Positions 1-64,000 are shown, counted from the first letter of the stretch. The stretch: DNA of 64,000 nt from an uncultured Chlorobiota bacterium (GCA_900696645.1 CAADGV010000026.1:69671-133670), one strand, 5' to 3'. Translations and numbers: made by a program. Notes: a model not told the origin generated them from the letters alone.

Positions 1-285
1 ACGGAAATCCGGCGTGAACGGACCGGCGCGATTTTGCCCGCAACAATTATCGGCGGGGCAGGCGGGGGAGCGATCGGATTTGCGCTAAAGCCCGTTGCAC
101 GCGATCAGGAACAAGCGGATATCTACAGCGCGGCGTTTGGCTTTGTGGTGGGCGGAGTTGCTGGTTTTTTCCTGGGATCGAAGATCCTTCCCGACGAAGT
201 GTATGATCTCGCAACGATGGATCGCGAAGCCAAAACTGAGACAATGAGCCGAATTACCAAGCCAAAACCGGATCCCGTTCACTAG
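1..285 (+). CDS. C-terminal part of a small glycine-rich membrane protein (5' end outside window)
   Basis: The reading frame is open from base 1, so the gene starts upstream. A TTG at 34 could serve as a start, but nothing favours it. The visible 94 residues hold two hydrophobic, glycine-rich stretches (IIGGAGGGAIGF near residue 15 and FGFVVGGVAGFFLGS near residue 45) separated by a charged linker, followed by a polar tail. This is the pattern of glycine-zipper proteins that pack as two helices in a membrane. No catalytic motif is visible and I do not recognise the family. It converges on the radical SAM gene, and the two stop codons share one CTAG. Function is unknown. Confidence 0.55.
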   Translation, partial: TEIRRERTGAILPATIIGGAGGGAIGFALKPVARDQEQADIYSAAFGFVVGGVAGFFLGSKILPDEVYDLATMDREAKTETMSRITKPKPDPVH

Positions 286-1364
286 CGTGAGAATAGCTCG
301 AGTTGCTGACGAGGACTTTCAGGGCCGGCATTCGTTCGAAAATGTTCTGTCGAAAGCCCGCTCCATCGTTTGTGTAGATTGTACTTGCGCACGTGGATAT
401 CGAACAAATTGTTGATCGCCTCCGCAATCTCGCCTTCTCCTTTCATCCTTTTTCCAAAACAAGAACTGCTCAGCTCTCCTTCACGTGTATCCTTGATTCT
501 GTTTAGAATTTTCCCCGCACGGTTGGGCAACTCACGCTTCAGCCAATCGAGAAACAACGGCTTTACGGCTCCGGGCAGGCGCAGCAGAATATAGCCGGCA
601 CTTGTGGCGCCATGTTCTTTTGCCGCCTTCAAGATCGACGGCAACTCCTCATCGGTCAGTCCCGGAATCATCGGAGCGGCGTTTACACCGACCGGAATGC
701 CATTCTTTGCCAGCTCTTCTATTGCTTTCAACCGGTTGGCAGGCGTCGAGGTTCTCGGCTCCATCTTTCGGATCAGTTCAGCATCAAGACTCGTAATCGA
801 GATCATGATGTGAATGAGATGCAGCTTTGCCATCTCCTGAAGAATATCGATGTCCCGCAAGACGAGGGCGTTTTTCGTTACCATACCGACAGGATTTCTG
901 AACTTCAGAAATACTTCAAGACACTGTCTCGTGAGCTGCAACTTTCTCTCAACAGGTTGATAGCAATCCGTGTTGCCGGAGAAAGCTACCATTTGAGGCT
1001 GCCAGCTTTTCTTTCGGAATATTTCTTCAAGCAAGCGTGCCGCGTTCAACTTCACCATGATCTTCGATTCGAAATCGAGGCCGGCGGAAAAGCCGAGATA
1101 TTCGTGCGACGGACGGGCGTAACAGTAAATGCAACCATGCTCGCAACCGCGATAGGGATTGATGCTGTAGTCAAACGGTAAATCAGGTGAATCGTTCTTT
1201 GCGAGAATCGATTTTGACGAATCGGGATAGAACGTCGTTTGCAGTTGCGGTTCGCCATCTTCATACTCGAGATCTATATCCAACGGTTCGAGATGTGTTT
1301 TCTCGAATCTGTTGGGAGTGTTGAAACCCGAACCTCTTCCTTTTCTCGTTCCGCTATCTCTCAT
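282..1364 (-). CDS. Radical SAM protein, PA0069/SplB-like family
   Basis: This 360-residue protein carries the radical SAM cluster motif C74-x3-C78-x2-C81 (CEHGCIYC), which binds a 4Fe-4S cluster and cleaves S-adenosylmethionine. The surroundings, with NPYRGCEHGCIYCYARPSHE, match the PA0069/Rv2578c family that resembles spore photoproduct lyase; its substrate is not established. Later segments (VTKNALVLRDIDIL, SITSLD, RLKAIEELAKNGIPVGV) fit the rest of the TIM-barrel core. The ATG at 1364 is preceded by AGGAG at good spacing. The gene follows prephenate dehydratase by 12 bases on the same strand, so the two are probably co-transcribed, although no functional link is obvious. The protein looks cytoplasmic and intact. 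Confidence 0.85.
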   Translation of the reverse strand: MRDSGTRKGRGSGFNTPNRFEKTHLEPLDIDLEYEDGEPQLQTTFYPDSSKSILAKNDSPDLPFDYSINPYRGCEHGCIYCYARPSHEYLGFSAGLDFESKIMVKLNAARLLEEIFRKKSWQPQMVAFSGNTDCYQPVERKLQLTRQCLEVFLKFRNPVGMVTKNALVLRDIDILQEMAKLHLIHIMISITSLDAELIRKMEPRTSTPANRLKAIEELAKNGIPVGVNAAPMIPGLTDEELPSILKAAKEHGATSAGYILLRLPGAVKPLFLDWLKRELPNRAGKILNRIKDTREGELSSSCFGKRMKGEGEIAEAINNLFDIHVRKYNLHKRWSGLSTEHFRTNAGPESPRQQLELFSR

Positions 1365-1376
1365 TCATCACTCCTG

Positions 1377-2222
1377 TCACGCTGCTCCATAGAAATTGCC
1401 TTTCCCCATCGGATAGGAGCCGAGAAGGCGGAACAGCCTCGTCTTCTCCCGCACATGCTCGAATGCCTGCGCAACTTTGTTCTGTGCCGGACTTCCGGCA
1501 ACATCCAGGTAGAACAAATACTCAAACGGTGTGTCGGGGTCGGGACGTGATTCAATTTTCAATATGTCGATGTTCCGAATGTAGAACAGGCCGAGAATCT
1601 TGAACAGAATGCCCGTCTCGTTCGATTGCGGAGCGAACACGATGCTGCTTTTTGCCTTCACGTTTCGCTTCGGTTGCAAGGGCCTTCTGCCGAGAACGAG
1701 AAATCGGGTGTAATTCTGCGCGCTGTTTGAGATATTTCGCTTCAGGATTTTCAATCCGTAGAGTTTCGCGGCAAGCTCACTTGCGATGGCGGCACACGAA
1801 AGGGCGTTTTCATCAACAAGAGATTTTGCAGCTCCGGCCGTGTCGAAGAAAGGAACCTGCTTAAGTTTTTCGTTTCGCGAGAGGAACGAACTGCATTGCG
1901 CCAGCGCCATCGGATGCGAACGGACGTGCGTGATTTGTTTAAGGGAAGATGAGGGATGGCACATCAATACATGCTCGATGCGGAGATGCACCTCGCCGAC
2001 GATGTGAAGTTTGCGGGCAAGAAGCAGATCGTAGTTCTGATGGATGCTTCCTGCAAGCGAGTTTTCTATAGGGATGATGCCCCGGTCGGCACGTTTGCGT
2101 TCGACGGCGGCAAATACGTCTTCAAATCGTTCGAGCGGCAGAGTTGTGCATCTGGCTGAGTAGAATTTTGTTGCAGCGACTTCGCTGTACGCCCCGTGAA
2201 TCCCCTGAAACGCAACCCGCAT
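1377..2222 (-). CDS. pheA: Prephenate dehydratase (phenylalanine biosynthesis)
   Basis: This enzyme converts prephenate to phenylpyruvate in phenylalanine synthesis. The 281 residues match the stand-alone type: an N-terminal dehydratase domain (1-180) with FQGIHGAYSE, the PIENS motif (51-55) and the catalytic T172-R173-F174 triplet, then a C-terminal ACT domain (about 190-270). The ACT domain has the ETGILFKIL and ESRP (224-227) motifs used for phenylalanine feedback binding in this family. No chorismate mutase domain is present, so that activity must be encoded elsewhere. The ATG at 2222 gives the usual N-terminus, although its Shine-Dalgarno is weak. It is the first gene of a probable two-gene unit with the radical SAM gene. 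Confidence 0.93.
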   Translation of the reverse strand: MRVAFQGIHGAYSEVAATKFYSARCTTLPLERFEDVFAAVERKRADRGIIPIENSLAGSIHQNYDLLLARKLHIVGEVHLRIEHVLMCHPSSSLKQITHVRSHPMALAQCSSFLSRNEKLKQVPFFDTAGAAKSLVDENALSCAAIASELAAKLYGLKILKRNISNSAQNYTRFLVLGRRPLQPKRNVKAKSSIVFAPQSNETGILFKILGLFYIRNIDILKIESRPDPDTPFEYLFYLDVAGSPAQNKVAQAFEHVREKTRLFRLLGSYPMGKGNFYGAA

Positions 2223-2284
2223 GAGATGGTATGACGAGATGGAAAGAACGTTGATGAATTCGCATCAAAAGTAATCGATTTCTT

Positions 2285-3934
2285 TTACTTCATCAAGAGC
2301 ATCTTGCGCGTCGCAGAGAAACTGCCCGTTGTGAGACGGTAGAAATACACTCCGCTCGGCAGGTTACCGGCCTCAAACTGTACAGAATGCGTACCAGCCT
2401 CTTTCAATTCATTTGTCAGCGTCACAACTTCTTTTCCCAACACATCAAACACCTTCAATGAAACAAATTCGCGATTGGCAATCCGAAATTCGATATTCGT
2501 TGTTGGATTGAACGGGTTGGGGTAATTCTGAAACAACTCAAACGCCTCTGCCCGAGTATGCGGCTGAGGTTGTACGCCGGTAAGGAATCTATAGAAGCCA
2601 ATGGCAGTTCCATTTTCTCCGACTGCGCAACCCAGCCCCGCCGACTGTTCGCCTGTGAGGGAGAGATGATGCAGCTGAACAGTCCCTGCATATCCTTCAT
2701 ACTGAGTAATTGACCATGTCTCGCCGCTGTTCTGGCTGTTGTAAATATTCGTTCCTGATAGGGCCCAACATTCAGAAGGATACGTAAGTCCGGAAATTCC
2801 CATAACTGCCGCGGGGAGTGTTGATGCGTACTTGGTCCAGCCAACCCCGCCGTCAGTGGTACGATACACCGAGCCATCGGCCGATCCGGCAAGCCCGTAT
2901 AAATTGGGAAAGAAATGGATTGCCGTTATGCCCGAAGAGCCCGGTTGCAGAAATACTTTCGTCCAAGTCGATCCGCCATCGGTTGTTCGATACACTGCAT
3001 TGTCGCTCGTGCCGAACCAGCCGCGGGTCGAGTCAATCCACGCGGCGGCGTTGTAAAACCCGCTCTCACCGGCTGTGGCAGGGAGCGGAGGTTGAATGTC
3101 GATCCAACTAATCCCGCCATTCGTTGTCTTCTTCAATACCCAGAAACCGCTAACAGGGTCTCCGATTGCGTAACCTTTATTAGCGTTGACGAATCGGATT
3201 GACCTCCAAATGGTGGCGGTTGTGTCAACAACACTCCACGTTCTGCCCTCGTTTGTCGTTCTGCTGATTCTCGCACGACCGGACTGCATCACACTTCCTG
3301 CGACCGCGGTTCCGGGACCGAACTCTGAGCCACCTATCGTTATAGTCCGTACATCTCCTTCCAGAATACCGCATACTGTCCAGTGGATACCTATGTCGGT
3401 TGTTCTAATGACAATACCGTGTTTGCCGCCGGCCCAATATTCGGCAAAATATGGGGCATACCGTTTTGTTTGGACCGTATAGAGGGGGATATCCACCTCG
3501 CTCACATGAACTGTCCAGCCAATGTAGGGTCTGACGATGAAGCTCTTCACATCGTACAGTGACGGATTTGATTTCTGCGAGACGCGGATGTGGCAACTGT
3601 CGTTGATGGACCATGAGATAGTCCAGTAGTAGCGTCCCCGGATAATCGATCGGGTGAACTCATCCTCTTCTTCCAGATCTGAGAGAGAACCGGGAGCTTG
3701 CAGATTCGAGGGAACGCCCGGCGTTATGAGATTCCAAGGCCCACCTATTCCCGATGTCGAATACTCGATTTTCACGGTGTCAACACCGAACGCCGTCCAT
3801 TTTATCGGGTACGTGAAACCCATACTCCATTGCTCACCTCCTTTAGGGGAGATGAGTGTGAGAAATTGTTGCGCAGAGGCTGTTTGAGTCGCCAGAATCA
3901 ATATACATGTAAGAGCAGCAAGTTGTTTTTTCAT
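2285..3934 (-). CDS. Exported Ycf48/BNR-propeller protein with T9SS sorting domain
   Basis: The start is taken at the ATG at 3934, preceded by a GGGGGA Shine-Dalgarno and followed by a signal peptide (MKKQLAALTCILILATQTASAQ); the frame stays open upstream without a better start. An N-terminal beta-sandwich with the SPKGGEQW motif comes first. Repeats of the YRTTDGGSTW kind, shared by Ycf48 and Asp-box propellers, follow. The C-terminus is a T9SS type-A sorting domain: FQNYPNPFNP, LKVFDVLGKEV, then a terminal LPSGVYFYRL...KMLLMK. Such proteins cross the outer membrane by T9SS and are anchored or released. The sorting domain holds a heptanucleotide repeat tract (2466-2500). A 169-base gap separates it from the preceding cargo gene. 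Its substrate or role is unknown. Confidence 0.85.
   Translation of the reverse strand: MKKQLAALTCILILATQTASAQQFLTLISPKGGEQWSMGFTYPIKWTAFGVDTVKIEYSTSGIGGPWNLITPGVPSNLQAPGSLSDLEEEDEFTRSIIRGRYYWTISWSINDSCHIRVSQKSNPSLYDVKSFIVRPYIGWTVHVSEVDIPLYTVQTKRYAPYFAEYWAGGKHGIVIRTTDIGIHWTVCGILEGDVRTITIGGSEFGPGTAVAGSVMQSGRARISRTTNEGRTWSVVDTTATIWRSIRFVNANKGYAIGDPVSGFWVLKKTTNGGISWIDIQPPLPATAGESGFYNAAAWIDSTRGWFGTSDNAVYRTTDGGSTWTKVFLQPGSSGITAIHFFPNLYGLAGSADGSVYRTTDGGVGWTKYASTLPAAVMGISGLTYPSECWALSGTNIYNSQNSGETWSITQYEGYAGTVQLHHLSLTGEQSAGLGCAVGENGTAIGFYRFLTGVQPQPHTRAEAFELFQNYPNPFNPTTNIEFRIANREFVSLKVFDVLGKEVVTLTNELKEAGTHSVQFEAGNLPSGVYFYRLTTGSFSATRKMLLMK
2466..2500 (-). repeat. Heptanucleotide repeat tract in a T9SS sorting domain (AATCCGA/AATTCGA family)
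   Basis: Five 7-base units in tandem on the plus strand: AATTCGC, GATTGGC, AATCCGA, AATTCGA, TATTCGT. They encode the segment between the IEF and LKVFD parts of the sorting domain. Confidence 0.75.
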
Positions 3935-3946
3935 AGTAACTCCCCC

Positions 3947-3970
3947 GAGGCATGTTTTTCGGAATGCCTC
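3947..3970 (-). other. Leader hairpin just upstream of a T9SS cargo gene
   Basis: Seven-base arms GAGGCAT and ATGCCTC enclose a ten-base loop. It lies immediately before the Shine-Dalgarno of the gene starting at 3934, so it may affect messenger stability or access to the ribosome. It has no T tract and is not a convincing terminator. Confidence 0.35.
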
Positions 3971-4103
3971 CAATTTGCAGGCGTAGTAGGAATACGTCAA
4001 TTGGAAATTGATTAAACTATTTGGAAAGAACGGCATATCAAGCGTCAGATGTACACCCAGCCGGTGCACGCAGGCGGGCGAAGACCTTGCAGGCACGCCG
4101 GGT

Positions 4104-5669
4104 TTACCTGACCAGCATCATTTTGCGTGACTGCATTTGTGAACCTGCCGAAAGCCGGTACACATACACGCCGCTTGAAAGCCCAGATGCATCGAACCGA
4201 ACCGAATGTTCCTCCGCATTCTTTGCCTCATTCACTAAAGTCGCCACCTCCTGACCCAATATATCAAACACCTTCAATGAAACAAATCCGAAATTCGAAA
4301 TCCGAAATTCGATAGTCGTACTCGGATTGAAAGGATTGGGGTAGTTCTGGCTCAATGAAAATGCGGTTGGTATTGATCGTCCATCTACGGGAACGGATGT
4401 GCTCACGTAATTGGCAATCTCCAACCACGTTTGAGAGGTGCCGGTGCGTGTATCGGTCCAGATAGTCCAGGACTTGCCACCGAGGGCTGCAATTTCGCTG
4501 TTTGTGCTTGGAAAAAGCTGGCCGCCAGGGATCCCGATGCTTCCATAAGGCGACCGTACATCGCTGATGATCCACCGTTCCCAGGAATTCCCTCCGTCGG
4601 TTGAGCGGGCAGCGTACCGGTTTGTCATGAAGTTTGTTCCGGCAGAATCCATACTTGAATAACTGACGATGATGTCTCCGTTTGTTTGATCAACCGCAAT
4701 ACCCGGAAGCCATTGTTGCTTCTCGGGAGAAATAGGATAACTGCTTACCCGAATTGTGTCGCTCCACGTTGTCCCGCCATTGGTTGAGCGCCCTATGTAA
4801 ACGTTGGACTGACCCAGACTCCGGTCGGGGTAGCAGATGTAAATCCATCCTCGTCGCGGGCTATTTGAACGGTCGACATCCATGTGTGGGAAGCTGTTGA
4901 CTCGAGCGCCGTTGAATGCAGCCAAGCCGCCGTTGGAAATCCTCAAGCCTGATATCGGAAAGGCAACGGCGGGAGTACTGAACGTTGCCCCTGCATCCGT
5001 TGATCGTGTGAATCCGAGGCCGACCTCGGCCGTGCCCGTTGTGTAATGCGCCCACGTAACATTCACTTCGCCATTTGGGCCGACGGCGATGTACGCGCCC
5101 TGACCTCGATTTGAGCCTATGCCGAGAGATGTTCGTGCGCTCCACGTAACTCCATTATCCGTCGAGCGGGTGAAAACAACCGGTGATCCCGATACATTGA
5201 AATCAGTCCAAGCGGCGTACACGTTGTTAGGATATGTGCCCGAAGGATCTGCCGACGCATGAACGACATCGTTCAGTGTGCTGTTGAGCGGGTCGGCATT
5301 TGTGCGGGCACTCCACGTTGTCCCGAAGTCCGTTGTGCTGACGACATATATCCCGCCGGGATTACCGAGAGCGACATAATAGGCACGACCCCCGACATCA
5401 AAAAAACATACGGTGCCTCCATACGAATTGATTATCGGCGGTGGCGCTGATTCACTTCCGAACCATGTGTTGCCGCCATTGGTGCTGAAGGCCCAAACTC
5501 CAATACCCAAAACAGACATCAGGTTGTCACTGTTAGTCCAACTCACGGCCACCCGGGGATTGAATTGATGGCTTGTCGAGGGGAAGAGATGGACGTCGGG
5601 GTTGTTCTGCGGCTGTGCGTATGCCGTACACGCGACAAGCATTCCACAGAATGTGAGTCGAATGTTCAT
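4104..5669 (-). CDS. Exported Asp-box (sialidase-like) propeller protein with T9SS sorting domain
   Basis: The 521-residue product starts with a short signal peptide (MNIRLTFCGMLVACTAYAQ). It carries at least five Asp-box motifs of the form STxGGxTW (STNGGNTW, STDNGVTW, STDAGATF, STNGGTTW, STDGGNSW), the hallmark of sialidase-fold beta-propellers. I do not see a convincing arginine triad, so true sialidase activity is doubtful. The C-terminal T9SS type-A domain is complete (LSQNYPNPFNPSTTIEF, LKVFDILGQEVATL, SSGVYVYRL). The DNA of this domain contains four perfect 7-base units (4285-4312). It follows the upstream cargo gene by 8 bases, so they form one operon with the esterase gene further upstream. 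Confidence 0.85.
   Translation of the reverse strand: MNIRLTFCGMLVACTAYAQPQNNPDVHLFPSTSHQFNPRVAVSWTNSDNLMSVLGIGVWAFSTNGGNTWFGSESAPPPIINSYGGTVCFFDVGGRAYYVALGNPGGIYVVSTTDFGTTWSARTNADPLNSTLNDVVHASADPSGTYPNNVYAAWTDFNVSGSPVVFTRSTDNGVTWSARTSLGIGSNRGQGAYIAVGPNGEVNVTWAHYTTGTAEVGLGFTRSTDAGATFSTPAVAFPISGLRISNGGLAAFNGARVNSFPHMDVDRSNSPRRGWIYICYPDRSLGQSNVYIGRSTNGGTTWSDTIRVSSYPISPEKQQWLPGIAVDQTNGDIIVSYSSMDSAGTNFMTNRYAARSTDGGNSWERWIISDVRSPYGSIGIPGGQLFPSTNSEIAALGGKSWTIWTDTRTGTSQTWLEIANYVSTSVPVDGRSIPTAFSLSQNYPNPFNPSTTIEFRISNFGFVSLKVFDILGQEVATLVNEAKNAEEHSVRFDASGLSSGVYVYRLSAGSQMQSRKMMLVR
4285..4312 (-). repeat. Heptanucleotide repeat tract in a T9SS sorting domain, perfect units
   Basis: Four 7-base units alternate exactly: AATCCGA, AATTCGA, AATCCGA, AATTCGA. 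They lie at the same domain position as the tract at 2466 and share its units. Confidence 0.88.
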
Positions 5670-5677
5670 GATTATTC

Positions 5678-7174
5678 TTATTGAATGAGGATCATTTTCT
5701 TTGTCGAGACATACATTCCGGCCTCCAACCTGTAGTAATACACGCCGCTTGAGAGACCAGATGCATCGAACTGGACCGAATACTCACCGGCATTCTTGAC
5801 CTCATCAACCAACGTGGCAATCTCCCGCCCCAACACATCAAACACCTTGAGAGTAAGGTGGTTGATGGTTGGCAGTTGATAGTTGATGGTCGTGCTCGGG
5901 TTAAACGGATTGGGGTAGTTCTGGTATAGTGTGAAACCGCCTTCGACATTCGGAACGTCTTCTACTGCTGTTACTTCCGCTCCAAGCCGGAGCAGCCAAA
6001 CGTCATGTACACCTGCACCTCTTGAAAGAGTGTGTCCTGTTATGATATATCCCCCATCGGAAGTCCGGTCAAGAGAATGCGCAACATCCGAGGCGGTTCC
6101 ACCGTAGGTTGCGCTCCATTTCAAAACGCCCGCGGAGTCTGTCCTGACAATCCACACATCATCACCCCCCGAACCGAACGAAAGCGTGTATCCGGCAACG
6201 ATGTATCCTCCGTCGGCGGTTTGCTGCACGGCGTTGCCGTAATCCCTGCCGGTTCCGCCGAATGTTCTTGTCCACTGTTCGTTTCCTGCGCTGTCTGTTT
6301 TCACGAGCAACATGTCATCAAGTCCGGCTCCCGAGGAAGAGGTGTAGCCGGTCAGGATGTATCCTCCATCTGACGTTTGACGGGCGCTCAAGGCTCTGTC
6401 CACGTCTGTTCCGCCGAAGGCTTTGTTCCATGTTGCGTAACCCAGGGCATCGGTCTTTACGAGCCACGCGTTCCCTACTGCGCCGGGTCCGTAAGAGAAT
6501 GTCCAGCCTGAAAGGATGAAGCCGCTGTCTGACGTTGCGGATACCGATCGGGCACCGTCGGAACCGAGGCCCCCGAGGGCACGGCTCCATGTTTCGTTGC
6601 CAGAGGCATTCGTCTTGATGAGCCAGGCGTCTCTGCCGCCGGTGGCGAAGGATGATGTAGCTCCGGCAACAAGAAATCCTCCGTCCGCTGTCTCAAGAAC
6701 GCCGTAGGCTTCGTCATCCAGAGTTCCTCCGAACGTGCGTGTCCATTGGGCCGTTCCCACACTATCCGTCTTGATCAGAAAAACATCGTTTCCTCCCATC
6801 CCGAAGGATTTTGTGTAACCCGCTATGATATATCCCCCGTCGGAGGTTTGTTGCACCGCGTTCGCCTCATCGTCGTTGTTTCCGCCGTACGTTTGGTTCC
6901 ATTGCTCGGAGCCCGACGGAGAGACTTTGATGAGCCAAACATTGCGGCCGCTTGCTGTTCCAAACGAGCGTGTGTATCCGGCAATAATGTAGCCGCCATC
7001 CTGCGTTTGCCGGACTGCATGACCAATGTCGATGTTGGTTCCGCCAAATGTCCGTGTCCAGAGTGTGTCCGGAGATTGGGCGTTGAGAATCGGGAAATCC
7101 AACAAAATGATTGATAAGGAAATACCTGCTATGAAGGCCTTTCCTGAGATGAAGCGCAGGATGCTTGATTTCAT
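5678..7174 (-). CDS. Exported seven-repeat beta-propeller protein with T9SS sorting domain
   Basis: The ATG at 7174 is chosen because a long signal sequence follows directly (MKSSILRFISGKAFIAGISL...); the frame could be read from a TTG at 7210. After the signal come seven repeats of about 55 residues, each with W-x-RTFGG, a DGGYIIAGYT core and WLIKTDSAG, consistent with a seven-bladed propeller. No catalytic residues are evident. The final ~85 residues form a T9SS type-A sorting domain (LYQNYPNPFNPSTTINY, LKVFDVLGREIATLVDE, SSGVYYYRLEAG). A different heptanucleotide tract (5860-5887) lies in it. The gene sits 19 bases after the esterase gene and 8 bases before the Asp-box gene. Confidence 0.85.
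   Translation of the reverse strand: MKSSILRFISGKAFIAGISLSIILLDFPILNAQSPDTLWTRTFGGTNIDIGHAVRQTQDGGYIIAGYTRSFGTASGRNVWLIKVSPSGSEQWNQTYGGNNDDEANAVQQTSDGGYIIAGYTKSFGMGGNDVFLIKTDSVGTAQWTRTFGGTLDDEAYGVLETADGGFLVAGATSSFATGGRDAWLIKTNASGNETWSRALGGLGSDGARSVSATSDSGFILSGWTFSYGPGAVGNAWLVKTDALGYATWNKAFGGTDVDRALSARQTSDGGYILTGYTSSSGAGLDDMLLVKTDSAGNEQWTRTFGGTGRDYGNAVQQTADGGYIVAGYTLSFGSGGDDVWIVRTDSAGVLKWSATYGGTASDVAHSLDRTSDGGYIITGHTLSRGAGVHDVWLLRLGAEVTAVEDVPNVEGGFTLYQNYPNPFNPSTTINYQLPTINHLTLKVFDVLGREIATLVDEVKNAGEYSVQFDASGLSSGVYYYRLEAGMYVSTKKMILIQ
5860..5887 (-). repeat. Heptanucleotide repeat tract in a T9SS sorting domain (GGTTGAT/AGTTGAT family)
   Basis: Four units: GGTTGAT, GGTTGGC, AGTTGAT, AGTTGAT. Same domain position as the other tracts, with a different unit sequence. 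Confidence 0.82.
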
Positions 7175-7193
7175 GTGTGACACTTCATAACCC

Positions 7194-8645
7194 CTATTTT
7201 TGGAGAACAAATTTCTTTGTAATAGAATGGGCTCCCGCCGTTAACCGATAGAAGTAGGTGCCGCTCGCCAAACCGCTTGCCAAGCCATCTGCTACGAACC
7301 GGGCAGAATGTTCTCCGGGTCCTTTCACTTCATTGACCAGTGTTGCCACCTCTCTGCCGAGTACATCATACACCTTGAGTGTTACTTGGCTGATTGCTGA
7401 AAGGCGATAGCTGATTGACGTACCCGGATTAAAAGGGTTCGGATAGTTCTGGAACAGCGCAAAACCATCCGGAAGCAGGCCTGTTTCTGTCACCGAGACG
7501 GGAGTGGCAGGGAAGAACATCTCCAACGCATTATCAACGTGAGCCCGCCAGTTGCCCCAACTGTGTCCTTCATGATATTCGTTGTATTGGTAGATGTAGC
7601 CCTTCGTTTGCAGTATCGGGATGAAGTTGCGTACGAGGGGAATCAGTTGGGGAATATCGTACGTGCCGAGGTCGAGATAGAGTTTCAAATCCAATCGCGG
7701 ATTATTCTGGAATCCTGAGGAAATCGAAGAGATGATGTTGCTCGACTGAGCGGCGACATTCCCGAACACATTCGAGTGATTGAGTCCGAGCCACAACGCA
7801 ATGTTTCCTCCGTTTGATGCTCCGAGCGTCGCTCTGCTTTCAGGATGGCGTCGTGTTCTGTATCGCGCATCGATGTATGGCATCAACTCGTTTACGATGA
7901 ACGAGGAGAATGCAACCATCTGATTACCCGCGTACTCAGCAGTCCGGTTTACCGGAGGGACAAACACGCCGATGACCGGCTTGATCCGATTGTGATGGAT
8001 GAGATAGTCGAGAACGTTGTTTGCCTGGGCGAGCGTCACGTATTCGAGTCCGTCATGAAACACCATAACGCCGAAACTGTCGGATGATGCTTCATAGCCG
8101 GGCGGTGTGTAGATGCGGATTGTTCGTGAGTTGTTTAGATTGGTTGAAAAGAATGTCGTATCGCGCAGCGTTCCGTGCGGGATATTGGGATAGTAAATGA
8201 TTTCCGGGGCCGGCACGTAATGAGGCAAGCGCAGCTCGGAGTTTGGTCCGAACCCGCCCGATACTGTAAACGGATTTCTGGGATCGAGTATCCACGTGCT
8301 GCCGTTGAGAACGAACTTGTAATCGAGTCGTGCATCCGGTTCATACGTTTCCGACCGGTACCACAAATCCGTTGTGGAAAGTCTCGTCATCGGCAGAGCG
8401 GAAATTGTCCAGTTGTTGGCGTCGCCCGGAACCGTGACAGAACTTGCGGATCCACGATAAACGAAATGCACGTTTGTTGTCCCTTCGATCAAAGGGAACG
8501 TTCCAACGGCATTCATGAAGCTATCCACGATTGCCGGGCGTTGACCTTCAGGCGCTGAACTGACTCGAAGGATGAAATCCTGAAACGTCTGGGCAAATGA
8601 CGATACGGATAGGAATAACAGGTTTAGTAGAATGGCAAATCTCAT
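7194..8645 (-). CDS. Exported esterase (Fes/IroE-like alpha/beta hydrolase) with CBM48-like and T9SS domains
   Basis: A signal peptide (1-19) precedes a CBM48-like beta-sandwich (about 55-140, with VPGDANNW and DARLDYKFVLNG) and an esterase domain of the enterochelin-esterase type (about 155-375). The nucleophile elbow GASNGG places the serine at 277, and the catalytic histidine is probably H361 in HEGHSW. The C-terminus is a T9SS type-A sorting domain (FQNYPNPFNPGTSISY, LKVYDVLGREVATLV, SGTYFYRLTAG). Two paralogues at 60.3 and 61.5 kb lack this domain. It is first in a three-gene operon. In this family substrates include siderophore, acetyl-xylan and feruloyl esters; the one here is unknown. 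A heptanucleotide tract lies at 7388-7415. Confidence 0.85.
   Translation of the reverse strand: MRFAILLNLLFLSVSSFAQTFQDFILRVSSAPEGQRPAIVDSFMNAVGTFPLIEGTTNVHFVYRGSASSVTVPGDANNWTISALPMTRLSTTDLWYRSETYEPDARLDYKFVLNGSTWILDPRNPFTVSGGFGPNSELRLPHYVPAPEIIYYPNIPHGTLRDTTFFSTNLNNSRTIRIYTPPGYEASSDSFGVMVFHDGLEYVTLAQANNVLDYLIHHNRIKPVIGVFVPPVNRTAEYAGNQMVAFSSFIVNELMPYIDARYRTRRHPESRATLGASNGGNIALWLGLNHSNVFGNVAAQSSNIISSISSGFQNNPRLDLKLYLDLGTYDIPQLIPLVRNFIPILQTKGYIYQYNEYHEGHSWGNWRAHVDNALEMFFPATPVSVTETGLLPDGFALFQNYPNPFNPGTSISYRLSAISQVTLKVYDVLGREVATLVNEVKGPGEHSARFVADGLASGLASGTYFYRLTAGAHSITKKFVLQK
7388..7415 (-). repeat. Heptanucleotide repeat tract in a T9SS sorting domain (GGCTGAT family)
   Basis: Four units: GGCTGAT, TGCTGAA, AGGCGAT, AGCTGAT. 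Same domain position again, with a third unit family. Confidence 0.72.
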
Positions 8646-8795
8646 CTTTCACTTCGCTCCTTTCATGAAAACAATCAAGCCATGTCACAATCTACCAAAA
8701 TCCCGACAGGCAGACAAGATTGCTTTGACGTTGCTCCTCCGTTCCTCCATTCGTATATTGAGAGTAGTTTTCAATCACAATTCCTGAATGAACCA

Positions 8796-9437
8796 ATGCA
8801 GTGTAAATCGTGTGGCAGCGAGTTGTCCGGATCGCCGAAGTTCTGTCCTGTGTGCGGGACGAGCATTCTATTTGACACAGACATCTCCGGACGCAACAAA
8901 GCAACGGATAAAGTATCCGTCCGCAAAGTCGGATTATTTGTTGTTCTACCTGTAGTTGTGGCGGGTATTCTGATTTTTGCCTGGTATCTCGCCCCTTCTG
9001 TTCATGCCGTTATCAAAAATCAGCCTGTTGTCACAAATCCGGTTACTTACGATTCAAACCCCGTGCAAATGTCCACTGTATCCTTTGAAGTAGAAGGAGG
9101 TGACCTTGTGTTCTCACTTCCTCAACTCATTCAACACCGGCTGATACGATTCGAGTACACGGGCGGACAGACGCCACGCACCGTCATGGCGTACGTCGCG
9201 CCGACCGGACAACTGGTAACAGCAATCAGCATGAGTGAACACTGCGGCTCGACGGAGTTCACGATCAAAGACAACAAGATTTTCTGTGCACGATGCGCGT
9301 CAAACTGGGACATGATGACGATGGAGGCGTATGCATGTTGTGCAAAGTACTTTCCCGATCCGATACCAAGTAGAGTTGTTGGAGAGAAGGTGCTTGTTTC
9401 CAAGACGATTGTTGAAAGGTGGACGGGAAGATTGTAA
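8796..9437 (+). CDS. Zinc-ribbon membrane protein with DUF2318 domain
   Basis: Starting at the ATG at 8796 puts a zinc ribbon at the N-terminus (CKSCGSELSGSPKFCPVCG), then one membrane segment (VGLFVVLPVVVAGILIFAWYL). An extracytoplasmic part follows that matches DUF2318: SEHCGSTEFTI, FCARCASNWDMMTMEAYACC and YFPDPIPSRVVG. The conserved cysteines suggest metal or haem/iron-sulfur binding; DUF2318 proteins are often found with iron or thioredoxin-linked membrane systems, but their chemistry is not settled. The frame extends upstream to 8682, but that part has low complexity and no support. It diverges from the esterase operon. Confidence 0.8.
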   Translation: MQCKSCGSELSGSPKFCPVCGTSILFDTDISGRNKATDKVSVRKVGLFVVLPVVVAGILIFAWYLAPSVHAVIKNQPVVTNPVTYDSNPVQMSTVSFEVEGGDLVFSLPQLIQHRLIRFEYTGGQTPRTVMAYVAPTGQLVTAISMSEHCGSTEFTIKDNKIFCARCASNWDMMTMEAYACCAKYFPDPIPSRVVGEKVLVSKTIVERWTGRL

Positions 9438-9946
9438 TTACTGTCGGATGTTGAATAAAGAAGATGTGCTGTTCTACGAACATCGGTAAAGGGAATCGGA
9501 GAGTCTGAACCGCTTTCTCCGAACCTCTCACACTGCTGTGCCCGCTTCCTTTCTCCATGCTGCCGGCTTAAAATCTTTCGCGTGATGTGAACGCCTGTGC
9601 GAAACCGGGGCAATCATGATGATCTCTTATGCTGTCTGCTTCTCTGACAACATCATTCGGCACATTGTGCTCACAAGAGTGAGCAGCGTTTTTGTGACAT
9701 GAAGCAACTATTCCGTGCTGCGACTACGCCGCGCCATGACGACAAGTGAAATTCGTGATTTTGTGTCAGATGGGGTGGATCATCTTCGCAGTCATAGTTG
9801 TGAGTCGCAAAAATGTGTGTGTGACCGTGATTGAAGTCATTCTGGTAACTTCTTCAATTTACCATATTGATTTGGAGATGCTTCACATTTATCTTCTGAT
9901 GAGAGCATTCAATCCATCATCAACCACTAAAAGCAAGGGGGTAAAA
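9438..9946. other. 509-base intergenic stretch, no gene seen
   Basis: Apart from a terminator-like hairpin near 9668, I see no gene, repeat or operator here. The frame of the following gene stays open back to 9746, but that extension is hydrophobic noise ahead of a well-marked start. It must hold the promoter of the propeller gene at 9947; I could not pick it out with confidence. Confidence 0.5.
9668..9693 (+). terminator. Possible intrinsic terminator
   Basis: A 7-base-pair stem (TGCTCAC/GTGAGCA) with the four-base loop AAGA is followed three bases later by five T residues. It lies 230 bases after the DUF2318 gene, which is far, so the assignment is tentative. Confidence 0.4.
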
Positions 9947-11482
9947 ATGAAGAGTAACCGATTGGTCACAGGTGGGAACCTCTTGGTTATGCTTTGTTTT
10001 CTGTTTGTGCCGAGGGTGAATGCCCAGACTTGGGCTCCGCAGATAACCGGCGTTCCTTCGAATTTTTCTGCCGTGAATTTTCTGGATAACCAGGTTGGGT
10101 TTCTCAGTGGTTCATCCGGCGTCATCTTCAAGACAATTGATGCGGGTGCGAATTGGGTTTTGCAATCGTCGGGCACGGGGGCAGATCTTAATGATGGATT
10201 TTTCCTGAGTGCAACAACGGGTTGGGTAGTTGGCCAGAACGGACTTATCATGAAGACTGTCGATGGAGGGAACACGTGGAACACACAAGCCAGCGGCACA
10301 ACCGCTGCGTTGAAGTTTGTTTTTTTTAAGGACGCGCAGCATGGCTGGGCTGGCGGTGAAAACGGAACGATTGCAAGAACAACAAATGGAGGCACGATCT
10401 GGCATTTGCAACCATCTCCAACGAATGCCACTATCACGAGCGGATTCTTCCCGACTCTTCTGGAGAATTATCTTACCTGTGACAATGGTGTCATGTTGCG
10501 TTCCGTGGATGGTGGCGTAAACTGGCAACCGCAATTCATGAACTACCCTTACAATTTAAGATCGGTTTTCTTCCTCTCTTCGGCCATGGGATGGGCGGTG
10601 GGTGCGAATGGCCTTCTCAAAAAGACTCATGATGGCGGGACTGTTTGGTACATTCATGATGTCGGAACAACGCAGCAACTGAATGCAGTCTTTTTCGTCA
10701 ACGCCGATACCGGCTGGATTGCCGGAGACGGCGGGCTCATCAAGATGTCGACAAACGGAGGGCAGTCGTGGTTCACACAGGCATCGGGTACGACAAATAA
10801 TCTCCGTTCGCTGTACTTCTGCAACAGTCATCATGGTTATGCAGCAGGCGACAACAACACGATTCTGGAGTACTCGCTAATTCACGCGGTTCCCGTCCAG
10901 CTTGCGAACTTCACTGCCGCAGTAGTGGCGAATAGTACTGTCAGACTGAACTGGACGACAATAAGCGAAATCAACAACTACGGGTTTGAAGTTGAGCGTG
11001 CACCCGAAGTGCCGCAGGGCTTCGTCACGTTGCCGGGAAGTTTCATACCGGGTCACGGAACCACGAACGAGCCGCGTCATTATACGTACACGGATAATGC
11101 CGCTCCAAACGGGCGCCTGTACTACAGGTTGAAGCAAATGGATCTTGACGGCACAGTCCATTATACCGATCCGGTTTCGGTTGATGTACTGACGGGCGTG
11201 GGCGAAGGTTCGCATCCGGTCGCGTATGTTCTGAAGCAGAACTATCCCAACCCGTTCAACCCTTCAACAACTATTGAGTTCGAAATCCCGGCCTCGGGTT
11301 TTGTTACATTGAACCTGTACGATATTTTGGGTCGCGAGGTGTCATCACTGGTTGGTGAATACATGAGCGCCGGCAGATATGCGAAGAACTTCTCTGCAGC
11401 CGGACTGGCAAGCGGCGTCTATTGGTACAAGTTGACGGCCGGTAGTTTCTCAGAAACGAAGAAACTCATCCTCTCCAAATAA
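9947..11482 (+). CDS. Exported Ycf48-like propeller protein with T9SS sorting domain
   Basis: The ATG at 9947 has an AAGGGGG Shine-Dalgarno and starts a signal peptide (MKSNRLVTGGNLLVMLCFLF...). Seven repeats of about 42 residues follow, each with a GWAVGxNGxIxKTxDGGxxW core, the Ycf48/HCF136 propeller type. In plants and cyanobacteria such proteins assist photosystem assembly; here the exported context suggests a different binding role. A fibronectin-like segment (LANFTAAVVANSTVRLNWTT and on) leads to the T9SS type-A domain (LKQNYPNPFNPSTTIEF, LNLYDILGREV, ASGVYWYKLTAG). Its sorting domain lacks the heptanucleotide insert seen in the cargo operon upstream. A good terminator follows, so it is likely monocistronic. 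Confidence 0.86.
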   Translation: MKSNRLVTGGNLLVMLCFLFVPRVNAQTWAPQITGVPSNFSAVNFLDNQVGFLSGSSGVIFKTIDAGANWVLQSSGTGADLNDGFFLSATTGWVVGQNGLIMKTVDGGNTWNTQASGTTAALKFVFFKDAQHGWAGGENGTIARTTNGGTIWHLQPSPTNATITSGFFPTLLENYLTCDNGVMLRSVDGGVNWQPQFMNYPYNLRSVFFLSSAMGWAVGANGLLKKTHDGGTVWYIHDVGTTQQLNAVFFVNADTGWIAGDGGLIKMSTNGGQSWFTQASGTTNNLRSLYFCNSHHGYAAGDNNTILEYSLIHAVPVQLANFTAAVVANSTVRLNWTTISEINNYGFEVERAPEVPQGFVTLPGSFIPGHGTTNEPRHYTYTDNAAPNGRLYYRLKQMDLDGTVHYTDPVSVDVLTGVGEGSHPVAYVLKQNYPNPFNPSTTIEFEIPASGFVTLNLYDILGREVSSLVGEYMSAGRYAKNFSAAGLASGVYWYKLTAGSFSETKKLILSK

Positions 11483-11511
11483 GTAGTACCGCGTAAAGGG
11501 AAGTCTTTAGA

Positions 11512-11538
11512 AGGCGGGCAGCAAATGCCCGCCTTTTT
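11512..11538 (+). terminator. Intrinsic terminator after propeller gene
   Basis: A perfect 9-base-pair GC-rich stem (AGGCGGGCA/TGCCCGCCT) with loop GCAAA runs into a T tract, 30 bases after the stop codon at 11482. Confidence 0.88.
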
Positions 11539-11618
11539 ATTTGATTCACAGCGGTTTTTTCTCTACACTCTTGCAGAGTTTGTGACATGAAGTTCTTTGA
11601 CTTTAAGAGGTGAGACGT

Positions 11619-13397
11619 ATGATCCTTCGATGTGATATCGTCATCAAAGTCCTTTCCTCGATACTTATTGCGTACGTTGCTCAGGCCGCTCCAGGCGTCC
11701 TAAGTGTCTCGCCTTCGTCACAATCACTCACAGCAGCCCGCAATTCTCCCGTCACCATTTCGTTTAATGTTCCGCTCGACCCGACAAGCGTGAATGCCTC
11801 AACAGTGAGCCTGTTTGGACGATGGACAGGCGTTGTAACAGGTTCTCTCACTCTCGAAGAAAATAATACCCGCATTCGCTTCATACCCTCGACACTTTTT
11901 GCCGCCGGCGATATGATATTGGTAACCGTTTCCAAGGGAATCAGAGATCAATCGGGCAGCAATATGGTGAACGGTTATTCATGGCAGTTCTGGATCCAAA
12001 CGTTGCCCGGCAATATCAATCTCACCGAAATCGGAAGGGTGAACATCCGTCGTCCGGGCGAAGGCCGTATTCAGGCCTACGGCGCCCACGGTTGTGATTT
12101 GAACAAGGACGGGTTTTCGGATTTCTTCGTTCCCAATGAAATCACAAATGATTGCCGCGTGTTTCTCAACAACGGACAGGGCGGCTATTCTTCTTTTGCC
12201 GTTCATCCAATACCAAGCGGTTCAAGGCCCAGCACGAATGATTGCGCCGACTTCAATATGGATGGCAACCCCGACGTGGCAGTAGGGAATTCAACCGGAG
12301 ACAGCGTTACGATTTTCCTTGGTGATGGACTTGGTGGATTTCTTTCGGTAAGAAACTATCGCGCAGCGGGCGGGATACGCGGACTCTCCGTCGGCGACCT
12401 GAACGGAGACGGGTATGCCGATATTGTGACAGCAAACCGATCAGGAAACAACATCGCCGTTCTGCTTAATAACGGCGACGGAACGTTTGCTCCGAGGGCA
12501 TTGATCGAAGCGAACGGCAGCGCCGAAACGGCTTGTGCATTGGCAGATGCAAATGGCGACGGGATTCTCGACCTCTTCGTCGGTGCGTATGCGAGCAGCG
12601 AGATTATTCTCCTGCTCGGAAACGGCACCGGCGGATTTACGTTCTCAAGCAAAGTAGCGGCAGGCGGCAACGGCCCGTGGATGATTGCTGTTGGCGATAT
12701 GAATGGAGACGGAAAGGTGGATGTTGTTTCGGCCAACTCGTCATCCAACAATTGTTCGATTGTTGTTGGGGATGGATTGGGAGGGCTTTCGGCGGCGGTT
12801 GCTTACACAACGGGAGGATTTCCGATTGCCATTGATGTGGGAGATATTGACGGAGACGGTGATTTGGATTTGGTGACAAGCAACTACTCAGGGCGAAACT
12901 GGTCTGTTTTCGAGAACACAGGAAACGGAGTACTGGTAAGCAGGGGAACTCTGTCTGCCGCGATTGCGGGTTCATGTGCAACGCTTCATGACAGGGACAA
13001 CGACGGCGATCTGGATATGACAGGAATTGATGAAGAAGCCGATCTCATATTCCTTTTTGAGAATTCTCCGGCTGTCTCGGTTCATGAATCCCCGTCGCTG
13101 CCATCAGGCTTTGCGCTTCTATCCAATTATCCCAATCCATTCAATCCAGAAACAGAGATAGTCTTTAATGTACCGATTGCCGCATCGGTGAACATCGCCG
13201 TGTACGACCTTCGCGGAAGCCAGATAAAGACTCTTCTAAACGAAAGCCGGTCTGCCGGCCGGTATTCTGTTCGCTGGAACGGCAGGAGCGACTCGGGCAC
13301 CGAGGTTGCAGGCGGCATCTATCTGTGCGCAATGACGGCAAAGTCAATGGACCTTCCTGCCTTCAGCGCTGTCACGAAGTTGGTGTTAGTCAGGTGA
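11619..13397 (+). CDS. Exported FG-GAP/VCBS propeller protein with Ig-like and C-terminal sorting domain
   Basis: The ATG at 11619 follows GAGGTG at proper spacing. After a signal peptide comes an Ig-like Big_5 domain (about 30-130: SVSPSSQSLTAARNSPVTI and on). Seven FG-GAP/VCBS repeats then carry calcium-binding DxNxDG loops (DLNKDGFSD, DFNMDGNPD, DLNGDGYAD, DANGDGILD, DMNGDGKVD, DIDGDGDLD, DRDNDGDLD), giving an integrin-like seven-bladed propeller. The C-terminus is a variant sorting domain: it has SNYPNPFNPETEIVF, but the rest (VYDLRGSQIKTLLNE, WNGRSDSGTEVAGGIY) looks like the FlgD-type Ig fold that also serves as a T9SS signal. Such proteins usually bind surfaces or ligands; the target is unknown. 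Confidence 0.85.
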   Translation: MILRCDIVIKVLSSILIAYVAQAAPGVLSVSPSSQSLTAARNSPVTISFNVPLDPTSVNASTVSLFGRWTGVVTGSLTLEENNTRIRFIPSTLFAAGDMILVTVSKGIRDQSGSNMVNGYSWQFWIQTLPGNINLTEIGRVNIRRPGEGRIQAYGAHGCDLNKDGFSDFFVPNEITNDCRVFLNNGQGGYSSFAVHPIPSGSRPSTNDCADFNMDGNPDVAVGNSTGDSVTIFLGDGLGGFLSVRNYRAAGGIRGLSVGDLNGDGYADIVTANRSGNNIAVLLNNGDGTFAPRALIEANGSAETACALADANGDGILDLFVGAYASSEIILLLGNGTGGFTFSSKVAAGGNGPWMIAVGDMNGDGKVDVVSANSSSNNCSIVVGDGLGGLSAAVAYTTGGFPIAIDVGDIDGDGDLDLVTSNYSGRNWSVFENTGNGVLVSRGTLSAAIAGSCATLHDRDNDGDLDMTGIDEEADLIFLFENSPAVSVHESPSLPSGFALLSNYPNPFNPETEIVFNVPIAASVNIAVYDLRGSQIKTLLNESRSAGRYSVRWNGRSDSGTEVAGGIYLCAMTAKSMDLPAFSAVTKLVLVR

Positions 13398-13603
13398 GTT
13401 GTGGAAAAGGTGACCGCCTTTGTCATATTTGTTCCCCCATGTAGTAATCATTTCTCATTATTGGGAAGTTGTCTCCGGTAGCTGATGCCCGGCATTCAAC
13501 TTTACTGCCTAATTCCCCGCTTTTCCGCAGTTTAGAGCCTCGCAACTTGGCACATAACATGAACTCAACAGGGAGGAGTATTCCACCAACGCCGGAGTAG
13601 TAC

Positions 13604-15280
13604 ATGCAAATTACACGCACGATAGCGTTCCGGCTCTTTCTCATAATCGTCTCGGCTCAGACAATCGTGCTGGGGGTGCTGACGTACGCCGTGGTCAGCA
13701 TTCAGCATTCGCAGTTGATGGAGCATGTTGAGCTCAGCGCGCAACGGGTAAGCGACATCATTGCGCGTTCAACGCGCCACAGCATGTTGCTGAACAGAAA
13801 AGAAGATGTTCAACATATTGTCTCGGCTGTGGGCGGCGAGCCGGGAATCGAGGGAATCCGGATCTACAACAAAGCAGGTGAAGTGATCTTTGCCACAACG
13901 CTTCCGGATATCCATACCGTCGTTGACTTGAATGCGGAAGCGTGTGTCAGTTGCCATCCGAACCAGCAGTTGCAGACCCCGCATCCGCCGCAAGAAAAAC
14001 TCTCACGTCTCTTCACCAATCCCAACGGACAACGGGTACTCGGATTTATCACGCCGATAAGTAACGAGAAACAATGCTCGGAGGCCGATTGTCATGCTCA
14101 TCCTGCGAACAAAACCATTCTCGGTGTATTGGATGTAAAGATGTCGCTAGTACAGGTGGACCAGAGGCTTGAGGCAAACAAGAAAAACTTTCTCTTGCTT
14201 AGTCTGGGAGCAACGTTGATTGTGGCCCTTGCCTCCGGAGGTTTCATCTGGCTCGTTATCAAGCGACCCGTACAGAAGCTTGTTAACGGTATGCAGATGG
14301 TATCATCGGGTAACCTTGAACACCGCCTTGCTCTGCGCTCGCAGGATGAATTCGGACTGCTGGCAACGACATTCAACAAGATGTCGGAAGAACTCGAACG
14401 GGCAAGCGACGAGCTGACGTCGTGGTCGAACACGCTCGAACTAAAAGTGAAGGAAAAAACCGCCGATCTTGAAAAAGCCCACCGGCAACTGATGCGGGTG
14501 GAGAAACTTGCATCGCTCGGCAATCTCTCGTCGAGTGTCGCTCACGAATTGAATAATCCTCTTGAAGGCATTCTGACATTCTCGAAACTTCTCATCAAGA
14601 GAATCAAGAAATCGGCCCTTTCCGAAAATGAAAAGAAGAACTACTGCAATGAGTTGCAGCTCATGGCTGACGAAGCACAACGATGCGGAAATATCGTCAA
14701 GAACTTGCTCGTATTTGCCCGGCAGTCAAGCGTCTCGATACAAACAGCCCATCTGTCACACATTGTCGATCGATGCGTTCTCCTCATGTCGCATCATGCG
14801 AAGATACAGGGAGTGTCGTTGATCAAGGATGAGATGAAGGGTGATGACACTGTGGAATGCGACGCGAATCAACTTCAGCAGGCAGTGCTTGCCCTGATTG
14901 GCAATGCGGTTGAAGCAATCACGAGCGCTCATCCTGATGAGAATTCAGAAGGCAAAGTGGAAATCAGTCTCGACGGTACGCATCCCGATCAGGTTGTGAT
15001 CCGCGTGCATGACAACGGAATCGGGATGACAGATGAAGTCAAGGCACATATTTTTGAACCATTCTTCACAACAAAATCGGAAGGCAAGGGTGTGGGGCTG
15101 GGGCTTTCGATTCTCTACGGCATTATCCAGCGTCACCATGGAAATGTGGAAGTGGAATCGGAAACCGGAAAAGGATCCACCTTTACCCTGATTCTGCCGC
15201 GGAAACAACCCGCCAAGGTCCGTGAAGAACGAACAACACCAATCGGAACAACACCAATCGAAGGAGTTGGTCATGGATAA
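13604..15280 (+). CDS. Membrane sensor histidine kinase with haem-c-like cysteine motifs
   Basis: The 558-residue kinase has a first membrane helix (about 8-30), an extracytoplasmic sensor (31-195), a second helix (196-218), a HAMP segment and a coiled coil. HisKA follows with H314 in VAHELNNPL, then an ATPase domain with NAVEAI, HDNGIGM and GKGVGLGLSI. The sensor contains C114-x2-C117-H118 and C158-x4-C163-H164. The first is the standard covalent haem-c motif; the second is a rarer spacing. This suggests a redox or gas sensor carrying one or two haems. GGAG lies six bases before the ATG. The stop overlaps the next start by eight bases, so it is coupled to its NtrC-type partner. Confidence 0.9.
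   Translation: MQITRTIAFRLFLIIVSAQTIVLGVLTYAVVSIQHSQLMEHVELSAQRVSDIIARSTRHSMLLNRKEDVQHIVSAVGGEPGIEGIRIYNKAGEVIFATTLPDIHTVVDLNAEACVSCHPNQQLQTPHPPQEKLSRLFTNPNGQRVLGFITPISNEKQCSEADCHAHPANKTILGVLDVKMSLVQVDQRLEANKKNFLLLSLGATLIVALASGGFIWLVIKRPVQKLVNGMQMVSSGNLEHRLALRSQDEFGLLATTFNKMSEELERASDELTSWSNTLELKVKEKTADLEKAHRQLMRVEKLASLGNLSSSVAHELNNPLEGILTFSKLLIKRIKKSALSENEKKNYCNELQLMADEAQRCGNIVKNLLVFARQSSVSIQTAHLSHIVDRCVLLMSHHAKIQGVSLIKDEMKGDDTVECDANQLQQAVLALIGNAVEAITSAHPDENSEGKVEISLDGTHPDQVVIRVHDNGIGMTDEVKAHIFEPFFTTKSEGKGVGLGLSILYGIIQRHHGNVEVESETGKGSTFTLILPRKQPAKVREERTTPIGTTPIEGVGHG
15231..15260 (+). repeat. 15-bp perfect tandem duplication at kinase/regulator junction
   Basis: Two identical copies of GAACAACACCAATCG lie in the last codons of the kinase, giving a repeated TTPI peptide, directly before the AAGGAG that serves the regulator gene. 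The duplication keeps frame (five codons). It probably arose by slippage. Confidence 0.9.
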
Positions 15281-16619
15281 ACGTGAAACCGGAATTCTTG
15301 TTGTCGATGATGAATTGATAGTACGTGAATCGCTGACGAAATGGTTCCGCGAAGACGGATTCCGTTCCGAAGCGGCGGAAAACGCCGCCGCCGCGCTGCG
15401 CAAGCTGCAAAACAGCAACTGGGATATTGCCCTGGTTGACATCAAGATGCCCGGCATGGACGGCATTGAATTGTTGCAGCGTATGAAGGAGTTGAAGCCG
15501 GATATGTCGGTTATTATTATCACGGCGTTTGCCAGTGTTGATACGGCCGTGAAGGCTTTGAAGATAGGCGCGTATGACTACATCACCAAACCTATTGATC
15601 CGGATTATCTTGATCACCTCATCTCGAAAGCGTTGAATGAGAGAAATCTGCTTCGTGAAAACCTGAAGCTGAAGGATGTCGTCAGCGAGCTTTCCGAGCA
15701 GGATGAAATCATCGGTGAGTCGCCCGAAATGCAAAAGGTGATGGAGTTGGTGAAGACGGTTGCGCCGACTGACACCACCGTCATGATCCGCGGCGAAAGC
15801 GGAACGGGGAAGGAACTTGTGGCGCGGGCGATTCACAATCACAGCACGAGAAAGTTCTTCCCTATTGTCACGGTGAATTGCGGCGCTTTGACCGAAACGT
15901 TGCTGGAGAGTGAACTGTTCGGCCATGAAAAGGGGGCCTTCACCGGTGCGCAGTACCGGCGCAAGGGGAAAGTTGAGCTTGCAGACGGAGGAACCCTCTT
16001 TCTTGATGAGATCGGGAATATCAGCCCGAAAACGCAAATGGATTTGCTGCGTGTTATTGAAACGAAACAGTTCATGAGGGTGGGGGGAAGTGAGATCATC
16101 CGCTCGGATTTTCGCATTATTTGCGCGACCAACCGCGACCTCGAAGTGGCCGTGAAAGATGGAAGCTTCCGGGAAGATTTGTACTACCGGCTCAACGTTT
16201 TTACGATTCCCTTGCCGCCGTTGCGGGCACGGAAGGGTGATGTTGCCAAACTCGCACACTACTTCCTTGAGAAATACTCGAAGGCAATGGGCAAGCCGAA
16301 ACACGGTTTCACTGCTGATGCGATGCACGCGTTGAAAGCATACGATTGGCCGGGTAACGTTCGCGAGCTGGAGAATGCCATCGAGCGGGCGGTTGTAATT
16401 AGTGCGTGCCCCACTATCGAAAAGCATGATCTTCCCATGCAAACCCGTTCAACTCAGCAGGCGAACGGCAAACGCCTTGAGGATATTGAGAAGAAGCACA
16501 TTGAGGAAATCCTTAACGAAACCGGCTGGAATATCAGCCGCAGCGCCGGGATCCTCGATATCGACAGGGTAACCCTCTACCACAAAATTGAGAAATTCGG
16601 CCTGAAGCGGAATCAATGA
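15273..16619 (+). CDS. NtrC-family sigma-54-dependent response regulator
   Basis: The start at 15273 has AAGGAG at good spacing and overlaps the kinase stop by 8 bases. The 448-residue protein has a receiver domain (1-120; phosphoacceptor D56 in LVDIKMPG, lysine in YITKPID), a AAA+ sigma-54 activation domain (GESGTGKE Walker A, ELFGHEKGAFTGA loop, GGTLFLDEIGN Walker B), and a Fis-type helix-turn-helix at the end (NISRSAGILDIDRVTLYHKI). The intact GAFTGA loop means it should open sigma-54 promoters when phosphorylated by the adjoining kinase. The target genes are unknown. The archaemetzincin gene overlaps its stop codon. Confidence 0.94.
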   Translation: MDKRETGILVVDDELIVRESLTKWFREDGFRSEAAENAAAALRKLQNSNWDIALVDIKMPGMDGIELLQRMKELKPDMSVIIITAFASVDTAVKALKIGAYDYITKPIDPDYLDHLISKALNERNLLRENLKLKDVVSELSEQDEIIGESPEMQKVMELVKTVAPTDTTVMIRGESGTGKELVARAIHNHSTRKFFPIVTVNCGALTETLLESELFGHEKGAFTGAQYRRKGKVELADGGTLFLDEIGNISPKTQMDLLRVIETKQFMRVGGSEIIRSDFRIICATNRDLEVAVKDGSFREDLYYRLNVFTIPLPPLRARKGDVAKLAHYFLEKYSKAMGKPKHGFTADAMHALKAYDWPGNVRELENAIERAVVISACPTIEKHDLPMQTRSTQQANGKRLEDIEKKHIEEILNETGWNISRSAGILDIDRVTLYHKIEKFGLKRNQ

Positions 16620-17158
16620 GAGCAATCCATCTGCTTCCCGTCGGCGATGTGAAGCACGAGTTGATCGTTGATCTGAAGAACCGGTTGCAGATTACCTTTC
16701 ATGCCGATGCGCTGATTCTGAATTCCGGTTTCGACGCCCGGCAGTTCTATGACGAACAACGCGGGCAATACAATTCCACCTCAATAATTCGTTATTTGAA
16801 GGAAACAACCGGCGGGCACGTCGGGAAACGCAGCAAAGCGTATCTCGCAATCACCTCGCATGATTTGTTCATTCCGATTCTGACATATGTGTTCGGGGAG
16901 GCGGAATTGGCTGGCGGGGTTGCTGTCGCTTCATACTATCGCCTGCAAAATGAACTCTACGGGCTTCAACCCGACAAGCAACTTCTGATCGACCGGTTGA
17001 CCAAAGAAGCAATTCATGAACTCGGGCACGCTTTCGGACTCGTGCATTGCCAAACGCAGGAATGTGTCATGCACACATCAACGTATGTCGAAGATATTGA
17101 TTTGAAGACTGACGCCTTTTGCCGGGTATGTTCCACACTCCTCAAAAACTATCGCTGA
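16616..17158 (+). CDS. amzA: Archaemetzincin-type zinc metalloprotease (M54)
   Basis: The 180 residues show the full archaemetzincin signature: H134-E135-x2-H138-x2-G141-x2-H144 with cysteine following (HELGHAFGLVHC), then C150 with a Met-turn (CVMH, M152), and a second CxxC pair at 169-172. In this family the HExxH histidines bind the catalytic zinc and four cysteines hold a structural zinc. There is no signal peptide, so it acts in the cytoplasm. Its ATG overlaps the regulator stop as ATGA, so it is translated with the two-component system. That link is unusual; its substrate is unknown in bacteria. Confidence 0.9.
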   Translation: MRAIHLLPVGDVKHELIVDLKNRLQITFHADALILNSGFDARQFYDEQRGQYNSTSIIRYLKETTGGHVGKRSKAYLAITSHDLFIPILTYVFGEAELAGGVAVASYYRLQNELYGLQPDKQLLIDRLTKEAIHELGHAFGLVHCQTQECVMHTSTYVEDIDLKTDAFCRVCSTLLKNYR

Positions 17159-17185
17159 AGGAGTCCCGGCAAAGTTGAACCATCC

Positions 17186-17890
17186 CTAACTTCTTCCGTA
17201 GAATTCCTCTCCTTCAACATTTTCACCGCGAGTCGCAACAGTTGACGCGGCCAACTCTTGATTCGATTGTGCCAGATTGGAGATCTTCGCAATCACATCA
17301 GTTGGTTCGTGCGGTACGCCGTCGACACCCGTCATGGACTCGTGTACGATCTTCTGTGCCTGATAGGCTTTGATATCGTTGATGGTCTTGTGAACACGTT
17401 GAAGGGACGAGTCAATTCGATCGAGCCAACCGGTGGTGTCCGGATCGTTCTCGTACTTGCGGTAGAGGGTTTGAGAACTGACCGAAATGATTGCAAGGGG
17501 ATTGTTGATGTTGTCTTGCAACAACGAAGTGATTTCGTCGAGAACCTGCAATTTCGTCCGCTGGCGGTCGAATTCAAGCTGGACCTTCTGCCGGTATTCT
17601 TCCTGCTCGCGGACTTGCTTCCGGTATTTCTGTAATTGGATGACGACAACTGCCGTGATCCACAGGAGAATCATCGAATCGAATTGCAGCACGAAATCGA
17701 AAAACCCCGTCGTCGATTCTCTGCTCCGCAAGAAATTGTATGAACTGAGCAGAAAGTAGAGATAGATGACAACTCCGGAAACGATAATCGAGTACTTGTC
17801 GATGAAGACAAGAAATCTCGTGTGAGCGCTTGCCATGTGTGATTCATATTTCCCCCCCTTTTTGAATTGCGCCAACAGCTCCTTGATCAT
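17186..17890 (-). CDS. Two-helix membrane protein with pseudo-histidine-kinase dimerisation domain
   Basis: The ATG at 17890 is preferred for its GAGG Shine-Dalgarno; another ATG at 17836 matches the paralogue's length better. The 234 residues hold two membrane helices (about 34-50 and 68-86), a coiled coil (88-118) and a HisKA-like hairpin (115-180). The hairpin reads QDNINNPLAII where kinases have HELNNPL, so the phosphoacceptor histidine is D126. No ATPase domain follows, only a polar tail. It therefore cannot act as a kinase and may be a dimerising scaffold or dominant partner. A paralogue lies at 22763-23299. The gene is transcribed alone, converging on the archaemetzincin. Confidence 0.75.
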   Translation of the reverse strand: MIKELLAQFKKGGKYESHMASAHTRFLVFIDKYSIIVSGVVIYLYFLLSSYNFLRSRESTTGFFDFVLQFDSMILLWITAVVVIQLQKYRKQVREQEEYRQKVQLEFDRQRTKLQVLDEITSLLQDNINNPLAIISVSSQTLYRKYENDPDTTGWLDRIDSSLQRVHKTINDIKAYQAQKIVHESMTGVDGVPHEPTDVIAKISNLAQSNQELAASTVATRGENVEGEEFYGRS

Positions 17891-17996
17891 GGAATGCCTC
17901 ATTAATGTAACACGTTGTCGATGCTGCAAATATAGCAATGGTGAGAAGAAGAAACAACGATTGCGGCGTGAATCTCGAACAGGGAATGTGAAAGGG

Positions 17997-19106
17997 CTAC
18001 TTAGTTTGTTTTTGTTGAAGTGTAGCGTCCCAACCAGCCGGCAGCGTGAAGATGATTAGTTTATCGCGGAGATGAACAACCAGTGAATCGGGCGTCGGCG
18101 TCTCGGCAACAATCTGAGCAAGGGCTTGTTCGTCGAGAAGTTGATCGAGATAGAGTGTGATGTGAGTTGTGTTGCCGATCTGCTCGACGCGGGCTGGAAC
18201 ATTCTGTGAACCGACCGCCTGTTGGTGAACCTGCGCGGGAGGCAGTGTCTGAATTGGTTGCTGTCTGAATCGGAATTCCATTGACTGTAATCTTGTACGA
18301 TGTGTCGGATCAGGTTTGGCCACACGTTTTGCAGCCGCATCAAGTTGGCGTGTTTTGTTCTGTTCTGCTGGTGACTCAACATGTGCCGGTTCAGCATTGC
18401 TAACCATTGTCTTTGGACGCGGAACTGCAATGCCCTGCAGCCATACTCCGCCTTCGCCCGCCACAACACCGCCCGACTCCACCATTGCAAGATCGCTTTC
18501 ACCGGAAGTCGCTACCCGACCGGCGCGGGCCTGCATTTGCAGGCTCTTTGATTCAGCAGCGATTTGCTTTTCATCCTTACTTGTCTTCTCAATGGCTGTG
18601 GAGGGAGGTTTCGCGGCTATCGCAGGTCGTGCCGGCTCGCTTTCCTTATCGCGCAGCGTGCGAGGTTCGGCCCCGGATTGTGGTTGAGATTGAAGTTCAG
18701 GCGGCTTGTCCGAAGGCGAAGTACTTTCTGTGAGCGCTGAATCGGAGGCTGAAGGAAGAACCACCACAACGTCCGTGGAAATCTCAAGCGACTGGAACCA
18801 ACGATTGTAGATTCCGACGCTTGTAATAATCACAACTAACGCGGCCGCGCTGATGATGTGAACCCACGGAGTTCTCGTCTCCGGCAGAGTCCCGACCTTT
18901 TGCTTCAGTCGCGCCTTGAATGCCTCACGCCCGCTCCGACGGATTCCTGCGATAAGCAACTGTTCACGACGAACAGCCTTCTTGCACACTTCACAAATAC
19001 GAAGGTGATCTTCGAGTTCGTTGCGTTCTTCGGGATTGAGTTCGTTCAGAATGAAACGCTCGATCAATTCGCCATCATCGGTCCAATGGGTCTCGTCTGT
19101 TTGCAT
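17997..19106 (-). CDS. Anti-sigma factor with zinc-finger domain and one membrane helix
   Basis: The 369-residue protein begins with a zf-HC2 type anti-sigma domain: H34-x3-C38-x2-C41 (HLRICEVC), which sequesters ECF sigma factors. One membrane helix follows (about 82-100). A long extracytoplasmic part is rich in Pro, Gln, Ser and Ala (about 110-290), with a small structured domain at the end (about 300-365). Its ATG overlaps the sigma factor stop as TAATG, so the pair is made in a fixed ratio. It should release the sigma factor in response to an envelope signal, by proteolysis or conformational change. What it senses is not evident. Confidence 0.87.
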   Translation of the reverse strand: MQTDETHWTDDGELIERFILNELNPEERNELEDHLRICEVCKKAVRREQLLIAGIRRSGREAFKARLKQKVGTLPETRTPWVHIISAAALVVIITSVGIYNRWFQSLEISTDVVVVLPSASDSALTESTSPSDKPPELQSQPQSGAEPRTLRDKESEPARPAIAAKPPSTAIEKTSKDEKQIAAESKSLQMQARAGRVATSGESDLAMVESGGVVAGEGGVWLQGIAVPRPKTMVSNAEPAHVESPAEQNKTRQLDAAAKRVAKPDPTHRTRLQSMEFRFRQQPIQTLPPAQVHQQAVGSQNVPARVEQIGNTTHITLYLDQLLDEQALAQIVAETPTPDSLVVHLRDKLIIFTLPAGWDATLQQKQTK

Positions 19107-19672
19107 TACATTCTGCTTTCAACAATCTTTTGCAGCGCTTTCTTGCATTGGTATTTTTTCGACTTTGCGGTTTGCGCATTTGCAAAGTTCAATGCCGCGG
19201 CAATCTGCTCCATCGTCTTTTCCTCCCAATAGAAAAGGACAAGCAGGGACTTGCATGGCTCGCCCAGTTCGTCGAGAGCTTCATGTACAATCCTCGCTTC
19301 CTCACTTTCCACCATAATGTCCAAGGCCGAGGCTGATTCAATGTGTCCGGTAGATTCCTCTATGTCAGCGGGTGATTCACGGCGCAGCCGGGCCAGCCGT
19401 CGCAGCCACAGATTTTTGACCGTGGCGTAGATGAACGTGCCCAAACGTGCATTGTGTTCATACCTGTTTGTTCGAACGCGTTCCCAGAGAATAATCAAGG
19501 CTTCCTGCAGCAAATCTTCGGCATCATCATGACTGCCGTTGTTACGAGTGACGAATGAAAGTATCGGCCTTCTGTTCGCCTCATACAACATCACGAGTCC
19601 CTCGTCATCGCCTTTGCGAATCAGGTCGAGAATCTTTGCATCGGAATTGAGGAACAAGAAGGACGAAGCCAT
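19106..19672 (-). CDS. ECF-type RNA polymerase sigma factor
   Basis: The 188 residues contain sigma region 2 (DDEGLVMLYEANRRPILSFV, then HDDAEDLLQEALIILWE) and region 4 (EALDELGEPCKSLLVLFYWE, then TMEQIAAALNFANAQTAKSKKYQCKKAL), with no region 1 or 3, as in extracytoplasmic-function sigma factors. AAAGG lies just before the ATG at 19672. It is first in a two-gene operon with its anti-sigma factor, and diverges from the DUF4139 gene, so that gene is a candidate target. I could not identify its promoter sequence. Confidence 0.9.
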   Translation of the reverse strand: MASSFLFLNSDAKILDLIRKGDDEGLVMLYEANRRPILSFVTRNNGSHDDAEDLLQEALIILWERVRTNRYEHNARLGTFIYATVKNLWLRRLARLRRESPADIEESTGHIESASALDIMVESEEARIVHEALDELGEPCKSLLVLFYWEEKTMEQIAAALNFANAQTAKSKKYQCKKALQKIVESRM

Positions 19673-19799
19673 TTACCTTTCAACTGTTAATGTCATAAAT
19701 GGAAGCAAGGTGAACAGAAAAAGATAATAATTCCCAGCATAAGTTCCTTCATTAGGACACCGGAAGCCGTCACAGTTCAATCTTATCAAGGAGTTCTTC

Positions 19800-21290
19800 A
19801 TGAAACACATACTTGCAGTCTTCGCAGTTCTCACAACATTCATCGGCGATGGGAGTGCCCAACGGGGCAGCGCCGTTGCCATTGGTGAGCGTACATCGGT
19901 TGATTTGACCATCTACAATCAGAATCTCTCGCTCATTCGTGAAGAGCGAACGTTCAGTTTGGCGAGAGGCGTCAGCAGTGTTACCGTTCCCGACATTCCC
20001 TCAACAATTGACGGCACGTCCGTGCACTTCGTCAGCATGACGGATGCTTCGGCCGTCAAAGTGTTGGAGCAAAACTATCAGTTTGACCTTGTGAATCAAG
20101 GAAAACTTATGGAGAAATACCTCGGAAAGAATATCGAATTTGTGAGATTGGATGAAGCGACAAAGAAAGAGTATACCATAGTCGGCAAGCTTCTTGCCTC
20201 CGGCCATCCGACCAATTACGGCAATGTGAGCTACTCGGGAGGAATGATTGCGGAAATCAACGGCAAGATAGAAATCAATCCTACGGGGAGAGTTATTCTC
20301 CCAAGTTTACCGGAGGGATTGATTCTCAAGCCGCAGCTTGAGTGGCTCGTGTCGAATACGAAGGAAGGGAATCACAAGACTGAACTGAGCTACCTTGCGG
20401 GGCAGCTTTCCTGGTCGAGCAACTATGTTGCTGTGCTTGACAAGAATGATGCACGAATCGATCTGACCGGCTGGGTCACATTGACAAACAATTCCGGTAC
20501 TTCGTTCAAGAATGCCGGATTGAAGTTGGTTGCAGGAGATGTGAATATTGTCCGTGATCAGTTTGCACAGGAAGGGAGAATGATGAAGAGTATGACAATG
20601 GCAGACGCAGCCCAGCCCCAATTTGCACAATCCGAACTGTTCGAGTACAAGTTGTACTCACTTCAGCGCAAAACCGATCTCAACAACAATGAAACGAAGC
20701 AGATTGAACTGACGTCGGGCAAGAACGTCAATGCAAAGAAAGTCTTCATCTATGACGGGCTTGCGGGCCAATGGCGCTATTGGGCGAACAACTATTCGTA
20801 CCGCGGGCAGGGAAGTTTCGGGCAACAATCCAACACGAAGGTTGGTGTGTATGTAACGTTCCGGAATGATTCGAAGTCGGGACTCGGCATTGCGTTGCCG
20901 AAAGGAAAGGTACGTGTCTACAAGAAAGATGATGATGGCAAGGAACAATTCATCGGCGAGGACCAGATCGATCACACACCAAAGGATGAAGAACTGCGGC
21001 TATACCTGGGAAATGCTTTCGACATCGTTGGCGAGCGGGCGCAAAAGGATTTCAAATCCATCTCCAGCGGCAAAGTTGTGGAAGAGACGATTGAAATCAA
21101 AGTCCGGAACCATAAGAACGAATCAGTTCAAGTACAGGTATATGAACATCCTTGGCGATGGAGCCAATGGGAGATTGTCTCGTCAAACTCCGCTTGGGAA
21201 AAAGTAGATCAATCAACGCTGAAGTTTCCTGTCAAGATCGGGAAAGACGGAGAAAAGGTGGTGAGCTACGCGATTCGGTATTCGTGGTAG
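19800..21290 (+). CDS. Exported DUF4139 domain protein
   Basis: The ATG at 19800 has AAGGAG at ideal spacing and starts a signal peptide (MKHILAVFAVLTTFIGDGSAQ). The 496-residue product matches the DUF4139 family over most of its length: an early TIYNQNLSLIREERTFSL segment, a central LSYLAGQLSWSSNYVAVL core, and C-terminal beta-rich parts (YVTFRNDSKSGLGIALPKGKVRVYKKD). The family is widespread and has no firmly known activity. It is followed 51 bases later by a VWA protein. It lies divergent from the ECF sigma operon, which suggests an envelope-related role under that control. No catalytic residues are evident. Confidence 0.83.
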   Translation: MKHILAVFAVLTTFIGDGSAQRGSAVAIGERTSVDLTIYNQNLSLIREERTFSLARGVSSVTVPDIPSTIDGTSVHFVSMTDASAVKVLEQNYQFDLVNQGKLMEKYLGKNIEFVRLDEATKKEYTIVGKLLASGHPTNYGNVSYSGGMIAEINGKIEINPTGRVILPSLPEGLILKPQLEWLVSNTKEGNHKTELSYLAGQLSWSSNYVAVLDKNDARIDLTGWVTLTNNSGTSFKNAGLKLVAGDVNIVRDQFAQEGRMMKSMTMADAAQPQFAQSELFEYKLYSLQRKTDLNNNETKQIELTSGKNVNAKKVFIYDGLAGQWRYWANNYSYRGQGSFGQQSNTKVGVYVTFRNDSKSGLGIALPKGKVRVYKKDDDGKEQFIGEDQIDHTPKDEELRLYLGNAFDIVGERAQKDFKSISSGKVVEETIEIKVRNHKNESVQVQVYEHPWRWSQWEIVSSNSAWEKVDQSTLKFPVKIGKDGEKVVSYAIRYSW

Positions 21291-21341
21291 ATGATCTGAA
21301 AAGCAAGTATCGATTTTCAACAACACTACAGGGAGGCAATA

Positions 21342-22679
21342 ATGAAGACTTCAGTTGGATGTATTGTGGTGGCTCTTATGATGGCCGTCTCAACATTGGC
21401 AGTAGCGGTGCCGTCAAGCAAGCCGACAATTTCATTAGAAGGGAAACTCAACTGCCCGTATATCAGTTCGAGCGGAGGTACGGCGTACCTGCAAATCATC
21501 CTCACCACATCCGGCTTTGAAAGACAATCACGTGAGCGACGTCCGATGAATCTCTCCGTCGTTCTCGACAGAAGCGGGTCAATGTCCGACCAACAAAAGA
21601 TGGAGTATGCAAAGGCGGCACTTACGAAACTCATCGAACAGCTTGAACGGGATGACATCTTCTCGCTCGTTGTCTATGATGATGTGGTAGATGTATTGCA
21701 CCCGGCTCAACAGGTCGGCAGCAGCAAGAATCGTCTGAAGCAACTTGTGAGCGACATCTATCCTCGTAACAGCACAAATCTTGGCGGAGGCATGATCGAG
21801 GGTTTGAAGCAGGTTGAAAAAAATGTGGGGAAGGAATACGTCAACCGGGTTATCCTTCTTTCCGACGGACTTGCAAACCAGGGAATCACCAGCCCGATTG
21901 AATTGAACCACATTGCAAAACGGCATCGGGAACGATCCATCTCGCTTACAACAATGGGAGTCGGGCTGGATTACAACGAGAACCTGATGATAGGCTTGGC
22001 AGAAAGTGGTGGTGGTAACTACTACTTTATCGAAAGTCCTTCCCAGCTTGCTTCTATGATGAATCGGGAGTTCAAGTCCGCATCTTCGATTGTTGCACAA
22101 AATGTTTCCATCGAACTGCAACTCGGCAAGGATGTGCGTCTTCTTGACGTTATCGGCTGTGAAACTGTATCCGACCGAAACGCGTACCGCATACCGATCG
22201 GCGATGTCTACGCCAATGACATACGGGAAATCACTGTTGAGTTGAGCGTTCCGAAAGGAAGCGGAACGGCTACGGTGGCTACAGGCAAGGTTTGCTACGA
22301 ATCTTCACGCATCTCGTCTCGTCCGTCGTTCGCTGCATCCGTCATGTACACGTCGGATCTGGTTTTGATAGACAGGAATCGCGACATGGAAATTCAGGCG
22401 AAAGCTGATATCGCGGTTTCGACGAGAGATGTTGAACGGGCGATGAAGGCCCTGGATGAAGGAAGGATGGAAGAGGCGCAGGCCCAATTACAGTCTGCAA
22501 AGGCATTTCTTGGGTCATCGCCGGCTGCGGCAAGCAGCGGTGCAGGGGGGGATGCAATCCGGGCGCAAGCGGATCGTCTCAACTCGTATGAAGCAACGCT
22601 TCGCAACTCCGACATAGAGGCAAGTCAAGTCAAGAAGGCCATCCAATACGAAAACTATAGAGTGCAGAAAAAGAAGTAG
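21342..22679 (+). CDS. Exported von Willebrand factor A (VWA) domain protein
   Basis: A signal peptide (1-23) precedes a VWA domain with a complete metal-ion-dependent adhesion site: D76-x-S78-x-S80 (DRSGSMS), threonine in NSTNLGGG and aspartate in LLSDGLANQG. VWA proteins bind partner proteins through this metal site. The region after about 250 is a beta-rich domain, and the last 80 residues look like a helical tail (RAMKALDEGRMEEAQAQL and on). A GGGAGG Shine-Dalgarno precedes the ATG. It pairs with the DUF4139 gene in a probable two-gene operon, and with the TPR operon nearby it may act in envelope protein assembly. Confidence 0.86.
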   Translation: MKTSVGCIVVALMMAVSTLAVAVPSSKPTISLEGKLNCPYISSSGGTAYLQIILTTSGFERQSRERRPMNLSVVLDRSGSMSDQQKMEYAKAALTKLIEQLERDDIFSLVVYDDVVDVLHPAQQVGSSKNRLKQLVSDIYPRNSTNLGGGMIEGLKQVEKNVGKEYVNRVILLSDGLANQGITSPIELNHIAKRHRERSISLTTMGVGLDYNENLMIGLAESGGGNYYFIESPSQLASMMNREFKSASSIVAQNVSIELQLGKDVRLLDVIGCETVSDRNAYRIPIGDVYANDIREITVELSVPKGSGTATVATGKVCYESSRISSRPSFAASVMYTSDLVLIDRNRDMEIQAKADIAVSTRDVERAMKALDEGRMEEAQAQLQSAKAFLGSSPAAASSGAGGDAIRAQADRLNSYEATLRNSDIEASQVKKAIQYENYRVQKKK

Positions 22680-22701
22680 AGTCGGTTCAAGCCGGCCTCA
22701 G

Positions 22702-22743
22702 AAAAAACAATCAGCCTCCGGCTTCGGTGGAAGTCGGAGGCTG
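22702..22743 (-). terminator. Intrinsic terminator of the minus-strand TPR operon
   Basis: A 9-base-pair stem (CAGCCTCCG/CGGAGGCTG) is followed, reading the minus strand, by ATTGTTTTTTC. It lies 20 bases after the stop of the pseudo-kinase gene at 22763, and may also stop transcription from the VWA gene. Confidence 0.8.
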
Positions 22744-22762
22744 TGCGCATTGGTGGTTGGAT

Positions 22763-23299
22763 CTACCGCTGGAGAGATTCGGCAGAAGTCAGGAGTTGTG
22801 ACTCGCCCACAATCTTTTGTGTTTCGTACGTCTTGATGTCGTTCACGGTTGAGCGTACGCGGGCAAGGGCGAAGTCAATATGGTCCACCCACGATCGCGT
22901 CTCGGGATCTTCGTTGAATTTTGTGCGAAGGTTCTGCGTTGTGGTCGAAACAACGGCAATAGGTTTGTTGATGCTTTCCTGGAACAACAGCGTTACCTCG
23001 TCCAGCAGTTTGAGTTTTGCCCGTTGCCGCTCCAGTTCCACCTGCACCATTTTCTGATTTTGTTCCTGCTCGCTGCTGAGTATTCGGTACCTCTGTAATT
23101 TCACGACGACGAATGCAATAATCCACATAAGGATCAGTGAATCAAACTGGAGCACGAAATCGAAGAAGGTCCTCTTTGTGCTTGCACTTCCCATCAAGTC
23201 GATTGACGTGAGAAGAAAATAGCTGTAAATGACAAGGGCCGAGACAAGAATTGAGTACTTGTCGAGAAATTGCAGAGTTGCATTCCAAAGAGATTTCAT
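22763..23299 (-). CDS. Two-helix membrane protein, paralogue with pseudo-histidine-kinase hairpin
   Basis: The 178-residue protein parallels the product of 17186-17890: LDKYSILVSALVIYSYFLL (helix 1, about 14-32), FFDFVLQFDSLILMWIIAFVV (helix 2, about 45-66), a coiled coil, then a HisKA-like hairpin. The phosphoacceptor position is E108 in QESINKPIAVV, again acidic instead of histidine, and there is no ATPase domain. It is the last of a three-gene operon with two TPR-like genes, 5 bases after the upstream stop. No Shine-Dalgarno is visible, so it may rely on translational coupling. Role unknown; a scaffold or regulator of kinase dimers is a guess. Confidence 0.75.
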   Translation of the reverse strand: MKSLWNATLQFLDKYSILVSALVIYSYFLLTSIDLMGSASTKRTFFDFVLQFDSLILMWIIAFVVVKLQRYRILSSEQEQNQKMVQVELERQRAKLKLLDEVTLLFQESINKPIAVVSTTTQNLRTKFNEDPETRSWVDHIDFALARVRSTVNDIKTYETQKIVGESQLLTSAESLQR

Positions 23300-23304
23300 G
23301 GGTT

Positions 23305-24312
23305 TTATTCTGTTATAATCTGAAGTGAATCATTGTGTGTTTCTGAACTCTGTGACCGTGTCTGCGCGGGAGATTGTGCGGCGGATGCGCCCTCGTTCAC
23401 GCGTGATACCGCACTGTTGTGAGCAGGAAGCGAGATTGATGCATTGCTGCTCTCGGCTCCGGCATCTCCCTGCTCCGAAACGACAAGGTACGATGCCACA
23501 ATTGCCAGAACAATCAGGATTGCGGATGTAATGAAGAAGCGCGATATCTTGCTTCTCTTCTCTGTACTGTCTGGAATCTCTGACCGGGGCGAAGAGGTAT
23601 GAGTTCGGTGTTCCGAAGCAAAGGATGCCTGTGCAGCTTGTGACTTTGCAAGAATGTCATCAAAATCAGGCTCCATCATTGTCACCATTTCGTCGAGCGA
23701 AATGACAGGGGGGGCGAGCTTCTTTTCTTCCGGCAGTTGCTGCACTGTGTCGGCGGGAACTGCCGTGCCTGTGTTGCCCCCGGGTTGCGGTGCAGAGCGT
23801 AGCTGCAGCAGGTACAGCTCCTCCAACTTCTGAATGTACTGATGTGCCGAACTATCGGAAGGGTCAAGCAATTGAATGCGCCGGACTTCCGAAAGGGCGT
23901 TGTCGAAATCCCCTTTCTTCATCAGATTATCTGCATGAGCGAAGTATTGCAGTTTCAGCGATTCAATCGCCTTCTCCCTGTCAGTTTTGCCCGAAGGTTT
24001 CTGCGGAACGAATTGCGGACGCATCTTCGGTCCGCTTTGAATTGATTCGATAGCGCGGTCAAGCAACGGCCCAAGGGATGAGCGGATGGTCGAGGCATCG
24101 CTCGCTTGGGCAGCGTCCGCGTCCTGCAGACGTACGAGTTGTGTTTCGAGTCCCGCAATGAAGATGTTTCTGGGAGCAACGGTTCTCATTGTACGAATGC
24201 GTTCGAGCGATTCCGCAAGGAGGTTCTGATCAATAAGAGTACGAATCTCAGCAAGCTGCGGAACGAGGAGATTCAGTGAAGTCTGCTGTTCTTGTGGGGA
24301 AACTGTATTCAT
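23305..24312 (-). CDS. Single-helix membrane protein with TPR-like N-terminal part
   Basis: The ATG at 24312 has AAAGAG upstream; a GTG at 24327 is the alternative. The 335 residues begin with alpha-helical, TPR-like repeats (LAESLERIRTMRTVAPRN near 38; KKGDFDNALSEVRRIQLLDPSD near 137). A low-complexity region follows, then one membrane helix (FFITSAILIVLAIVASYLVV) and a Ser/Ala/Gln-rich tail. The N-terminal part should be cytoplasmic. It shares style with the 405-residue TPR protein just upstream, 20 bases away, so the two may form a complex with the pseudo-kinase protein. I do not recognise a named family. Confidence 0.7.
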   Translation of the reverse strand: MNTVSPQEQQTSLNLLVPQLAEIRTLIDQNLLAESLERIRTMRTVAPRNIFIAGLETQLVRLQDADAAQASDASTIRSSLGPLLDRAIESIQSGPKMRPQFVPQKPSGKTDREKAIESLKLQYFAHADNLMKKGDFDNALSEVRRIQLLDPSDSSAHQYIQKLEELYLLQLRSAPQPGGNTGTAVPADTVQQLPEEKKLAPPVISLDEMVTMMEPDFDDILAKSQAAQASFASEHRTHTSSPRSEIPDSTEKRSKISRFFITSAILIVLAIVASYLVVSEQGDAGAESSNASISLPAHNSAVSRVNEGASAAQSPAQTRSQSSETHNDSLQIITE

Positions 24313-24332
24313 CTCAATCTCTTTCACGAATA

Positions 24333-25550
24333 TTACGCCCGGGCTGCGCGATTGTTTCTGTACACGAGCTTAAGCGGCGACACGGCAGTTCGTTGTTGAG
24401 CCTGGCGTACATTACTTTCCATTTGTCGTGCCTCCGCACTCGTCGGATTAATCAGATACGCTTGAGCGAGTTCATCGAGGGCCCGGTTGAATTGGCCGAG
24501 CTTTGCAAACTCCTCTGCCGCGATAACGTGCATCTGTACCGTCACTGACTTTTGCACACTCTGTCGTTCATCCTCTTCACGCATCCGGGCGTGTTCAAGG
24601 CGCGATTGTGTGTCCCACATTTCCTTCTCAAGTTTTTTAAGTTCTTCATTACTTGGTGCAAGTAGAAGTCCGAGGGCGATTTCGCTGGCCGCCTCTGCCA
24701 CGCGATCGAAACGAAGCAGTTGCCTGGCGTTCCGAATGTGCTCGTTTACAGTTGTTGTGTGGCACTCAAAGAGTTGCAGTTCCTGCCACGAGTTGTATGC
24801 CGCCGCGATTTCCTCCCGGAGGGCAATGAGTTCACGGTCGGCAGGAAACTCGTCCAGCGCAGCTTGTATCTCCTCCAGCGCCTTGTTGAACTCCGTCTTT
24901 ACGAATCGTTCGCGAATTCTGTTGACATAGTTCCGAAGACGCTGCTCACGATTGAGCGTACCCTGTACTTCTATCTGCTCGAGAATGGCGCTGCGCAGCC
25001 ACAGCAGTTCCGGATGATTTCCCTCTATCGCCAGCCCGGTATCAACTTCTTCCAATGCTTCGGCAAATCGCTTTCGTTCGAAGTACCTTTTGGCCACCAG
25101 GAGGACTGCATTGACGGAAGCCGAGGTTTGAAGCGGAGATACGGTCCGTCGTGTACTGACTTTCTGCTGAAGTCGCTGCTCAAGCTCCTGGGCTTCCTCC
25201 GCAAAGGGGTTCGCAAGCAGGGCCTGTGTTATCTCAGCCATCGCTGTGTCGTACATCTGCTGAGCGAAGAGTTGTTGCGCCTTTGCGAGATGCAGGTCGT
25301 ACATGGTGCTCGACAGCGGAGCGACATCACTTTTTGCTTCATGAAATTGAAGTCCCGCCGGCCCGATCGTATTAAGCCGCTTATCTTCGAGCAACTCGCC
25401 AAGCTGAGTGGCCAACGACAAGGCTTCAGTGTGCGAAGGATCGTGGAGCAGAACAGAGCTGATTTCATTCAACGCGCTTTCGTACTCGCCGTTCGTGATG
25501 GCTGTACGGGCCTTGTCTATGAAATTCTTGATATGGTCTTCCCTGTTCAT
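24333..25550 (-). CDS. TPR-like repeat protein, cytoplasmic
   Basis: The ATG at 25550 is taken because the frame upstream gives unlike, cysteine-rich text. The 405 residues are built from TPR-like helix pairs: TNGEYESALNEISSVLLHDPSH, FAQQMYDTAMAEITQALLANPF, FERKRFAEALEEVDTGLAIEGNH, VKTEFNKALEEIQAALDEFPAD, LRFDRVAEAASEIALGLLLAPS and KLGQFNRALDELAQAYLINPTS. That makes about six units. There is no signal peptide or membrane helix, so it is probably a soluble scaffold. It heads the operon with the membrane TPR protein and the pseudo-kinase. The function is unknown; the set looks like a protein-interaction module at the inner membrane. Confidence 0.78.
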   Translation of the reverse strand: MNREDHIKNFIDKARTAITNGEYESALNEISSVLLHDPSHTEALSLATQLGELLEDKRLNTIGPAGLQFHEAKSDVAPLSSTMYDLHLAKAQQLFAQQMYDTAMAEITQALLANPFAEEAQELEQRLQQKVSTRRTVSPLQTSASVNAVLLVAKRYFERKRFAEALEEVDTGLAIEGNHPELLWLRSAILEQIEVQGTLNREQRLRNYVNRIRERFVKTEFNKALEEIQAALDEFPADRELIALREEIAAAYNSWQELQLFECHTTTVNEHIRNARQLLRFDRVAEAASEIALGLLLAPSNEELKKLEKEMWDTQSRLEHARMREEDERQSVQKSVTVQMHVIAAEEFAKLGQFNRALDELAQAYLINPTSAEARQMESNVRQAQQRTAVSPLKLVYRNNRAARA

Positions 25551-25638
25551 TCTGCGCTGTACTCTTATTTGGGTCTCTGCTGTCTGCTCCCCATCACACT
25601 TGCGGGATGTGTCCTCCAAATATCGGACAAATGCTGCG

Positions 25639-25656
25639 CCAAATGGCCGCATTTGG
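25639..25656. repeat. Inverted repeat in the TPR operon upstream region
   Basis: Seven-base arms CCAAATG and CATTTGG flank GCCG, about 90 bases upstream of the minus-strand TPR operon start. It could be a regulator binding site or an RNA hairpin; no second copy was noticed. Confidence 0.45.
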
Positions 25657-25831
25657 AATATTGACAAAAAGCAACGAGAAGAGTGGATAGTTCCTGCGCG
25701 TCCAACCTGACACATAGGAATTACAGGGCTATTATGAAAATTTTGGATGACAAAGGGCTATATGTGTATACAACATTTCTCTGATGATAGTTTTCGGGAT
25801 ACAGTGGATTGCGGAACAGAAAAACTGTGCT

Positions 25832-26668
25832 TTAGTGCCGGAGGAGGAAATCGAGGACAAGTGCATTGTACGCTTTTGCGTTGTCAGAATGTATGCCGTG
25901 TGAAGCTTCGGGAATTCGTGCACGCTCGGCGTTGGGCAAGTATGATTCAAGTATGTCGAGAATTGCGCGAAAGATCCGAGGACTTTGATCTCCTTCTACC
26001 AAAAGGACGGGACATCTGACATTTCCGATTGAACTACTTGTGAAGTCTGGTATGTAATTGGTCGATGTGGTTTCCGCTTTCAATTCATCAACATTATCGA
26101 GAAATCTCCGGTGTACTGATGCGGGCATTGCATCGTATGCTCCCTTACCCATTACACCATCGATGAAATACCTGATGCCATCTTCATGTCTATTGTGTTG
26201 CAATGCCTCACGGGCAGGGGAAAAAGCGTATTGGTTGAACTCGTCAAGCAGATTCTTGTGTCGTGGATCGTGTACGAGCAGAGGGAGAACGGGCGGTTCG
26301 CCAAGTATAATTGTCCGCACGAGAGAGGGATCAGAGAGGGCAAGCTGCAACGCTACATTTCCTCCCCATGATGCAGTAATGAGATGAGCCGGAGAGTCGG
26401 TGAACTTGCGAATCAACTCTGCAAGATCTTCAGCATGAAGCCCGGCAGAATACTCAAATGTGTCAGCCTTGCGATTCGGGAAATGGTATCGCCTGCTGTA
26501 GGCGACAACATGATAGCGTTGAGCGAAGTCTGTGATCTGTTTCTGCCACGTCCCGTAGTCACCCAGCGTTCCGTGAACGCATACTGCAAGTGTTCCGCTT
26601 CCTTCTTCAACATAATGCAGTTCAGTGTCGTTAACGTGAAGCCGTTTAAGGTGTACCTTCTCACGCAT
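25832..26668 (-). CDS. Alpha/beta-fold hydrolase
   Basis: The 278-residue product is a typical alpha/beta hydrolase. It has an oxyanion HGTLGDYGTW segment, a nucleophile elbow ASWGGN with the serine between Ala and Trp, a second-half EGDQSP acid loop and the catalytic histidine in EASHGIH. No signal peptide is present, so it acts in the cytoplasm. It could be an esterase, haloalkane dehalogenase-like or C-C hydrolase; nothing in the sequence decides. The ATG at 26668 has no good Shine-Dalgarno; a GTG at 26692 with GGAG upstream is possible. It follows the ABC ATPase gene by 70 bases on the same strand. Confidence 0.83.
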   Translation of the reverse strand: MREKVHLKRLHVNDTELHYVEEGSGTLAVCVHGTLGDYGTWQKQITDFAQRYHVVAYSRRYHFPNRKADTFEYSAGLHAEDLAELIRKFTDSPAHLITASWGGNVALQLALSDPSLVRTIILGEPPVLPLLVHDPRHKNLLDEFNQYAFSPAREALQHNRHEDGIRYFIDGVMGKGAYDAMPASVHRRFLDNVDELKAETTSTNYIPDFTSSSIGNVRCPVLLVEGDQSPRIFRAILDILESYLPNAERARIPEASHGIHSDNAKAYNALVLDFLLRH

Positions 26669-26738
26669 GATGCGTGGCGACAGGATGCTCACACGTCAGT
26701 GAACTCCGGAGCAAAGCCATTTCCATGAACATCCTGAA

Positions 26739-27842
26739 TCAGATTGCCCGTTCAGTAGCCTTTTCAAAGAAATGAACCTTCGACGTATCGAAGAACATCT
26801 CGAATGGTTTACCGACTTCAGGAGGCGTGTCTGTGGCAATGCGCGCAACGTACTGTGAATCTGTGCCTGTGGAGAAGTAAACAAAAATCTCGTTCCCAAC
26901 AGGTTCAACTACTTCAACAGTTACTTTGAATGACGACACGCTTTCCACACCGGAAGGCCGCTGGGCATAAATATGTTCCGGGCGAATTCCTAATGTGATT
27001 TGGGATTTGATATGAGATTTGAGTTTCTGTTCTTTCCCGGGAACGACAGGTAATGCGAAGTTCGAACGTTCCTGCAGAAACCGCAGCGAGCCGTTCTGGA
27101 CGATTGTTCCCTGAATGAAATTCATCGTCGGGCTGCCGATAAAGCCTGCGACGAATTTGTTGGCAGGATGATGGTAGAGGGCAAGCGGCGCATCGACTTG
27201 CTGCACGATTCCGTCTTTCATCACAACAATTCTATCTCCCATGCTCATCGCTTCGATTTGATCGTGCGTAACGTAGATCATTGTGCTTTGCAACTGGCGA
27301 TGAAGCCTCGATATTTCCGTGCGCATGTGAACACGCAGATTGGCATCAAGGTTACTCAGGGGCTCATCAAACAGAAATACTTTCGGCTGACGTACAATTG
27401 CGCGGCCGAGAGCAACACGCTGGCGTTGCCCGCCGGAAAGTGCTTTCGGTTTCCGTTCAAGATACTGTTCGATGCCGAGAATCTTTGCCGCTTTGCGAAC
27501 ACGTGACTCGATTTCCTGCTTGTCATACTTTCGCAACTTCAATCCGAAGGCGAGATTCTCATACACACTCATATGAGGGTAGAGGGCATAGTTTTGGAAC
27601 ACCATCGCGATATCCCGGTCTTTCGGTGCAACATCGTTCACAACTTTACCGTCGATGCTGATTGTCCCTTTCGAAATCTCCTCCAACCCTGCTATCATGC
27701 GAAGTGCCGTGGACTTTCCGCAACCGGAAGGGCCGACAAGTACGACAAACTCTTTGTCTTGAATCGTGAGATTGACATCCTTCACGGCAGTGACTTTGCC
27801 TTCGTAAACTTTGTGTACGTTTTCGAGCTTCACTTCAGCCAT
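26739..27842 (-). CDS. ABC transporter ATPase of the MalK/UgpC type
   Basis: The ATG at 27842 has AAGG upstream. The 367-residue protein is the energy subunit of a sugar importer: Walker A GPSGCGKST (37-45), Q-loop Q83, signature LSGGQ (135-139), Walker B VFLFDE (155-160), THDQ switch histidine, and a C-terminal TOBE/OB regulatory domain (about 240-365, with SPTMNF and LGIRPEH). No permease lies beside it; MalE, MalF and MalG are 27 kb away, and this ATPase is the likely partner, as in genomes with a shared MsmK/UgpC ATPase. A heptanucleotide tract (26994-27028) sits between two parts of the C-terminal domain. A promoter with a degenerate LacI operator lies upstream. Confidence 0.92.
   Translation of the reverse strand: MAEVKLENVHKVYEGKVTAVKDVNLTIQDKEFVVLVGPSGCGKSTALRMIAGLEEISKGTISIDGKVVNDVAPKDRDIAMVFQNYALYPHMSVYENLAFGLKLRKYDKQEIESRVRKAAKILGIEQYLERKPKALSGGQRQRVALGRAIVRQPKVFLFDEPLSNLDANLRVHMRTEISRLHRQLQSTMIYVTHDQIEAMSMGDRIVVMKDGIVQQVDAPLALYHHPANKFVAGFIGSPTMNFIQGTIVQNGSLRFLQERSNFALPVVPGKEQKLKSHIKSQITLGIRPEHIYAQRPSGVESVSSFKVTVEVVEPVGNEIFVYFSTGTDSQYVARIATDTPPEVGKPFEMFFDTSKVHFFEKATERAI
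26994..27028 (-). repeat. Heptanucleotide repeat tract inside the ABC ATPase gene
   Basis: Five 7-base units in tandem read, on the plus strand, TGTGATT, TGGGATT, TGATATG, AGATTTG, AGTTTCT, with a shared TGAT/GATT core. They encode the segment KLKSHIKSQI of the C-terminal domain, ahead of TLGIRPEH, and look inserted in a variable loop. Degenerate units make this less sure than the sorting-domain tracts. Confidence 0.5.
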
Positions 27843-27903
27843 TGAAGTACCTTCTGCATAAAGAAATCGGAAAAGCAATCTGAAGAATGATTTTGCGCGC
27901 AGA

Positions 27904-27932
27904 AATATATGAACGCTTTCCATCATGCACAA
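27904..27932 (-). promoter_or_regulatory. Promoter of the ABC ATPase gene with degenerate LacI operator
   Basis: On the minus strand TTGTGC (-35), a 17-base spacer and TATATT (-10) lie about 60 bases before the ATPase start. The spacer holds GGAAAGCGTTCA (27910-27921), which shares 7 of 12 bases with the core GGAAGCGCTTCC of the perfect operators at 28314 and 45374. Promoter fit is fair; control by LacI is inferred. Confidence 0.45.
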
Positions 27933-28282
27933 GGTCGATTCAATCTCATTACTTAATCGAACAACCTGTGTGAGAATCTGTTTTGTAATCTCGACGATTG
28001 CGGAGAGCTTTTTACAAGTAAAGTTATGATAACAGTCGCTGTTTTATTTTGAAGAAATGCATGTCTTGACTTCGCGTTTCACATTCTCTCACCCGAATCA
28101 AGTCATCTTCGAAGTTTCCAACTACTTCCATTCGAACTTCTCCGAGACACTTAGCGTTCTCAGACTCAAGTCAATTCCTTAGCTATTTTCCAACATTCGG
28201 TCAGTTGTCATGAGGTTGGAACCTGAATTTCCTGCGAAAATAGGGCAATCCAAGGCAAAAAATGAGATTCCTACGATATCTC

Positions 28283-28311
28283 TTGACAATATCTCTGAAT
28301 ATACCTTATCT
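28283..28311 (+). promoter_or_regulatory. Promoter of the LacI regulator gene
   Basis: A consensus TTGACA (-35) is followed by 17 bases and TTATCT (-10). The operator palindrome begins two bases later, at the expected transcription start, so bound repressor should block initiation (autoregulation). Confidence 0.6.
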
Positions 28312-28313
28312 TG

Positions 28314-28329
28314 TTGGAAGCGCTTCCAA
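28314..28329 (+). promoter_or_regulatory. LacI-family operator, perfect 16-bp palindrome
   Basis: TTGGAAGCGCTTCCAA is a perfect palindrome with a central CG, the usual form of LacI-family operators. The same 16 bases recur at the exported amylase promoter (45374-45389), and nowhere else in the window that I found. Confidence 0.82.
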
Positions 28330-28367
28330 AGTTTTCGAGTATTCCATCCACGGCAGACGCCTTCGAA

Positions 28368-29450
28368 ATGGGCATCACGATTTACGACTTGGCGAGAGAG
28401 GCAGGAGTTGGGTTGGGGACGGTTTCACGTTGTCTCAACAACCATCCGAGTGTTTCCGCGAAAACCCGCGAGAAAGTCCTTGCAGTTGCCAAACGTCTCA
28501 GCTACCAGCCTCACGCTCACGCCCAGCGCCTTGCATCCCGAAAAGCCAACACCGTCTCGACAATTATTCCGTTTTTTACGAATTACTTTTTCATCGAAGT
28601 ACTTCAGGGTGTGCAGGATAAGGCTGCCGAACTTGGATTTGATTTGATTTTGTATGGAGTGAACAATCCGTCGCAGGCGGAATATTATTTGCGTCGTTCA
28701 CTGCATGGCGGGCGAGTTGACGGCGTTATGTTCTTTTCGATGCAGTTTCCTGAATCGTTCGTGCTGAAGTTCCAACAGATGAAGCTCCCGGTCGTAATCG
28801 TGGATTCATATCACGAGAAGTTTGATTCGATGTTAGTGAAGAACCACGAAGGCGCAATGCAGGCAACACGGCATTTGATTGGTCTGGGACATCGCAACAT
28901 CGGCATGATCAACGCAAGCCTTGACACACGCCCCGCGAAAGAACGTCTGAGCGGATACAAGAAAGCGTTGGAAGAGGCGCAAATTCCATTTGACATGGAA
29001 CGCGTTGTCATTACCTCAAACGGCAAACAGGATGGATTCAACCGGGAAGCCGGCTACGAATCAATGAAGGAAATCATCCGTCGAAGTATCGGTCACAATC
29101 ACATCAGCGCGGTGTTTATTGCGAGCGACGTGCAGGCGATCGGGGCGCTACAAGCGGCGCGGGAACTTGGCGTTCGTGTTCCCGAAGATATTGCTGTCGT
29201 CGGCTTTGATGATATCGAACTCGCGCAGCATGCACAACTGACAACGGTTCGCCAACCGATGCATGAAATGGGAACAATCGCGTTGCAGATGCTGGTGGAC
29301 AGAACAAAGAATCCCGATGCGTCGCCTAAACTCTCTACCTTCCTGCCCGAACTCGTGATCCGCCAGACATGCGGGGCAGGCGGAAAAGAAAGCTCCTCAG
29401 CTCTCGCATCTCGCGACGGCGGGATTGAACTTGAACCTTCAGCAACTTAG
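28368..29450 (+). CDS. LacI-family transcriptional repressor of glucan genes
   Basis: The ATG at 28368 places a standard LacI helix-turn-helix at the very start (ITIYDLAREAGVGLGTVSRCLNNHPSVSAKTREKV), then the hinge helix (AQRLASRKA) and a periplasmic-binding-protein-like ligand domain (60-340; SVHPDVFF-like core replaced by GVMFFSMQFPE, and VPEDIAVVGFDDIEL). The frame runs open to a TTG at 28311, but that reading would cover its own operator. The operator and the shared site at the amylase indicate it represses itself and the glucan enzymes until an oligosaccharide, probably maltose-like, binds. It is followed directly by the TonB receptor gene. Confidence 0.88.
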   Translation: MGITIYDLAREAGVGLGTVSRCLNNHPSVSAKTREKVLAVAKRLSYQPHAHAQRLASRKANTVSTIIPFFTNYFFIEVLQGVQDKAAELGFDLILYGVNNPSQAEYYLRRSLHGGRVDGVMFFSMQFPESFVLKFQQMKLPVVIVDSYHEKFDSMLVKNHEGAMQATRHLIGLGHRNIGMINASLDTRPAKERLSGYKKALEEAQIPFDMERVVITSNGKQDGFNREAGYESMKEIIRRSIGHNHISAVFIASDVQAIGALQAARELGVRVPEDIAVVGFDDIELAQHAQLTTVRQPMHEMGTIALQMLVDRTKNPDASPKLSTFLPELVIRQTCGAGGKESSSALASRDGGIELEPSAT

Positions 29451-29487
29451 TAATGACCTTGATTTAACGTCTACGCATGGAGTGACT

Positions 29488-32217
29488 ATGAAACAACATG
29501 TACTACTTGCAGCCCTTCTCTTGACCGTTGCGATGGGTATAGCATTGGCCGGAACAACCGGTAAGATTGCAGGCGTCGTGAAGGATGACAAGACCGGAGA
29601 GGAGATCGTCGGGGCAAATGTCGTGATTGAGGGGACAACCCGCGGCGCTGCGACAAATGTTGACGGCTACTTCGTTATTCTGAACGTGCCTCCCGGAAAG
29701 TACACTCTCGTCGCATCTGCCGTGGGCTACAACCGGAAGACGGTCACGAACGTCAGCGTGTCAATCGACCTCACGACTACAATCAACTTCAACCTTCCGT
29801 CGGATGTTGTTCAGCAGGAAGAAGTCATTGTTGTTGCTGAGAAGCCGATTATCCAGAGGGATCTTACAGCAAAAACAGCGGTCATCGGAAATGAACAAAT
29901 TTCCGCTCTTCCTGTCACAGAAGTCTCGCAGGTGTTGTCGCTGCAAGCAGGTTTCGTTGCAGGAAGCCTGCGCGGCGGCCGGTCGGGCGAAGTGGCCTAC
30001 TGGATTGACGGCGTGCCCATTACCGACGTCTACAACGGCAGCCAGGTTGTGGAAGTTAACAAGAATCTCATTCAGGAATTGCAGCTTGTATCCGGTGCCT
30101 TCAATGCGGAGTACGGCCAGGCAATGTCGGGCATAGTGAATATCGCCACAAAAGAGGGAAGTTCGAAGTTCACCGGAGGAGTCGGTTCGTATATCGGCGA
30201 TTATGTCAGCAGCCACACGGATGTTTTTCCCGGCATTGATAAAATCAGTCCGACGGCAATCCGGAATTTCGAAGCCAATCTCAGCGGGCCGATTGTGGGT
30301 GATGACTTGACTTTCTTTGCTAACGGTCGATACATCTATTTCGACGGCTGGCTGAGCGGTTACCGTCGGTTCAATCCTTCAAACGTTGCATTAAGAGATT
30401 CCAACAGCCTGTCACGAGATCCTTCGACAGGGCTGGGGGATAGCGCCCGCGTTCCTCTTAACGATAGCGAGAGAAAATACGCCCAAGGTAAAATCACCTG
30501 GCGTCCCATCGGAACACTGAAAGCAACCCTGAACTATATCTTTGATAACACGCGATCACGCCCCGGATTTGATGCCGGAAGATACCGCGGATACTTCTAC
30601 AACCCTGATGGCGTCGGTTATAACTATGATGTAAGCAACACGTTCATTTTCCAGATGAGCCATACGCTGGGTGCCCGTACATTCTACACGCTGGGCGGGT
30701 CGTATTTCGACAAGAATTCCAAATACTATTTGTATGAAAATCTGAATGACCCCCGTTACGTCCATCGTGAAGTATTCAATACACGTTTCGATTCGTACAG
30801 TTTTGCAACGGGCGGAACCGACAACGGTCGCTTTGAGCGATCAACAAAAACGTTGCTTGTAAAAGGCGATATTTCCAGCCAGCTAAATGAATCCAATCTC
30901 GTAAAGGCGGGAGTTGAATTCAGGAGCCACCGGCTATTCTATGAAAGCTATGAACTGATTCCGGTTCTTTCGCAAACGGCTTTTGATCCTCTCAATCCCT
31001 ACATCCAGACGAGAATTCCTCCGTATACGTCTCCTTCGTATGAAACATACACACACAAGCCCACGGAATTCTCCGCCTATATTCAGGACAAGATGGAGTT
31101 CAAAGACTTCATCCTGAACATCGGCGTGCGGTTCGACTACTTCCAGCCCGACGGCGTTGTGCTTGCCGATGAAAGCGACCCGAACATCTACGACCCGATC
31201 AGAGAAGAAAACAAAGTAAAGACTCTGGAGGAACGGCGAACGTACTGGTACAAGAAGGCATCCGCTAAATCACAATTCAGTCCGCGTATCGGGGCGTCGT
31301 TCCCCATTACTGCGCGTGGTGTTGTTCACTTTTCCTACGGGCACTTTTTCCAGATTCCGCGGTTCGAGCGGCTGTATCAGCGGCCCGAATTCAAGGTGTT
31401 GAATAACGGCGGCGATCAGGGAACGATCGGTAATGCCGACCTGAAGCCGGAACAAACCATCAACGGCGAAATCGGTATTCAGCAACAACTTGCCGATGAC
31501 ATTTCAGTTGACCTCACGGCATACATTCGCGACATCCGTAATCTTACCACAACAGGCAACGAGCGGATCAACACATTCGGCGGCGGTTCCCTCTACAGCA
31601 AATATCAGAACAAGGATTTCGGCTTTGTGAAGGGCATTGTGCTGACAGTGGATAAGAGATTTGCGGGAGGTTTTGCCGCGACACTCGACTATACATATCA
31701 GGTGGCGAAAGGGAGCGGTTCAAATCCAGATGACGCGGCGAATGCCGTCAGGGGGGGCACGCTTCCCGAAGTACAACTCACGCCGCTCGGATGGGATCAG
31801 CGCCACACGCTGAACATCACGGCTTCGTACAATGGCAACGGATGGGGCGGAAGCTTGATTTCACAGTACGGAAGCGGCACACCGTACACGCCCCGCCGCG
31901 TTACCGACATTTCCACACTTTCAACGAACAGCCAACTCAAGCCGGCATTCTTCAACGTGGACGTGAGGGCGTTCTATGAGGTTCCACTTGATGTTGTCAG
32001 ACTTGTGGCGTTTGTACGTGTCTTCAATCTGTTTGATGTCAAGAATGAAACCAATGTGTTCGATGATACCGGCCGTGCAGGCTTCACCACGGACTATGAA
32101 AAGGCGCTTCGCGAGAATACGCAACAGCGGGTCAATTCCGTAGCCGATTGGTTCAGGATACCGGGCAACTACTCCGAGCCGCGACGCATTGAACTTGGAC
32201 TTAATCTGGAGTTCTGA
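29488..32217 (+). CDS. TonB-dependent outer-membrane receptor
   Basis: GGAGTG precedes the ATG at 29488. After the signal peptide comes a carboxypeptidase-regulatory-like domain (GKIAGVVKDDKTGEEIVGANVVIEGT, about 25-110). A TonB-box-like EEVIVVAEKP follows, then the plug domain (SQVLSLQAGFVAGSLRGGRSGEVAYW..DGVP), then a 22-strand-type barrel to the end (909 residues, ending LGLNLEF). This is the SusC-like architecture, yet no SusD gene follows; instead a 1296-residue exported protein begins 5 bases later. It lies 37 bases after the LacI gene and so may be co-regulated. It probably takes up oligosaccharides, but iron or vitamin uptake cannot be excluded. Confidence 0.88.
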   Translation: MKQHVLLAALLLTVAMGIALAGTTGKIAGVVKDDKTGEEIVGANVVIEGTTRGAATNVDGYFVILNVPPGKYTLVASAVGYNRKTVTNVSVSIDLTTTINFNLPSDVVQQEEVIVVAEKPIIQRDLTAKTAVIGNEQISALPVTEVSQVLSLQAGFVAGSLRGGRSGEVAYWIDGVPITDVYNGSQVVEVNKNLIQELQLVSGAFNAEYGQAMSGIVNIATKEGSSKFTGGVGSYIGDYVSSHTDVFPGIDKISPTAIRNFEANLSGPIVGDDLTFFANGRYIYFDGWLSGYRRFNPSNVALRDSNSLSRDPSTGLGDSARVPLNDSERKYAQGKITWRPIGTLKATLNYIFDNTRSRPGFDAGRYRGYFYNPDGVGYNYDVSNTFIFQMSHTLGARTFYTLGGSYFDKNSKYYLYENLNDPRYVHREVFNTRFDSYSFATGGTDNGRFERSTKTLLVKGDISSQLNESNLVKAGVEFRSHRLFYESYELIPVLSQTAFDPLNPYIQTRIPPYTSPSYETYTHKPTEFSAYIQDKMEFKDFILNIGVRFDYFQPDGVVLADESDPNIYDPIREENKVKTLEERRTYWYKKASAKSQFSPRIGASFPITARGVVHFSYGHFFQIPRFERLYQRPEFKVLNNGGDQGTIGNADLKPEQTINGEIGIQQQLADDISVDLTAYIRDIRNLTTTGNERINTFGGGSLYSKYQNKDFGFVKGIVLTVDKRFAGGFAATLDYTYQVAKGSGSNPDDAANAVRGGTLPEVQLTPLGWDQRHTLNITASYNGNGWGGSLISQYGSGTPYTPRRVTDISTLSTNSQLKPAFFNVDVRAFYEVPLDVVRLVAFVRVFNLFDVKNETNVFDDTGRAGFTTDYEKALRENTQQRVNSVADWFRIPGNYSEPRRIELGLNLEF

Positions 32218-32222
32218 GAACT

Positions 32223-35200
32223 ATGAAAACTGCAACACGAATTCTCCTCTACGGTATTGCCCTGTGTGTGCCTGCTTCGTTGCTGTTTGCTCAAAGCAGC
32301 GACCGTACATACCGGCGAACGGCAATACTCAACGGCAACCAGGTCCGAACCGTGTTCGGCAACTGGGGCGTAATCGGGCAGCCTGCAGAACAAGGCAAGC
32401 GCGGCGCATGGAAAGATGATAACAACGGTTACATAGGCGATGTAAGCCCCTTTGTCGGTGCGGAAGTGAAATACAGAGATACGCTCTTTCGAGCGATGAT
32501 CTTCACGCCAACTGCACGCCCCCAGGCCGCGCCGCGCAGCGAGGATCCTGTAACAGGTAAGCCGTGGGCCTTCGAACCGGTTCAGGGATACTTCGCTCCC
32601 TCGCCAAATCAGAGCATTGCCATCAGCAACAATCCCGCATCGTGGCCGCGTGAGTGGCCCGACAAACTGGGTGATCCTTCCGATCCGGGTTGGAGCGGCT
32701 CATGGAACGGCTACTTCGGCAAACGCGTCAGCGCCGATCTTGAAACGTACTTCAAGATGGATGATGCTAACTTCGAGCGCTTTAGTGATTCGACGAACAA
32801 CGCCCGGCGAATCATGTTCCGGCCCGATTCACGCAACCCTGCAAGAAAAGGGCTCGGACTCGAAATGAGTGTTCGCGGACTTCAATGGGCGCAATTTCTT
32901 GCACAGGACAATATCTTCTGGTTGTATGAAATAACAAACACAAGCAACACGAACTACGATCGTGCCGTGTTCGGAATGCTCGTCGGAACATACGTCGGCG
33001 TAACGTCAACAGAAGGTGTCGGCGAGTATGACGACGACTGGTCGTTTTATGATGTGAGGGAGAACATTACCTACACGGGCGATTTTGACCGCAACACATC
33101 ACGGAATCCACGCTGGAATCAGAGATTTCCCGTCGGCATGGTCGGATACGCATTTCTTGAAAGTCCGGGCAACCCGTTCGACGGAATCGACAACGATGGC
33201 GATGCCGACTCGTCGGCAATCGGGCGTCTCGCAACGCCGTTTGCGGCGAACAGCTTCATCGATACATCGGTGATTATGCCCGGTCAGAGACTTGTGCTGA
33301 TTCGGGATGACTTCAGCCGCGTGCTGTTCACCGTGCCGAACGTTGATTCGGTGAAAGTGAAGACACGGGGAATGCCCGATTCCGTCTGGATTCGTCCGGG
33401 CGTGACGAAACGCGTTGCTGAAGGCAATATCCAGTTCGATTTTCAGGGAAACCAGTTCGTCAATCCGAATGCGTATGACGGCATCGACAACAACTTCAAC
33501 GGCTTGATCGATGAAAACTCGTCCATTCACTACCGTCAATACAAAGTCAACCGCAATCCTCCTCATCAGGTACTTATTGATATTCTCCGCCCTGTTCGCT
33601 ACGTGTCGTATCTAACCGGAGCAGGCACAAGCCCTCTCAGTATGATTGATGAAAAGAGAAACGATCTTGTTGACAACGACAATGATTGGAGCCGCGACAA
33701 AACTACCGGACAGCTCTTGTTCGATCCGGACGGCAATCTTGTTGATGACGTCGGGCGCGATGGTATCCCGAAAACGAATGACGCAGGTGAAGGAGACGGG
33801 CAGCCGACATCAGGGTATCTTGCGAACGGAACCGACACCGGACTTCCGGGCGAGCCGAATATCGACAAAACAGATGTTGATGAGTCGGATCAGATCGGCT
33901 TGTCGAGCTTCTTCTACTTCACGCCCGCAGGCGATTTCAGTATGGGGGATGATGAAGGGGCCTGGAGAAAAGTGGCACCGGGATTTTTTGATGTTCCGCT
34001 TTCCATCATAAACAACAGGCCTGAACGCGGGGAGGATGGCGACTTCACGTACAGTTCCGGTTACTTTCCGCTGCTGGCTGGGGAAACCGAGAGATTCTCT
34101 CTTGCCCTTGTGTACGGCGGCGGAAAGGGTGGATCGAGAGAAGATGATATTACCGATCTGCTCCGCAACAAGCGTACGGTGCAGAAAATCTATGATGCTA
34201 ACTACCAATTTCCGACACCTCCGGATAAGCCCACGCTGACTGCGGTGGCAGGAGACAGGGAAGTCACGCTGTATTGGGATCGCCGGGCAGAGTTTTCGGT
34301 TGATCCTGTTCTGAAGATTAATGACTTCCAGGGCTACAAAATCTACAAGTCAACCGACCCGAATTTCAGCGACATTTTCACGATTACGGATGGTACCGGG
34401 ACTCCGCGGGGGTACAGGCCGCTTGCACAGTTCGATCTCATTGATAGTATCAAGGGGTTCTTCCAGGCAACAGGCGAATTGTTCCAGGCGGCGCAAGGTT
34501 ACAACATCTACCTCGGCGATGATACAGGGCTGCAGCACACGTTTGTGGACAGGGAAGTGCAGAACGGACGAAAGTACTACTATGCCGTTGTGGCGTACGA
34601 CAGAGGAGATGATCTCAACAAAATCTTCCCGTCGGAAAATACAAAGCAAGTGACCGTCCTTCCATCGGGGATTGAAACGTACGACATTAACGTGGCGGTT
34701 GTTGTTCCGAACGCGAAGAGTGCCGGTTATATGCCACCTGCCAATTCCACACAGATGACTCAAACGGCAGGTGTGGGTACGGGTTCCGTCTTCTTCAAGG
34801 TCATCGACCAAACCAGAGTAACGGGAAACAAGTACACGGTTACCTTCCTCGATACGCAGGTTGACACAATCGACAACAACGGTAACGGAATCAAAGACGC
34901 AGCCGATTCAACGGAATGGGATCGAAGGACGTCGTTCTACTTTGTCCGTGACAACACTGAATACACCGAGCAGTTTGCAATCTCGGATACATTTGTCACG
35001 ACGCTGAAGCGGAAACACCTCGTTCCTTCAAGTGTTTTGATCAAGAATGAACAGGGAGGGGTCATTCCTCCATCGGAATACAGAATTGATCAAGAGTTGG
35101 GCACCGTCCGTTCGCTTTCGCAGAGTTCCATGCCGACGGGCAGGTACACCATCACATATCAATATCATCCGATATTCAGAAATCCATACATACAAGGAAG

Positions 35201-36113
35201 TCCGTTCGTAACAGAAACGAAGGATTCGGATATTTTCGATGGCGTTCAGTTTTCCTTTAACAACCATTGGAGTACTACCATCATTGACAGTCTTTCGGGA
35301 TGGAGCAGAGTCAATGCGTATCGCTTCGTGTTTTCTCAACTCAAAACGCAAGGACTTAACGGTCCGGTTGAGGGTTTCCGGAAGCCTGCCGACTATGAAA
35401 TTCAATGTGCAAATACGGTTGTGGATACCTCCGAGATTGATGACGAACTGGGGGTGTTTGACCGTGTTCCGACCTATTTCCGGATTTACAATCTCACCGA
35501 TAGTGCCTACGTGAAATTCGCGTTTGCCGAGAATCTCGTGGGCAACCCCCAGAGTATCGGCAGAATCTCTCCGCTTGATGAGATTGTGCTGCTTGAACGC
35601 AACCCGCGAGGTACGTTAAGCAGGACATGGAACATCTCGATTCTCAACAGGCTAAACGACCCGCCGGATACTCTGTATGCCCTCGGTACGGGGGATAATC
35701 TGCTGTTCAAAACGAGAAAGCCTTTCCATCAAGGCGATATGCTTGAGTTCACATCCGTGCTGCCCCGTGTCGATCTGGCGAAGGCAAAAAATGAGCTCGA
35801 CAAGGTGAAGGTTGTGCCGAACCCGTATGTGACTGCCTCGGCGTTTGAGCCCCCCTTGCCGCCCGGTATTACGAGCGGCCGCGGGCAACGCAAAATAGAC
35901 TTCACGCATCTTCCTGCAAATGCCCGTGTCAGCATCTTTACATCCCGCGGCGATCATGTGATAACTCTTGTGCATGAAGGCAGCATTGAAGATGGCACCG
36001 TCTCGTGGAATTTGAAGACTAAGGAAAACCTCGACATTGCGTTCGGCGTTTACTTCTATGTCGTGGAGTCTGAGGTGGGGAACAAAACCGGCAAGATTGC
36101 AATCATTAAGTGA
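32223..36113 (+). CDS. Large exported protein of the TonB-receptor/PorV module
   Basis: This 1296-residue product has a signal peptide (MKTATRILLYGIALCVPASLLFAQ) and no enzymatic motif that I recognise. Several stretches resemble calcium-loop or thrombospondin-type segments (DGIDNDGDADS, DGIDNNFNGLIDE, DLVDNDNDWSRD). A fibronectin type III-like domain (about 675-810: PPDKPTLTAVAGDREVTLYWDRRAE to GRKYYYAVVAYDRG) is clear. The end (DKVKVVPNPYVTAS, then VSIFTSRGDHVITLVHEG, GVYFYVVESEVGNKTGKIAIIK) is a shortened sorting-domain-like fold. It is tightly coupled to the TonB receptor and to the PorV-like gene, which overlaps its stop. It may be the surface partner that replaces SusD. That is inference. 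Confidence 0.72.
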   Translation: MKTATRILLYGIALCVPASLLFAQSSDRTYRRTAILNGNQVRTVFGNWGVIGQPAEQGKRGAWKDDNNGYIGDVSPFVGAEVKYRDTLFRAMIFTPTARPQAAPRSEDPVTGKPWAFEPVQGYFAPSPNQSIAISNNPASWPREWPDKLGDPSDPGWSGSWNGYFGKRVSADLETYFKMDDANFERFSDSTNNARRIMFRPDSRNPARKGLGLEMSVRGLQWAQFLAQDNIFWLYEITNTSNTNYDRAVFGMLVGTYVGVTSTEGVGEYDDDWSFYDVRENITYTGDFDRNTSRNPRWNQRFPVGMVGYAFLESPGNPFDGIDNDGDADSSAIGRLATPFAANSFIDTSVIMPGQRLVLIRDDFSRVLFTVPNVDSVKVKTRGMPDSVWIRPGVTKRVAEGNIQFDFQGNQFVNPNAYDGIDNNFNGLIDENSSIHYRQYKVNRNPPHQVLIDILRPVRYVSYLTGAGTSPLSMIDEKRNDLVDNDNDWSRDKTTGQLLFDPDGNLVDDVGRDGIPKTNDAGEGDGQPTSGYLANGTDTGLPGEPNIDKTDVDESDQIGLSSFFYFTPAGDFSMGDDEGAWRKVAPGFFDVPLSIINNRPERGEDGDFTYSSGYFPLLAGETERFSLALVYGGGKGGSREDDITDLLRNKRTVQKIYDANYQFPTPPDKPTLTAVAGDREVTLYWDRRAEFSVDPVLKINDFQGYKIYKSTDPNFSDIFTITDGTGTPRGYRPLAQFDLIDSIKGFFQATGELFQAAQGYNIYLGDDTGLQHTFVDREVQNGRKYYYAVVAYDRGDDLNKIFPSENTKQVTVLPSGIETYDINVAVVVPNAKSAGYMPPANSTQMTQTAGVGTGSVFFKVIDQTRVTGNKYTVTFLDTQVDTIDNNGNGIKDAADSTEWDRRTSFYFVRDNTEYTEQFAISDTFVTTLKRKHLVPSSVLIKNEQGGVIPPSEYRIDQELGTVRSLSQSSMPTGRYTITYQYHPIFRNPYIQGSPFVTETKDSDIFDGVQFSFNNHWSTTIIDSLSGWSRVNAYRFVFSQLKTQGLNGPVEGFRKPADYEIQCANTVVDTSEIDDELGVFDRVPTYFRIYNLTDSAYVKFAFAENLVGNPQSIGRISPLDEIVLLERNPRGTLSRTWNISILNRLNDPPDTLYALGTGDNLLFKTRKPFHQGDMLEFTSVLPRVDLAKAKNELDKVKVVPNPYVTASAFEPPLPPGITSGRGQRKIDFTHLPANARVSIFTSRGDHVITLVHEGSIEDGTVSWNLKTKENLDIAFGVYFYVVESEVGNKTGKIAIIK

Positions 36114-37153
36114 TGACGACCATGAAAACAAACACTATACACCTGAACAGAATGGTATGGCTCATCCTTGCGATGGCCATCGGTACACTACCGGCAATGA
36201 CGCAATCAAAGGTTGGCACTACTGCCGGACAGTTTCTCGGAATATCAGTCGGGCCACGCGCCATCTCGATGGGCGGCGCATACGTCGCCAACAGTAATGA
36301 CGCAACAACGCTGTACTGGAACCCCGGTGCTTTCGCCCAGGCTGCCAAGTCGCAAATTGCGTTTTCGAACACCAACTGGATTGCCGGCACGACATTCCGC
36401 TGGGCCGGCGCAATGTTCAATCTTGACGGCGAAAATGCTGTTGGTGTCAGCTTCACACAACTTGATTACGGTGAAGAAGAAGTTACCACTGTCGCCAATC
36501 CCGACGGTACGGGAGAGCGGTGGGCAGCGCAGGACTTTGCTGTTGGTGTTTCCTATTCAAGAAGGCTTACTGATAGATTCTCTATGGGTGGATCGGTGAA
36601 GTATGTGAGTCAGTCGATTTGGAACGAGTCGGCAAGCACGATCACGTTTGACCTCGGGCTGTTGTTTGTAACCGGGTTCAACGACATGCGTCTCGGCGTG
36701 TCCATGTCGAACTTCGGCGGCGATTTGAAGCTTGACGGACGTGACTTGTTGAACAGGGTAGATATCGATCCCGACAATTCCGGCTCGAACAAGGATCTTG
36801 TCGCAACACTCAAAACGGATTCGTGGCCAACACCGCTGCTGTTCCGCGTCGGCGTGGCGATGGATGTTGTGAAGAATGACGAATTTGCCGTGACGCTTGC
36901 TGCCGATGCATTGCGGCCGAGCGATAATGTCGAGACCCTGAATCTCGGGGGGGAAGTCGCATGGAATGATATGGTGTTTCTGCGCGGCGGCTATAAGTCC
37001 CTTTTCGGAGAAGAAGTACAGGAGGGCTTGTCGTTGGGCGCAGGGTTGAAGTATAAAGCCGAAGGCTTGGCGCAAATCGAGTTCAACTACTCCTTCAGCA
37101 AGTTTGGTCTGTTCGGCAATCTGAATACCATCGCGGTTGCCATCGGATTTTAG
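36113..37153 (+). CDS. PorV/PorQ-family outer-membrane beta-barrel protein
   Basis: The start overlaps the previous stop as TGATG; a second ATG at 36122 is possible. After a signal peptide (to about 32) the protein shows the PorV family signature: GQFLGISVGPRAISMGGAYVANSNDATTLYWNPGA, a barrel of short strands and a final aromatic residue (AVAIGF). PorV is the T9SS shuttle that receives cargo from the translocon and passes it to the sortase complex. Barrels of this family also occur as unassigned transport proteins, so it may serve only this operon. It is the fourth of a probable LacI-TonB-surface protein-PorV unit. Confidence 0.82.
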   Translation: MTTMKTNTIHLNRMVWLILAMAIGTLPAMTQSKVGTTAGQFLGISVGPRAISMGGAYVANSNDATTLYWNPGAFAQAAKSQIAFSNTNWIAGTTFRWAGAMFNLDGENAVGVSFTQLDYGEEEVTTVANPDGTGERWAAQDFAVGVSYSRRLTDRFSMGGSVKYVSQSIWNESASTITFDLGLLFVTGFNDMRLGVSMSNFGGDLKLDGRDLLNRVDIDPDNSGSNKDLVATLKTDSWPTPLLFRVGVAMDVVKNDEFAVTLAADALRPSDNVETLNLGGEVAWNDMVFLRGGYKSLFGEEVQEGLSLGAGLKYKAEGLAQIEFNYSFSKFGLFGNLNTIAVAIGF

Positions 37154-37263
37154 CGCATTAGGAAGAGATGTTTCATAACGGAAGGAGGAATGTCATAGAA
37201 GATGCAGGTATCTATAATGCTCCATCAACAAAATCCACAATTCAAATCATTCAGGAGGTCAAC

Positions 37264-39306
37264 ATGAAAAAGCTGCTACTTGTTGCTTTGGTCGCGGCAC
37301 TGGTGATCGGCTTCATGGCTCCGTCAACAACATTGGCGCAGCCGAGGAACGTCACCTTTATCGTGAACACGGCAACCGTTCCGGATACCGTCGGTACCGG
37401 ATACACTGTCCAATTGCGGGGTAGCCACGCGCCCCTCACCTGGGGTAACGATACAGGGGGCGGCATGAACCACATCGGTGGTGACTACTGGTCGAAGACC
37501 CTTCAATTCAACCAGGGCGATACGGTGTTCTTCAAGATTTTTGTCGGCAGTGACGGCTGGGAAGCTGACATTGCCAACGTACTTGGTAGTGTCAACAACC
37601 GCGTCTATGTCATTGCGAACCGCGACACAACGTTGCCGGTTCAGTTCTTCAACAACGTTGGGAACGGAACCGCACAGTATTTCCGTCCGTGGACTCCGGT
37701 TGCCGATACGTTTATGAACGTCTATTTCCGCACGAATATGCTCGGTGTTATCCAGGGTGGATTGTTCGGATTCAACAACAATCTTGATACGGTCGGTATT
37801 CGTGGCGGCGGGCCAGCCGGTGGCGACTTGAACTGGTCGCCTACATTCTATCTCACTCGTGAAAGCCCGGCGGCAAACGGAGGCTCGTTTGGCGTTCCGG
37901 CAAACACATTCTGGTCGGGTCGTGTTCGCATGCCGAAGAGTGGCGTGAACGTCGGTGAGTCTATTCAGTATAAGTTTTTGATCGGGTATGATTGGGGACG
38001 GGATGAATTGCAGGGGCAGCCGAACCGCAATTTCGTTGTTCCGACGAACAAACGCGATACCACAGTCTATTTCTCCTACTTCAATAACACGCGTCCCACA
38101 TTGCGTGTGAACAACTACCAGGCGCGCATCACGTATCGTGCAAACCTGCAGCGTGCGCTGAGCACGGGCGGGTTCGCTCACGGCGATACGCTGGTTGTCC
38201 GTTCAGGGTACTTCGGAACAACAACGGAGCCCGGCAAACAGAAAATGATGAGCCGTGTCGGCGTCTCGACTATCTACACCGTTATCGACACTGTTCTTAC
38301 AGCACAAAACCAGACATTCGACTATCAGTACTATCTGATCAAGAATGCTGCCGATGTACGTGAGAACTACTACAACTTCTTCTATAGCGGCGATATTCCG
38401 GCGGAAGCTGAACGGCGGCAACTAATTGTTCCGGGCAACGATTTCGTCATCAACGATACGGCCACAAGTATTACCCAGGCTCGTCGTCAGCCTGTATTCC
38501 CCAATACGCGTACACTCGCCCGCAGCGTGACTGTAAGGTGGGAAGTGAATATCAAGCCTGCATATTATCAGGTGGCAGCAGGCGACACGCTGTTTGATAT
38601 ACAGGGCAGCTTCCACATTGCGCACAAGGATTCAGTGTATCCGGCAGGTACTTGGATTAACGGACTTGCGACCGGTGGCTGGCAAACATGGGGCTTGACG
38701 TTGCAGGGCGATACGACCCGCAAGATGTGGGATGACGGTACACACGGCGATCAGGTGGCAGGCGACTCAATCTTTACGCGTGTTATCTTTGCCTCGCCGG
38801 ATAGTCTCGGCATTGGCACGAAAGGCCAAGTCGGGCAAATCTTCAAGTTCGGTTTGAAGGGTGGCGACAATGAAGGTGGCCGCGGCGGTTTCGGAAACAA
38901 CCACTCGGCCAACATTGATGACAGCGGCCCGACATTCGTTCTCCGCGATCAATGGGGAAGCATCAATCCCGCGTTCTACAACCGCTGGAACTATGACCTC
39001 GGCATTCCCGTCACGAGTGTGACAGAGATACCGGGCGTTCCCTACGTGTACGAATTGAAGCAGAACTACCCGAATCCGTTTAACCCGGTTACGAGAATCG
39101 AATACTCACTTCCGACGGCATCATTTGTGACACTGAAAGTGTACAACATGATTGGCCAGGAAGTGGCAACTCTTGTGAACGAGGATCAGAAGGCTGCGAA
39201 GTACGTCGTTCCGTTCGACGGAAAAGGGCTCGCAAGCGGTGTCTACTTCTACAAACTTAACGCAGGCAAGTTTACCAGCACACACAAGATGGTCTTGCTG
39301 AAGTAA
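37264..39306 (+). CDS. T9SS surface protein with starch-binding-like domains
   Basis: The ATG at 37264 follows AGGAGG at ideal spacing; the frame extends 96 bases upstream without support. A signal peptide (MKKLLLVALVAALVIGFMAP...) is followed by repeated beta-sandwich domains resembling CBM20/E-set starch-binding modules: QLRGSHAPLTWGNDTGG and TLQFNQGDTVFFKIFVG (about 45-110), a second around 150-260, and a later one (WEVNIKPAYYQVAAGDTLFDIQGSF, WDDGTHGDQVAGDSIFTRVI). A complete T9SS type-A sorting domain ends the protein (LKQNYPNPFNPVTRIEY, LKVYNMIGQEVATLV, GVYFYKLNAG). It is probably a surface glucan-binding protein, an analogue of SusE/SusF by role. A good terminator follows. Confidence 0.8.
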   Translation: MKKLLLVALVAALVIGFMAPSTTLAQPRNVTFIVNTATVPDTVGTGYTVQLRGSHAPLTWGNDTGGGMNHIGGDYWSKTLQFNQGDTVFFKIFVGSDGWEADIANVLGSVNNRVYVIANRDTTLPVQFFNNVGNGTAQYFRPWTPVADTFMNVYFRTNMLGVIQGGLFGFNNNLDTVGIRGGGPAGGDLNWSPTFYLTRESPAANGGSFGVPANTFWSGRVRMPKSGVNVGESIQYKFLIGYDWGRDELQGQPNRNFVVPTNKRDTTVYFSYFNNTRPTLRVNNYQARITYRANLQRALSTGGFAHGDTLVVRSGYFGTTTEPGKQKMMSRVGVSTIYTVIDTVLTAQNQTFDYQYYLIKNAADVRENYYNFFYSGDIPAEAERRQLIVPGNDFVINDTATSITQARRQPVFPNTRTLARSVTVRWEVNIKPAYYQVAAGDTLFDIQGSFHIAHKDSVYPAGTWINGLATGGWQTWGLTLQGDTTRKMWDDGTHGDQVAGDSIFTRVIFASPDSLGIGTKGQVGQIFKFGLKGGDNEGGRGGFGNNHSANIDDSGPTFVLRDQWGSINPAFYNRWNYDLGIPVTSVTEIPGVPYVYELKQNYPNPFNPVTRIEYSLPTASFVTLKVYNMIGQEVATLVNEDQKAAKYVVPFDGKGLASGVYFYKLNAGKFTSTHKMVLLK

Positions 39307-39327
39307 CGATACGTGATGTTCCGTTCA

Positions 39328-39360
39328 AGGCGATCCCGTTTTATCGGGGTCGCCTTTTTT
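39328..39360 (+). terminator. Intrinsic terminator after the starch-binding-like gene
   Basis: The stem AGGCGATCCCG/CGGGGTCGCCT (11 pairs, one G-T) with loop TTTTAT is followed by six T residues, 22 bases after the stop. Confidence 0.9.
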
Positions 39361-39410
39361 GTATCTTGTTAGCACTCTACATGATGAATTCAGAGTTCGT
39401 TTAGCAGAAC

Positions 39411-41234
39411 ATGCAACCCGTTATTCTCTTGTTGCTTCTCTTCTTTGCCGTGAACAGCTTCGCCCAAACTGATTCGGGATGGGATCGGTACGTGGGGCGG
39501 GCCGGGGATGTATACATTTCCGAAAAAGAGTTCCAGCAGCGGTTCGAGATGCTGCCGGCATTAAATCGTCAACGCAAGTCGCAAATAGATATAGCGAAAC
39601 GGGAGTTGATGCTGTCGCTTGTCGCCGAAAAACTTCTTGTGCAGGAAGCCCGGTCGAGGAATCTTGACAGCGATTCACTCTACCAACACGCGATGCTGGA
39701 AATCAGAAAGCTGCTCGCCCGCGATCAATTGTACCGTGAGGAGATCAGTCAGAAGGTATCCGTTGCTCCGCGAGAGATAACGGCAGGCATTCAAGCGGCA
39801 CGCAAGCAGATTCTTACTGCATTTATTTATTTCGATGACGAGGAAGAAGCACGGTTCGTGAGAGAGAGACTGAAACGGCCGGCCGACTTCGACACATTCA
39901 TTCTCGACTCATCCATGAATGCCTTGCGGGATACGGCGTCGATTGTGTGGGGAGAAGCCCTCCCTGCAATTGAACAGGCGGCGTATAAGCTGAGAGCCGG
40001 GGAAATATCGCCTGTCGTTCAAGCGGGCGAAGGATATTATATCCTTAAGTGTATTTCGGTTACGCCAAATTCCTTTTTCTCATCGATGCCGACTCAGTCT
40101 CTTCGTGAACGTGTTGTTGAGAGGATTCGTTCAATCAAAGAGAGGGAACGGGTGGATGAATTTCTTCGAGCAGCGTTCACCGATCAAGTCGCGTATTCCC
40201 GCCCTCAACCGTTGAAGGCGCTTGCTGACGCCATCACCGTAGTATTTTCGGAGCAGCTGCAACCCGTTGATTCTACGGTAGTTATGACGAGTGTTGCCGC
40301 AGGGCTTGTTCGTGCAAAAGTGTCGTCAATTCTGAATGACACGCTGACGGTTGTCGGCGACACATATTGGTCTGTCGGTTCCGTTATCGAGAGACTCGTG
40401 CTGAAGCGCTTCGAAGTAAGCCGCGAGAATCTCAATCGCATGTTCCCGCGGTTGAACATCGACATCGGCTTCTGGGCACAGCAAGAGTTGTTGGGACAAG
40501 AAGGTGTGCGGCGCGGGCTCGACCGCCGGCCCGATGTTCAGCGACAAATCGAGGTGTGGGAACATGCAACGCTTGCCGCAATGATGAAAGAATACGCCCG
40601 CCGGCAAACACAAGTTACAGATGAGGAAGTGTGGAAATATCTTCAGCATACGAATAGCGCAGCGCCGATTCCCCACGTACAGATTCGTGAACTACGAACA
40701 GGTTCCATCGAGCAGATGCAACAGGCTCTTGCCGAACTGCAACGAGGTACACCCTTTGCCGAAATCATCAAACGCTGGTCGATTGATGAGAATGCCAAAC
40801 AGAGCGGCGGCTTGTCGGGGTTCTTTCCCATTACAGAACGATCACCAATCGGGACGATTGCGTGGCGGATGGAGCCGGGACAACGGTACGGGCCGATTGG
40901 CGTTGCCGATACTGTGAGCTATTTTGAGTTGGTTGCGAAGAAGGCACAACCCGAACTTGCTGACACATCATTTGCTTCTCGAAAGGAAAGAGCGGCCGGG
41001 GAGTTAGCCGAAATGAAACGCAAGCGCATGCTTACGTTGTTTGTGTCGCAAAGCGCCGCACGCCGGGGATTCGATGTGTATGAAGATAGATTGAAGAAAG
41101 TGGAAGTGACCCCTACGCCGATGATGACCTTCCGTCTGCTCGGATTCGGCGGAAGAATGTTCGAAGTACCATTTGTCGATCCTCAAATGGAGTGGTTGGA
41201 TACCGAACCGCCGAGTGAAACCATTCTACCATAA
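39411..41234 (+). CDS. Exported parvulin-type peptidyl-prolyl isomerase
   Basis: The 607-residue product starts with a signal peptide (MQPVILLLLLFFAVNSFAQ). An N-terminal chaperone-like helical region of the SurA type follows. A parvulin domain is clear near 420-510 (HVQIRELRTGSIEQMQQALAELQRGTPFAEIIKRWSID, SGGLSGFF, WRMEPGQ). An earlier degenerate PpiC-like segment lies near 135-215 (FIYFDDEEEARFVRERL, WGEALPAI, AGEGYYILKC). Such isomerases fold outer-membrane and exported proteins in the periplasm. Here it may serve the barrels and T9SS proteins encoded beside it. The gene stands alone between a terminator and the SGNH gene 27 bases downstream. Confidence 0.82.
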   Translation: MQPVILLLLLFFAVNSFAQTDSGWDRYVGRAGDVYISEKEFQQRFEMLPALNRQRKSQIDIAKRELMLSLVAEKLLVQEARSRNLDSDSLYQHAMLEIRKLLARDQLYREEISQKVSVAPREITAGIQAARKQILTAFIYFDDEEEARFVRERLKRPADFDTFILDSSMNALRDTASIVWGEALPAIEQAAYKLRAGEISPVVQAGEGYYILKCISVTPNSFFSSMPTQSLRERVVERIRSIKERERVDEFLRAAFTDQVAYSRPQPLKALADAITVVFSEQLQPVDSTVVMTSVAAGLVRAKVSSILNDTLTVVGDTYWSVGSVIERLVLKRFEVSRENLNRMFPRLNIDIGFWAQQELLGQEGVRRGLDRRPDVQRQIEVWEHATLAAMMKEYARRQTQVTDEEVWKYLQHTNSAAPIPHVQIRELRTGSIEQMQQALAELQRGTPFAEIIKRWSIDENAKQSGGLSGFFPITERSPIGTIAWRMEPGQRYGPIGVADTVSYFELVAKKAQPELADTSFASRKERAAGELAEMKRKRMLTLFVSQSAARRGFDVYEDRLKKVEVTPTPMMTFRLLGFGGRMFEVPFVDPQMEWLDTEPPSETILP

Positions 41235-41261
41235 GCATCTCAACTACGAACGCTTTATTGT

Positions 41262-43205
41262 ATGAGTACATCTCTCAAGAAAACCGTTACCTCGCTGTTA
41301 CCATATCTCGTTGTTGCGCTGGCGGTTGTCCTTGCTGAAGTCGGGCTGCGTCTTTGGGCGGAATCGCTTTCCGTGCCGATTGTCAAGGAAGTCCGTTACG
41401 ATCAGATTGATTGGTATCAGACGAATCGTAGGTATCTCGTGAAGTACTTTTCGTCCGATACGCCACTCGTTCCCGAGTTCAAAGAGAATCTTTTCAGAAA
41501 AGAAAAGAAACCGAATACGTTCCGGGTGTTTTGCCTGGGTGAATCATCAATGTTCGGGGTTCCTTATCAAATGACGGCGAACATTCCGGGCTTACTTCGG
41601 CGGCAGCTACGCAATGCTTATCCCGAAAAGGAGATCGAAGTCGTCAACTGGGGGGCCTCGGCGATCAACAGCAACGCCATTCTGCACCTCTCAAAGTCTC
41701 TTGCGCAATTCGATCCCGATCTCGTGTGCGTGTATATGGGACATAATGAATTCTATGGTCCGGAAGGAATCGGAGCGGGATTTGTCGAGCGGCTTTTTCC
41801 ATCTCTCATTTCGCTCAAGTATGACGTCAGAGACCTCAGGCTTGTGAAGATTCTTACTAACTTGTTTGTGTCAAAAGCAACAACACCTCCTGATGCCAAT
41901 ATGATGCAGCAGGTATCGCAAGGGAGCAAGGTACCGTTGGAGTCGGAAGATGCTGAATGGGTATTCAGGAACTACGCACGCAATCTCGGCAAGCTGCTTG
42001 AATTCTGGAAGGAGAAGGGCGTGCCCGTGATTGTTAGTGATGTCACGTCGAATATGATGTTCCCGCCGTTCATTCACGACGAACTTCCTGCAGGGACGGA
42101 AGAATCAATCCGCACCATGTATGACGCCGGCAGACACGATGAACTGATACCAATGTTGGAGAGTCTCAACCATCAGCATCAGGGGAATGCGTTTGTTCAG
42201 TACTGGCTGGGAAGAGCAAAACTTACCGTCCGGCGTTGGGGCGAGGCACGAATTCATCTTGCGATGGCGCGGGATTACGATTTGTTGAAATTCAGAGCCC
42301 CGCTGAAAATCAATCTTATTGCGAGAGAAGTAAGCAAAGAGAAACAGGTTCCGTTCGTCTCGGCGGATTCGTTGTTTGCCGTTCTCAGCCCGGACGACAT
42401 TCCGGGCGACCAGTTGTTCTGGGAACATCTGCACCCGAAAGTGAACGGCTATTATGCCATAGCTCGATTGTTCTTCACTGCCATCACACAACATCGTCTT
42501 GTCCCCGGCGTGGAAAGCGGCACAGCGCGCACGTTCACCCCATACAATCTGGATGATCTTGCCGTATGCTGGCTCGACGAAGCATACGGTGATCTGTCGA
42601 TTCAACACCTTACCGGGCGTTGGCCTTTCACGAACTACACGCGGCAGCCGGCGGTACTGGATTCCGCCGAAGCTGAACCGACGGCTATCGCAAAAGCTGT
42701 GTACGAAAGAAGAATGGTGTGGGATGAAGCCTGCTATGAAACAGCCCTGTATTTCTGGCGCACCGGAAAGCCGGAAAAGGCTCGAACCACGTACGCAGCA
42801 CTGATTGAAGAGTATCCCTATAACTACTACGCACACTACATGCTCGGAAGTCTGCTGACTAAGATGGGTAATCCTGATGAGGCGTTGCGACATCTCGACA
42901 TCTCGGTAAAATCAAATCCTGACTATCCCAACTCACGTCTTGACGCGGGCTTGTTGTTGATTAATCAGGGAGAGTTTAATGCTGCCATCAAGATTTTGCG
43001 TGATGCGCTTGATCTGACGAAGGGGGATGACAAGAAAGCGTTGCGGGCAAATGTACTGTACGGACTTGCTGCTGCAAATGCCAACAAGGAACAATATGCC
43101 GAGGCTATGAAATTGCTGGATGAAGCATTGATGCTTGTGCCGCGATATGCCGATGCTATCCGGTTGAAGGAAGGAATTTTGAATCACGTTGGAAGAAAGC
43201 GATAG
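41262..43205 (+). CDS. Membrane-anchored SGNH-type hydrolase with TPR repeats
   Basis: An N-terminal membrane anchor (about 12-30) leads to an SGNH/GDSL-like domain: block I GESSMFG (S95 as nucleophile), block II G131 (GASAINS), block III N162 (GHNEFYG) and a block V-like HLHP. The nucleophile Ser-Gly-Asn-His set is plausible, but the acid residue is uncertain. The C-terminal half carries TPR units (about 485-640: TGKPEKARTTYAALIEEYPYN, GNPDEALRHLDISVKSNPDY). The substrate is unknown; SGNH proteins often remove or add acyl groups on polysaccharides. A convergent paralogue follows with stop codons 6 bases apart inside a 22-bp palindrome. Confidence 0.8.
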   Translation: MSTSLKKTVTSLLPYLVVALAVVLAEVGLRLWAESLSVPIVKEVRYDQIDWYQTNRRYLVKYFSSDTPLVPEFKENLFRKEKKPNTFRVFCLGESSMFGVPYQMTANIPGLLRRQLRNAYPEKEIEVVNWGASAINSNAILHLSKSLAQFDPDLVCVYMGHNEFYGPEGIGAGFVERLFPSLISLKYDVRDLRLVKILTNLFVSKATTPPDANMMQQVSQGSKVPLESEDAEWVFRNYARNLGKLLEFWKEKGVPVIVSDVTSNMMFPPFIHDELPAGTEESIRTMYDAGRHDELIPMLESLNHQHQGNAFVQYWLGRAKLTVRRWGEARIHLAMARDYDLLKFRAPLKINLIAREVSKEKQVPFVSADSLFAVLSPDDIPGDQLFWEHLHPKVNGYYAIARLFFTAITQHRLVPGVESGTARTFTPYNLDDLAVCWLDEAYGDLSIQHLTGRWPFTNYTRQPAVLDSAEAEPTAIAKAVYERRMVWDEACYETALYFWRTGKPEKARTTYAALIEEYPYNYYAHYMLGSLLTKMGNPDEALRHLDISVKSNPDYPNSRLDAGLLLINQGEFNAAIKILRDALDLTKGDDKKALRANVLYGLAAANANKEQYAEAMKLLDEALMLVPRYADAIRLKEGILNHVGRKR

Positions 43206-43219
43206 TCCGGACTATCGCT
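43198..43219. repeat. 22-bp perfect palindrome joining two convergent SGNH-TPR genes
   Basis: The arm AGCGATAGTCC is followed by its exact reverse complement. It holds both stop codons (TAG on each strand) and each gene's last arginine codon (CGA). It could fold into a hairpin on either transcript, or be the mark of an inversion-duplication. There is no T tract, so a terminator role is uncertain. Confidence 0.9.
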
Positions 43220-45335
43220 CCTCGTTAAGCTTTGCCAGCAACTCGGCGGCGCGTTGGTGATCGGGCCTGAGCTTAAGGATGTTGATCAACTCCGCTGTTG
43301 CTCGCTGCTTCAGGTTTGAGCGGGAAAGGGCGACCGCAAGCATATAACCGTTGTCAATACGGTCGGCCGGCCCGGAACTGAATGCCAGCGCCTTTTCGTA
43401 GTAGGGAATAGCTTCTTCAGGAGCATTTTCCTCAAGCGCGATATCCCCCAGTGCCCGGTAGGCGAGAATCGTCTTCTCCACTTTGAGTGAGCCGAGCAAG
43501 GAAGTTCTTGCCTCCTTCAAATCTCCCAGTTGTAAAGAAATCCTTGCCAACTTGAGATACGGTTGAACATCAACAAGCGGGAGCTGGTTGATAATCGTTC
43601 GGTATTCTTGTCTGGCGGAATTCCAAGCCTTTCTGGCAAGATAGTAATCCGCAGCAGCGTAATGAGCTTGCAGCCAGTTCCACTGAGCCCGCGTGACGAA
43701 GTCCGCAATCTGACCGAGTGTATCTCCCGGCGCTATCGGATTGACAATCGGTGTCTGATCTTGAAACGGCCACCCTGATGTCAGAATTTCAGTTCTCCGG
43801 TGTGCGATCCTTTCATCAATTTCCGTCAAACATCGGTTATCCCAAAGTTGTGAATCACTAATTGTGTCGCGTTCCAGCCATTCTTTTCTTGTTGCCAGCA
43901 ATCCTCCCTCGCGCATTGCCCGGGCATATTCTTTCGCCATGATAAAGAACCCGCGTGAGTGGGGGTGGAGATGTTCAACAATAAGCCTGTTGCCGATAAG
44001 CGAATCGGTTGAATGTGAACGAAATGCTTGTTCCATATCGACAAAAACCATTCCCCGTTCATCGCTGACGAGTTTCATGGCGCTGTTAAAGTCGCTGCTC
44101 ATTCTGAATCGGAGCATATCGTAGTCTCTTGCCTTCATGTAGAGCAGTTCAGCTTCACGCTTGCGTCCGAGATAATCGAGACACCGGGCAAGCTGGTAAT
44201 AAGCATCGGCCCGCAACGTATCAATTGCAGAGGCAGCCGTGAAAGCGACAAGCGCCGAATCGACAAGTTTACGATTCCAGAAAACAATTCCCTGTTGAAA
44301 CAAGGCACGGAATTCACTGTTGCTGTTTAGCCCTGCACCCGAAGTTGAATCCTCCGAAACAAACGGCGGCATGTCGCGGAGGTTCGATACTTGCGAGCCA
44401 AGAAGAACCGATACTCCCGCCTCCGATGCGATGTGCGACAGCTCGATGAGATTCTCTTGAAAGGTTGATAACCCGGCCCGGTACAATGTGCTTCCATAAG
44501 GAATGTACTGTCCGCGTGCAAGCTTTTCCATCATCGTGCTGCCTGCCGGCTGCTTGTCGTTTCCGTTAAACAAACGCGTTACGGACGTTACAGCATCCTG
44601 AAGAAGCTGGAATGTTTTGAAGTGAATGAGCCGCAAGTAGAGTTTCGTCATCCAACGCGATTGTGCAATGGATTCGTGGGATGCAACACCGAGCGCCCCG
44701 TAAAACTCATTGTGCCCGTCGTAAACGACAAACAGATCCGGCTCGTAAAGGACGAGTTCACGCGCCATGTCGTTAACCGTGAAGCTGTTCGTTGCCGTCA
44801 TTCCGACGTTCACAATTTCGATGTTCCGCTCAGGGAATATCGCCCGCAATCTATCTCGCAAGAAAGATGAGAACGAGCCATTATACCAATACGGGTAGCC
44901 GACGGTTGTCGAGCCTCCGAGGCAGAAAATGCGGTACGTGCCTTCGGGTTTTGGCACTGCAAAGTAATCCGGCGATGTTGTTGGATTGAACGGCACGCTG
45001 GGGAAATAACGGTTCTTAACAGCCGCATTCATCACGTGATATGTCTCGCCGGCGAGTTCTTCAGTGACGAAGAGTGAAAGATCAGGCCCGTATCCGAACA
45101 GCCGCAGAGAAATCTCAAGCAAGCCGAAGAAGAGGAGTGGAAAGAGAAGAACGATGGTGAAAAACGCGCGCTGCTTCTTGGGTGAAAGATGCCCCTGCTT
45201 TTGGCGTCCTTGTTGTCTTTTCACTCGGTTTTGTGAGATGGGTTTCTGGGGATCGACTATATGAAATATAGAATGTTTAAGCTGAATTCCAAAGTAAACA
45301 GCTCCCGAAATCTGCTGTAATCTGTTCAATTTCAT
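43212..45335 (-). CDS. Membrane-anchored SGNH-type hydrolase with TPR repeats, paralogue
   Basis: The ATG at 45335 is taken; the frame extends to 45389, but that would cover the amylase operator. A GTG at 45224 just before a basic stretch (RVKRQQGRQKQGHLSPKK) is also possible. A membrane anchor (AFFTIVLLFPLLFFGLLEISLRLF) precedes an SGNH domain: GGSTTVG (block I), VGMTATNS (block II), GHNEFYG (block III) and EHLHPHSRG (block V). TPR units fill the C-terminal part (QLARCLDYLGRKREAEL, LKLARISLQLGDLKEARTSL, NAPEEAIPYYEKALAF). It is homologous to the convergent gene at 41262 along its whole length. Function unknown; an acyl or polysaccharide-related activity is possible. Confidence 0.78.
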   Translation of the reverse strand: MKLNRLQQISGAVYFGIQLKHSIFHIVDPQKPISQNRVKRQQGRQKQGHLSPKKQRAFFTIVLLFPLLFFGLLEISLRLFGYGPDLSLFVTEELAGETYHVMNAAVKNRYFPSVPFNPTTSPDYFAVPKPEGTYRIFCLGGSTTVGYPYWYNGSFSSFLRDRLRAIFPERNIEIVNVGMTATNSFTVNDMARELVLYEPDLFVVYDGHNEFYGALGVASHESIAQSRWMTKLYLRLIHFKTFQLLQDAVTSVTRLFNGNDKQPAGSTMMEKLARGQYIPYGSTLYRAGLSTFQENLIELSHIASEAGVSVLLGSQVSNLRDMPPFVSEDSTSGAGLNSNSEFRALFQQGIVFWNRKLVDSALVAFTAASAIDTLRADAYYQLARCLDYLGRKREAELLYMKARDYDMLRFRMSSDFNSAMKLVSDERGMVFVDMEQAFRSHSTDSLIGNRLIVEHLHPHSRGFFIMAKEYARAMREGGLLATRKEWLERDTISDSQLWDNRCLTEIDERIAHRRTEILTSGWPFQDQTPIVNPIAPGDTLGQIADFVTRAQWNWLQAHYAAADYYLARKAWNSARQEYRTIINQLPLVDVQPYLKLARISLQLGDLKEARTSLLGSLKVEKTILAYRALGDIALEENAPEEAIPYYEKALAFSSGPADRIDNGYMLAVALSRSNLKQRATAELINILKLRPDHQRAAELLAKLNEER

Positions 45336-45344
45336 CGAATTAAC

Positions 45345-45373
45345 TTGAATTCGAAGTACGAAAGGTGTATCTT
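45345..45373 (+). promoter_or_regulatory. Promoter of the exported amylase gene
   Basis: TTGAAT (-35), 17 bases and TATCTT (-10) end exactly where the operator palindrome begins. The layout copies the LacI gene's own promoter. Confidence 0.6.
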
Positions 45374-45389
45374 TTGGAAGCGCTTCCAA
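45374..45389 (+). promoter_or_regulatory. LacI-family operator at the amylase promoter
   Basis: The 16-bp palindrome TTGGAAGCGCTTCCAA is identical to the site at 28314-28329. It sits at the expected transcription start, 37 bases before the amylase ATG. A repressor here would block the amylase and probably the downstream glucan genes. Confidence 0.82.
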
Positions 45390-45425
45390 TTATCCCTCTT
45401 GGTTGACAGGCTGTCGAGCAAATCA

Positions 45426-46916
45426 ATGTATCGAGCAGTTACATGGGCGGTTGTATGCTTAACTTTTTTGAGTTCTGAGTCCATGGCACAATCCTTACCG
45501 AATACTAATCTTACCGTTGCCAACTCCGTCGCGTTTACACCAACATGGGTGAAGGATGCAGTCTTCTATCAGATATTCCCCGAACGCTTTGCAAACGGGA
45601 ACAGAGAACTCGACCCGCCGAATGTTGAACCGTGGGGCCGCGTTCCGAAATCAAAAAGTTACTTCGGCGGCGACTTGCAGGGCATCATCAATCATCTTGA
45701 CTACATTTCCTCTCTCGGCGTCAACTGCATCTATCTCAACCCCATCTTCTGGTCCAACAGCAATCACAAGTATCACGCAAAGGATTATCTTCAGATCGAC
45801 CCGCATTTTGGGGATGAGCAGGTTTTCAAGCGTCTCGTAGATGAATGTCACGAGCGAGGTATGCGCATCATACTTGACGGAGTGTTCAATCACACCGGTG
45901 TCGACTTTTTTGCGTTTGAAGATATCAAGAGGAACGGCAAGAACTCAAAGTATCTGAACTGGTACAACATTTACAGTTTCCCGGTCGGGCCGCCTTCGAA
46001 GCCCAACTATGAATGTTGGTGGAATTTTGGTGATCTCCCGAAACTGATGACTCACAATCCTGAAGTCCGTGAGTACCTCTTTATGGTCACGGAACATTGG
46101 ATGAGTTTTGGGATCGATGGCTGGCGGCTCGACGTACCAAATGAGATTCCCCACCCGTTCTGGATTGAATGGAGGAAGTTGGTGAAAAGGCTGAATCCCG
46201 ATGCCTATATTGTTGGAGAGATTTGGGACGACGCTTCACCTTGGTTGCACGGCGATCAGTTCGATGCAGTAATGAACTACCGCTTCCGACGGACATGTCT
46301 TGATTTTTTTGTCGAACAGAAAACAACTCCATCGGAATTTGACGCTGCACTTGCAAAAATCCGAAATGACTATTCACCGGACGTTAATCTTGTCATGCAA
46401 AATCTCCTCGGCAGTCATGATACAGAACGCTTACTCACTCTCTGCAAGAACGACAAGGCAACAATGAAGCTTGCCTGGCTTTTCCAGATGACGTACGTCG
46501 GCGCCCCGATGGTTTACTACGGGGATGAGATTGGAATGACAGGCGGAAAAGATCCCGGTTCCCGTGGCACAATGATCTGGGATGAATCAAAGCAAGACCG
46601 GGAGTTGCTGGCAACAATGAAAAGATTGATTGCAATCCGGCATCAATACGGGGCTCTGCGGCATGGTGAGTTCGAGTCGTTTCTCACAGATGATGCGCGA
46701 TCCCTTTTTGGGTTCTTGCGAAAAAGCTCGGACGGCGAAGAAAATATTGCTGTTATTCTGAACAACGGCACATCAACGCAGACAGTCGAGATTGGTCAGT
46801 TGAAGCGCCTGCAGAACATGAGATGGAGACAGCTCTGGCCCGAAGAGGGAAGCATGAAGTCGACCACTGTTCAGTTGCCAAGAAACTCAGGACTCATCCT
46901 TCATGGAGCATCGTAA
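45426..46916 (+). CDS. Exported GH13 alpha-amylase/neopullulanase-like enzyme
   Basis: After a signal peptide (about 1-22) the 496-residue protein is a GH13 TIM-barrel glucan hydrolase. The catalytic triad is visible: D236 (GWRLD), E265 (VGEIWDD) and D332 (GSHDTE). Region I is DGVFNH (151-156). The AVFYQIFPERFANG and KYHAKDY segments recall the neopullulanase/cyclomaltodextrinase subfamily. It lacks a sorting domain, so it should act in the periplasm or outside by another route. It would cut alpha-1,4 bonds, and perhaps pullulan. It is the first gene after a LacI-controlled promoter and heads a run of glucan genes on the same strand. Confidence 0.92.
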   Translation: MYRAVTWAVVCLTFLSSESMAQSLPNTNLTVANSVAFTPTWVKDAVFYQIFPERFANGNRELDPPNVEPWGRVPKSKSYFGGDLQGIINHLDYISSLGVNCIYLNPIFWSNSNHKYHAKDYLQIDPHFGDEQVFKRLVDECHERGMRIILDGVFNHTGVDFFAFEDIKRNGKNSKYLNWYNIYSFPVGPPSKPNYECWWNFGDLPKLMTHNPEVREYLFMVTEHWMSFGIDGWRLDVPNEIPHPFWIEWRKLVKRLNPDAYIVGEIWDDASPWLHGDQFDAVMNYRFRRTCLDFFVEQKTTPSEFDAALAKIRNDYSPDVNLVMQNLLGSHDTERLLTLCKNDKATMKLAWLFQMTYVGAPMVYYGDEIGMTGGKDPGSRGTMIWDESKQDRELLATMKRLIAIRHQYGALRHGEFESFLTDDARSLFGFLRKSSDGEENIAVILNNGTSTQTVEIGQLKRLQNMRWRQLWPEEGSMKSTTVQLPRNSGLILHGAS

Positions 46917-46967
46917 GAGTAGAGACGAAACGCTTGATACATTGATGTACAAAGAGGAGGGAACGGT

Positions 46968-49700
46968 ATGAAATCGGGATTTATGTTTTTCGGGCTGGCT
47001 ACTTTGCTGGCATTCTCGGCCTTCGGCCAGGATAGCGTCGATGTGACATTCCGCTACAACATTGCCGGAACGCCCCCGGGCTTGAGTGTGCCGGGACAAT
47101 TCAACGGCTGGAACAACACGGCCTGGCCGATGTCGTACCAAGGCGGCACCCTCTGGACTCGGAACGCCCGGTTAGCTGTTGGTGGAAATCCGGGCGGCCC
47201 GATTGTTGGAGCGTACCAGTACAAGTTTTACTACACCGGCGCATCCCCTTGGCCTAATGATCCCCTGAACCATCATGTGAATCCCGGGGACAACGACAAT
47301 TCGTTTATCATAGTCAAAGATCCGACGATCTATCATTTTCTTCCAAATCAACGCACGGGAACTGTCAGCACCGCCCGCCCGACGATTTCTGCTTTCATCT
47401 TTCCGAAGGTCGGAACACCATTCGATACATCCCAGCTTGCGCTGACTATCGACGGCAATACTCTAACCGGAATCGGAAGTTCGTACGATTTTGCATCGAA
47501 GCAGATGAACTTCACCGTTCCCACCGATCTTGCCAACGGCGGGCATACAGTTATTCTGCAGGCAGGATCAACTCGCGACACAGTCAACTTTGTTGTACAA
47601 GTTGGCGGGCCGATTTATGCTCAGATTCCGGCTTATGCAAAGCACGGCGTCACGCTGCCCTCTCAAGCCTCGAATGATTCAGCAACATTTCGTTTGAGGG
47701 TTGGAGGGACGAACTTTGTCGCTGTCCGTGTTGCGCCGCTGGGGCAACCGGTTGCGAGTGAACCGCCCGTTATCATGAGAAAGAATTTGACTTCTGATGA
47801 TTGGTGGATCAATCTTTCGCTACCGCCCGGCACGTATGAGTATCAATTCCAAACCGGAAGCGGCAATCCGTTCAACGACCCGTGGGGGAGATTCAACGGC
47901 ACATACGGAACCCGCTTTACGATCGGGCCTGCCGGCCTTACTGCTGATGACTACGTCTGGCAATCCACCAACTATCAGCGTCCACCGCTCAATAAACTTG
48001 TTATTTATGAAATGAATCTTGCCGAATTTGTCGGCGGGTATCTCGGGCTTCCGTCAGGACAGATCGGGACGTTCACGCAACTTGCCGGAATGATGGGCTA
48101 CTTCGATTCGCTCGGCATTAACGCAATCGAACTCATGCCGATAAATGACTATGGCTTGATCGGGCGTTCCGGTTTCTCGTGGGGCTACGACGTCAGCCAT
48201 CACTTTGCACTCGAACCGGCGTACGGCACGCCGCGTGACCTTAAAGTACTGGTGGATTCGGCACATGCCCGGGGAATTGCAATCATTGTTGATGTGGTAT
48301 TCAACCACCTGAACGATCCGGGTCCGTTGTGGGCAATGCAGCCTGACGTAACCCTCAACCCCTACTTCAAGCTCTGTACTGACCTGCGTTTCAACGAAGA
48401 TCAGCTCTGTTTCTTCCGCGATATGGATCATTGGACGAATCAGACGCAGGAGTATGTGTACGAAGTGTTGAAGTTGTGGATTGACGAATACCGCGTGGAC
48501 GGGTTCCGCTATGATTACACGCAGGGAATCGGTTGGAATGTGAATGAACCGACGAGAGGAATTCTCGGCTGGGCCAACAGAATTGCTCAAGAGTATCAGG
48601 GGCAAATCTACCAAATTGCCGAACATCTTCCCGAAAGTCCTGCGCTCGTTTTCTACAGCGGAATGACCGGCGGGTGGCACGACAGTTTTCGCGATGAGAT
48701 TTTTGACGAAGCTCGCTTCCGCAATCGGTCGCTCATCAATTTCGAGAACCTCGTGATCGATCTCGGCGCGTATTCCGGTAATGATATTCCGGCAACGCCA
48801 TCATCCTATGCAAACAGAACCGAGCCTGTGAACGGAACGGTGAACCACGATGAGCAGTCGCTGATTTATGAGATGACGACCTTCCAGAGTGTTTCTCTCC
48901 CCGAAGCGTTATTGCGCGACAAGTTGTACGCGACATTCATGTTTGCTTCGCTCGGCATCCCGATGATATGGGAGGGGATGGAACACAGCGAGTCACGCGG
49001 TTGGCAGAATGAAAACCAGAAACTCTCGTACAGACCTGTGCAATTCAGTCTGCGGGGCACGCAACGCGGACAGGAACATTACGCGTGGTACTCAACTCTG
49101 ATACGCCAACGTAAACACAATCCGGCGTTGTATCAGGGAAATCTCGTTCGTCTCTTCCGCTACACACCTGAGAAGACGCTGGTGTGGGGATTTCAGGATC
49201 CGGGCACGAATGCCCGCTTCGTTGCCGTTGCCAATCTGAGCGGAGCCCAACAGACTATTACAAACGTACCATGGATAGGGTCTGGAACATTCTACGACAT
49301 TCTCGATCAATCAACGCTCGAAGTCAGCGGGGCCAACGTGGCAAACATGACAATTCCCGCATATACGGCACGTTGCTACTCGAGTCTGCCGGACAGCGTT
49401 TTGCTTGATGTGAAGCCGGTGAACAACGATATCCCGACAGAATTTGCATTGAGTCAGAACTATCCGAATCCGTTCAATCCTTCTACTACAATCAATTTCA
49501 GAATCAAGGAAAGCGGATACACCACGCTCAAGGTATATGATGTGCTGGGCCGTGAGATACAATCGCTTGTACATGGCAACCTTCAGGCGGGGAATTATTC
49601 TGTAGAGTTTGCTGCCCGCAATCTTTCGAGCGGCGTGTATCTGTACCGGCTGACATCGGGTGGATTCAGCGAAATCAGGAAAATGATGTTGACGAAGTAA
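46968..49700 (+). CDS. Exported GH13 enzyme with CBM48-like domains and T9SS sorting domain
   Basis: GGAGGG precedes the ATG. After a signal peptide (1-20) come two CBM48/E-set beta-sandwiches (about 25-120, and 240-320), with an intermediate region near 135-215. The GH13 catalytic barrel follows with D516 (DGFRYD), E552 (QIAEH) and D628 (NHDE), plus region I DVVFNH (442-447). This arrangement resembles branching or isoamylase-type enzymes. The end is a complete T9SS type-A domain (LSQNYPNPFNPSTTINF, LKVYDVLGREIQSLV, SSGVYLYRLTSGG). It is thus predicted to be carried to the cell surface to cut or debranch large glucan. It is 51 bases after the amylase gene. Confidence 0.92.
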   Translation: MKSGFMFFGLATLLAFSAFGQDSVDVTFRYNIAGTPPGLSVPGQFNGWNNTAWPMSYQGGTLWTRNARLAVGGNPGGPIVGAYQYKFYYTGASPWPNDPLNHHVNPGDNDNSFIIVKDPTIYHFLPNQRTGTVSTARPTISAFIFPKVGTPFDTSQLALTIDGNTLTGIGSSYDFASKQMNFTVPTDLANGGHTVILQAGSTRDTVNFVVQVGGPIYAQIPAYAKHGVTLPSQASNDSATFRLRVGGTNFVAVRVAPLGQPVASEPPVIMRKNLTSDDWWINLSLPPGTYEYQFQTGSGNPFNDPWGRFNGTYGTRFTIGPAGLTADDYVWQSTNYQRPPLNKLVIYEMNLAEFVGGYLGLPSGQIGTFTQLAGMMGYFDSLGINAIELMPINDYGLIGRSGFSWGYDVSHHFALEPAYGTPRDLKVLVDSAHARGIAIIVDVVFNHLNDPGPLWAMQPDVTLNPYFKLCTDLRFNEDQLCFFRDMDHWTNQTQEYVYEVLKLWIDEYRVDGFRYDYTQGIGWNVNEPTRGILGWANRIAQEYQGQIYQIAEHLPESPALVFYSGMTGGWHDSFRDEIFDEARFRNRSLINFENLVIDLGAYSGNDIPATPSSYANRTEPVNGTVNHDEQSLIYEMTTFQSVSLPEALLRDKLYATFMFASLGIPMIWEGMEHSESRGWQNENQKLSYRPVQFSLRGTQRGQEHYAWYSTLIRQRKHNPALYQGNLVRLFRYTPEKTLVWGFQDPGTNARFVAVANLSGAQQTITNVPWIGSGTFYDILDQSTLEVSGANVANMTIPAYTARCYSSLPDSVLLDVKPVNNDIPTEFALSQNYPNPFNPSTTINFRIKESGYTTLKVYDVLGREIQSLVHGNLQAGNYSVEFAARNLSSGVYLYRLTSGGFSEIRKMMLTK

Positions 49701-49721
49701 CTTACGGTCAAGAAATCTGAA

Positions 49722-52349
49722 ATGATAATGAGATTCTATCCTATTTGTTTCGGGCTGCTGCTGTTCGTAAGTTCTGCGGCTCAGCCGCGGGCATCTGCCG
49801 ATGGAGTAGTGTTCGAACTTGTCGATGCGGGATATACAGCGGTTTCGGTGGTTGGCGATTTCAATGGCTGGTCAAAAGATGAGACCGTCATGTCGAAAGA
49901 TGCCCGCAACCGTTGGGTCACGACTCGCAAAATGCTACCGGGCATCTACCAGTACTTATTCTACGTGAACAGAGACAGATACGTGAATGATCCCGCCAAT
50001 CCTGTTCTTGTCGACAACTACAATAACTCCGGCAAGAATTCCGTCTTTGTGTTGACGGAAGAGAACACCATCGAGTTGACTTCGACGCCTCCTGTTCCGA
50101 AATCAAATCCGACTGATCAATATCCCAAAGACCCGAATCGAAAGTCCGTTTATCTGAATATCATCTGGCATCAGCATCAGCCGCTGTACCTGAACCCCGC
50201 AACTGATCAACTTGAGGGCCCATGGGTTCGTACGCACGCCACGAAGGATTACTTCGACATGACGGCGATGCTGGAGAACTACCCCAACATTCATTGCACG
50301 GTGAATCTTACCTCGTCGTTGCTGTTTCAGTTGCAAGAGTACTACGTGAACAGGCTGAAGCCGTTTGTCGATGTTCGGAGAAACAGAATCAACGTCAGCG
50401 CTTTTCTTCGGACATGGAAGGGGAAGACGGATCCGTGGATCGATCTTATGCTGACTCCCACATCCCGATTCAGAAAGAAGGAGATTGATGTTCTCATTCA
50501 CAACACGTGGAATGCATTCGGCATCAGTGAAGTTCAAATCGGACGGTTTCCTGAGTACGACGCATTGAAGACGAAAATCACGAACACCATGCGCCCCGGC
50601 TCAAATCCGTTCAACGAACAGGAAATGCGGGACATCAAATTCTTCTTCTATCTCGCTCATTTTGATCCTGATTTTTTGAACGGGGCAGTCAAGCTTCCCG
50701 ATGGTTCTGTGTGTGACTTGAGCAGCTATGTAGAATTCCGGAAAGACGAACAGAGGTACTATCTCAAAAAGAGAATCACTGAAGCCGATTGTCAGCGCAT
50801 CGTCGTTGAGGCATACAAGGTGATGGCGAACGTCATCCCGATTCACAAGAAGCTGGCGTACAATCCGCAACGGCATACCGGACAGATTGATGTGATCACG
50901 ACTCCGTATTATCATCCGATTCTACCGCTAATTTACGATACCGAGCTTGCGCGCATCTGCCAGCCCAATGATGAACTTCCTGCTCGCTTCTCGTACCCGC
51001 AGGATGCGAATGCCCAAGTGGTAAAGGCAGTGAAGTTCTACAACGAAACCTTCGGCATTGCCCCGACCGGCATGTGGCCTGCTGAGGGATCTGTTGCGCA
51101 GCCGGTGTTAAGTATCCTGAGAAACAATGGTATTCTCTGGACTGCAACGGATGTCAAGGTTCTGCAGCGATCCGAGCCTGCCAATCAACCCAATACCACG
51201 CCGTATCGTTTCGATGCCGGAGTCGATGCATCGGGTGGGAAACTATCAATGGCAATTGTGTTCAGGGATACTGACCTGTCTGATAGGATCGGATTCAAGT
51301 ATCAGAATTACCGGGGCGAGGAGGCTGCCGAGGATTTCGTGCGTACAGTTCTTGCGATGGCGCCGCAAAAAGACGAACCCGATGTGATGATTACCGTAAT
51401 CCTTGACGGCGAAAATGCCTGGGAGTGGTACAGAAAAGATATTGATGCGAAGGAATTTCTGCATGCATTCTACCGCAAGCTCAGCAAGTTGTATGAGACG
51501 AATCAAGTTATCACAACCACAATGTCGGAGTATCTGTACGGAAATCCGAAGAGGGGCATTGCAGCACATCCGCTTGATGAACTTCCTGCTATGACAACAC
51601 TCTGGCCCGGCTCGTGGATCAACGCAAACTACGATACGTGGATCGGAGAAAAGGAAGAAAATATTGCGTGGGAGTATCTCTTGCAGGCCCGCCGTGATCT
51701 CGAACAGAGTGGATTGAAACAGCCTGATCCGGCAGCAAAGCCGCCAAAGAAGCACTCTAAGGCGTGGTACACATACATGGCGTACGAGGCAATGTATGCT
51801 GCTGAGGGCTCGGATTGGTTCTGGTGGTACGGAGATGATCAGTCGGCGCCTGCCGGAGACAAGCCGTTTGATGATGCGTTCCGTACTCATCTTAACAATG
51901 TGTACAAGTTTGCGCAACAGGCGGGAGCAAAAATCACTTCGCCCGGATTCGACCCGATTATTGTTGAAGAGCGGAGCGGAGGGCAGGGAGTTATGGCGCA
52001 AAGCAGAGCCGAGCAACAGCGGGTATTGTTTACGGTTGATGCCGCGTCTGTTACAGTAACCGATGCAATCTACATTGTGGGGAATTTGCGGGAGTTGGGT
52101 GAATGGACGCCCAATTCCGTAAGGATGTACGACGATGGAACACACGGCGACGTTACGGCGAGCGACGGGGTATGGTCGCTTGAGGTCGAGGTTCCTATCG
52201 GAATTCAGGTACAATACAAATACACAAACAGCGGCAGAAAGGGCGAGTGGGTTCCGAGTGAGGAATTTCCTTCTGCGCATCGTTCGTTGCGCATCAACGA
52301 GCAATCAAGTTCTGCCACCATCATTCAAGACATTTTCGGAAAGCAATAG
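49722..52349 (+). CDS. Exported GH57 glucan hydrolase with CBM48 and CBM20 modules
   Basis: The 875 residues carry a signal peptide, an N-terminal CBM48-like domain (30-110, with VVGDFNGWSKD), a GH57 barrel and a C-terminal CBM20-like domain (about 765-865, ending with YKYTNSGRKGEW). GH57 region 1 is H150-Q-H-Q-P154; the nucleophile is E455 in GMWPAEGS; the acid is D562 in ILDGENAWEWY. Such enzymes are amylases or amylopullulanases. There is no T9SS sorting domain, so it probably stays in the periplasm, unlike the GH13 gene upstream. It sits 21 bases after that gene and 3 bases before the next, indicating one operon. Confidence 0.92.
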   Translation: MIMRFYPICFGLLLFVSSAAQPRASADGVVFELVDAGYTAVSVVGDFNGWSKDETVMSKDARNRWVTTRKMLPGIYQYLFYVNRDRYVNDPANPVLVDNYNNSGKNSVFVLTEENTIELTSTPPVPKSNPTDQYPKDPNRKSVYLNIIWHQHQPLYLNPATDQLEGPWVRTHATKDYFDMTAMLENYPNIHCTVNLTSSLLFQLQEYYVNRLKPFVDVRRNRINVSAFLRTWKGKTDPWIDLMLTPTSRFRKKEIDVLIHNTWNAFGISEVQIGRFPEYDALKTKITNTMRPGSNPFNEQEMRDIKFFFYLAHFDPDFLNGAVKLPDGSVCDLSSYVEFRKDEQRYYLKKRITEADCQRIVVEAYKVMANVIPIHKKLAYNPQRHTGQIDVITTPYYHPILPLIYDTELARICQPNDELPARFSYPQDANAQVVKAVKFYNETFGIAPTGMWPAEGSVAQPVLSILRNNGILWTATDVKVLQRSEPANQPNTTPYRFDAGVDASGGKLSMAIVFRDTDLSDRIGFKYQNYRGEEAAEDFVRTVLAMAPQKDEPDVMITVILDGENAWEWYRKDIDAKEFLHAFYRKLSKLYETNQVITTTMSEYLYGNPKRGIAAHPLDELPAMTTLWPGSWINANYDTWIGEKEENIAWEYLLQARRDLEQSGLKQPDPAAKPPKKHSKAWYTYMAYEAMYAAEGSDWFWWYGDDQSAPAGDKPFDDAFRTHLNNVYKFAQQAGAKITSPGFDPIIVEERSGGQGVMAQSRAEQQRVLFTVDAASVTVTDAIYIVGNLRELGEWTPNSVRMYDDGTHGDVTASDGVWSLEVEVPIGIQVQYKYTNSGRKGEWVPSEEFPSAHRSLRINEQSSSATIIQDIFGKQ

Positions 52350-52352
52350 TTT

Positions 52353-54296
52353 ATGGGGAAAACCTACTCCGGGGCGAACGCCCTGGATTTGTTGGAAGAA
52401 GCTCTACTGAAGAAGAGAAGAGAGACTGAGAAGAAGAAGTTCAAGTACACGGTACCATCTCTGTGGTTGTCGGATGAAGGGACTCCAAAGAGAGTTGCTG
52501 TTAGTCCATTCGATTTCTTCCTCGATGCGGTCCGTAAAGCGAAGAAGGCAAAACAACCTCCGAAACCAAAGGCAACGGGCGGTGAGTGGAGCAGGAATGC
52601 AGTCATCTACAACATGTTCGTCCGGACGACGACGGCGTTCGATCATGATGGAAACGGAAAACTCGACCTGCCTGCCAATAGTCAGGGCTTTCGGGAAACG
52701 GGAACATTCCTGAAAGCGATTGCCATGCTGCCGTACATCAAACGGCTGGGCGCAAACACGATCCATCTTCTTCCCATAACATCAATTGGGCACGACGGCA
52801 ATAAAGGAACCCTCGGATCGCCCTATGCCATTCGTAATCCATACGAACTCGACGAGAACCTGTCAGAGCCTGCGTTGGGGCTCGATGCCAAAACGGAATT
52901 CAAGGCGTTTGTCGAAGCGGCGCACAATATGGGGTTTCGTGTGGTTGTAGAATTCGTTTTCCGAACGGCGGCAAAAGACGCCGATTGGGTAAAGGAACAT
53001 CCCGAATGGATGTACTGGATTAAGGAGGAAATCCAGTTGCGTGACTCGTCACATCATGATGAATCGCGCTACGGTTCGCCGATATTTACCAGTCAGGAGT
53101 TGGATCACATTCACCATCAGGTACGCGAGCATCGCTTCGATAATCTGATTCCTCCGCATCAGGTGTATCGGGACTTTTTCACACCCCCTCCTCATCCCGA
53201 TCATGTTGCAAAAGAGAACGGTCGCTACATCGGCGTGCTGCCCGACGGCAAGCGCGTGAAAATCCCCGGAGCATTCGCCGATTGGCCGCCTGATGACAAT
53301 CAGCCGCCGTGGGGCGACGTGACGTACCTGCGCATGTATGAACATCCGGAGTTCAACTACATAGCGTACAACACAATCAGGATGTACGACACGCGGCTTG
53401 CCCAGCCCCAGTATATCAATCGCCCTTTGTGGGACCGGATTGTGGGAATCATTCCCTACTACCAGCGTGAGTTTCATATTGACGGCGTGATGATCGATAT
53501 GGGACATGCTTTGCCGATGGCACTGAAAAAGGAGATGGTTGACACGGCGCGCACGAACGATCCTGACTTTGCATTTTGGGATGAGAATTTCGCAATCTCG
53601 CGCCACAGCAGGGAGGAAGGATACAATGCCGTTTTCGGATTTCTATGGATCGACGAACATCATCCTTCAAAAATCAAAGCATTCTGCCGCCGCGCAGCGA
53701 GTGAAGGGTTTGCAGTTCCTTTCTTTGCAACTCCCGAGAATCACAACACGCCACGGGCAGCTTCACGTCCGGGCGGACTTGCATACTCGAAGTGGGCGAT
53801 TGTTGTCAACAGCTTTCTGCCCGGCATTCCATTCATACATTCGGGCTACGAACTCGGCGAGACATATCCTATCAATACGGGTTTGGATTTTACGTTCGAA
53901 CAACTCAAGCAGTTGCCGTCGGAGAAGCTTCCACTCTTCAGTGAGTACGCGTATAACTGGCTCAACAAACACCATATCTCGGCATGGGTTGCGAAGGTAC
54001 TTGCAATACGGAAGAAGTACGAACACTTCATTGTCGATGACAATCCGCAGTCGTTCACGATGTTGCATGATCATAACGAGCATATTCTTGCGTTTGCGCG
54101 GGTCGCAGAGAAACCCGCGCAACGGGTTGCAGTTGTGACGAACACTAACTATCATGGGTCAGAACACGCGACACTGAAACTGGACACATCAAAGAAGTCG
54201 GTCAGTGATTTACTCTGCTCAGGCAAATACGGTGTGCATGACGGTCATGTTCGTGTGACGCTTCAGCCCGGACAGTGCCTCGTGTTCGAATACTGA
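52353..54296 (+). CDS. Cytoplasmic GH13 enzyme of the GlgE/maltosyltransferase type
   Basis: There is no signal peptide. The 647 residues show a GH13 fold with altered motifs. Region I reads VVVEFVFRTAAKDADWVKEHPEW, which matches the GlgE style (SPDHPWVKEHPEW) rather than the usual DVVxNH. Region II is DGVMIDMGH with the nucleophile as D382, but the usual arginine two residues before is methionine. The acid is E411 in WDENF. Region IV is TPENHNTPR, with HN in place of HD. The 639-residue Thermotoga maltosyltransferase is the closest known size. It could transfer maltosyl units among glucans inside the cell. It lies 3 bases after the GH57 gene. Confidence 0.8.
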   Translation: MGKTYSGANALDLLEEALLKKRRETEKKKFKYTVPSLWLSDEGTPKRVAVSPFDFFLDAVRKAKKAKQPPKPKATGGEWSRNAVIYNMFVRTTTAFDHDGNGKLDLPANSQGFRETGTFLKAIAMLPYIKRLGANTIHLLPITSIGHDGNKGTLGSPYAIRNPYELDENLSEPALGLDAKTEFKAFVEAAHNMGFRVVVEFVFRTAAKDADWVKEHPEWMYWIKEEIQLRDSSHHDESRYGSPIFTSQELDHIHHQVREHRFDNLIPPHQVYRDFFTPPPHPDHVAKENGRYIGVLPDGKRVKIPGAFADWPPDDNQPPWGDVTYLRMYEHPEFNYIAYNTIRMYDTRLAQPQYINRPLWDRIVGIIPYYQREFHIDGVMIDMGHALPMALKKEMVDTARTNDPDFAFWDENFAISRHSREEGYNAVFGFLWIDEHHPSKIKAFCRRAASEGFAVPFFATPENHNTPRAASRPGGLAYSKWAIVVNSFLPGIPFIHSGYELGETYPINTGLDFTFEQLKQLPSEKLPLFSEYAYNWLNKHHISAWVAKVLAIRKKYEHFIVDDNPQSFTMLHDHNEHILAFARVAEKPAQRVAVVTNTNYHGSEHATLKLDTSKKSVSDLLCSGKYGVHDGHVRVTLQPGQCLVFEY

Positions 54297-54305
54297 TACT
54301 TCACC

Positions 54306-55538
54306 ATGCGTCAATCACTCCTTTCATTCATATGCTTTGCCGTTCTGCTTGCATCCTTGTTCGGCGGATGCAGGAGGGAGCCCGACCTGAACCGCATCGT
54401 CATCTGGCACCAGATGCGTGTAGATGAACGTGTGATTCTTGAAGATCAGATGAAGCAGTTTATGGCGGCGAATCCGGGCATCTCTGTCGAGGCGATTTAC
54501 AAGGAGACGGAGGAACTTCGGTCGGGTTTCATTGTGGCCGCAATTGCGGGGCAGGGGCCTGACCTTGTCTACGGACCATCCGACCAGGTCGGGCCGTTTG
54601 AAGTGATGGAGATTATCGAGCCGCTGGAGTCTTTCTTTGAACAGGAGTATCTCGACAAGTTCATTCCGAAGGGTTTGACATACTACAACGGCCATCTTTA
54701 TCAAATTGCGGACAAGCTTGGCAATCATCTTACACTCGTCTACAACAAGAATCTTCTTACAACACCGCCGCAAACGGATGAAGAGTTGATCGAAACCGGC
54801 AAGAAACTCACAATCAGCAAAGGTGGGAAAATCGTTCAGTACGGCTTGTGCTGGAACTACACAGAGCCGTTTTTCTTTATTCCCTTCATGACAGGGTTTG
54901 GCGGTTGGGTGATGACGGACGACGGCGTTCCGACGCTTGATTCTCAAGGAACGATTGACGGGTTGAAGTTCATTCAAGATTTGCGTGACAAGTACAAGAT
55001 CATTCCGGGCGAAGCCGATTACAACATTGCCGATGCGTTGTTCAAGGACGGCAAGAGTGCAATGATTATCAACGGCGATTGGTCGTGGGCAGGGTATAAG
55101 AAGGCGGGAATCAACATCGGCGTGGCGCCGCTTCCGAAGATCGTCAGTACAGGGTTGTGGTGTGCACCGATGATTTCACCGAAGGGTTTCTCTCTCAACA
55201 CGAACGTCCCCAAAGGGAAACGTCCTCTCGTTATTTCGCTGCTCAAGTTCCTGATGCAACCGGAACTTCAACTCCAAACTGCAAAGCAACTGAACACAAT
55301 GCCGACTCGCGTTGAAGCCGTGAATTCTCATTTTGTACAGAATGACGATATTCTGAGGAACTCTGCATTGCAGATTGAGCGTGGCAGGCCGATGCCTGTG
55401 GTGCCCGAGTTGCGGGCTATCTGGGACGCGATGAGGCCGAGTTATCAGGCCGTTCTCGGCGGCTCAAAAACTCCCGAACAGGCTGCACGGGACATGCAGG
55501 CACTGGCGCTCCGAAAAATCAAAGAATTGAACGAGTAG
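54306..55538 (+). CDS. Maltose/maltodextrin-type ABC transporter, substrate-binding lipoprotein
   Basis: A lipobox ends at C22 (LFGGC), so the protein is a lipid-anchored binding protein. The 410 residues match the family-1 extracellular solute-binding (MalE) class: IVIWHQMRVDERVILEDQMKQF, GQGPDLVYGPSDQVGPF, YNKNLLTTPPQTDEELIETGKKL, and FKDGKSAMIINGDWSW. Its permease genes MalF and MalG follow at once (10 and 2 bases), so the three form the importer. The ATPase partner is probably the gene at 26739-27842. Ligands are likely maltodextrins, judging from the surrounding enzymes. Confidence 0.9.
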   Translation: MRQSLLSFICFAVLLASLFGGCRREPDLNRIVIWHQMRVDERVILEDQMKQFMAANPGISVEAIYKETEELRSGFIVAAIAGQGPDLVYGPSDQVGPFEVMEIIEPLESFFEQEYLDKFIPKGLTYYNGHLYQIADKLGNHLTLVYNKNLLTTPPQTDEELIETGKKLTISKGGKIVQYGLCWNYTEPFFFIPFMTGFGGWVMTDDGVPTLDSQGTIDGLKFIQDLRDKYKIIPGEADYNIADALFKDGKSAMIINGDWSWAGYKKAGINIGVAPLPKIVSTGLWCAPMISPKGFSLNTNVPKGKRPLVISLLKFLMQPELQLQTAKQLNTMPTRVEAVNSHFVQNDDILRNSALQIERGRPMPVVPELRAIWDAMRPSYQAVLGGSKTPEQAARDMQALALRKIKELNE

Positions 55539-55548
55539 CGGGATTCAC

Positions 55549-56445
55549 ATGAATCGTCTTCAACACAAATTCTTCATAGCATTTCTTGTTGTCCCTTCGT
55601 TCCTGATTCTCTTCGCCGTCGTCTTCTATCCGTTCGTGTACAATGTGGTAATTTCGTTTTCGAACATGAATCTCCGCCACATAAAGGATTGGTCAATTAT
55701 CGGCCCGCAGCAATATATCAAAGTCTTTACCGAACCAACCCAGCCGAACTTCTACGTTGTATTTTTGAAGACGATCATCTGGACGGTTGTCAACCTGACC
55801 TTCCATGTGGTGATTGGTGTTTTCCTTGCTCTGCTCTTGAATCAGCGGGAGGTGAAAGGGAAACCGCTTTTCCGTACACTGTTAATTTTGCCGTGGGCAA
55901 TTCCGCAGTACATTGTTGCGTTGACGTGGAGGGGAATGTTCAATTACGAGTACGGCTCGATCAATCTCATCATCACGAAATATCTGAATTTGCCCGCGGT
56001 TGAATGGCTCAAGAGTCCGACGGAGGCTTTCATCGCCTGTATTCTTACGAACGTCTGGCTCGGGTTTCCGTTTATGATGGTGATTGCATTAGGGGCGTTG
56101 CAGAGTATTCCTCACGAATTGTACGAGGCGGCGGATATTGACGGCGCCTCGTGGTGGCACAAGCTGAAGAATATCACGCTGCCACTCATCAGACCCGTTA
56201 TGATCCCGGCGATTACGCTCGGAACCGTTTGGACATTCAACAACTTGAACATCGTCTGGCTCGTAAGTAATGCCGGCGAGCCGTCCGATCAGACTCATAT
56301 TCTTGTATCGTTCGTTTACAAGGCGGCGTTCAATCTCTACCGGTACGGGTATGCAGCGGCGCTGTCGATGGTGATTTTTGTGATCTTGCTTGGATTCAGT
56401 CTCGTATTCATGAAGAAGACGAAAGCAACGGAGGCGGCGTACTAA
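55549..56445 (+). CDS. malF: Maltose-type ABC transporter permease, MalF-like
   Basis: The 298-residue membrane protein has six predicted helices, starting FFIAFLVVPSFLILFAVVFYPF. The cytoplasmic EAA loop that contacts the ATPase is clear (EAADIDGASWWHKLKNITLPLIRP). It is shorter than the 514-residue E. coli MalF, which has an extra periplasmic loop, and is close to other family permeases. It pairs with MalG, 2 bases downstream, to form the sugar channel of the inner membrane. Confidence 0.9.
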   Translation: MNRLQHKFFIAFLVVPSFLILFAVVFYPFVYNVVISFSNMNLRHIKDWSIIGPQQYIKVFTEPTQPNFYVVFLKTIIWTVVNLTFHVVIGVFLALLLNQREVKGKPLFRTLLILPWAIPQYIVALTWRGMFNYEYGSINLIITKYLNLPAVEWLKSPTEAFIACILTNVWLGFPFMMVIALGALQSIPHELYEAADIDGASWWHKLKNITLPLIRPVMIPAITLGTVWTFNNLNIVWLVSNAGEPSDQTHILVSFVYKAAFNLYRYGYAAALSMVIFVILLGFSLVFMKKTKATEAAY

Positions 56446-56447
56446 CT

Positions 56448-57293
56448 ATGGCACTGAATTCGAACTCCAAACGTGTGTTCCGGCTTGCGGCCACGTATAT
56501 CGTTCTCATCATATTCTGCGTGATTGCAGTCTATCCCATCCTGCAGGTCGTGACGATTTCGCTTCGTCCGTCGGACAGGCTACTCTCGACTTCGCTCGAG
56601 ATCATTCCTGAGAATGCAACATTCGATAACTATGTGAAGCTGTTTACCGATCAGCCGTTTTTGCTGTGGTTATGGAACAGCATTCTCGTGTCGGGGGTAG
56701 TGACCGTAACGGGCGTTGTGCTTGCGGCGATGACGGGATATGCGTTCTCGCGGTTTCACTTCATAGGGAAGAAGTTCGGGTTGCTGAGCCTGTTGACGAC
56801 ACAGATGTTTCCTGCAACAATGCTTCTCCTTCCGCTGTACATCATGTTGATCAAGCTTGGACTCATCAACACGTATTTCGGCGTCATCATCATCTACTCT
56901 GCGACGGCGTTGCCGTTCACAATCTGGACGATGAAGGGATATTACGACACGATTCCGACAAGTCTTGAAGAGGCAGCCCGCATAGACGGCTGTAATCAGT
57001 TCCAGGCATTCTACAAAATCATTCTGCCTCTTGCGGCTCCGGCACTTGTGATTACCGCCCTTTTCTCGTTCATGACCGCATGGGCCGAGTATCTTGTTGC
57101 GGCGCAAATCCTGCAGGATTCAAAACTCTGGACGCTCCCGCTCGGCTTGAAATCATTCGAGTCCAACATGAGTACGGAGTGGGGACTCTACGGCGCTTCA
57201 TCCATCATTGTCACAATTCCTGTCGTGATACTCTTTCTCGCTCTAAGCAAGTATCTTGTTTCAGGGTTGACGTTGGGCAGTGTGAAGGGGTGA
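56448..57293 (+). CDS. malG: Maltose-type ABC transporter permease, MalG-like
   Basis: The 281-residue protein has six helices and the EAA motif EEAARIDGCNQFQAFYKIILPLAAP, the site of contact with the ATPase. MalG-like features include the early YIVLIIFCVIAVYPILQVVTISLRPSDRL and the ending LVSGLTLGSVKG. It is the last gene of the plus-strand glucan operon and converges on the debranching-enzyme gene, with a short heptanucleotide remnant after its stop. Confidence 0.9.
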   Translation: MALNSNSKRVFRLAATYIVLIIFCVIAVYPILQVVTISLRPSDRLLSTSLEIIPENATFDNYVKLFTDQPFLLWLWNSILVSGVVTVTGVVLAAMTGYAFSRFHFIGKKFGLLSLLTTQMFPATMLLLPLYIMLIKLGLINTYFGVIIIYSATALPFTIWTMKGYYDTIPTSLEEAARIDGCNQFQAFYKIILPLAAPALVITALFSFMTAWAEYLVAAQILQDSKLWTLPLGLKSFESNMSTEWGLYGASSIIVTIPVVILFLALSKYLVSGLTLGSVKG

Positions 57294-57297
57294 TAGC

Positions 57298-57311
57298 AGT
57301 TGACGGTTGAT
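57298..57311 (+). repeat. Heptanucleotide remnant after malG
   Basis: Two 7-base units, AGTTGAC and GGTTGAT, stand in tandem between the convergent malG and debranching-enzyme genes. They belong to the GGTTGAT family seen in the sorting domain at 5860-5887. Confidence 0.5.
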
Positions 57312-57322
57312 GTTGCACGATC

Positions 57323-60300
57323 TCACTGACGCACTACAAGCACGTCATAGACGTTAGGATCATCCGGATTCGTTTTTCCTCCTCCATTCCATTCTCCTGC
57401 TTCGCGGTTCACAGTCCTAAACTCGCCGAGTCCCGCTCCTCCATGATCATCTTGGGCACCGACAAGAACCGTGAAAGTCCAGTTGCGTTTCGGCGTGCCG
57501 AGATATTTCAGCGGGATTGCAAAACTGATTGTCCCCTTCTCTGCATCACCCAACGGGTTCGAAACGTCGACCTCAGATGGTCTGTACTCGGCGAGTATCT
57601 TTCCTTCATTGTCTTCGAGTCGAACACCCCCGCCTACCAATATGAGCTTCTCATATCCGGCATCCTCATCAAGCATGTAGTTTGCATTTTGCTCCACCAG
57701 TCGCTTTCCCGAGTTATTGACGCGATCCTGGTCAATTGCAATCGCCACGTACGTGAGTTGAAAACCGTACTCGGGATGCCAGCCGGGGTTGGAAAGTGCT
57801 CTGAAATAGAGTTGGAAATAGGCGTTCTTTGAGTCTAGGGAGCACGAGAAATGAGTGAGATCGAATGAGCCTGGGACGAAAGCTGGATTCTTGGGATACG
57901 TGTATACTCCCAAGCCAATATCGTCGCCGGCGGCGTCGGGAGCATCCAGGATCAAGCTTGGATTAGAGTTTGATGCCTTGATTTGGGGATGATTTAAGAG
58001 GGGGTGGTCAGGTCCCTTTAGCACTCTCAACTTTGGATTCAATTTCGGGGCTGCAAGCTTGAGAGAGTCCAGTCGTTGAGGGACCATTCTCTTTGAGTAA
58101 TTTGTTGTTAAGTCAGAACTGTAATCTCCATTCAGATAGAGAGTTATATCAGACTTCTTCATCACGTATCGAACTTCTGATTTCGCAGACAGGGGGAATT
58201 TCGAATTGGTCTCAGTGTCTCCAGCGTCAAGCAAGGAGATTTCTGCCGTGCCGCCCCTTCGGAGATGAGCTCCGTTAATCTCGACCACCGCTGAATCGGC
58301 AACCCTAAGCACTTTTACTGGGAGGGCGCGCCCGTTTAGATTAACAGTTGCCCGAATGCTCCCTAGGCCTTTTGGGAGCCTTGGTCGAATTGTGAGGTGA
58401 TGCCGGAGCATATCAACTCGTACGCCCAAGTAATCATCATAGAAGTTGCGGATGAACTCGGCAAGGTTCCAAGCTTGGGAAAATGTTCCCGACAGCCGTG
58501 GCTCCTTTGCCTTTGGCCGCGCTATGGCATCGAGAAGTTCCGACTGCGTGCCGACGGCACCGCGGTTGAGAATCTGGTGAGTCGTGTTTCGGGTTATTCT
58601 CCACGCCAACTCGTGCTTGTTGAACGAACAGAGTTCCGAAATGACGGGACCCTGCACCCACGTCCACACAGTGCCGTTGTGATACGCCGCGTCCTTCGGG
58701 TAGTACGGACTGTATTGATGGTAGGGATGAAAGTTCTCGTCGTTTTGAGATAGCGACGCGACGCCGTATTCGTACGCGAGATTGTTAGTTACAGACAAAA
58801 GAACTTCTGCTCTCATTGACTCATCAAGAAGAGGAGAGACAAAAATCTGGTTCGGGCGAAGTTGGTTGTCGGGCGAACCGTCTGTGTTGATATGGTCGGC
58901 AATTCCTCCGTTGAAGAAGAAGTGATGCGGGAAGTTTCGTTTCAGATTTTGAAGCGTTGCGTTCCATGATGTTGCCGAAGAAACGTCGCCGATTCGGGAT
59001 GCGAACCAAAGACCCGCTTCAAGTTGCTTCGCCCACAACGCCTGAATGTCGTTCGCCCGGTTTCCTCTCGGGCTCCAAGGTCCGTCTGGGCCGACTGCAT
59101 CCATCCACGTTTCGGCGTCTCCGTGTGTCAGAAAGCCAAGCGAGTCGCAATGGTACTGCAGCGTCCCTTCGATTGAGCGGAGGATCGTCGGGTAAATTTC
59201 GAGCATGAATGTCGAATCGCCGGACCGTTCAACGTACTCACGCGCCATCATTGCGAAGCGCGGTGTGCCGTCTGCGGTGTTGTACGCCTTATCAGTTGTT
59301 GTGATGATGTTGGGAATTCTTCCGTAGTCGGTCGAGTTCCCATCGAGTTGCTGATAAGCGGCAAAACTTTTCAGTATTTGTTTCGCTTCACTAAACCTTC
59401 CAAGAACAAGAGTGGCACCCGGCAGCGAAATAAACGTATCCCGCCCCCAGTAATTATTAAACCAAGGCAGTCCTGCGAAAATGCCTTTCGTCATCTGATT
59501 CATCATCAACGCATCGAGCGAGAGTTTCGCCCACGCAAGCGCTTTATCGAACTGCTTGTTATCTGTCTCGACTCGTGTTTCCTGCAACAGTCTTTCCATC
59601 CTTGCACGGCGCCACTCGTGATAACGATTCTTGTTGGCAAGATAATCCTTTGCAGCCGCTTCAGCCTCTTCTGCTGTCGCGGCAACGCTGAACACAAGAG
59701 TGTGGGATGTTGCCCGCCGTGCAATCATCATGAGGGGGGAGAATTGCATTCCGCTTTTGGTGGATTTGAGTTGCGGAAGAAAGCCCGGCCCATGAATTGC
59801 CAGCCAAAGCGGTTCAGAGCCCGGCTTGCCTGTTGTGCGCGCAAGATGACTCTTGCGTGCAACGGAAGTTCCCTCTTTCTTAATATGAATCTGATATTGA
59901 TCTGCCGATTGTCCGTCGGTGAAGTACGGTATGACATCGATATGAACCGCTTTTGGGGAGGAAACCGTCACGGAGAATAATGCAAGGCTATCAACGAGTC
60001 GTACTTCCTCAACAATTCCATTTCTATAGAAGCGTTTGAGATAGTCCGGATAGACAACGGTTTTTGTGATTGAATTGCGCTCAAGCTTTTTCTCATCTAC
60101 CCAAATCTCATAGTCGTCAAGAAACTCAATGCCGAACACATTGAAGCCTTGCCAGCTTGTTTTGTTTTGAGCGTTGGTTACTCCGTACAGGAATGCCGTT
60201 TCTTTATTGGTGAACGAGAACTCACGTGAAGCGCCGCGGACTTCGATTGACAACTTCTCAACGAGCGATTGTGATGTGCCGGTTTCTGCTGCGAGGATTG

Positions 60301-60328
60301 GCAAGAGTAGAAAGGGGAGAAGTCTCAT
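57323..60328 (-). CDS. Exported debranching-type glucosidase (GDE/amylo-1,6-glucosidase) with C-terminal glucodextranase-like module
   Basis: The ATG at 60328 overlaps the upstream esterase stop as ATGA and starts a signal peptide (MRLLPFLLLPILAAETGTSQ). The 1001 residues contain a GDE-type alpha/alpha-toroid: LPWFNNYWGRDTFISLPGATL near 290, and HGDAETWMDAVGPDGPWSPRG with a candidate acid glutamate. The family removes alpha-1,6-linked glucose from glycogen or branched dextrins. The last 240 residues resemble the C-terminal domain of glucodextranase (DAPDAAGDDIGLGVYTYP, FDLTHFSCSLDSKNAYFQLYF). No sorting domain is present. It is translated in one run with two esterases. Confidence 0.85.
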   Translation of the reverse strand: MRLLPFLLLPILAAETGTSQSLVEKLSIEVRGASREFSFTNKETAFLYGVTNAQNKTSWQGFNVFGIEFLDDYEIWVDEKKLERNSITKTVVYPDYLKRFYRNGIVEEVRLVDSLALFSVTVSSPKAVHIDVIPYFTDGQSADQYQIHIKKEGTSVARKSHLARTTGKPGSEPLWLAIHGPGFLPQLKSTKSGMQFSPLMMIARRATSHTLVFSVAATAEEAEAAAKDYLANKNRYHEWRRARMERLLQETRVETDNKQFDKALAWAKLSLDALMMNQMTKGIFAGLPWFNNYWGRDTFISLPGATLVLGRFSEAKQILKSFAAYQQLDGNSTDYGRIPNIITTTDKAYNTADGTPRFAMMAREYVERSGDSTFMLEIYPTILRSIEGTLQYHCDSLGFLTHGDAETWMDAVGPDGPWSPRGNRANDIQALWAKQLEAGLWFASRIGDVSSATSWNATLQNLKRNFPHHFFFNGGIADHINTDGSPDNQLRPNQIFVSPLLDESMRAEVLLSVTNNLAYEYGVASLSQNDENFHPYHQYSPYYPKDAAYHNGTVWTWVQGPVISELCSFNKHELAWRITRNTTHQILNRGAVGTQSELLDAIARPKAKEPRLSGTFSQAWNLAEFIRNFYDDYLGVRVDMLRHHLTIRPRLPKGLGSIRATVNLNGRALPVKVLRVADSAVVEINGAHLRRGGTAEISLLDAGDTETNSKFPLSAKSEVRYVMKKSDITLYLNGDYSSDLTTNYSKRMVPQRLDSLKLAAPKLNPKLRVLKGPDHPLLNHPQIKASNSNPSLILDAPDAAGDDIGLGVYTYPKNPAFVPGSFDLTHFSCSLDSKNAYFQLYFRALSNPGWHPEYGFQLTYVAIAIDQDRVNNSGKRLVEQNANYMLDEDAGYEKLILVGGGVRLEDNEGKILAEYRPSEVDVSNPLGDAEKGTISFAIPLKYLGTPKRNWTFTVLVGAQDDHGGAGLGEFRTVNREAGEWNGGGKTNPDDPNVYDVLVVRQ

Positions 60329-61548
60329 TGTGTTTTCCAGAAATAGGAAAGGATGTTGCGAATGCGTGCGTGCCAATTCGTCCAGTTGTGCCCTTCGGGA
60401 TGCTCTTCGTAGTGTACGGAGTAGCCTTTTGCCAGCATCAGGTCCCTCATTTTCGACGCCTTCGCTTGTGCATCATGAATCGTTCCGGTACTTACATAGA
60501 ATCTGATCTTCTTCTTGGGAGATTGCTGCATCAAGGTAATCATTGAATCATTCATCCACCAGAAAGAAGGTGATTGCGCTGCGCAGAGTCCGAAAACATC
60601 CGGACGCTTGTATGAGGCATACGTGGCTATCAGTCCTCCCAGTGAAGCGCCCATGATTGCCGTCTGCGCGGGTCGCTTGTCAAGTCGATACTTCTTGAGC
60701 ATTGCCGGACGAAGTTCGTTTGCCAGAAATGCAACAAACGAATCCCGCATTGCATAGTCCTGCATTCGTGTGCTTGTTTCAGCCTTGTGAATATCAGTGC
60801 GAGCATCGATGAACACAGCAACAACCGGTCGGATGCGTTTGTCCGCAATCATGTTATCTAACACGTTGTTCATTCTAGCGAGAGAAAGATATTCACCGCC
60901 GTCGGTTACGAATATCGAGGGATATCGCTTGTGACCAGAAGTTGAATAGTCCCAGGGGAAATAGACAAATGTTGTGTATGTTCGTTGCAGAATGTTGCTG
61001 TGTATTCGAATTGTGTCAAGCCGCCCGTGCGGAATATCAGGCCGGTAGTGAATCTCAGCAGGCTGCCGATAGAGGGGCATTGTGACTTCGGAATTCGGCC
61101 CGAAGCCACCCATAACTTGTTGTCGGTTAAGAGGATCGAGCATCCAAGTCGAATCGACCACAAGCTTGTACTCAAATCTTGCCGCCGGGTGCATAGATAT
61201 CGAGAGGTGGAAGAAATCCGTCCCGGCAACTCTCAGCATTGTATCGGTGTCAGCACTCCATCGATTGATGTCGCCGGCAACGCTCACACGCCGGGCCCGC
61301 CCGTGGTATATGAAATGAACTGTCGAGTCATTGATTACCGGCCCGCCCGTGCGATGGAGGAATTCTTCTACAATCCGGATACGTGCAGTCGAGTCTTGAG
61401 TCTTGTAGAGATTGTGAAGGAAATCCTGGAATGATGAAGAGACGCGGACTGAATCATTTTGCCGGGAAAGAGATGACGAAGTCGGAGCGAAGATCATCAT
61501 CGAAAGCAAAAGTGCCGCCAATGCCGATCTCACATGTAGGGCATTCAT
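60325..61548 (-). CDS. Exported esterase (Fes/IroE-like) with CBM48-like domain
   Basis: The ATG at 61548 overlaps the upstream stop as TAATG, and the C-terminus overlaps the debranching-enzyme start. The 407 residues carry a signal peptide, a CBM48-like domain (VAGDINRWSADTD, ARFEYKLVVDSTWMLDP) and an esterase domain. The nucleophile serine lies in GASLGG and the catalytic histidine in PEGHNWTNW. It is homologous to the proteins encoded at 7194 and 61548, with no T9SS domain. In an operon with a glucan debranching enzyme it may remove ester groups, for example acetyl groups, from modified glucans; this is inference. Confidence 0.85.
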   Translation of the reverse strand: MNALHVRSALAALLLSMMIFAPTSSSLSRQNDSVRVSSSFQDFLHNLYKTQDSTARIRIVEEFLHRTGGPVINDSTVHFIYHGRARRVSVAGDINRWSADTDTMLRVAGTDFFHLSISMHPAARFEYKLVVDSTWMLDPLNRQQVMGGFGPNSEVTMPLYRQPAEIHYRPDIPHGRLDTIRIHSNILQRTYTTFVYFPWDYSTSGHKRYPSIFVTDGGEYLSLARMNNVLDNMIADKRIRPVVAVFIDARTDIHKAETSTRMQDYAMRDSFVAFLANELRPAMLKKYRLDKRPAQTAIMGASLGGLIATYASYKRPDVFGLCAAQSPSFWWMNDSMITLMQQSPKKKIRFYVSTGTIHDAQAKASKMRDLMLAKGYSVHYEEHPEGHNWTNWHARIRNILSYFWKTQ

Positions 61549-62780
61549 TATTGCGTTGCTGAGAGGAACCAACGGAGAATGTACGGGAGTTCGTTGCGCC
61601 ACCGGCTCCAACTGTGGCCGTCGTTGAATTCCCTGAAGTGATACATGTATCCTTGCTGATGCAGTATTCTCTTGAGGCGTTGGTTGGCCGCATGAAAGTC
61701 ACCTTCACCTGAACCGCCGGGGCTCTCGCCGACATTCCGTTCATACTTGCCGACGTCGAGATAAATGCGTAAGCGTTTCGGGTGGGATTCTTTGAACATC
61801 GTCCAGAGTGTATCGTTTCTAAACGAAACCCTCCCTGACTGGCTTGCAACGTTGCCGACACTGTCCGGCGCCACGAATCCAATATACAACGACATCAACC
61901 CGCCGTACGAATCGCCTATAACATAACGATCCGCCGCCGTTTGTTTTGTGTTGTACTTCTTGTCGACAAACGGAATGAGTTCTGTCGTGAAGAAATTCAC
62001 GTATGCGTCGTTGAGGGCATACTCTGTTTTGCGATTGCGATTGGGTTCGGCAGGGGGAACAACGAACACGCCGATAACAGGAGGAATCGAACCCGAAGCA
62101 ATCAGATTGTCGAGAACAGTTGGAGCCTTCGCAAAATTAATGTAATCTGATCCGTCCTGAAAATAGATTGTCGCAAATCGTGAACGGGCTGTGTCATATC
62201 CTGCAGGAAGATAGACAAACACTGTGCGGCTGTAACCGAGCGCCCTGCTTGAATGTGTGAACGAGGTAACCGTTCCTTTCCGGATGCTCGATGTCGGAAG
62301 ATATTCACCGGAACGTACAAAGCCCGGCATTGCCAACTCGGAATGATCGCCGTATCCGCTTGGTGATACGGACGGATTGTTCGGGTCGAGGATTTCCTTT
62401 GTGTTGACAATGAGGAGGTAGTCGAGGCGCGCATCTTCTTCAAACGCGAGCGTGGTGTAGAACAGATCGGAGTCGGGAAGCCGCTTGAGGCGAATCTTGA
62501 AATTCCAGCTTGTGAAATCTCCGTGCACGCTCACGGAATCGGCCCCGCCGCGGTACAGAAATGTAACATGCCGTTTGTTTGAATCGATGAACGGGATTCC
62601 CTGCCGCTGGGCTTGTCGCCAGAATTGTGAAACGAGAGAATCGCGGACGGAAGGCTCTGTTTGTTCTGTATGCTGTTTGAGGAAATCGTTGAACGAAGCA
62701 AACCTGTGCTGACTTACGGCAGTGAACGAGCAACCGATGGCAAGGAATATCACAACTGCAAAGCGTGTGCAAATGTTCAT
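61548..62780 (-). CDS. Exported esterase (Fes/IroE-like) with CBM48-like domain, operon leader
   Basis: The ATG at 62780 begins a signal peptide (MNICTRFAVVIFLAIGCSFTAVSQ); the upstream frame extension lacks support. The 410 residues have the same layout as the downstream gene: CBM48-like (VHGDFTSWNFKIRLKRL, DARLDYLLIVNTKEILDP), then esterase with nucleophile in GDSYGG and the histidine in NDGHSWSRW. It shares whole-length homology with the other two esterases. It is first in a three-gene coupled unit (two esterases, debranching enzyme). Its substrate is unknown. Confidence 0.85.
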   Translation of the reverse strand: MNICTRFAVVIFLAIGCSFTAVSQHRFASFNDFLKQHTEQTEPSVRDSLVSQFWRQAQRQGIPFIDSNKRHVTFLYRGGADSVSVHGDFTSWNFKIRLKRLPDSDLFYTTLAFEEDARLDYLLIVNTKEILDPNNPSVSPSGYGDHSELAMPGFVRSGEYLPTSSIRKGTVTSFTHSSRALGYSRTVFVYLPAGYDTARSRFATIYFQDGSDYINFAKAPTVLDNLIASGSIPPVIGVFVVPPAEPNRNRKTEYALNDAYVNFFTTELIPFVDKKYNTKQTAADRYVIGDSYGGLMSLYIGFVAPDSVGNVASQSGRVSFRNDTLWTMFKESHPKRLRIYLDVGKYERNVGESPGGSGEGDFHAANQRLKRILHQQGYMYHFREFNDGHSWSRWRNELPYILRWFLSATQ

Positions 62781-62910
62781 GCGGCTCGGATTGGTTTTTT
62801 GGTTGATTGATGTGTGTAGAGAATATACAAACACGTTCAGTGAATTCAAATGCTGAGTGCATGTGGTTGACATGCCGCACGGTTGTTCGTTGAATGTTTG
62901 CGAACTTTCC

Positions 62911-62939
62911 TTGCACGTCGGGCGGGCAAGGAGTATATT
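62911..62939 (+). promoter_or_regulatory. Promoter of uridine kinase
   Basis: TTGCAC (-35), 17 bases and TATATT (-10) lie 32 bases before the uridine kinase ATG. The fit is good for a housekeeping-type promoter. Confidence 0.55.
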
Positions 62940-62971
62940 TGAATCGACATCACACAAGAGAAAACTCACCC

Positions 62972-63595
62972 ATGTCTTCACACCCGCTTGTTGTCGGCAT
63001 CGCCGGTGGAACAAGCTCCGGCAAAACGACCGTCACGCGTGAAATTGCCGCAGCCCTCGGCGAAGCGAACATCGCGCTGTTACAGCACGATTCGTACTAC
63101 AAGGATTTGAGCCAGTTCGGCGGCAAACAGGCTTACGAAATCAACTTCGACCATCCCGATGCGTACGATACGCAACTGTTAATTCAACATATACGCGAGT
63201 TGAAATCAGGACGTTCCGTTCATCAACCCGTGTACAGTTACACGACATACCGCCGTACCAACGAACAACGAAAGGTCGAGCCGAAGCGGGTAATTATTGT
63301 TGAGGGGATTTTGATTTTCTTCGAGCCCGAATTGCGTGACATTATCGATGTGAAAGTGTTTGTTGAAACAGATGATGACGAACGCGTGTTGCGCCGCATC
63401 CGGCGTGATGTCCTCGAACGCGGCCGCACGATTGAATCGGTGATGGAGCAGTACATCGCCACCGTGAAGCCGATGCATCTCGAATTCGTCGAGCCGACAA
63501 AACGCTGGGCTGATGTGATCATCCCTCGCGGCGGCGAGAACCGTGTAGCGATTGATTTAGTCGTGCGCATGTTGCGGACGCTGGATGTGGCGTAG
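62972..63595 (+). CDS. udk: Uridine kinase
   Basis: The enzyme phosphorylates uridine and cytidine with ATP or GTP in pyrimidine salvage. The ATG at 62972 gives a 207-residue protein of normal length, with Walker A GGTSSGKTT near residue 12, LLQHDSYYKDL, NFDHPDAYD, YSYTTYRR and VEGILIFFEPELRD (Walker B-like), and a closing lid segment (RRIRRDVLERGRTIESVMEQY). The frame runs 78 bases further upstream, but that would cover its promoter. It is divergent from the esterase operon. Confidence 0.94.
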   Translation: MSSHPLVVGIAGGTSSGKTTVTREIAAALGEANIALLQHDSYYKDLSQFGGKQAYEINFDHPDAYDTQLLIQHIRELKSGRSVHQPVYSYTTYRRTNEQRKVEPKRVIIVEGILIFFEPELRDIIDVKVFVETDDDERVLRRIRRDVLERGRTIESVMEQYIATVKPMHLEFVEPTKRWADVIIPRGGENRVAIDLVVRMLRTLDVA

Positions 63596-63947
63596 CGGCA
63601 GATGTTTTGATTTCAAAAAGTTCGCCTTCCGCAAATTTTTAACTTGACATCGCCGAATGCAAATAGTACATTGCACCCGTCAAGGGTACGCGAGAACGCC
63701 GACCTTCACACACAACGCTGTTCTTTGACGAGATGAGACCGACCGAGGAGGAAGACTGGAGGTATCTCATCTTCACTCTTCAACCCCACGCTCTTTTTCC
63801 TCCCTCGTTTCCATCCGTTGCACGTCGCATAAGCGGCAAGTGTATTTCAAGTTTTGGAGACGCCATGAAATCTTGTTCCGCTTCAGTTGAAAATGGACTC
63901 CTGAAAGGGTAGAATATAGGAAACTCACAACCAGAAGGAGCCACGTT
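63596..63947 (+). promoter_or_regulatory. Promoter and long leader of the last gene
   Basis: TTGACA (63644), 17 bases and TACATT (63667-63672) form a promoter. The transcript would have a leader of about 270 bases. It holds a stem of AGATGAGA with TCTCATCT (63731-63772) whose loop contains GAGGAGGAA, which could pair instead with a TTCCTCC stretch near 63800. That gives two alternative structures and suggests a regulated leader. It matches no riboswitch class I know. A 59-codon frame (63733-63912) overlaps the leader. Confidence 0.4.
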
Positions 63948-64000
63948 ATGGAACGCAACGTCATCACCGTTCAGACCAAAGCCGAGATTCTCCGGGAGTT
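63948..64000 (+). CDS. Start of an unidentified gene, cut by the window end
   Basis: AAGGAG lies at good spacing before the ATG, and the visible N-terminus reads MERNVITVQTKAEILRE. Eighteen codons cannot identify a family. It is preceded by a promoter and a long structured leader. Confidence 0.6.
   Translation, partial: MERNVITVQTKAEILRE

Follow-up and report, generated by a model that had tools for sequence, protein, structure and literature searches.

Degenerate heptanucleotide tracts at a predicted β-hairpin of T9SS type A sorting domains, and their likeness to arrays bordering S23/IVP genes

Rickettsia palindromic elements, some 100-150 bp in length, are palindromes inserted in frame within many different proteins. 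The tracts described here share with these elements a repeated in-frame spread into tolerated coding places, but they are 25-40 bp long, are mostly length-neutral replacements and occupy a single position of a single domain (cf. PMC2996958, PMC2229807). Heptanucleotide repeats have themselves been reported before. The TAACTGA repeats of the Beggiatoaceae are scattered over phyla, and their horizontal transmission has been suggested with no evident mechanism; what moves, it is mentioned there, might be a protein that binds the repeats, and 10 sets are found inside ORFs, in reverse orientation (PMC4679880). Heptameric repeats have also been described from Xanthomonas and Nostoc (PMC4692102). Together with the cyanobacterial STRR sequences, these known repeats resemble those discussed here in their 7-base unit, their short head-to-tail arrays, their many copies per genome and their occurrence in scattered phyla. 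They are mainly intergenic, however, whereas about one-third of the strong tracts considered here share a single structural position within one domain, where they lie in frame; unlike the known repeats, part of the arrays form the inverted arms of an element that carries a gene.

A further point of comparison is the intervening sequence (IVS) of 23S rRNA, which in Coxiella is 428 nt long with a 28-bp terminal stem, and is treated as a selfish element of unclear origin (PMC4990558). Such sequences are like the elements described below in their size of about 400-500 bp, their ORF for an S23 four-helix-bundle protein and their terminal inverted repeats of ~30 bp. Unlike them, most copies here lie outside rRNA (the locus L304 excepted) and have arms made of heptamer arrays. 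The Avd accessory protein of diversity-generating retroelements is a four-helix bundle related to the S23 protein, and PF05635 resembles it (PMC10053308). Literature linking heptamers to type IX secretion, or to S23, four-helix-bundle or PF05635 proteins, was not found in a search that covered few subscription papers.

The window, a stretch of 64,000 nucleotides from an uncultured Chlorobiota bacterium, contains four adjacent genes that a sequence-only reading had assigned to T9SS cargo (Table 1). All four match TIGR04183 at their C-termini, with 44-50 bits against a cut-off of 23, as well as PF18962, and on these matches their products are predicted to be cargo bearing a T9SS type A sorting domain. 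The same reading had placed 7-base tracts in all four linkers, the linker being the stretch between the NPFNPxTxI and VxLKVYD parts of the domain. This stands for tracts 1-3 (lag-7 scores of 13, 18 and 13, as defined below) but not for tract 4, which taken alone is indistinguishable from background at a score of 6; its register and CAGCTAT-like unit nonetheless fit. The best match to tract 3 among the other arrays of the genome is an S23-element arm, the left one at C24:189957.

Table 1. Sorting-domain genes, heptanucleotide tracts and a further tract in the window
Feature	Position	Strand	Match or score
Gene 1: secreted protein with Ycf48/BNR-like repeats, ending in a T9SS sorting domain (actual start probably within this ORF)	2285..4096	-	
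Gene 1 sorting domain (NYPNPFNPTTNIEFRIANREFVSLKVFDVLG at its start)	2288..2527	-	TIGR04183 E 3e-13
Tract 1: coding unit CGAATNT (AATTCGA/AATCCGA family)	2467..2504	-	lag-7 score 13
Gene 2: secreted protein with BNR repeats and a sorting domain	4104..5669	-	
Gene 2 sorting domain (contains TTIEFRISNFGFVSLKVFDILG)	4107..4346	-	TIGR04183 E 2.5e-13; model mean pLDDT 92.6
Tract 2: coding (TTTCGRA)n, AATTCGA/AATCCGA in the sequence-only reading, cleanest of the window	4284..4318	-	lag-7 score 18
Gene 3: protein with delta-60/SBBP-like repeats and a sorting domain (actual start probably within this ORF)	5678..7210	-	
Gene 3 sorting domain (contains TTINYQLPTINHLTLKVFDVLG)	5681..5920	-	TIGR04183 E 1.5e-11
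Tract 3: coding (CAACYAT)n, GTTGATG on the other reading	5859..5890	-	lag-7 score 13
Gene 4: esterase (PF00756) with sorting domain	7194..8645	-	
Gene 4 sorting domain (contains TSISYRLSAISQVTLKVYDVLG)	7197..7448	-	TIGR04183 E 1.1e-12
Tract 4 (weak): GGCTGAT reading	7388..7415	-	lag-7 score 6
Degenerate heptamer tract in MalK-type ABC ATPase, near the start of the TOBE region (Pfam), outside sorting domains	26994..27026	-	

The genome that holds the window (G000) comprises 4.21 Mb in 46 contigs, is 100% complete and encodes at least 150 T9SS type A sorting domains, the best named matches of which are mostly from Ignavibacteria, along with Chlorobiota, KSB1, Kryptoniota and similar groups. The portion analysed was read as stretches and amounts to 2.39 Mb (57% of the genome, 51% GC), in which 120 sorting domains were located with a domain profile built for this analysis. 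A congeneric genome (G001, 75 domains) and 80 loci from other organisms (159 domains) served as comparison sets. Because most of the degenerate tracts were missed both by an exact-repeat search with a harsh mismatch penalty and by Tandem Repeats Finder, a lag-autocorrelation score was adopted. This lag-7 score is the number of matches minus mismatches, with +1 given where a base equals the base 7 further on and -1 otherwise; a tract was called strong at a score of at least 12 genome-wide, and a linker tract was called at a score of at least 9.

A linker score of at least 9 was reached at lag 7 in 20 of the 120 domains, compared with 0-1 at lags 4-6 and 8-13. All 20 tracts span codons 13-17, counted from the first N, and their coverage is limited to codons 8-26. 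Strong tracts number 41 in the 2.39 Mb, and 13 of them fall in the linkers of sorting domains, which make up ~4 kb or 0.17% of the sequence (binomial P about 1e-26); tandem heptamers are thus commoner in the linker than chance would have it, as the sequence-only reading had proposed. Codon-level conservation of the segments in distant homologues, which would have spoken against that reading, was looked for and was not found. At periods of 5, 6, 8, 9, 10, 11 and 13, no linker tract with a score of at least 12 occurs in the 2.39 Mb; in a sequence of that length drawn from a first-order Markov model, no period-7 tract reached a score of 12. A general excess of short periods is ruled out by the lack of signal at the other lags. 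The pattern is repeated in the congeneric genome, where 10 of 75 domains carry a linker tract, and in the 80 loci from other organisms, where 16 of 159 domains do and other lags give 0-2.

The linker tracts are degenerate and consist of 3-5 units; a near-perfect heptamer array is found at the C24/C33 contig ends. A few tracts occur in ordinary genes as well, where they occupy variable parts of conserved proteins, and the linker is therefore the main site of such tracts and not their sole site. Repeats of 7 bases cannot keep frame and would be expected to be excluded from genes, yet about one-sixth of the sorting domains of this genome, and roughly one-tenth of those in other genomes, carry one at the same position. 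Their recurrence at this structural position shows a DNA-level process that writes protein sequence at a defined spot.

The unit register C-R-N-N-T-N-N is found in 38 of 46 tracts, with C at 0 mod 7 from the first N from position 28 onward, and it reads as [FY]-[QR]-[ILM]-[PS]; since this is the motif of the domain itself, the register is the one that selection would keep. The standard linker length is kept in 16 of the 20 tract domains of the genome. In the model of the gene 2 domain, which is all-β with seven strands, the tract runs from the end of one strand (9-15) across the turn (16-19) into the beginning of the next (20-28). As modelled, the tracts overwrite a strand-turn-strand hairpin, usually in a length-neutral manner. 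The linker is permissive, as had been claimed, in that many sequences are tolerated, but it mostly retains one length and one register. As the step of entry, replacement is far commoner than insertion, and the exchange of whole domains also seems to be involved. Insertion instead of replacement is suggested by a few domains with long linkers (34-38 aa) and by the GGTCAAT tracts of L233. The all-β fold of the model resembles that of T9SS domains with solved structures: by sequence, the sorting domain matches 8glj/8glk, and its fold matches include 8glk, 8qb1 and 5m11; most matches in the structure search were unrelated Ig folds.

It is rather probable, in our judgement, that the tracts were copied from degenerate heptanucleotide arrays of the same genome and have replaced the DNA of one β-hairpin of T9SS type A sorting domains. 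The donor would be an intergenic array or the arm of an S23 element, and its sequence would enter through ectopic template switching or gene conversion. Entry would be helped by the several positions at which [FY]-[QR]-[ILM]-[PS] codons agree beforehand, in the right register, with a C-R-N-N-T-N-N array. Selection would then retain only those copies that are free of stops and still form the hairpin and, with at least 150 domains per genome, accepted copies would accumulate. Tracts may also spread when whole sorting domains pass between genes, and S23 elements may be among the sources from which the arrays are seeded and spread. This reading ties the recoding of the linker to a plausible source. 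The 20 tracts are matched better by arrays of their own genome (18.5) than by those of other genomes (12.75, P = 2.5e-4) or by shuffled arrays (8.9), a resemblance that partly reflects shared base composition. Linker scores are also bimodal, being at or near the null up to 8 and in clear excess from 9 upward, which suggests that tracts are acquired in one step; a slight excess over the null is seen at a score of 6 in the own genome.

Comparison of paralogues points the same way. Among pairs of standard length with at least 72% identity over the remainder of the domain (small groups, whose pairs are not independent of one another), linker identity is 0.88 where neither member has a tract (n=49) and 0.92 where both have tracts of one family (n=5), compared with 0.44-0.46 where a tract faces no tract or a tract of a different family (n=7, P = 0.007). 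In these mismatched pairs the rest of the domain is ~0.75 identical and the linker ~0.45, a linker-to-rest ratio of ~0.6 as against 1.03 (P = 0.007). The single clear before-and-after case is provided by two neighbouring genes of G001, L178:11271 without a tract and L178:12728 with a CAAATAC tract, which share 0.88 identity outside the linker as against 0.46 within it, with linkers of equal length.

Several other origins have been weighed against this evidence. Selection for an alternating strand pattern could in principle mimic a 7-base periodicity in DNA by convergence of the proteins alone, and the motif does yield a few lag-7 matches by itself, with 1.6 of the 20 tracts surviving synonymous resampling. 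The same null, however, never gave more than 5 tract domains in 300 runs, and codon shuffling within alignment columns gave 0.5 on average and 3 at most, against 20 observed; given an effect as large as that observed, these nulls refute coincidence at the protein level. Similar arrays are also found outside genes, and the idea can be given hardly any credence. Descent from a single ancient tract-bearing domain, copied around by gene duplication and conversion, would account for near-copy tract domains such as C9:359 and C9:13759 or the L183 pair. In a tree of 352 domains built without their linkers, the tract state changes at least 32 times (gains and losses), which is fewer than the 42.6 changes obtained with shuffled labels and indicates that tracts are partly inherited but often new. 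At least six heptamer families nevertheless occupy the same point, and independent tract families occur in distant phyla. Spread from one ancestor is rejected on account of the families and the 32 changes, and a common origin of this kind is very improbable. Growth in situ deserves more attention, although we consider it unlikely on balance: the codons of I-x-[FY]-[QR]-[IL]-[PS] form an imperfect 7-base repeat, which slippage and realignment could perfect and extend with no donor. Such growth would fit the near-constant register set by the motif and the usually unchanged linker length, and a proposal cited in PMC4679880 holds that a unit of seven bases suits slippage of the polymerase. It sits poorly with the scant excess of intermediate scores, with the resemblance of the tracts to other arrays of the genome and with differences of a full tract between close paralogues. 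The families, the tree changes, the bimodal scores and the likeness to the genome's own arrays together support the earlier suggestion of repeated capture at one tolerant position.

It is also conceivable, if distinctly unlikely, that the tract acts as a signal for recombination, promoting the exchange of sorting domains between genes, and is retained for that purpose. Reciprocal best matching of protein bodies between G000 and G001 gave 38 orthologous pairs, of which the 29 with at least 75% identity were tested. Over the remainder of the domain, the 6 tract-bearing pairs share 0.64 identity and the 23 others share 0.90 (P = 0.002), and no difference is seen in the last 60 residues before the domain (0.85 and 0.88, P = 0.29). 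Among orthologues, tract-bearing domains are therefore the diverged or exchanged ones, as a recombination signal would have it. The tract showed no sharp joint, however, and exchange or divergence also occurs where there is no tract (C24:18819, C12:90394). At C30:142216, identity drops inside the domain and recovers downstream of it. Whole sorting domains seem to be exchanged between genes, although with six tract pairs only, a faster evolution of some domains could also explain the difference. The orthologue pair at C33:210052 has the look of gradual change and speaks against the reading preferred here.

The arrays from which tracts would be copied, on the reading preferred here, are found in several settings. 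Intergenic regions and contig ends hold heptamer arrays of the same families; CAAATYC arrays occur in 23 of 60 genomes and TCTGACY arrays in 30 of 148, sporadically among relatives and across the phylum, with reversed controls nearly silent. An array of TTGGTCA, the STRR2 unit, is found at C7:149161. An inverted partner within 700 bp accompanies 17 of 96 non-domain tracts and was never obtained in shuffled flanks. None of the linker tracts has such a partner within that distance, which rules out that they are S23 insertions. Array pairs ~360-510 bp apart enclose a four-helix-bundle protein at C24:188175-188645, C24:189957-190511, L147 and L148, and the enclosed proteins match TIGR02436 and, in the one tested, PF05635, the 23S rRNA intervening-sequence (S23/IVP) protein. 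Heptamer arrays form the inverted terminal arms of these small elements. The description of the micro-repeats as mobile gains indirect support from this, but most arrays stand alone; a minority are paired in inverted orientation, and only some of those pairs enclose an S23 gene.

The association was also examined from the side of the protein, with plasmid S23 genes chosen by their product because choice by repeat was to be avoided. Lag-7 arms were found beside 16 of 22 such genes, a set mostly from cyanobacterial plasmids that includes near-relatives, as compared with 12 of 73 control genes and 107 of 2000 random placements (Fisher P 1.6e-6). Inverted repeats flank 18 of the 22, as against 1 of the 73 controls and 3 of the 2000 positions placed at random (Fisher P 1e-14); the controls were the other genes of two Nostoc plasmids, and the one with inverted repeats is an insertion sequence. 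The link between heptamer arms and S23/IVP genes (18 of 22 against 1 of 73) makes the mechanism of horizontal transmission, an issue raised for the TAACTGA repeats (PMC4679880), directly testable, and the arms open a fresh approach to the still unexplained S23 protein. S23 genes are present in 47 of 60 relatives and in seven copies in the own genome, of which three adjoin a lag-7 score of at least 10 and four have inverted repeats. The element, present in several bacterial phyla, is probably mobile. A viral-contig scan with a single S23 protein gave no match.

Bacterial heptanucleotide arrays may possibly be the terminal or left-over solo arms of small mobile elements with an Avd-like S23 protein, arms that Ignavibacteria and their relatives copy into sorting-domain hairpins as a continuing source of variation in sorting signals; we put this forward tentatively, and with more doubt than confidence. 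Of nine S23 loci scanned, one lies inside LSU rRNA, namely L304 in the 23S rRNA gene of an Azospirillum plasmid, a classical intervening sequence with heptamer-array arms; none of the three own-genome copies scanned lies inside LSU rRNA. Two of the own-genome copies flank a UDP-sugar dehydrogenase gene, and a few of the plasmid S23 loci carry 8-base units.

Degenerate runs of 7-base units are also found within conserved cytoplasmic proteins, at five sites in the window and in contigs C33, C45, C9 and C7 of its own genome, where they look to occupy variable places. Judged by eye, the hosts of the four contig tracts are proteins of aminotransferase, cysteine desulfurase, GltD-like and amidohydrolase type. 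Among the sorting-domain linkers of a congeneric genome, two (L171:2790 and L182:2212) carry a 7-residue (21 nt) insertion, IPARP[TA]GGAN, which the heptamer tract adjoins.

Heptamer tracts in cytoplasmic proteins and S23 elements of the window's own genome
Feature	Location	Basis or locus
Degenerate tract in MalK-type ATPase	window 26994-27026	Pfam
Degenerate tract	C33:1000	host named by eye
Degenerate tract	C45:32649	host named by eye
Degenerate tract	C9:12408	host named by eye
Degenerate tract	C7:24929	host named by eye
S23/four-helix-bundle element, heptamer inverted arms	C24:188175-188645	L285
S23/four-helix-bundle element, heptamer inverted arms	C24:189957-190511	L286

Longer arrays are found at contig ends. 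Because C24 (222912-223038) and C33 (1-127) terminate in the same (AATCAGA)18 array, these contigs are probably neighbours split at it. In a Calditrichaceae MAG (L265, 11821-11881 and 13441-13514), heptamer arrays meet their own reverse complement within ~70 bp, forming long hairpins.

The tabulated S23 elements, which encode the 23S rRNA intervening-sequence protein, flank a UDP-sugar dehydrogenase gene on both sides, with arm units CAAATYC and TTGATNG. On Azospirillum lipoferum plasmid AZO_p2 (L304, 1-1443), such an element, armed with heptamer arrays (GAGGACGGATGACAGAGGACGG...), splits a 23S rRNA gene. On cyanobacterial plasmids, one S23 element separates cas6 from cas4 in a CRISPR locus (Anabaena sp. 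90 pANA02, L311; long ACAGGTG heptamer arms), and another lies between the ribonucleotide reductase beta and alpha genes (Nostoc edaphicum pNe_5, L300; (AGTAGGG)n arms). The arm units of four elements on Nostocales plasmids (L302, L303, L308 and L309) seem to be of 8 rather than 7 bases, of the CCCCTGCT type.
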